Source: an uncultured Collinsella sp. (lineage in GTDB: Bacteria; Actinomycetota; Coriobacteriia; Coriobacteriales; Coriobacteriaceae). Taken from it: DNA of 13,191 nucleotides. The notes beneath the pieces were generated by a model. That model worked only from the letters and a program-made list of their open reading frames with translations, was not told the DNA's origin and searched no databases. This document shows, piece after piece, positions 1 through 13,191 of the stretch (the stretch's first letter is position 1; each line of letters begins with the position of its first letter). Where the stretch lies: the NCBI GenBank assembly GCA_900555355.1, contig USKV01000017.1:1-13191 (forward strand), given 5' to 3'. A program made the translations under genes and the position numbers.

Positions 1-2232
<2,232 letters not shown>

Positions 2233-2268
2233 TCAAACCGCACTGAATCGGCAGCCGCCAGACTGAGG

Positions 2269-2471
2269 TGGACAGTTAGTTCAGATACGTATAAATCCTA
2301 GAGCTGGATCAGGCACGAACACCTCTGTTTCGACTAATTTGGGCTCCTCGAGGCCATGTAAACGTCCCATCCTCCCTTCCAAACGCCCATCCGAGCCCCA
2401 TCCCAATCAGAAATTGCTCAAAACGCATCCCAAGCTGCCCAAGATTTATACGTATCTGAACCAACTGTCCA
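2269..2471. repeat. MITE-like element with 29-bp terminal inverted repeats
   Basis: Two 29-nt arms, 2269-2297 and 2443-2471, are inverted copies with a single mismatch (position 10, A versus G). They begin TGGACAGTT and end GTATAAATC. They enclose about 145 bp with no credible coding frame. The outer ends are TG...CA, as in many insertion-sequence termini. No clear target-site duplication is visible beside the arms. Together with the terminator at 2541-2581 this accounts for most of the gap between ligA and htrA (2161-2607); the remaining 2161-2268 is the ligA leader and contains only a small hairpin (2227-2241). A non-autonomous transposable element (MITE) is the simplest reading. A large cruciform regulatory site is the alternative. 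Confidence 0.6.
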
Positions 2472-2540
2472 GACCATTACGAACCAGGCCTCTTGTCAGC
2501 TCCATGTGATCCGTTTTCCTCCGTCCCCAACGGATCAATA

Positions 2541-2581
2541 AGAAAAGAGGGGCTGCCCCGCGTTGGCGGAACAGCCCCTCT
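2541..2581 (-). terminator. Rho-independent terminator of htrA
   Basis: A perfect 10-bp stem (2546-2555 with 2572-2581, AGAGGGGCTG) encloses a second 4-bp stem (CCGC/GCGG). Read on the minus strand it is followed by TTTTCTTATT. It lies 27 bp after the htrA stop codon. Confidence 0.9.
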
Positions 2582-2607
2582 GGCATTGGTATGTGCGAAA
2601 CGGCTCG

Positions 2608-4068
2608 TTAGAAACCCTGACCGTAGCCCTGACCCTGGCCCTGCTGGCCCAGCAGCTCCTCCAGATACTGGCGCAGCTGCTCATCGGTAATACCGCCGTT
2701 GCCGGTGTCGGTCGCGCTATCGTCCTGCTGCTGGTTCTGCAGCTCCTCGTCAGAGCCTAGCTCGACGGTGACCTTCTTCTCTTCCTTACCGCGCATGAGC
2801 GTGATCTCGACCTTCTCGCCCACCTCGTGGCTGCGCAGCGCGATGATTAGGCCATCGGCGCTCGTAATCTCGTCGTCGCCCAGCTTGGTAATGACATCAC
2901 CCTCCTGGATGCCGGCCTTGGCTGCAGGACCGTCCTCGACAACGCTCGCCACATACGCGCCGCTATCGGTACTCAGCTTGTTGGTGCGGGCGTTAAGCGC
3001 ATTGACGCTCGAGAGCGTGGCGCCCAGGTACGGGTGCACCGGCGTCTTACCGTCGATGATCTGGTCGGCAATGTCCTTGGCGTAGTTAACGGGAATAGCA
3101 AAGCCCACGCCCGAGCTGGAGCCCGAGTAGCTCTCGATAAGCGAGTTGATGCCCACGAGCTCGCCGTTATCGTTAACGAGCGCGCCGCCGGAGTTGCCCG
3201 GGTTGATGGCGGCATCGGTCTGGATCATGTTGGCGTAGATGGTGTTGCCGCTGGTAGAGCTCATGGCCGTGGAGCGATAGAGCGCCGAGACAATACCCGT
3301 GGAGACAGACTGCTCGTTGCCGAACGGCGAACCGATCGCCATGACCCACTCGCCCACGTTGAGCTTGGAGGAGTCACCGATCTCGATCGGCGTGAGCTTG
3401 GAGGCGTCGGCGTCCTTGAGCTTGATGACGGCCAGGTCGCTTGAGGCGTCGTTGCCCACGAACTCGGCCTCATAGGTGGTGCCGTCGTCCATGGTCACCA
3501 CATACTGGTCATAGCCATCGACCACGTGGTTGTTGGTGAGGATGTGGCCCTCGGTATCGAGCACCACGCCCGAACCGACGCTGCCCGAGCTGTCCGACTC
3601 GTCGGCAGACTGCGAAAGCGAGCCATTCTGGCTGCCGCTCGAAGTGGCGGTGATGGAAACGACGGAAGGCAGGGCCTTGGCAGAAACGGCCTCGGCCAGC
3701 GTGGTGTCCTCGGAGTCGATGGTGATCTTTTGCGTCGATGAACCCGAAGCACCCGCCGTCACTGCATTCTTTCCGCCGCCAATGTTGAGCGTGCCGCTCA
3801 TAATGAGCGCGATGACCAGCAGGGCTCCGCAGGCACAGCCGGCGAGCGCTGTAATGAAAATCGGCAGCTTTTTGGTCTTGGTCTTGACCACTGTGTGCTT
3901 GTTTACAACCTGCTGGCCGCCCAACGGCTTGCCGGTCTGCGTGTCGTAGGCCTGCACGTAGGGAATGTTGCCGTCGGCAGGCGTCGACTCCACCTGCACG
4001 CGCGGTTGCTGCTGAGTCTCGCCGGCGTGGCCCGCATCCTGGGGACGCTGGGAATCGTTCTCGCTCAT
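2608..4068 (-). CDS. htrA: Membrane-anchored HtrA/Deg-type serine protease with PDZ domain
   Basis: Trypsin-like quality-control protease expected to act outside the membrane on misfolded or damaged exported proteins. The 486-aa product has a hydrophilic, Gln-rich cytoplasmic N-terminus (1-66), one membrane segment (about 68-92), a Ser/Gly linker, a protease domain (about 120-335) and one PDZ domain (about 345-440). The catalytic triad is visible: His181 in TNNHVVDG, Asp211 in SSDLAVIKL and Ser293 in GNSGGALV. The tail is acidic, then Gln/Gly-rich (GQQGQGQGYGQGF). I chose the ATG at 4068 because AAAGGAT lies about 7 nt upstream; an in-frame ATG at 4107 adds 13 residues without a good ribosome site. 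It is a single gene with its own terminator. The topology matches the actinobacterial PepD/HtrA and Firmicute HtrA groups; the precise subfamily is not certain. Confidence 0.93.
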   Translation of the reverse strand: MSENDSQRPQDAGHAGETQQQPRVQVESTPADGNIPYVQAYDTQTGKPLGGQQVVNKHTVVKTKTKKLPIFITALAGCACGALLVIALIMSGTLNIGGGKNAVTAGASGSSTQKITIDSEDTTLAEAVSAKALPSVVSITATSSGSQNGSLSQSADESDSSGSVGSGVVLDTEGHILTNNHVVDGYDQYVVTMDDGTTYEAEFVGNDASSDLAVIKLKDADASKLTPIEIGDSSKLNVGEWVMAIGSPFGNEQSVSTGIVSALYRSTAMSSTSGNTIYANMIQTDAAINPGNSGGALVNDNGELVGINSLIESYSGSSSGVGFAIPVNYAKDIADQIIDGKTPVHPYLGATLSSVNALNARTNKLSTDSGAYVASVVEDGPAAKAGIQEGDVITKLGDDEITSADGLIIALRSHEVGEKVEITLMRGKEEKKVTVELGSDEELQNQQQDDSATDTGNGGITDEQLRQYLEELLGQQGQGQGYGQGF

Positions 4069-4097
4069 GGCTGCGATCCTTTCGTCTAATAACCAAA

Positions 4098-4121
4098 GGC
4101 CCGCCAAACATGTGGCGGGCC
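4098..4121. other. 8-bp GC-rich hairpin in the htrA leader
   Basis: GGCCCGCC at 4098-4105 pairs perfectly with GGCGGGCC at 4114-4121 around an 8-nt loop. On the minus strand it lies about 30 nt before the htrA start and is followed by a weak T-rich stretch (TTTGGTTATT). It could be a second, weaker terminator for upstream transcription or a leader structure affecting htrA. Role not established. Confidence 0.5.
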
Positions 4122-4204
4122 ATCATTGTTCACGTTGAGTTGTACCCCAATATGCGGGCGCAAGTGTATGAGAACGCAATCTTTTAGGAAGGCTTAAGTT
4201 CTGC

Positions 4205-4270
4205 CGCAGGCCCGAAAGGACCCGGCCTGCGCCAAAACCACCACAAAGGTGCCTGTCCCCTTTGTGGTGG
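4205..4270 (-). terminator. Terminator hairpin(s) after glnR, REP-like
   Basis: The main stem is 12 bp and perfect (CCACCACAAAGG at 4238-4249 with 4259-4270, loop of 9). On the minus strand it is followed by TTTTGG. It begins 5 bp after the glnR stop codon, so it most likely ends that operon. A second 8-bp stem (CGCAGGCC, 4205-4212 with 4224-4231) follows without a T-run. The first hairpin has the core GGGGACAGGCACC, which I associate from memory with REP-like repeats in several phyla. Confidence 0.75.
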
Positions 4271-4274
4271 AAAT

Positions 4275-4937
4275 CTAGTCCTTAAACAGATAGCCCACGC
4301 CGCGGACGGTGGTAATGTGCGCCGCGATCTGCGGGCCCACCTTGGAGCGGATGCGTCGAATATGCACGTCGACGGTGCGCGTGCCGCCGCAGTACTCGAA
4401 GCCCCACACGCGGTGCAGCAGTACCTCGCGGCTGTAGGCACGGTTGGGATGCGTCGCCAAAAAGCTCAGCAGCGAGTACTCCATCAGCGTCAGGTCGATG
4501 GGCTCGTTATCGAGTGTCACCTGGTAGGTGGCCAGGTTAATCTCGAGGTTATCGATGTTGAGCACATCGTCGGCGGCGACGGTCTCCTCCTCGCCCATCA
4601 GGCGCTGTGCACGAGCCTTAAGCTCGTTGGGCGTCGCCGTGGGGCATACAAAGTCGGCATGCGCGTGATTCGGCAGGCGCAAGGTACCGAGCGCCTCGTC
4701 GTCGACGATCACCAACATGGGGACGCCGCCGCGATCGTCAAGCCACTTGGCAATCTGATCGATGCGGTCGCTGCGGATGCCATCGGAATCGAGGATCAGC
4801 AGGTCAAAGTCGTGCGCCGCAGTCGGCGAATCGGGGGTGGCCAGGCTCACCTCGACACCCAGGGTGGTCGTCAAGCTGCGGGCAAACTCGTGGAAGCGCG
4901 TCGTGCGCGCCATGAACAGGGCACTCTTTTCGGACAT
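4275..4937 (-). CDS. glnR: GlnR-like atypical OmpR-family response regulator
   Basis: Probable nitrogen-response transcription factor. The 220-aa protein has a degenerate receiver domain (about 8-115) and an OmpR/PhoB winged helix (about 125-218) ending in TTVRGVGYLF. The DNA-binding part carries VWGFEYCGGTRTVDVHIRR, very like actinobacterial GlnR as I remember it. In the receiver, the Asp of FDLLILD sits at position 50, as in GlnR. The usual N-terminal acidic pair is absent, and the switch Lys-Pro is replaced (ADFVCPTATP), so phosphorelay control is doubtful. No histidine kinase gene is nearby. The start at 4937 has GGAGG about 7 nt upstream; a longer frame from 5021 would overlap the upstream gene. 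It lies 50 bp after the synthetase-like gene, a context that supports nitrogen control. Alternative: a general orphan OmpR-type regulator. Confidence 0.8.
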   Translation of the reverse strand: MSEKSALFMARTTRFHEFARSLTTTLGVEVSLATPDSPTAAHDFDLLILDSDGIRSDRIDQIAKWLDDRGGVPMLVIVDDEALGTLRLPNHAHADFVCPTATPNELKARAQRLMGEEETVAADDVLNIDNLEINLATYQVTLDNEPIDLTLMEYSLLSFLATHPNRAYSREVLLHRVWGFEYCGGTRTVDVHIRRIRSKVGPQIAAHITTVRGVGYLFKD

Positions 4938-4987
4938 ATCGGCCTCCAAAGAAATGAGCTCAATCGTACTGGAACAAGCCAGCGCGA

Positions 4988-6325
4988 TTAGGAGTTCGCC
5001 AGGTAGTGCTTGATCTCCCACTCGGTGATCGTAGACTCAAACTTATGCCACTCGTCGCGCTTCTTTTTGAGGAAGAAGCTGTGGATATGCTCGCCGAGGG
5101 CATCCTTCATAAACTGCGAGTCCTCAAACACGTCGAGCGCCTCTTTGAGCGAACGCGGCAGCGGCGTGTAGCCGGCCTCGACCATCTGGCGGTCGGTAAG
5201 CTTGAGCGTCTCGGCCGTTGCCTCGGGCGGGAGCTCCAGCTTGCGCTCGATGCCGTCCAGACCAGCCGCCAGCGTGACGGCGTTGACCAGATACGGGTTG
5301 GCCATGGGATCGGGACTGCGCAGCTCGATGCGCGTGGACAGCTGCTTGCCGGGCTTGTAGACCGGGATGCGGACCATACTCGCGCGGTTGCGCAGGCCCC
5401 ACGTGGCGTACTGCGGCACGGAGTCGCCGCCCGTGGTGATGCGCTTGTACGAGTTGACCGTGGGGTTGGTGATGGCGCTAATCTCGCGGGCATGCGCCAG
5501 GATGCCGGCCATGTAGTGTTTGGCGACGTCGGAGAGGTGGTACTTCTCGTCGTCCTCGCCCCAAAAGACGTTGTTGCCGTCGTGGTCGAACAGCGACTGG
5601 CACAGGAACATAGCGCTGCCATCCTCGCCCGCCAGCGGCTTGGGCATAAAGGAGGCGTGGCAACCGCTCTCGTAGGCCTGCTGCTTAATGATGAGTTTGG
5701 CCGTGGTGATGGCGTCGGACATGCTCAGGGCCTCGGCGTGGCGCAGGCTCATGCCGTGCTGCGAGCGGCCGGCGGCGTGGAAGGTGTACTCCACGGGCAC
5801 GGACATCTTCTCGAGCGTGAGGACCGTGTTGCGGCGCAGGTCGCGAGCGGCATCGCTCACCGAAAGATCGAAGTAGCCCACGTTGTCGAGCGGCTCGGGG
5901 GTGTGCTCGTCGGGGAAGTAGTAATACTCCAGCTCAGCGCCCACGTTGAGCAGATAGCCGGCCTTCTCGGCCTTGTAGAACATGCGGCGCAGGGCATCGC
6001 GCGGGTCGCCGGCAAACGGCTTGCGATCGGGAGTGCACACGTCACAGAACACGCGGGCGACGCCGTTGTGACTCGGACGCCACGGCAGAATCTGAAAGGT
6101 CGAAGCATCGGGAAACGCGAGCATGTCGGCTTCCTCGGGCGTGGCAAAGCCCTCGATGGCCGAGCCGTCAAAGCCAATACCCTCCTCAAAAGCGACCTCG
6201 AGGTCCTCGGGGCTAATGGCAAAGTTCTTGAGGCGGCCGAGAATGTCGACAAACCACAGACGCACAAAGCGGATGTCACGCTGCTCTACGGAGCGGAGTA
6301 CGTAATCGATGTTCTGCTGGTTCAT
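4988..6325 (-). CDS. glnA: Glutamine synthetase family protein (type I-alpha-like, divergent active site)
   Basis: The family makes glutamine from glutamate, ammonia and ATP. The 445-aa protein aligns over its whole length with Bacillus-type GS (about 444 aa) and lacks the adenylylation loop of beta-type enzymes. Preserved: GFDGSAIEGF (51-60), GAELEYYYF with Glu131 and Glu133, SFMPKPL, NPTVNSYKR, LRNRASMVRIP, and RIELRSPDPMANPYL with Glu334 and Arg336. Changed: the HHEVAPGQHE motif reads FHAAGRSQHG, so two metal-ligand glutamates become Ala184 and Gly191. In GSGMH the metal-ligand His becomes Phe240. The flap motif GYEAP is replaced by GGDSV. The start ATG has AAAGGGGAG upstream. Catalytic competence as a glutamine synthetase is therefore uncertain; it may be a paralogue with another ligand or a regulatory role. 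It precedes glnR and is probably co-transcribed with it. Confidence 0.85.
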   Translation of the reverse strand: MNQQNIDYVLRSVEQRDIRFVRLWFVDILGRLKNFAISPEDLEVAFEEGIGFDGSAIEGFATPEEADMLAFPDASTFQILPWRPSHNGVARVFCDVCTPDRKPFAGDPRDALRRMFYKAEKAGYLLNVGAELEYYYFPDEHTPEPLDNVGYFDLSVSDAARDLRRNTVLTLEKMSVPVEYTFHAAGRSQHGMSLRHAEALSMSDAITTAKLIIKQQAYESGCHASFMPKPLAGEDGSAMFLCQSLFDHDGNNVFWGEDDEKYHLSDVAKHYMAGILAHAREISAITNPTVNSYKRITTGGDSVPQYATWGLRNRASMVRIPVYKPGKQLSTRIELRSPDPMANPYLVNAVTLAAGLDGIERKLELPPEATAETLKLTDRQMVEAGYTPLPRSLKEALDVFEDSQFMKDALGEHIHSFFLKKKRDEWHKFESTITEWEIKHYLANS

Positions 6326-6360
6326 GTCGCTCCCCTTTCTTTCGGGCGGGTTTCGACTGG

Positions 6361-6406
6361 TCTATATCGCAGATACTATCGCAGAAAAATGTTTCCGCAG
6401 GGTTAA
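6361..6406 (-). promoter_or_regulatory. GlnR-box-like site and promoter region of the GS-like gene
   Basis: Minus-strand TTAAC-CCTGCG-GAAAC (6391-6406) fits the actinobacterial GlnR consensus gTnAc-n6-GaAAc except at the first base. It lies 66-81 bp before the start codon. Downstream are -10-like sequences (TAGTAT at 6373-6378, TATAGA at 6361-6366) with no good -35, as expected for an activator-dependent promoter. A 9-bp direct repeat TATCGCAGA (6365-6373 and 6377-6385) overlaps the -10 area. Motif match only. Confidence 0.5.
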
Positions 6407-6459
6407 AGCGTATCAAGCGCTCAAAAAACGTGTGTGAACAGGCAGTTGCGAACGAGCGG

Positions 6460-7482
6460 TTAGCGCGAGGTCGAGGCGCGGTGTTCGATGCGGCCGGGGA
6501 TCTCGATGCGTTTGGGCGCCAGCTTTGCGGCCTCGCCCACGGTGGTGGTAACGACGTCGATGCGCTCGGAAAGGCGCTCGACTACGCGCTCGGCAATGGT
6601 GAGGGTGTCCTGCGCGGCCGTGGTGACGCCGCCAAAGAGCACATGGTTCCAGGGGTAGTCGTCAAACGTCGCGATCTTGAGCCCCGCCGGCAGCGAGGGA
6701 CCAAGCTGCGCCAGCGCCTCGGTCAGACGCAGGAAAACCAGGCCGTTGACGGCGATAAGGCCGAGCCTTTTGCCCGCGTAGTCGCGGATGGTCTTGTCCA
6801 AACGGCCAACGCCCGTGGCGCCACCGTCGGCCAGGGTGACGACCTCGCCCGCAAGGCCGCGGCGCGAAAGCTCGTCGGCAAAGGCCTCGGCGCGCTCTCG
6901 ACGCACGGGGCTATCGTCGCTTGCCTCGGTGAGCAGGCACAGACGCTCGCTGCCCGCAGCTGCCAAGGCGTCTACCAAGCCGGCGACCAGCTCACGGTTG
7001 TTAGATGTCACCAGATCGACACCGCCGTCGGCAACGTCGCGGTCGAGCAGCACGACGGGCAGACGTCCCGCTGCCGCGGCGATCGCCTCGTCATTGCCTC
7101 CGCAGGTGTTGACGACCAGGCCGTCCACGCCGGCATCGATAAGTCTGGTGAGCGACTCCGCTTCCTTAGCGGGGTCGTTGCCGCTAATGGCCGTCATGAG
7201 CGAGCAGCCGCGCGCCGCGGCGCTGGCGGAAAGGCCCTCGAGCATGGCGCTCGAGAATGGGTTGGCGATGTCGGCCAAGATCACGCCGATGAGATTGGTG
7301 CGCGAGCTGCGCAGATTGCGCGCAGCGGCACGCGGGCGATAGCCGGTGCGCTCGATGACCTCGGCAATGCGGGCACGGGTCTCCTCGGTCATTTGCCCGG
7401 GGCGGTTGTTGAGATAGCGCGAGACCGTGGCCGGACTCACGCCCGCCTCGGCGGCAATGTCCTTGATTCTCATCTGCGCCAT
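6460..7482 (-). CDS. LacI-family transcriptional regulator
   Basis: Sugar- or metabolite-responsive DNA-binding repressor, cytoplasmic. The 340-aa protein starts with a LacI helix-turn-helix (residues 4-26, IKDIAAEAGVSPATVSRYLN) and hinge helix (about 50-60). A periplasmic-binding-protein-like effector domain follows (ANPFSSAMLEGL, DGLVVNTCGG, VVLLDRDVADGGVDLVTSNN, ATFDDYPWNHVLFGGVTT). The start at 7482 has GGGG about 6 nt upstream; a longer frame from 7530 lacks a good site. The effector cannot be read from the sequence, and no transport or catabolic genes stand beside it, so its targets are probably elsewhere. It follows the GntR gene in the same direction with a 124-bp gap, so co-transcription is possible but not shown. 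Confidence 0.92.
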   Translation of the reverse strand: MAQMRIKDIAAEAGVSPATVSRYLNNRPGQMTEETRARIAEVIERTGYRPRAAARNLRSSRTNLIGVILADIANPFSSAMLEGLSASAAARGCSLMTAISGNDPAKEAESLTRLIDAGVDGLVVNTCGGNDEAIAAAAGRLPVVLLDRDVADGGVDLVTSNNRELVAGLVDALAAAGSERLCLLTEASDDSPVRRERAEAFADELSRRGLAGEVVTLADGGATGVGRLDKTIRDYAGKRLGLIAVNGLVFLRLTEALAQLGPSLPAGLKIATFDDYPWNHVLFGGVTTAAQDTLTIAERVVERLSERIDVVTTTVGEAAKLAPKRIEIPGRIEHRASTSR

Positions 7483-7550
7483 AGCGCACCCCGTTTCCCA
7501 TTTGTCGGCAGTCTGAGCCATTTTAGGCATGTTTTAAAAATCTCGGTTGC

Positions 7551-7579
7551 AAAACGCTGCAGGTGAGCAGCATCGTTTT
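7551..7579 (-). terminator. Hairpin between gntR-type and lacI-type genes
   Basis: AAAACG-CTGC (7551-7560) pairs with GCAGCATCGTTTT (7567-7579) with a 3-nt bulge. On the minus strand it ends in TTTT, 28 bp after the GntR stop. It may be a weak terminator of the GntR gene, or an operator for the LacI-type regulator 70 bp downstream. The sequence does not decide. Confidence 0.35.
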
Positions 7580-7606
7580 TACGCCTCGAGCAGATGCGAT
7601 GATGGG

Positions 7607-8299
7607 CTAGATAGCCGAGTCTTTAGACAGCTCAAAATAGTCAGGATGTAAGGCGATAACCGGGCCCTGCTCCTCGGGCATCAGGTGCAGGTGTGTCTCG
7701 GCCAGATAGCTCGCCGTGTCGGTATCGCCCTTTTTAATGGCCTCGAGAATTCGGCGATGCTGCCGACGAATCGGCTCCCAATCCAGATCCTGAGAGACCA
7801 TACGCAACCAGTTGTATCGCTCAAAATGCGTATTGACGCTCTTCATCCAATCCCACAACATGTGGCGGCCGGCAATCTCAAAACACGCCTCATGGAACAG
7901 GTTGTCCAGATCGAAAAAGCGACGCGTTTCGCTATGGTCGAGCGACTCGGACTCGGCAAGAATCTGCTCGAGCCGATGCTTTTGCTCGGGCGTGGCGGCC
8001 GAACAGCATTTAATAAGCACGCTTCTCTCGAGCTTCTCACGCAAGAAGCAGGCGTTTTCGGCGTGTTCCATGCTGATCTTAGAGACGTAGGTGCCGCTTT
8101 TGGGGCGCGTTTCCACCAGCTCCTGCTCACGCAGGCGTACAAAGGACTCGCGAATGGGCGTGCGCCCGATTCCCGTCTCCTTTTCCAGACCAATCGCCGA
8201 AAGGCGCGTGCCGGGCTTGAGCTCGGCATAGATGATCTTGGAGCGCAATGCGTTGTATGCCTGATCTTGCAGGCTCTGATAATGCTGGTGTTGTTCCAT
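7607..8299 (-). CDS. GntR-family regulator, FadR/FCD subfamily
   Basis: Transcriptional repressor or activator responding to a small acid-type metabolite; cytoplasmic dimer. The 230-aa protein has a winged helix (about 8-75: LRSKIIYAELKPGTRLS, GIGRTPIRESFVRLREQELV, GTYVS) and an all-helical FCD domain (about 82-205). The probable metal-site residues of the FCD pocket are present: Asp132 and His136 in LDNLFHEACFEIAG, His181 in RRQHRRILEAI, and His203 in ETHLHL. I chose the ATG at 8299 (CGAGGG upstream). A frame open to 8479 would add 60 residues unlike any GntR and runs into repeat DNA. No enzyme or transporter gene is adjacent, so ligand and regulon are unknown. Confidence 0.92.
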   Translation of the reverse strand: MEQHQHYQSLQDQAYNALRSKIIYAELKPGTRLSAIGLEKETGIGRTPIRESFVRLREQELVETRPKSGTYVSKISMEHAENACFLREKLERSVLIKCCSAATPEQKHRLEQILAESESLDHSETRRFFDLDNLFHEACFEIAGRHMLWDWMKSVNTHFERYNWLRMVSQDLDWEPIRRQHRRILEAIKKGDTDTASYLAETHLHLMPEEQGPVIALHPDYFELSKDSAI

Positions 8300-8338
8300 A
8301 AAGCCCTCGGATAAGTCCTCGGTTAGTCGAATACCACC

Positions 8339-8355
8339 ATGCAATACTATCGCAT
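8339..8355. promoter_or_regulatory. 17-bp palindrome in the GntR-gene leader, candidate operator
   Basis: ATGCAATACTATCGCAT is a 17-bp palindrome with one mismatched pair, centred about 48 bp before the GntR start codon. The minus strand also contains a -10-like TAGTAT there. Position and symmetry suit an autoregulatory GntR operator. Inference from the motif only. Confidence 0.4.
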
Positions 8356-8430
8356 CGACACGCCCCAGCTCCCAATCAGTCTTTTTGGGACGGGGCTTTT
8401 TGGCTACCCTGAGCCGCAGGTCGGCCCCTT

Positions 8431-8590
8431 GCCACAAAAGTGGCCCATCTACTACGTTAACACGGATAGCCTCGGCCATACCGAAAACCGTGAAAACAAA
8501 ACCGCAGGTAGACAGCTTGTCGATTTTCGAAAAAGCCGACTATGGTTGACCCCTGCGGCTTAAACGTAGTAGATAGGCCCTTTTCGTGGC
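8431..8590. repeat. Nested 160-bp inverted repeat
   Basis: The outer arms, 8431-8459 and 8562-8590, are inverted copies matching at 24 of 29 positions, with an exact core ATCTACTACGTT. Inside them CCGCAGG (8502-8508) pairs with CCTGCGG (8552-8558). At the centre 8519-8540 forms a hairpin around TTTTCGAAAA. The frames crossing it are not protein-like. It fills most of the gap between the GntR gene (8299) and the tandem repeats (8714). It may be a MITE or a structured RNA; 8591-8713 holds nothing I recognise. Confidence 0.6.
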
Positions 8591-8713
8591 GCAGCACTAC
8601 TGCACCCCAAATTGGCACCCCGAGCCCTCGTGAGTTGCCAACAAGCTGTTCGCCCAGCGCTTTATCCGCGCGGCATTCGGAAAATAGCACCACCGTAAGA
8701 ACCCGCGAACAGC

Positions 8714-8783
8714 GCTATATGTTGCTATATCTCACTATACTTTGCTATATCTTGCTATACTTTGCTATATCTTGCTATATCTT
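8714..8783 (+). repeat. Seven tandem 10-bp repeats upstream of the ATPase gene
   Basis: Seven head-to-tail decamers with consensus GCTATATCTT: GCTATATGTT, GCTATATCTC, ACTATACTTT, GCTATATCTT, GCTATACTTT, GCTATATCTT, GCTATATCTT. The array ends 17 bp before the ATPase ATG. Copies 3 and 5 contain TATACT, a near-consensus -10 box. The period is close to one helical turn. It may be an iterated protein-binding site, a promoter with repeated -10 elements, or a slippage-prone switch. Confidence 0.85.
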
Positions 8784-8800
8784 GAGCAAAGGTGGCTCAC

Positions 8801-9892
8801 ATGCAAACAAACCCTTTTAAGCCCACAGCAGGTAAAACACCTCCCACGATTATCGGCCGCGAAGATGTACTCGAAGAATTCAATGAAGGCCTCATCAACG
8901 GGCCTGGTGCCCCGGGGCGCCTAATGCGCATAGCCGGCGTCCGTGGAACGGGCAAGACGGTCCTCCTTGACGAGTGCTCACGTTTGGCGCAAAGCCGTGG
9001 CTGGACGGTCATAAAAGAGGTCGCAACCGAGGGACTTTGCCAGCGCATTCTCGAACAGCTGCAGCCCAAATTCCAGGCCAAACACGCCAGATTTGAGCCC
9101 ACCGTAGCTGGCATATCCATCGGCAGCATAGACATTGAGCGAATCGGTCCATCGCTACGCGACGCCATGAGACAGACAATATCCAAGAATGAAAATGGCC
9201 TGCTCATCACTCTCGACGAGGTTCAAGACGCAGAGCTCGATGAGGTCCGAACGCTCTCCATTGCGATTCAGCAGGTTATCGGCGAAGACCTTGATATCGC
9301 CTTTGTTTTTGCGGGGCTGCCTTCGATGATTGAAAGCATCATCAACGGAAAGACACTTACGTTTTTGCGCCGTGCCCTCCCCTTTGACCTGAAGGCTGTG
9401 GCAGTAACCGAAGTGTCGTACTCCCTCGAGGAAACCATTGAAGCGTCTGGCATGGAGTTGCAGCCAGGTATTGCCGGCCAACTTGCCGAGGCAACGCAAG
9501 GTTATCCTTTCATGATCCAACTCGTTGGATACTACGCATGGCAGTTGGCAAGACGCGCACATACACCGATTATTGGAGAAGAAGAAGCCGAGCGCGGCAT
9601 TGCAACGGCACGCGAACGCTTCTGTGCCATGGTGATTGAGCCCGCGCTACAGCGCATTCCGCCCACGTGCATCGCTTATCTGCTGAGCATGGCATCTTTG
9701 GGGCAGACGAGCTCGACCAGCATGGTTGCCGATGCCCTAAACAAAACGCCTCAACAGGTGAGTTCCGTCCGCAGCCGCCTGTTAAGAGAATCGATTATCG
9801 AGGCTCCCTCGTACGGCAAGGTCTCATTTGCCATCCCCTACATGCGCGACTACCTCTACGAGCACAAAGCCGAACTGGAAGTTGAACTGTAG
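8801..9892 (+). CDS. Orphan AAA/STAND-type ATP-binding protein with C-terminal winged helix
   Basis: 363-aa P-loop ATPase of the archaeal-ATPase/AAA_16 type; function unknown. It has an N-terminal IIGREDVLEEF box (17-27), a Walker A GVRGTGKT (46-53, Lys52), a Walker B LLITLDEVQD (134-143, Asp139-Glu140), a sensor-1-like DIAFVFAGLPSM (165-176) and an ATQGYPFMIQLVGYYAW sensor-2/lid region (231-247). The C-terminal helical part resembles a winged helix (about 285-345, with TPQQVSSVRSRLLRESII). The start ATG at 8801 has AAAGGTGG in good position; an in-frame GTG at 8792 is less well placed. It is the only intact plus-strand gene here, flanked by tandem repeats and palindromes in an accessory stretch. 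No partner enzyme is adjacent. A role in defence or mobile-element biology is possible but not shown. Confidence 0.85.
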   Translation: MQTNPFKPTAGKTPPTIIGREDVLEEFNEGLINGPGAPGRLMRIAGVRGTGKTVLLDECSRLAQSRGWTVIKEVATEGLCQRILEQLQPKFQAKHARFEPTVAGISIGSIDIERIGPSLRDAMRQTISKNENGLLITLDEVQDAELDEVRTLSIAIQQVIGEDLDIAFVFAGLPSMIESIINGKTLTFLRRALPFDLKAVAVTEVSYSLEETIEASGMELQPGIAGQLAEATQGYPFMIQLVGYYAWQLARRAHTPIIGEEEAERGIATARERFCAMVIEPALQRIPPTCIAYLLSMASLGQTSSTSMVADALNKTPQQVSSVRSRLLRESIIEAPSYGKVSFAIPYMRDYLYEHKAELEVEL

Positions 9893-9909
9893 AAACGGCA
9901 ACTGCCCTG

Positions 9910-10065
9910 CAAGACGAAAACCGTTTTCGCACGGATTAAAGCAGACGTAAACGATTTTCGTCTTGATTTGCGTACGGAATTAAGACGTAAATTGCGCTTT
10001 CGTACGCTTATTACCAGACGCAAATTGTTTTCGTCCGGCCATGCGTCCCCAATCTAGACGAAAAG
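9910..10065. repeat. Cluster of degenerate palindromes after the ATPase gene
   Basis: Five copies of AGACGNAAA begin at 9912, 9943, 9983, 10016 and 10056 (spacing 31, 40, 33, 40). Four of them continue into a TTTCG half, giving near-palindromes such as AGACGTAAACGATTTTCGTCT at 9943-9963 (one mismatch) and the perfect CGAAAACCGTTTTCG at 9915-9929. An 11-bp stem (9910-9920 with 9955-9965) could also serve as terminator of the ATPase gene. It may be an operator array, iterons or REP-like DNA. It covers most of the gap from 9893 to the coding remnant. Confidence 0.6.
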
Positions 10066-10445
10066 AGCCCCGAGCTCGTATTGAACTGCATCCCAATTCT
10101 TGGACGGGCGCCGATGCCCTGATCTCTGCCATGTCGAGGTGCGAGATCAAATCCTTGGCGCGCTCGCCGGAGTGGTATGCCTTGTTCGGCGCCACCTTCC
10201 TGTAGAGCTTCTTGAGCTTCGTCTTCCCCTTGTTGCCCGGCGGCATCTCCGTCTCAGGTGGCAGCCCTAGGAAGGACAGGACGCCGGGCAGGTCGCACAG
10301 CATCACGTCCTCGATGTCGGCCTTGGCCGCCAGGTCGACGACTCTCTGCGCTGTCGGCGAGATGTTCGGGGTGCTGCTACCGCCCGCTGGTTCGGAAGCT
10401 GGCGGGCAGTAGCGGCAGTAGCGGTGTGGCTCGATAGGCCCGAAT
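10066..10445 (-). pseudogene. Coding remnant of unknown function downstream of the integrase
   Basis: The minus-strand frame from about 10445 looks protein-like: IEPHRYCRYCPPASEPAGG, then ISPTAQRVVDLAAKADIED, DLPGVLSFLGLPPETEM, a basic stretch GNKGKTKLKKLYRKVAPNKA and HSGERAKDLISHLDMAEI. I do not recognise the family. The frame has no start upstream because a TGA closes it near 10460, so it was probably joined to an upstream frame and is now frameshifted. Alternatively a short gene starts at the ATG at 10303 (GAGGAC upstream), overlapping the integrase-frame stop as TGATG, and reads to a stop at 9980. The residues after about 10066 run into the palindrome cluster and are unlikely to be native. 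Confidence 0.45.
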
Positions 10446-11324
10446 ATCCGTAAGGAAGGTGCTCGCTCTCATATGTGCTGATATGCCTCGCCTCGCGAAC
10501 CTTGGGATGCTTCCTGAGGTAATCCCTCAATTCGAGCCACTCTTTATGCTCATAACGCTTCGAAATCGTTTCCCCGTCGACAGTTTCCTTCACATAATGG
10601 TATGTTCGAACGCCTTCGAACTTGCCGAACCCGTTCTCGACGCTGAAGTTTCTGAACCAGCGCGAAAACCCATTCAGGTCCATGAAGTTGACTTGGGGAT
10701 GCCTGTCTTTCGTTCGTTCGAATGAGTGGACGAGCGGAGTGCCTTTGACTTGTTCCAGGCCGAAGGCTTCCATTTCGCGGGCCTGCTCCTTTTTCCAGAA
10801 TTCGAGATACGACGTCAGCGTCTCGCTTATCGAGATCCTCCGCACGCTTTTCTTGCTTTTGGGCGAGCGAACGCTTCGATCGGCCGCGAACTGCTGCTCA
10901 ATGAGGATGCTTCTGTTCTCGACGGAGACATCGGACCACGTCATCCCGAGGGCTTCTGCCCTTCTCATGTCGGTGTCGAGCATGAGCATCACGCATGTGA
11001 TGTGCGCGTCCGGTTCTCGATTGAGTAGGATGTCGAGTAGGCGAGCGGCGTGATGGTTCCTTCGCGGTTGTCGTGGAACTTTTTTGCGTACGAGCCGACG
11101 GTGTCCCTCGATTTTTGGACGTAGGTGCCGCTGTTGAGTTCTGCCTTGTAGGCTTCGAGTGCGGCGTCGACCTCTCGGCTTTTGGTGGTATGTATGGTCT
11201 GCCACGGCGAATAGCGGTATTTGCCCGTGACCGGATCCTTGCCGAGGCTGTGACGGTAGCGCCACGTGTATTTGTCGCGGCGTTGCTTCGTTCCTTTGCC
11301 TATGACGAGAGGTCGGTCGTTCAT
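10303..11324 (-). pseudogene. Tyrosine integrase, disrupted (internal deletion, frameshift, no C-terminal catalytic residues)
   Basis: Site-specific recombinase remnant. The first frame (start ATG at 11324, AAGGAA upstream) encodes the arm-site-binding domain (QRRDKYTWRYRHSLGKDPVT, TIHTTKSREVDAALEAYKAE) up to NREGTITPLAYS and then stops. From about 11060 a second frame resumes inside the catalytic domain: ARLLDILLNREPDAHITCVM, the first catalytic Arg in TDMRRAEALGMTWSDV, and the beta-hairpin Lys region SPKSKKSVRRISIS. About 100 residues of core-binding domain are missing between the two. After YHYVKETVDGETISKRYE the expected HxxR and Tyr motifs are absent. Instead comes HKEWLELRDYLRKHP and then nonsense-like sequence. 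RDYLRKHP is reminiscent of GrpB-family proteins, so a chimera is possible. It is not expected to be active. Confidence 0.8.
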
Positions 11325-11397
11325 CGTGTTCCTTGCCTGAAGTGCCTGAGAATCGCGCTCGGTTGCGCGGAATGGCGCAAAGGGCTGGGGCGGGTGG

Positions 11398-11449
11398 GCA
11401 TTACCCTTGGTGGTGGGCCCTGCGTGGGGTCACACCCCAAGGGTAATGC
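11398..11449. repeat. 13-bp perfect inverted repeat upstream of the integrase gene
   Basis: GCATTACCCTTGG (11398-11410) pairs perfectly with 11437-11449; inside it GGTG (11412-11415) can pair with CACC (11433-11436). No T-run follows on either strand, so it is unlikely to be a simple terminator. It sits 75 bp before the integrase start, between it and the att-like site. It may be a recombination-factor binding site or part of a leader. Role unknown. Confidence 0.5.
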
Positions 11450-11477
11450 TCCGCCTGACCGCTTTCAAGCTCGTTGT

Positions 11478-11576
11478 GGGTCGAATTTGGGTCGAATTAT
11501 TCCGCGTACTTTTCTTTCGTAAATCTATGAAAACATCAAATGACCTGGAGTTATATTGACTTCAATTTGGGTCGAA
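11478..11576. repeat. Direct repeats beside the att-like site, candidate integrase arm sites
   Basis: AATTTGGGTCGAA occurs at 11484-11496 and 11564-11576, exactly 80 bp apart. The shorter GGGTCGAA occurs a third time at 11478-11485. They lie between the integrase gene and the tRNA fragment, where tyrosine integrases bind arm sites with the N-terminal domain. Function inferred from position only. Confidence 0.45.
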
Positions 11577-11605
11577 ATGTCTGAATGAAACAACGTCGTA
11601 GCGAC

Positions 11606-11650
11606 CTCATAACCCGAAGGTCGGTGGTTCAAATCCGCCCCCCGCGACCA
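11606..11650 (+). other. 3' part of tRNA-Met(CAU) gene, probable attR
   Basis: From the anticodon loop onward the sequence is a normal tRNA: CTCATAA loop, CCCGA half stem, variable loop, T-arm GGTGG-TTCAAAT-CCGCC, acceptor strand CCCCGCG, A and CCA (11648-11650). The 5' half (D-arm, 5' acceptor and 5' anticodon strand) does not fit: GCGAC cannot pair properly with CCCGA, and no CGCGGGG precedes it. The three C residues after the loop suggest the initiator type. The tRNA's usual terminator follows. This is what a tRNA 3' end looks like at the far end of an integrated element, with the crossover near the anticodon loop. Confidence 0.75.
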
Positions 11651-11660
11651 TGAAACTTCA

Positions 11661-11693
11661 GGTCGGAAGCATAAAAGCTCCCGACCTTTTTCT
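11661..11693 (+). terminator. Terminator of the tRNA gene
   Basis: Stem GGTCGG (11661-11666) with CCGACC (11681-11686), extended by AGC/GCT after one mismatch, followed on the plus strand by TTTTTCTTTG. It starts 11 bp after the CCA end. The following 11694-11909 has no gene I can support. Confidence 0.85.
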
Positions 11694-11909
11694 TTGTCTA
11701 GGGGTTTCGGCATCTCTCGTTCTTTGGGTACCTCGAGGCGGGCAATCAGATAGATGCTTACGAGTATCATAGGGTCTTTTTACGTCGCGGTCGTGTCTCG
11801 TACTGGTGCGCCGCTCTTTGTGGGACGTGTCACTTTGCCATAGGTTGTCCGGCGGCGGGGCGCAGGTCGTTCCCCGTGGCGTCGCTCCTTTCGACGCTAC
11901 GCTGCCTGG

Positions 11910-12218
11910 CTACTCGTTCCACTGGTGCTTTTTCATGTCGACGCAGCCGTTGTCTCGGAAGGCGACTCCTTCCTCCGTCAGTAGTGCTCGCTGGTCGGGG
12001 AAGTTTGGCGCGAGGCGTCCCGCGTGGTTGACGACGCGGTGGCAGGGATAATCGCCGTAGCGATCCGCCTCGCTCAGCACCGCTCCGACCAGGCGAGAGT
12101 TTTTCTCCCTGCCGATGAGGCGCGCTATCTGACCGTACGAGGCGACGCATCCCGCCGGAATCTCTGCCACGACGGAGAGAATCTCATAAACCAAATCTTC
12201 GTCCAGGACTTTTCCCAT
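11910..12218 (-). CDS. Short MGMT-type alkyltransferase-like protein with PCHRV motif
   Basis: 102-aa protein consisting only of the DNA-binding/active-site domain of O6-alkylguanine-DNA alkyltransferases. It contains IPAGCVASYGQIARLIG (helix-turn-helix), an arginine-finger-like SRLVGAVLSE with Arg42, and the active-site motif YPCHRVVNHAGRLAP with Cys59. Stand-alone proteins of this size are usually alkyltransferase-like (ATL) proteins, which carry Trp or Ala in place of the Cys and flag lesions for excision repair. Here the Cys is kept, so repair by alkyl transfer is conceivable, although the N-terminal domain of full Ada/Ogt proteins is absent. The start at 12218 has GGGAG upstream. It is a single gene separated by 174 bp from the CBS gene; that gap holds a small hairpin (12273-12289). 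Confidence 0.88.
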   Translation of the reverse strand: MGKVLDEDLVYEILSVVAEIPAGCVASYGQIARLIGREKNSRLVGAVLSEADRYGDYPCHRVVNHAGRLAPNFPDQRALLTEEGVAFRDNGCVDMKKHQWNE

Positions 12219-12392
12219 CGTATCGCTCCCGTGTTCGCTTTTGCCTTCGGGGGCGCGGCGCCGATCACCCGTGCTGCGATTTTCGCAGCTCCCCTTACCG
12301 AAGCATCGAGGGAAAGCGCGTGCGTGTCAAGGTTGTCTGGTCCAGTTGCTGGCTCGATGCCTCGAGATGTTCGCCTCAAGTGCGACCTGCCC

Positions 12393-12899
12393 CTATTGGA
12401 AAAGGATGCCGAAGATGTATTTGGTGATGGCGGAGCGGCGGATGACCCCCACGAGTTTGCCCTCGTCATCAACCACAGGAAGCTTCTTGAACTTCTTCTT
12501 CGCCAGCAGCGCGGCGACGCGGGAGATGCTCTGCTCGGGACGGGCACACACTACCTGGCGCGTCGCGAAATCCATGACGCAGCGATCCTTCAGGTCTTCG
12601 ATGCGCTGCTCAAGGCTCTGATCGTCGAAGTACAGCATGGACGCGTCGCCGCCCGTGAAGATGGTGTGAGCGCGATGCTGCGCGATGGCTCCCATGACAT
12701 CGCCGTCGGAGATGAACCCGACCACCTGGTTGCGCTCATCGATTACGGGCATGCTGCTCACCTCGTTTTCGGCGAGCATGCGCACCACGTCGGAAATCGT
12801 GCAATCCTGCGTGCAGGTGAACGGCTCTTCAATCATGATGCTCGAAACGGGCGTCCCCTCGAGCTCGAGCGGGATGCGCTCGGACAGAATCTCGGACAT
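12393..12899 (-). CDS. Two-CBS-domain protein
   Basis: 168-aa cytoplasmic protein made almost entirely of a CBS pair (Bateman module). CBS1 is at about 17-75 (VSSIMIEEPFTCTQDCTISD, SSMPVIDERNQVVGFISDGD) and CBS2 at about 106-165 (VMDFATRQVVCARPEQSISR, KKLPVVDDEGKLVGVIRRSA). Such modules bind adenosine nucleotides and regulate a partner. CBS1 keeps the ribose-binding Asp position (SDGDVM); CBS2 has RRSAIT instead, so the two sites may differ. It starts 3 bp after the stop of the transporter gene, with AAGGAGG inside that gene's end, so it is probably translationally coupled and may regulate the transporter. Partner and ligand are not known. Confidence 0.9.
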   Translation of the reverse strand: MSEILSERIPLELEGTPVSSIMIEEPFTCTQDCTISDVVRMLAENEVSSMPVIDERNQVVGFISDGDVMGAIAQHRAHTIFTGGDASMLYFDDQSLEQRIEDLKDRCVMDFATRQVVCARPEQSISRVAALLAKKKFKKLPVVDDEGKLVGVIRRSAITKYIFGILFQ

Positions 12900-12902
12900 C
12901 GC

Positions 12903-13191
12903 TTATGCCTCCTTCGTTTTCGGTGCGGTTTTCTTGGTGCGCACGCTGAATATGGCGCAGATAAGGGAAACGAGGCCGATTGCCGCGCACACCTTGTAAG
13001 CGACGCCCGCGCCCACGGCGGTGGCTACTTGGATGCTCGCATCGACGCCGGCCGACGCGGTGACGCTTGTCATGACCGTGATGATGAGCGCCGTGCACAA
13101 ACCGCCGGCGACCTGGCGGCCGGTGTTCGCGATGGCGTTGCCGTGGGCGATCATGTCATTTTTCAAGGCATTGACACACCATGTGTTCACC
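12903..13191 (-). CDS. MFS transporter, DHA2 (EmrB/QacA-like) type, C-terminal part
   Basis: Only the last 96 codons are in the window; the start lies beyond the right edge. The sequence NALKNDMIAHGNAIANTGRQ, then VAGGLCTALIITVMTS, is the typical DHA2 signature before the last helices (NAL....HG.A..NT.RQVAG). Two membrane segments follow (about visible residues 28-50 and 63-84), then a basic tail TKKTAPKTKEA in the cytoplasm. Family members are proton-driven efflux pumps of drugs and other small molecules with 14 helices. The substrate cannot be told. It is the first visible gene of an operon with the CBS protein. The GTG at 13190 is internal, not a start. Confidence 0.8.
   Translation of the reverse strand, partial: VNTWCVNALKNDMIAHGNAIANTGRQVAGGLCTALIITVMTSVTASAGVDASIQVATAVGAGVAYKVCAAIGLVSLICAIFSVRTKKTAPKTKEA

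Follow-up and report, generated by a model that had tools for sequence, protein, structure and literature searches.

A glutamine synthetase-like protein of Collinsella without three catalytic metal ligands, a candidate nitrogen-status receptor for a nearby GlnR-like regulator

The window (the whole stretch of 13,191 nucleotides from an uncultured Collinsella sp. that was analysed) carries a glutamine synthetase (GS)-like gene, which we read as a catalytically dead type-I enzyme (GSI) that now serves the GlnR-like regulator encoded nearby as a receptor of nitrogen status. We give this reading an even chance. Loss of catalysis by itself is near certain from the residue comparisons. Descent and fold make the protein a GSI; its set of metal ligands is incomplete, however, and the name glutamine synthetase should not be used for its function. 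The initial annotation, made from the letters of the window alone, had suggested a pseudoenzyme with a sensing role. This suggestion is supported by the loss of the ligands in one clade under strong purifying selection, by the presence of a separate type-III GS (GSIII), by the linkage with the regulator, and by the GlnR-box-like repeat upstream.

Table 1. Features of the window and their coordinates.
Feature	Position	Strand	Remark
GS-like gene	4988..6325	minus	445 aa; GSI fold (beta-grasp and catalytic domain)
Codons 182-191, FHAAGRSQHG	5753..5782	minus	n1 ligands Glu212/Glu220 replaced by Ala184/Gly191
Codons 236-240, GSAMF	5606..5620	minus	n2 ligand His269 replaced by Phe240
GlnR-like OmpR-type regulator	4275..4937	minus	220 aa from ATG 4937; longer GTG ORF to 5021
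GlnR-box-like direct repeat, TTAAC-n6-GAAAC	6391..6406	minus	at about -81 to -66 relative to the GS-like start codon
HtrA/DegP-type serine protease	2608..4107	minus	next downstream of the regulator
LacI-family gene	6460..7530	minus	between the GntR-family gene and the GS-like gene
AAA ATPase gene	8792..9892
Tyrosine-integrase (PF00589) frame	10303..11324	minus	split into overlapping 10303-11265 and 10989-11324
O6-methylguanine-methyltransferase-like protein	11910..12218	minus	102 aa; PCHRVV motif

The open reading frame of the GS-like gene has no internal stop. Its product matched both Pfam GSI domains, Gln-synt_N (96.4 bits, cut-off 33.4) and Gln-synt_C (336.5 bits, cut-off 24), and stayed under the curated cut-off of the NCBIfam GlnA equivalog TIGR00653 (398.2 vs 429.15 bits). 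In phmmer the best solved relative was 8s59 (E 6.5e-118), a GSI from Methanosarcina mazei. An AlphaFold2 model from a 58-row alignment (pLDDT 88.7, pTM 0.91) had the same entry as its top PDB match, with a TM of 0.92.

Several other features of the window were observed. The HtrA/DegP-type gene also follows the regulator in many Collinsella-family and Atopobiaceae-like loci; no functional link is claimed. The arrangement with the LacI-family gene is that of C. aerofaciens-type loci. The relative L105 has the GntR-family gene immediately before the GS-like gene, which points to a gain or loss of the LacI gene at this place. The integrase frame is apparently frameshifted, and together with the AAA ATPase gene it may be a decayed mobile insertion. 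In the short methyltransferase-like protein only the DNA-binding domain was matched.

Metal ligands and the supply of glutamine

The metal-ligand set of GSI is E129, E131, E212, E220, H269, and E357 (Salmonella numbering; positions placed by motif). The window protein lacks three of these, with Ala184, Gly191, and Phe240 at Glu212, Glu220, and His269, respectively. In the phmmer alignment SHHEVAPSQHE and GSGMH of M. mazei GS stand opposite TFHAAGRSQHG and GSAMF of the window. This alignment is ungapped from about query residue 142 to 246 and spans all three replaced positions, so neighbouring residues cannot stand in for the lost ligands, and a supply of metal residues from shifted positions is ruled out. 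Glu131, Glu133, Glu334, and Arg336 of the window protein are retained. The initial annotation had named the three replacements, the four retained residues, and the fold, and all of these hold in the alignment and in the model.

Residues were read in 162 loci, in four groups: 32 Collinsella-family, 50 Atopobiaceae-like, 50 Eggerthellaceae-like, and 30 loci from other orders of the class. The first three groups represent 32 of 56, 50 of 60, and 50 of 58 genomes with a match, and the last one is the best-scoring 30 loci rather than a random draw. In all 164 loci were taken; L002, a GSIII locus, yielded no GSI, and L001 (the same gene as L036) stands outside the group counts. The counts also leave out the GSI match of G263 and extra copies in G299, G197, G302, G303, and G300. 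The names of two groups are inferred from their closest GS records, which were those of named Atopobiaceae and Olsenella for one and that of Slackia isoflavoniconvertens (77%) for the other. Of 7985 matches in a protein search, the 120 listed were each given as 100% identical to the query along its length; the distribution counts make no use of them. The Atopobiaceae-like genome G299 showed three GS-like matches, two adjacent (C1:806518-808742) and one partial (C16:1137-2117), a duplication or an assembly effect.

E212, E220, and H269 were each present in 0/32 Collinsella-family and 0/50 Atopobiaceae-like loci (one of the latter has Asp at 212), which extends the replacements seen in the window to 82/82 of the sequences read from these two families. 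Eggerthellaceae-like loci kept the three residues in 50/50, 49/50, and 50/50 cases, respectively, and loci from other orders kept each in 30/30. The comparison across Coriobacteriia proposed in the initial annotation shows the ligands absent from the sequences read in these two families and almost always kept in the other groups.

The 36 rows of these two families formed one clade in a FastTree of the 58 sequences (support 0.94), and the clade persisted with the active-site stretches removed (0.83). The other 22 rows (12 Eggerthellaceae-like and 10 canonical) served as reference. Conservation in 21 or more of the 22 reference rows held for 124 positions, of which 89 are retained in at least 34 of the 36 GS-like rows. 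Four are gone in 36/36, namely His182, Glu184, Glu191, and His240 (reference residues in window numbering). Three of the four are the metal ligands, and the other is the leading His of HHE, which is replaced by Phe or Tyr.

The flap motif, also given as changed in the initial annotation, divides the two families. At the flap-Glu column, located from the GYEAP motif, Glu was found in 1/14 Collinsella-family rows, where the flap is altered and variable in length. The same column held Glu in 16/22 Atopobiaceae-like rows, and an altered flap is therefore not a trait of the whole clade. Separately, seven Eggerthellaceae-like copies (L089, L104, L145, L146, L150, L156, and L164) have changed flap residues with E212 and H269 kept, and L145 also lacks E220; these copies are possible intermediates toward the loss of catalysis.

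Glutamine can, on the domain matches, be made by a type-III enzyme. In G001, the nearest genome examined, Gln-synt_C matched two proteins. One is the GS-like protein, and the other, an open frame of 717 residues, is a GSIII (GSIII_N 265.6 bits, Gln-synt_C-ter 122.7 bits; 1.7e-187 against 3o6x) with intact HNEVAP and GSGKHNN motifs. The search for a second canonical glnA suggested in the initial annotation, run on G001, returned no second GSI there and this GSIII instead. Counted from the table of matches, GSIII_N occurs in 235/296 genomes of the class, 235/239 within the order and 0/57 outside it; G171, G201, G271, and G282 are the genomes of the order that showed no match. The simplest order of events would be that the order gained GSIII and that two families then let their GSI lose catalysis.

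Linkage to the GlnR-like regulator and the upstream repeat

The top PDB matches of the regulator, searched as a 16-row profile, were 8hig (4.9e-40) and 8hih (1.3e-39), which by their titles are GlnR of Saccharopolyspora erythraea and M. tuberculosis. The next family, RegX3 and MtrA, followed at about 4e-27 (best 3.7e-27). The DNA-binding domain of the regulator is 46% identical to that of S. erythraea GlnR. The Pfam domain GlnR_1st stayed under its cut-off (22.4 vs 27 bits), and the protein is therefore termed GlnR-like. It is an OmpR-type protein with nothing beyond the winged helix and with a receiver half of low conservation. A phosphorylatable receiver has an N-terminal acidic pair and a beta-5 Lys, and both seem to be missing from this one.

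The regulator gene follows the GS-like gene in 32/32 Collinsella-family loci and the GSI gene in 50/50 Eggerthellaceae-like loci (in L100 only partly, at a contig end). In other orders it adjoins the GSI gene in 14/30 loci. Among Atopobiaceae-like genomes an orthologue was found in 60/61, the same 60 that carry the GS-like gene. It lies downstream on the same strand, 64-9136 bases away, in 55/60, with gaps of 64-222 bases (n = 8), 1.9-5.8 kb (n = 46), and 9.1 kb (n = 1). In G084 it lies 1.4 kb upstream. G165, G134, and G300 have the two genes on separate contigs, and in each the GS-like gene is close to an end of its contig. Separate contigs carry them in G096 too, but there both lie away from the ends, so they are truly unlinked, yet both are retained.

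The gene after the GS-like gene in the 50 Atopobiaceae-like loci was a transporter gene in 37, the regulator in 8, and neither in 5 (short flanks). In L171 the transporter is of the amino-acid ABC type by its Pfam domains SBP_bac_3 and BPD_transp_1. Nine loci extend from the GS-like gene across a transporter to the regulator (L169-L171 and L245-L250, partly picked for the reading of gene order), and in 9/9 the order was GS-like gene, transporter, GlnQ-like ATPase, and regulator, with HtrA next in seven. An extra solute-binding-protein match was observed between the GS-like and the binding-protein/permease genes of L133, L139, L144, L245, L246, and L169, so the transporter content between the two genes varies in this family.

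Joint presence and absence was tested in 20 chosen genomes. Ten of them (G090, G223, G231, G232, G238, G242, G245, G273, G118, and G263), all from the order and all with GSIII, have no orthologous GS-like gene; G118 has only a 41% relative and G263 only a weaker GSI hit. A regulator orthologue was found in 0/10, the best hits being at paralogue level (E 8.6e-25 to 1.0e-33), with none in G245. The nine tested genomes with a GSI orthologue showed a regulator orthologue in 9/9 (E no higher than 1.8e-64). The remaining genome, G282, carries GSI but neither GSIII nor the regulator. Other members of the genera of G090, G118, and G242 do have GSI, so these three look like separate losses. Since the two genes usually lie close together, a single deletion or a gap in a contig or assembly can explain part of the joint loss. 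The pairing of GS-like gene and regulator is strongly suggested.

Upstream of the GS-like gene lies the repeat TTAACCCTGCGGAAAC, whose TTAAC variant is common to the window and its close kin. GlnR boxes are given in Table 2 of PMC10704036 as t/gTAAC-n6-Gc/aAAC for M. smegmatis and gTnAc-n6-GaAAc for S. coelicolor, and the window repeat fits the M. smegmatis form. The direct repeat G(A/T)AAC-n6-G(A/T)AAC was found upstream in 18/21 Collinsella-family, 29/50 Atopobiaceae-like, 14/50 Eggerthellaceae-like, and 22/30 other-order loci; with 50 shuffles for each group, the means lay between 0 and 0.02. The pattern was picked after inspection of Collinsella-family promoters, so the count for that family is partly circular and the other counts are not. 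The start codons that define the upstream regions were taken from the alignment, with a possible error of a few codons. A longer pattern from the same family (with TRTG added) occurred once per genome in 16/23 Collinsella-family genomes, and in all 16 it stood immediately before the GS-like gene. Seven genomes, G001 included, did not have it, and its reversed form gave 0 matches in the 23. The repeat, here and upstream in many related loci, is a putative site for the GlnR-like regulator. The presence of the strict box in only 14/50 Eggerthellaceae-like and 29/50 Atopobiaceae-like loci counts against the receptor reading, as does the variant form in the window and its close kin. GSIII was considered as a further target and rejected: the box stood upstream in 1/18 regions (20 loci fetched; L264 and L265 gave no ORF and were dropped), so a wider nitrogen regulon is unsupported.

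The transporter gene beside so many Atopobiaceae-like copies, and the transcriptional control suggested by the box, fit an account in which the partner of the pseudoenzyme is GSIII or the amino-acid transporter. The pseudoenzyme would act as their decoy or regulatory subunit, and the part of the GlnR-like protein would be limited to control of its expression. We consider this unlikely. In the Collinsella family, as in the eight Atopobiaceae-like loci, the regulator is the very next gene and the transporter is missing from this place, and in the sets tested for the regulator it is kept and lost together with the GS-like gene. The ten genomes that keep GSIII and have no orthologous GS-like gene also speak against this account, although they show only that GSIII is independent. 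The regulatory role tied to the neighbouring GlnR, which the initial annotation found attractive, gains from the linkage, the joint presence and absence, and the upstream repeat.

The 2-oxoglutarate site, the retained pocket, and selection

The 2-oxoglutarate (2-OG) contacts of M. mazei GlnA1 are F24, R26, S38, R87, R172', R173', and S189' (PMC11957540), and those named for M. thermolithotrophicus GS are Arg20, Arg88, Arg174, Arg175, Ser191, and Phe18 (PMC10799026). PMC10799026 adds that bulkier residues at Ala34 or a Glu at Val94 would clash, and that the bacterial GS structures compared there lack Arg88. The window equivalents are F20, R22, N34, R83, R164, R165, and T181, five identical and two changed (Ser to Asn and Ser to Thr), and the blocking positions hold Ala36 and Val89. 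The site was scored as complete with F/Y24, R26, R87, R172, R173, and S/T189, S38 being left out. It was complete in 30/32 Collinsella-family, 37/50 Atopobiaceae-like, and 50/50 Eggerthellaceae-like loci. Among other orders it was complete in 14/14 loci beside the regulator and in 1/16 (L010) elsewhere, but these loci are two paralogue types rather than 30 independent cases, and the link may rest on one ancestral difference. The site therefore tracks the regulator and not catalysis.

Some observations count against a 2-OG receptor. The site is incomplete in 13/50 Atopobiaceae-like and 2/32 Collinsella-family loci, and in the window two of its serines are replaced by Asn and Thr. PII is present in 201/296 genomes of the class, G001 included, so another 2-OG sensor exists in them. 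For the same reason a missing PII, considered as the cause for a new 2-OG sensor, is unsupported; some genomes with the GS-like gene (e.g., G034, G056, and G036) do lack PII.

Arg62 is needed for glutamine feedback in Bacillus, where Arg62 and Glu304 lock glutamine (PMC9249791). The window has Thr62, as the initial annotation had read, and Arg62 occurs in 0/32 Collinsella-family and 7/50 Atopobiaceae-like loci (missing in 43/50). The flap Glu, which corresponds to Glu304, is likewise kept in just 1/14 Collinsella-family rows. Feedback by the Bacillus route is therefore ruled out for the window and for 32/32 Collinsella-family loci, and the 2-OG site is probably a better ligand candidate than glutamine bound through Arg62.

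Operon neighbours need not touch, and the pseudo-GS and the GlnR-like protein may share only an operon and a glutamate-pool theme, with the former serving as a metabolite buffer or store, or in an unrelated structural task like that of lengsin. This account is distinctly unlikely to us, since no GSIII-bearing genome in the tested sets keeps one gene alone, not even G096 with its unlinked pair, and since among paralogues from other orders the 2-OG site accompanies the regulator.

A ligase with altered chemistry, for instance a metal-poor or one-metal gamma-glutamyl transfer that uses the glutamate pocket, would account for the retention of that pocket. In the 82 clade loci Asp50, Arg321, Arg339, Arg344, Arg355, and Glu357 are present in 82/82, Arg359 in 80/82, and Glu131 in 77/82 (Asp in four), and the flap Glu of most Atopobiaceae-like rows points the same way. 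Such a ligase is nevertheless improbable. Site n1 is down to one of three ligands, and Glu129 is replaced by Lys or Arg in 40/50 Atopobiaceae-like loci, which leaves n2 mostly with Glu357 alone. The ligases known in the GS superfamily keep their metal ligands. The initial annotation had left the chemistry between a pseudoenzyme and such a ligase; the pseudoenzyme is favoured by these results, the Bacillus glutamine route falls away, and the 2-OG site takes its place as the better candidate.

The GS-like gene is under strong purifying selection. Against C. aerofaciens-group loci the window gave dN/dS values of 0.011-0.045 in 16/16 comparisons, of which L165 and L166 repeat genomes counted as L036 and L042. 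The more distant Collinsella-family loci gave 0.15-0.36 in 19/20 with dS near saturation, and the twentieth, L117, was saturated. Chance or decay is ruled out by the low dN/dS and by the 89 of 124 conserved positions kept; the view that the intact frame does not reflect simple decay was correct. A relict in slow decay, which the loss of the active site within a GSIII-bearing order might bring to mind, is highly improbable given dN/dS far below 1, 0 internal stops in 56 Collinsella-family matches, and the positions still fixed.

Proposed mechanism and comparison with known systems

The receptor reading would run as follows. An active, 2-OG-responsive GSI may have stood beside GlnR ancestrally and informed it. 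Once GSIII had taken over synthesis, the catalysis of GSI could be shed and its sensing part kept. By sequence the metal centre of the present protein is broken, n1 without Glu212 and Glu220 and n2 without His269, and its fold and most of its pocket are retained under strong selection. 2-OG, the signal of nitrogen shortage, would bind the retained inter-subunit allosteric site and change the oligomer, which in turn would bind or release the GlnR-like protein; we infer both the contact and the direction of control. The degenerate receiver of that protein appears to lack the usual phosphorylation residues, and the regulator would then control its own operon, including the amino-acid ABC transporter in many Atopobiaceae-like bacteria. 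A bolder form is possible and on balance doubtful: two families would have made GS a pure 2-OG receptor that directly controls an OmpR-type GlnR, the missing actinobacterial GlnR sensor, and the ancestral active GS would have done the same job before losing catalysis.

If the receptor reading is true, the catalytic and the signalling function of glutamine synthetase have come apart naturally in human gut bacteria. If the GS-like protein is the sensor of GlnR, how actinomycete GlnR perceives nitrogen can be tested on a single promoter with a pair of small purified proteins. Metabolic models may count the GS-like gene as a working glnA. Among the matches listed, no report of a GS pseudoenzyme in Coriobacteriia was found in the open-access literature searched.

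Lengsin, a vertebrate lens protein, likewise has the GS fold without GS activity; it is a eukaryotic structural protein, and the weak PDB match 2j9i of the GS-like protein is presumably this one. The Bacillus regulator is of MerR type with a C-terminal tail that enters the GS pore, whereas the Collinsella partner is of OmpR type and ends at the winged helix. By analogy the proposed system would work most like the Bacillus GS-GlnR circuit, yet it is not a member, excluded by the absence of Arg62 and of a GS-binding regulator tail. The likeness to GS-GlnR and GS-TnrA (PMC9249791) lies in a GSI encoded with a nitrogen regulator and in a status passed by protein contact, here proposed only. In Bacillus the GS is active and the glutamine signal passes through Arg62 and Glu304 (Salmonella Glu327), whereas in the Collinsella protein three metal ligands and Arg62 are gone.

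The archaeal 2-OG-responsive GSIs (M. mazei GlnA1, PMC11957540; M. thermolithotrophicus GS, PMC10799026) share the fold, give the best structural and sequence match, and have the same 2-OG residues except for the changes from Ser to Asn and from Ser to Thr. They are active and are switched on by 2-OG, whereas the Collinsella protein is without three metal ligands. The OmpR-type GlnR of actinomycetes includes the closest solved relatives of the regulator, and its direct-repeat box has the 6-base spacing of the repeat upstream of the GS-like gene; its nitrogen signal and sensory kinase are called unknown in the review PMC10704036. The Collinsella system differs from it in the GlnR_1st score below cut-off and in having a GS-like candidate sensor beside the regulator gene.
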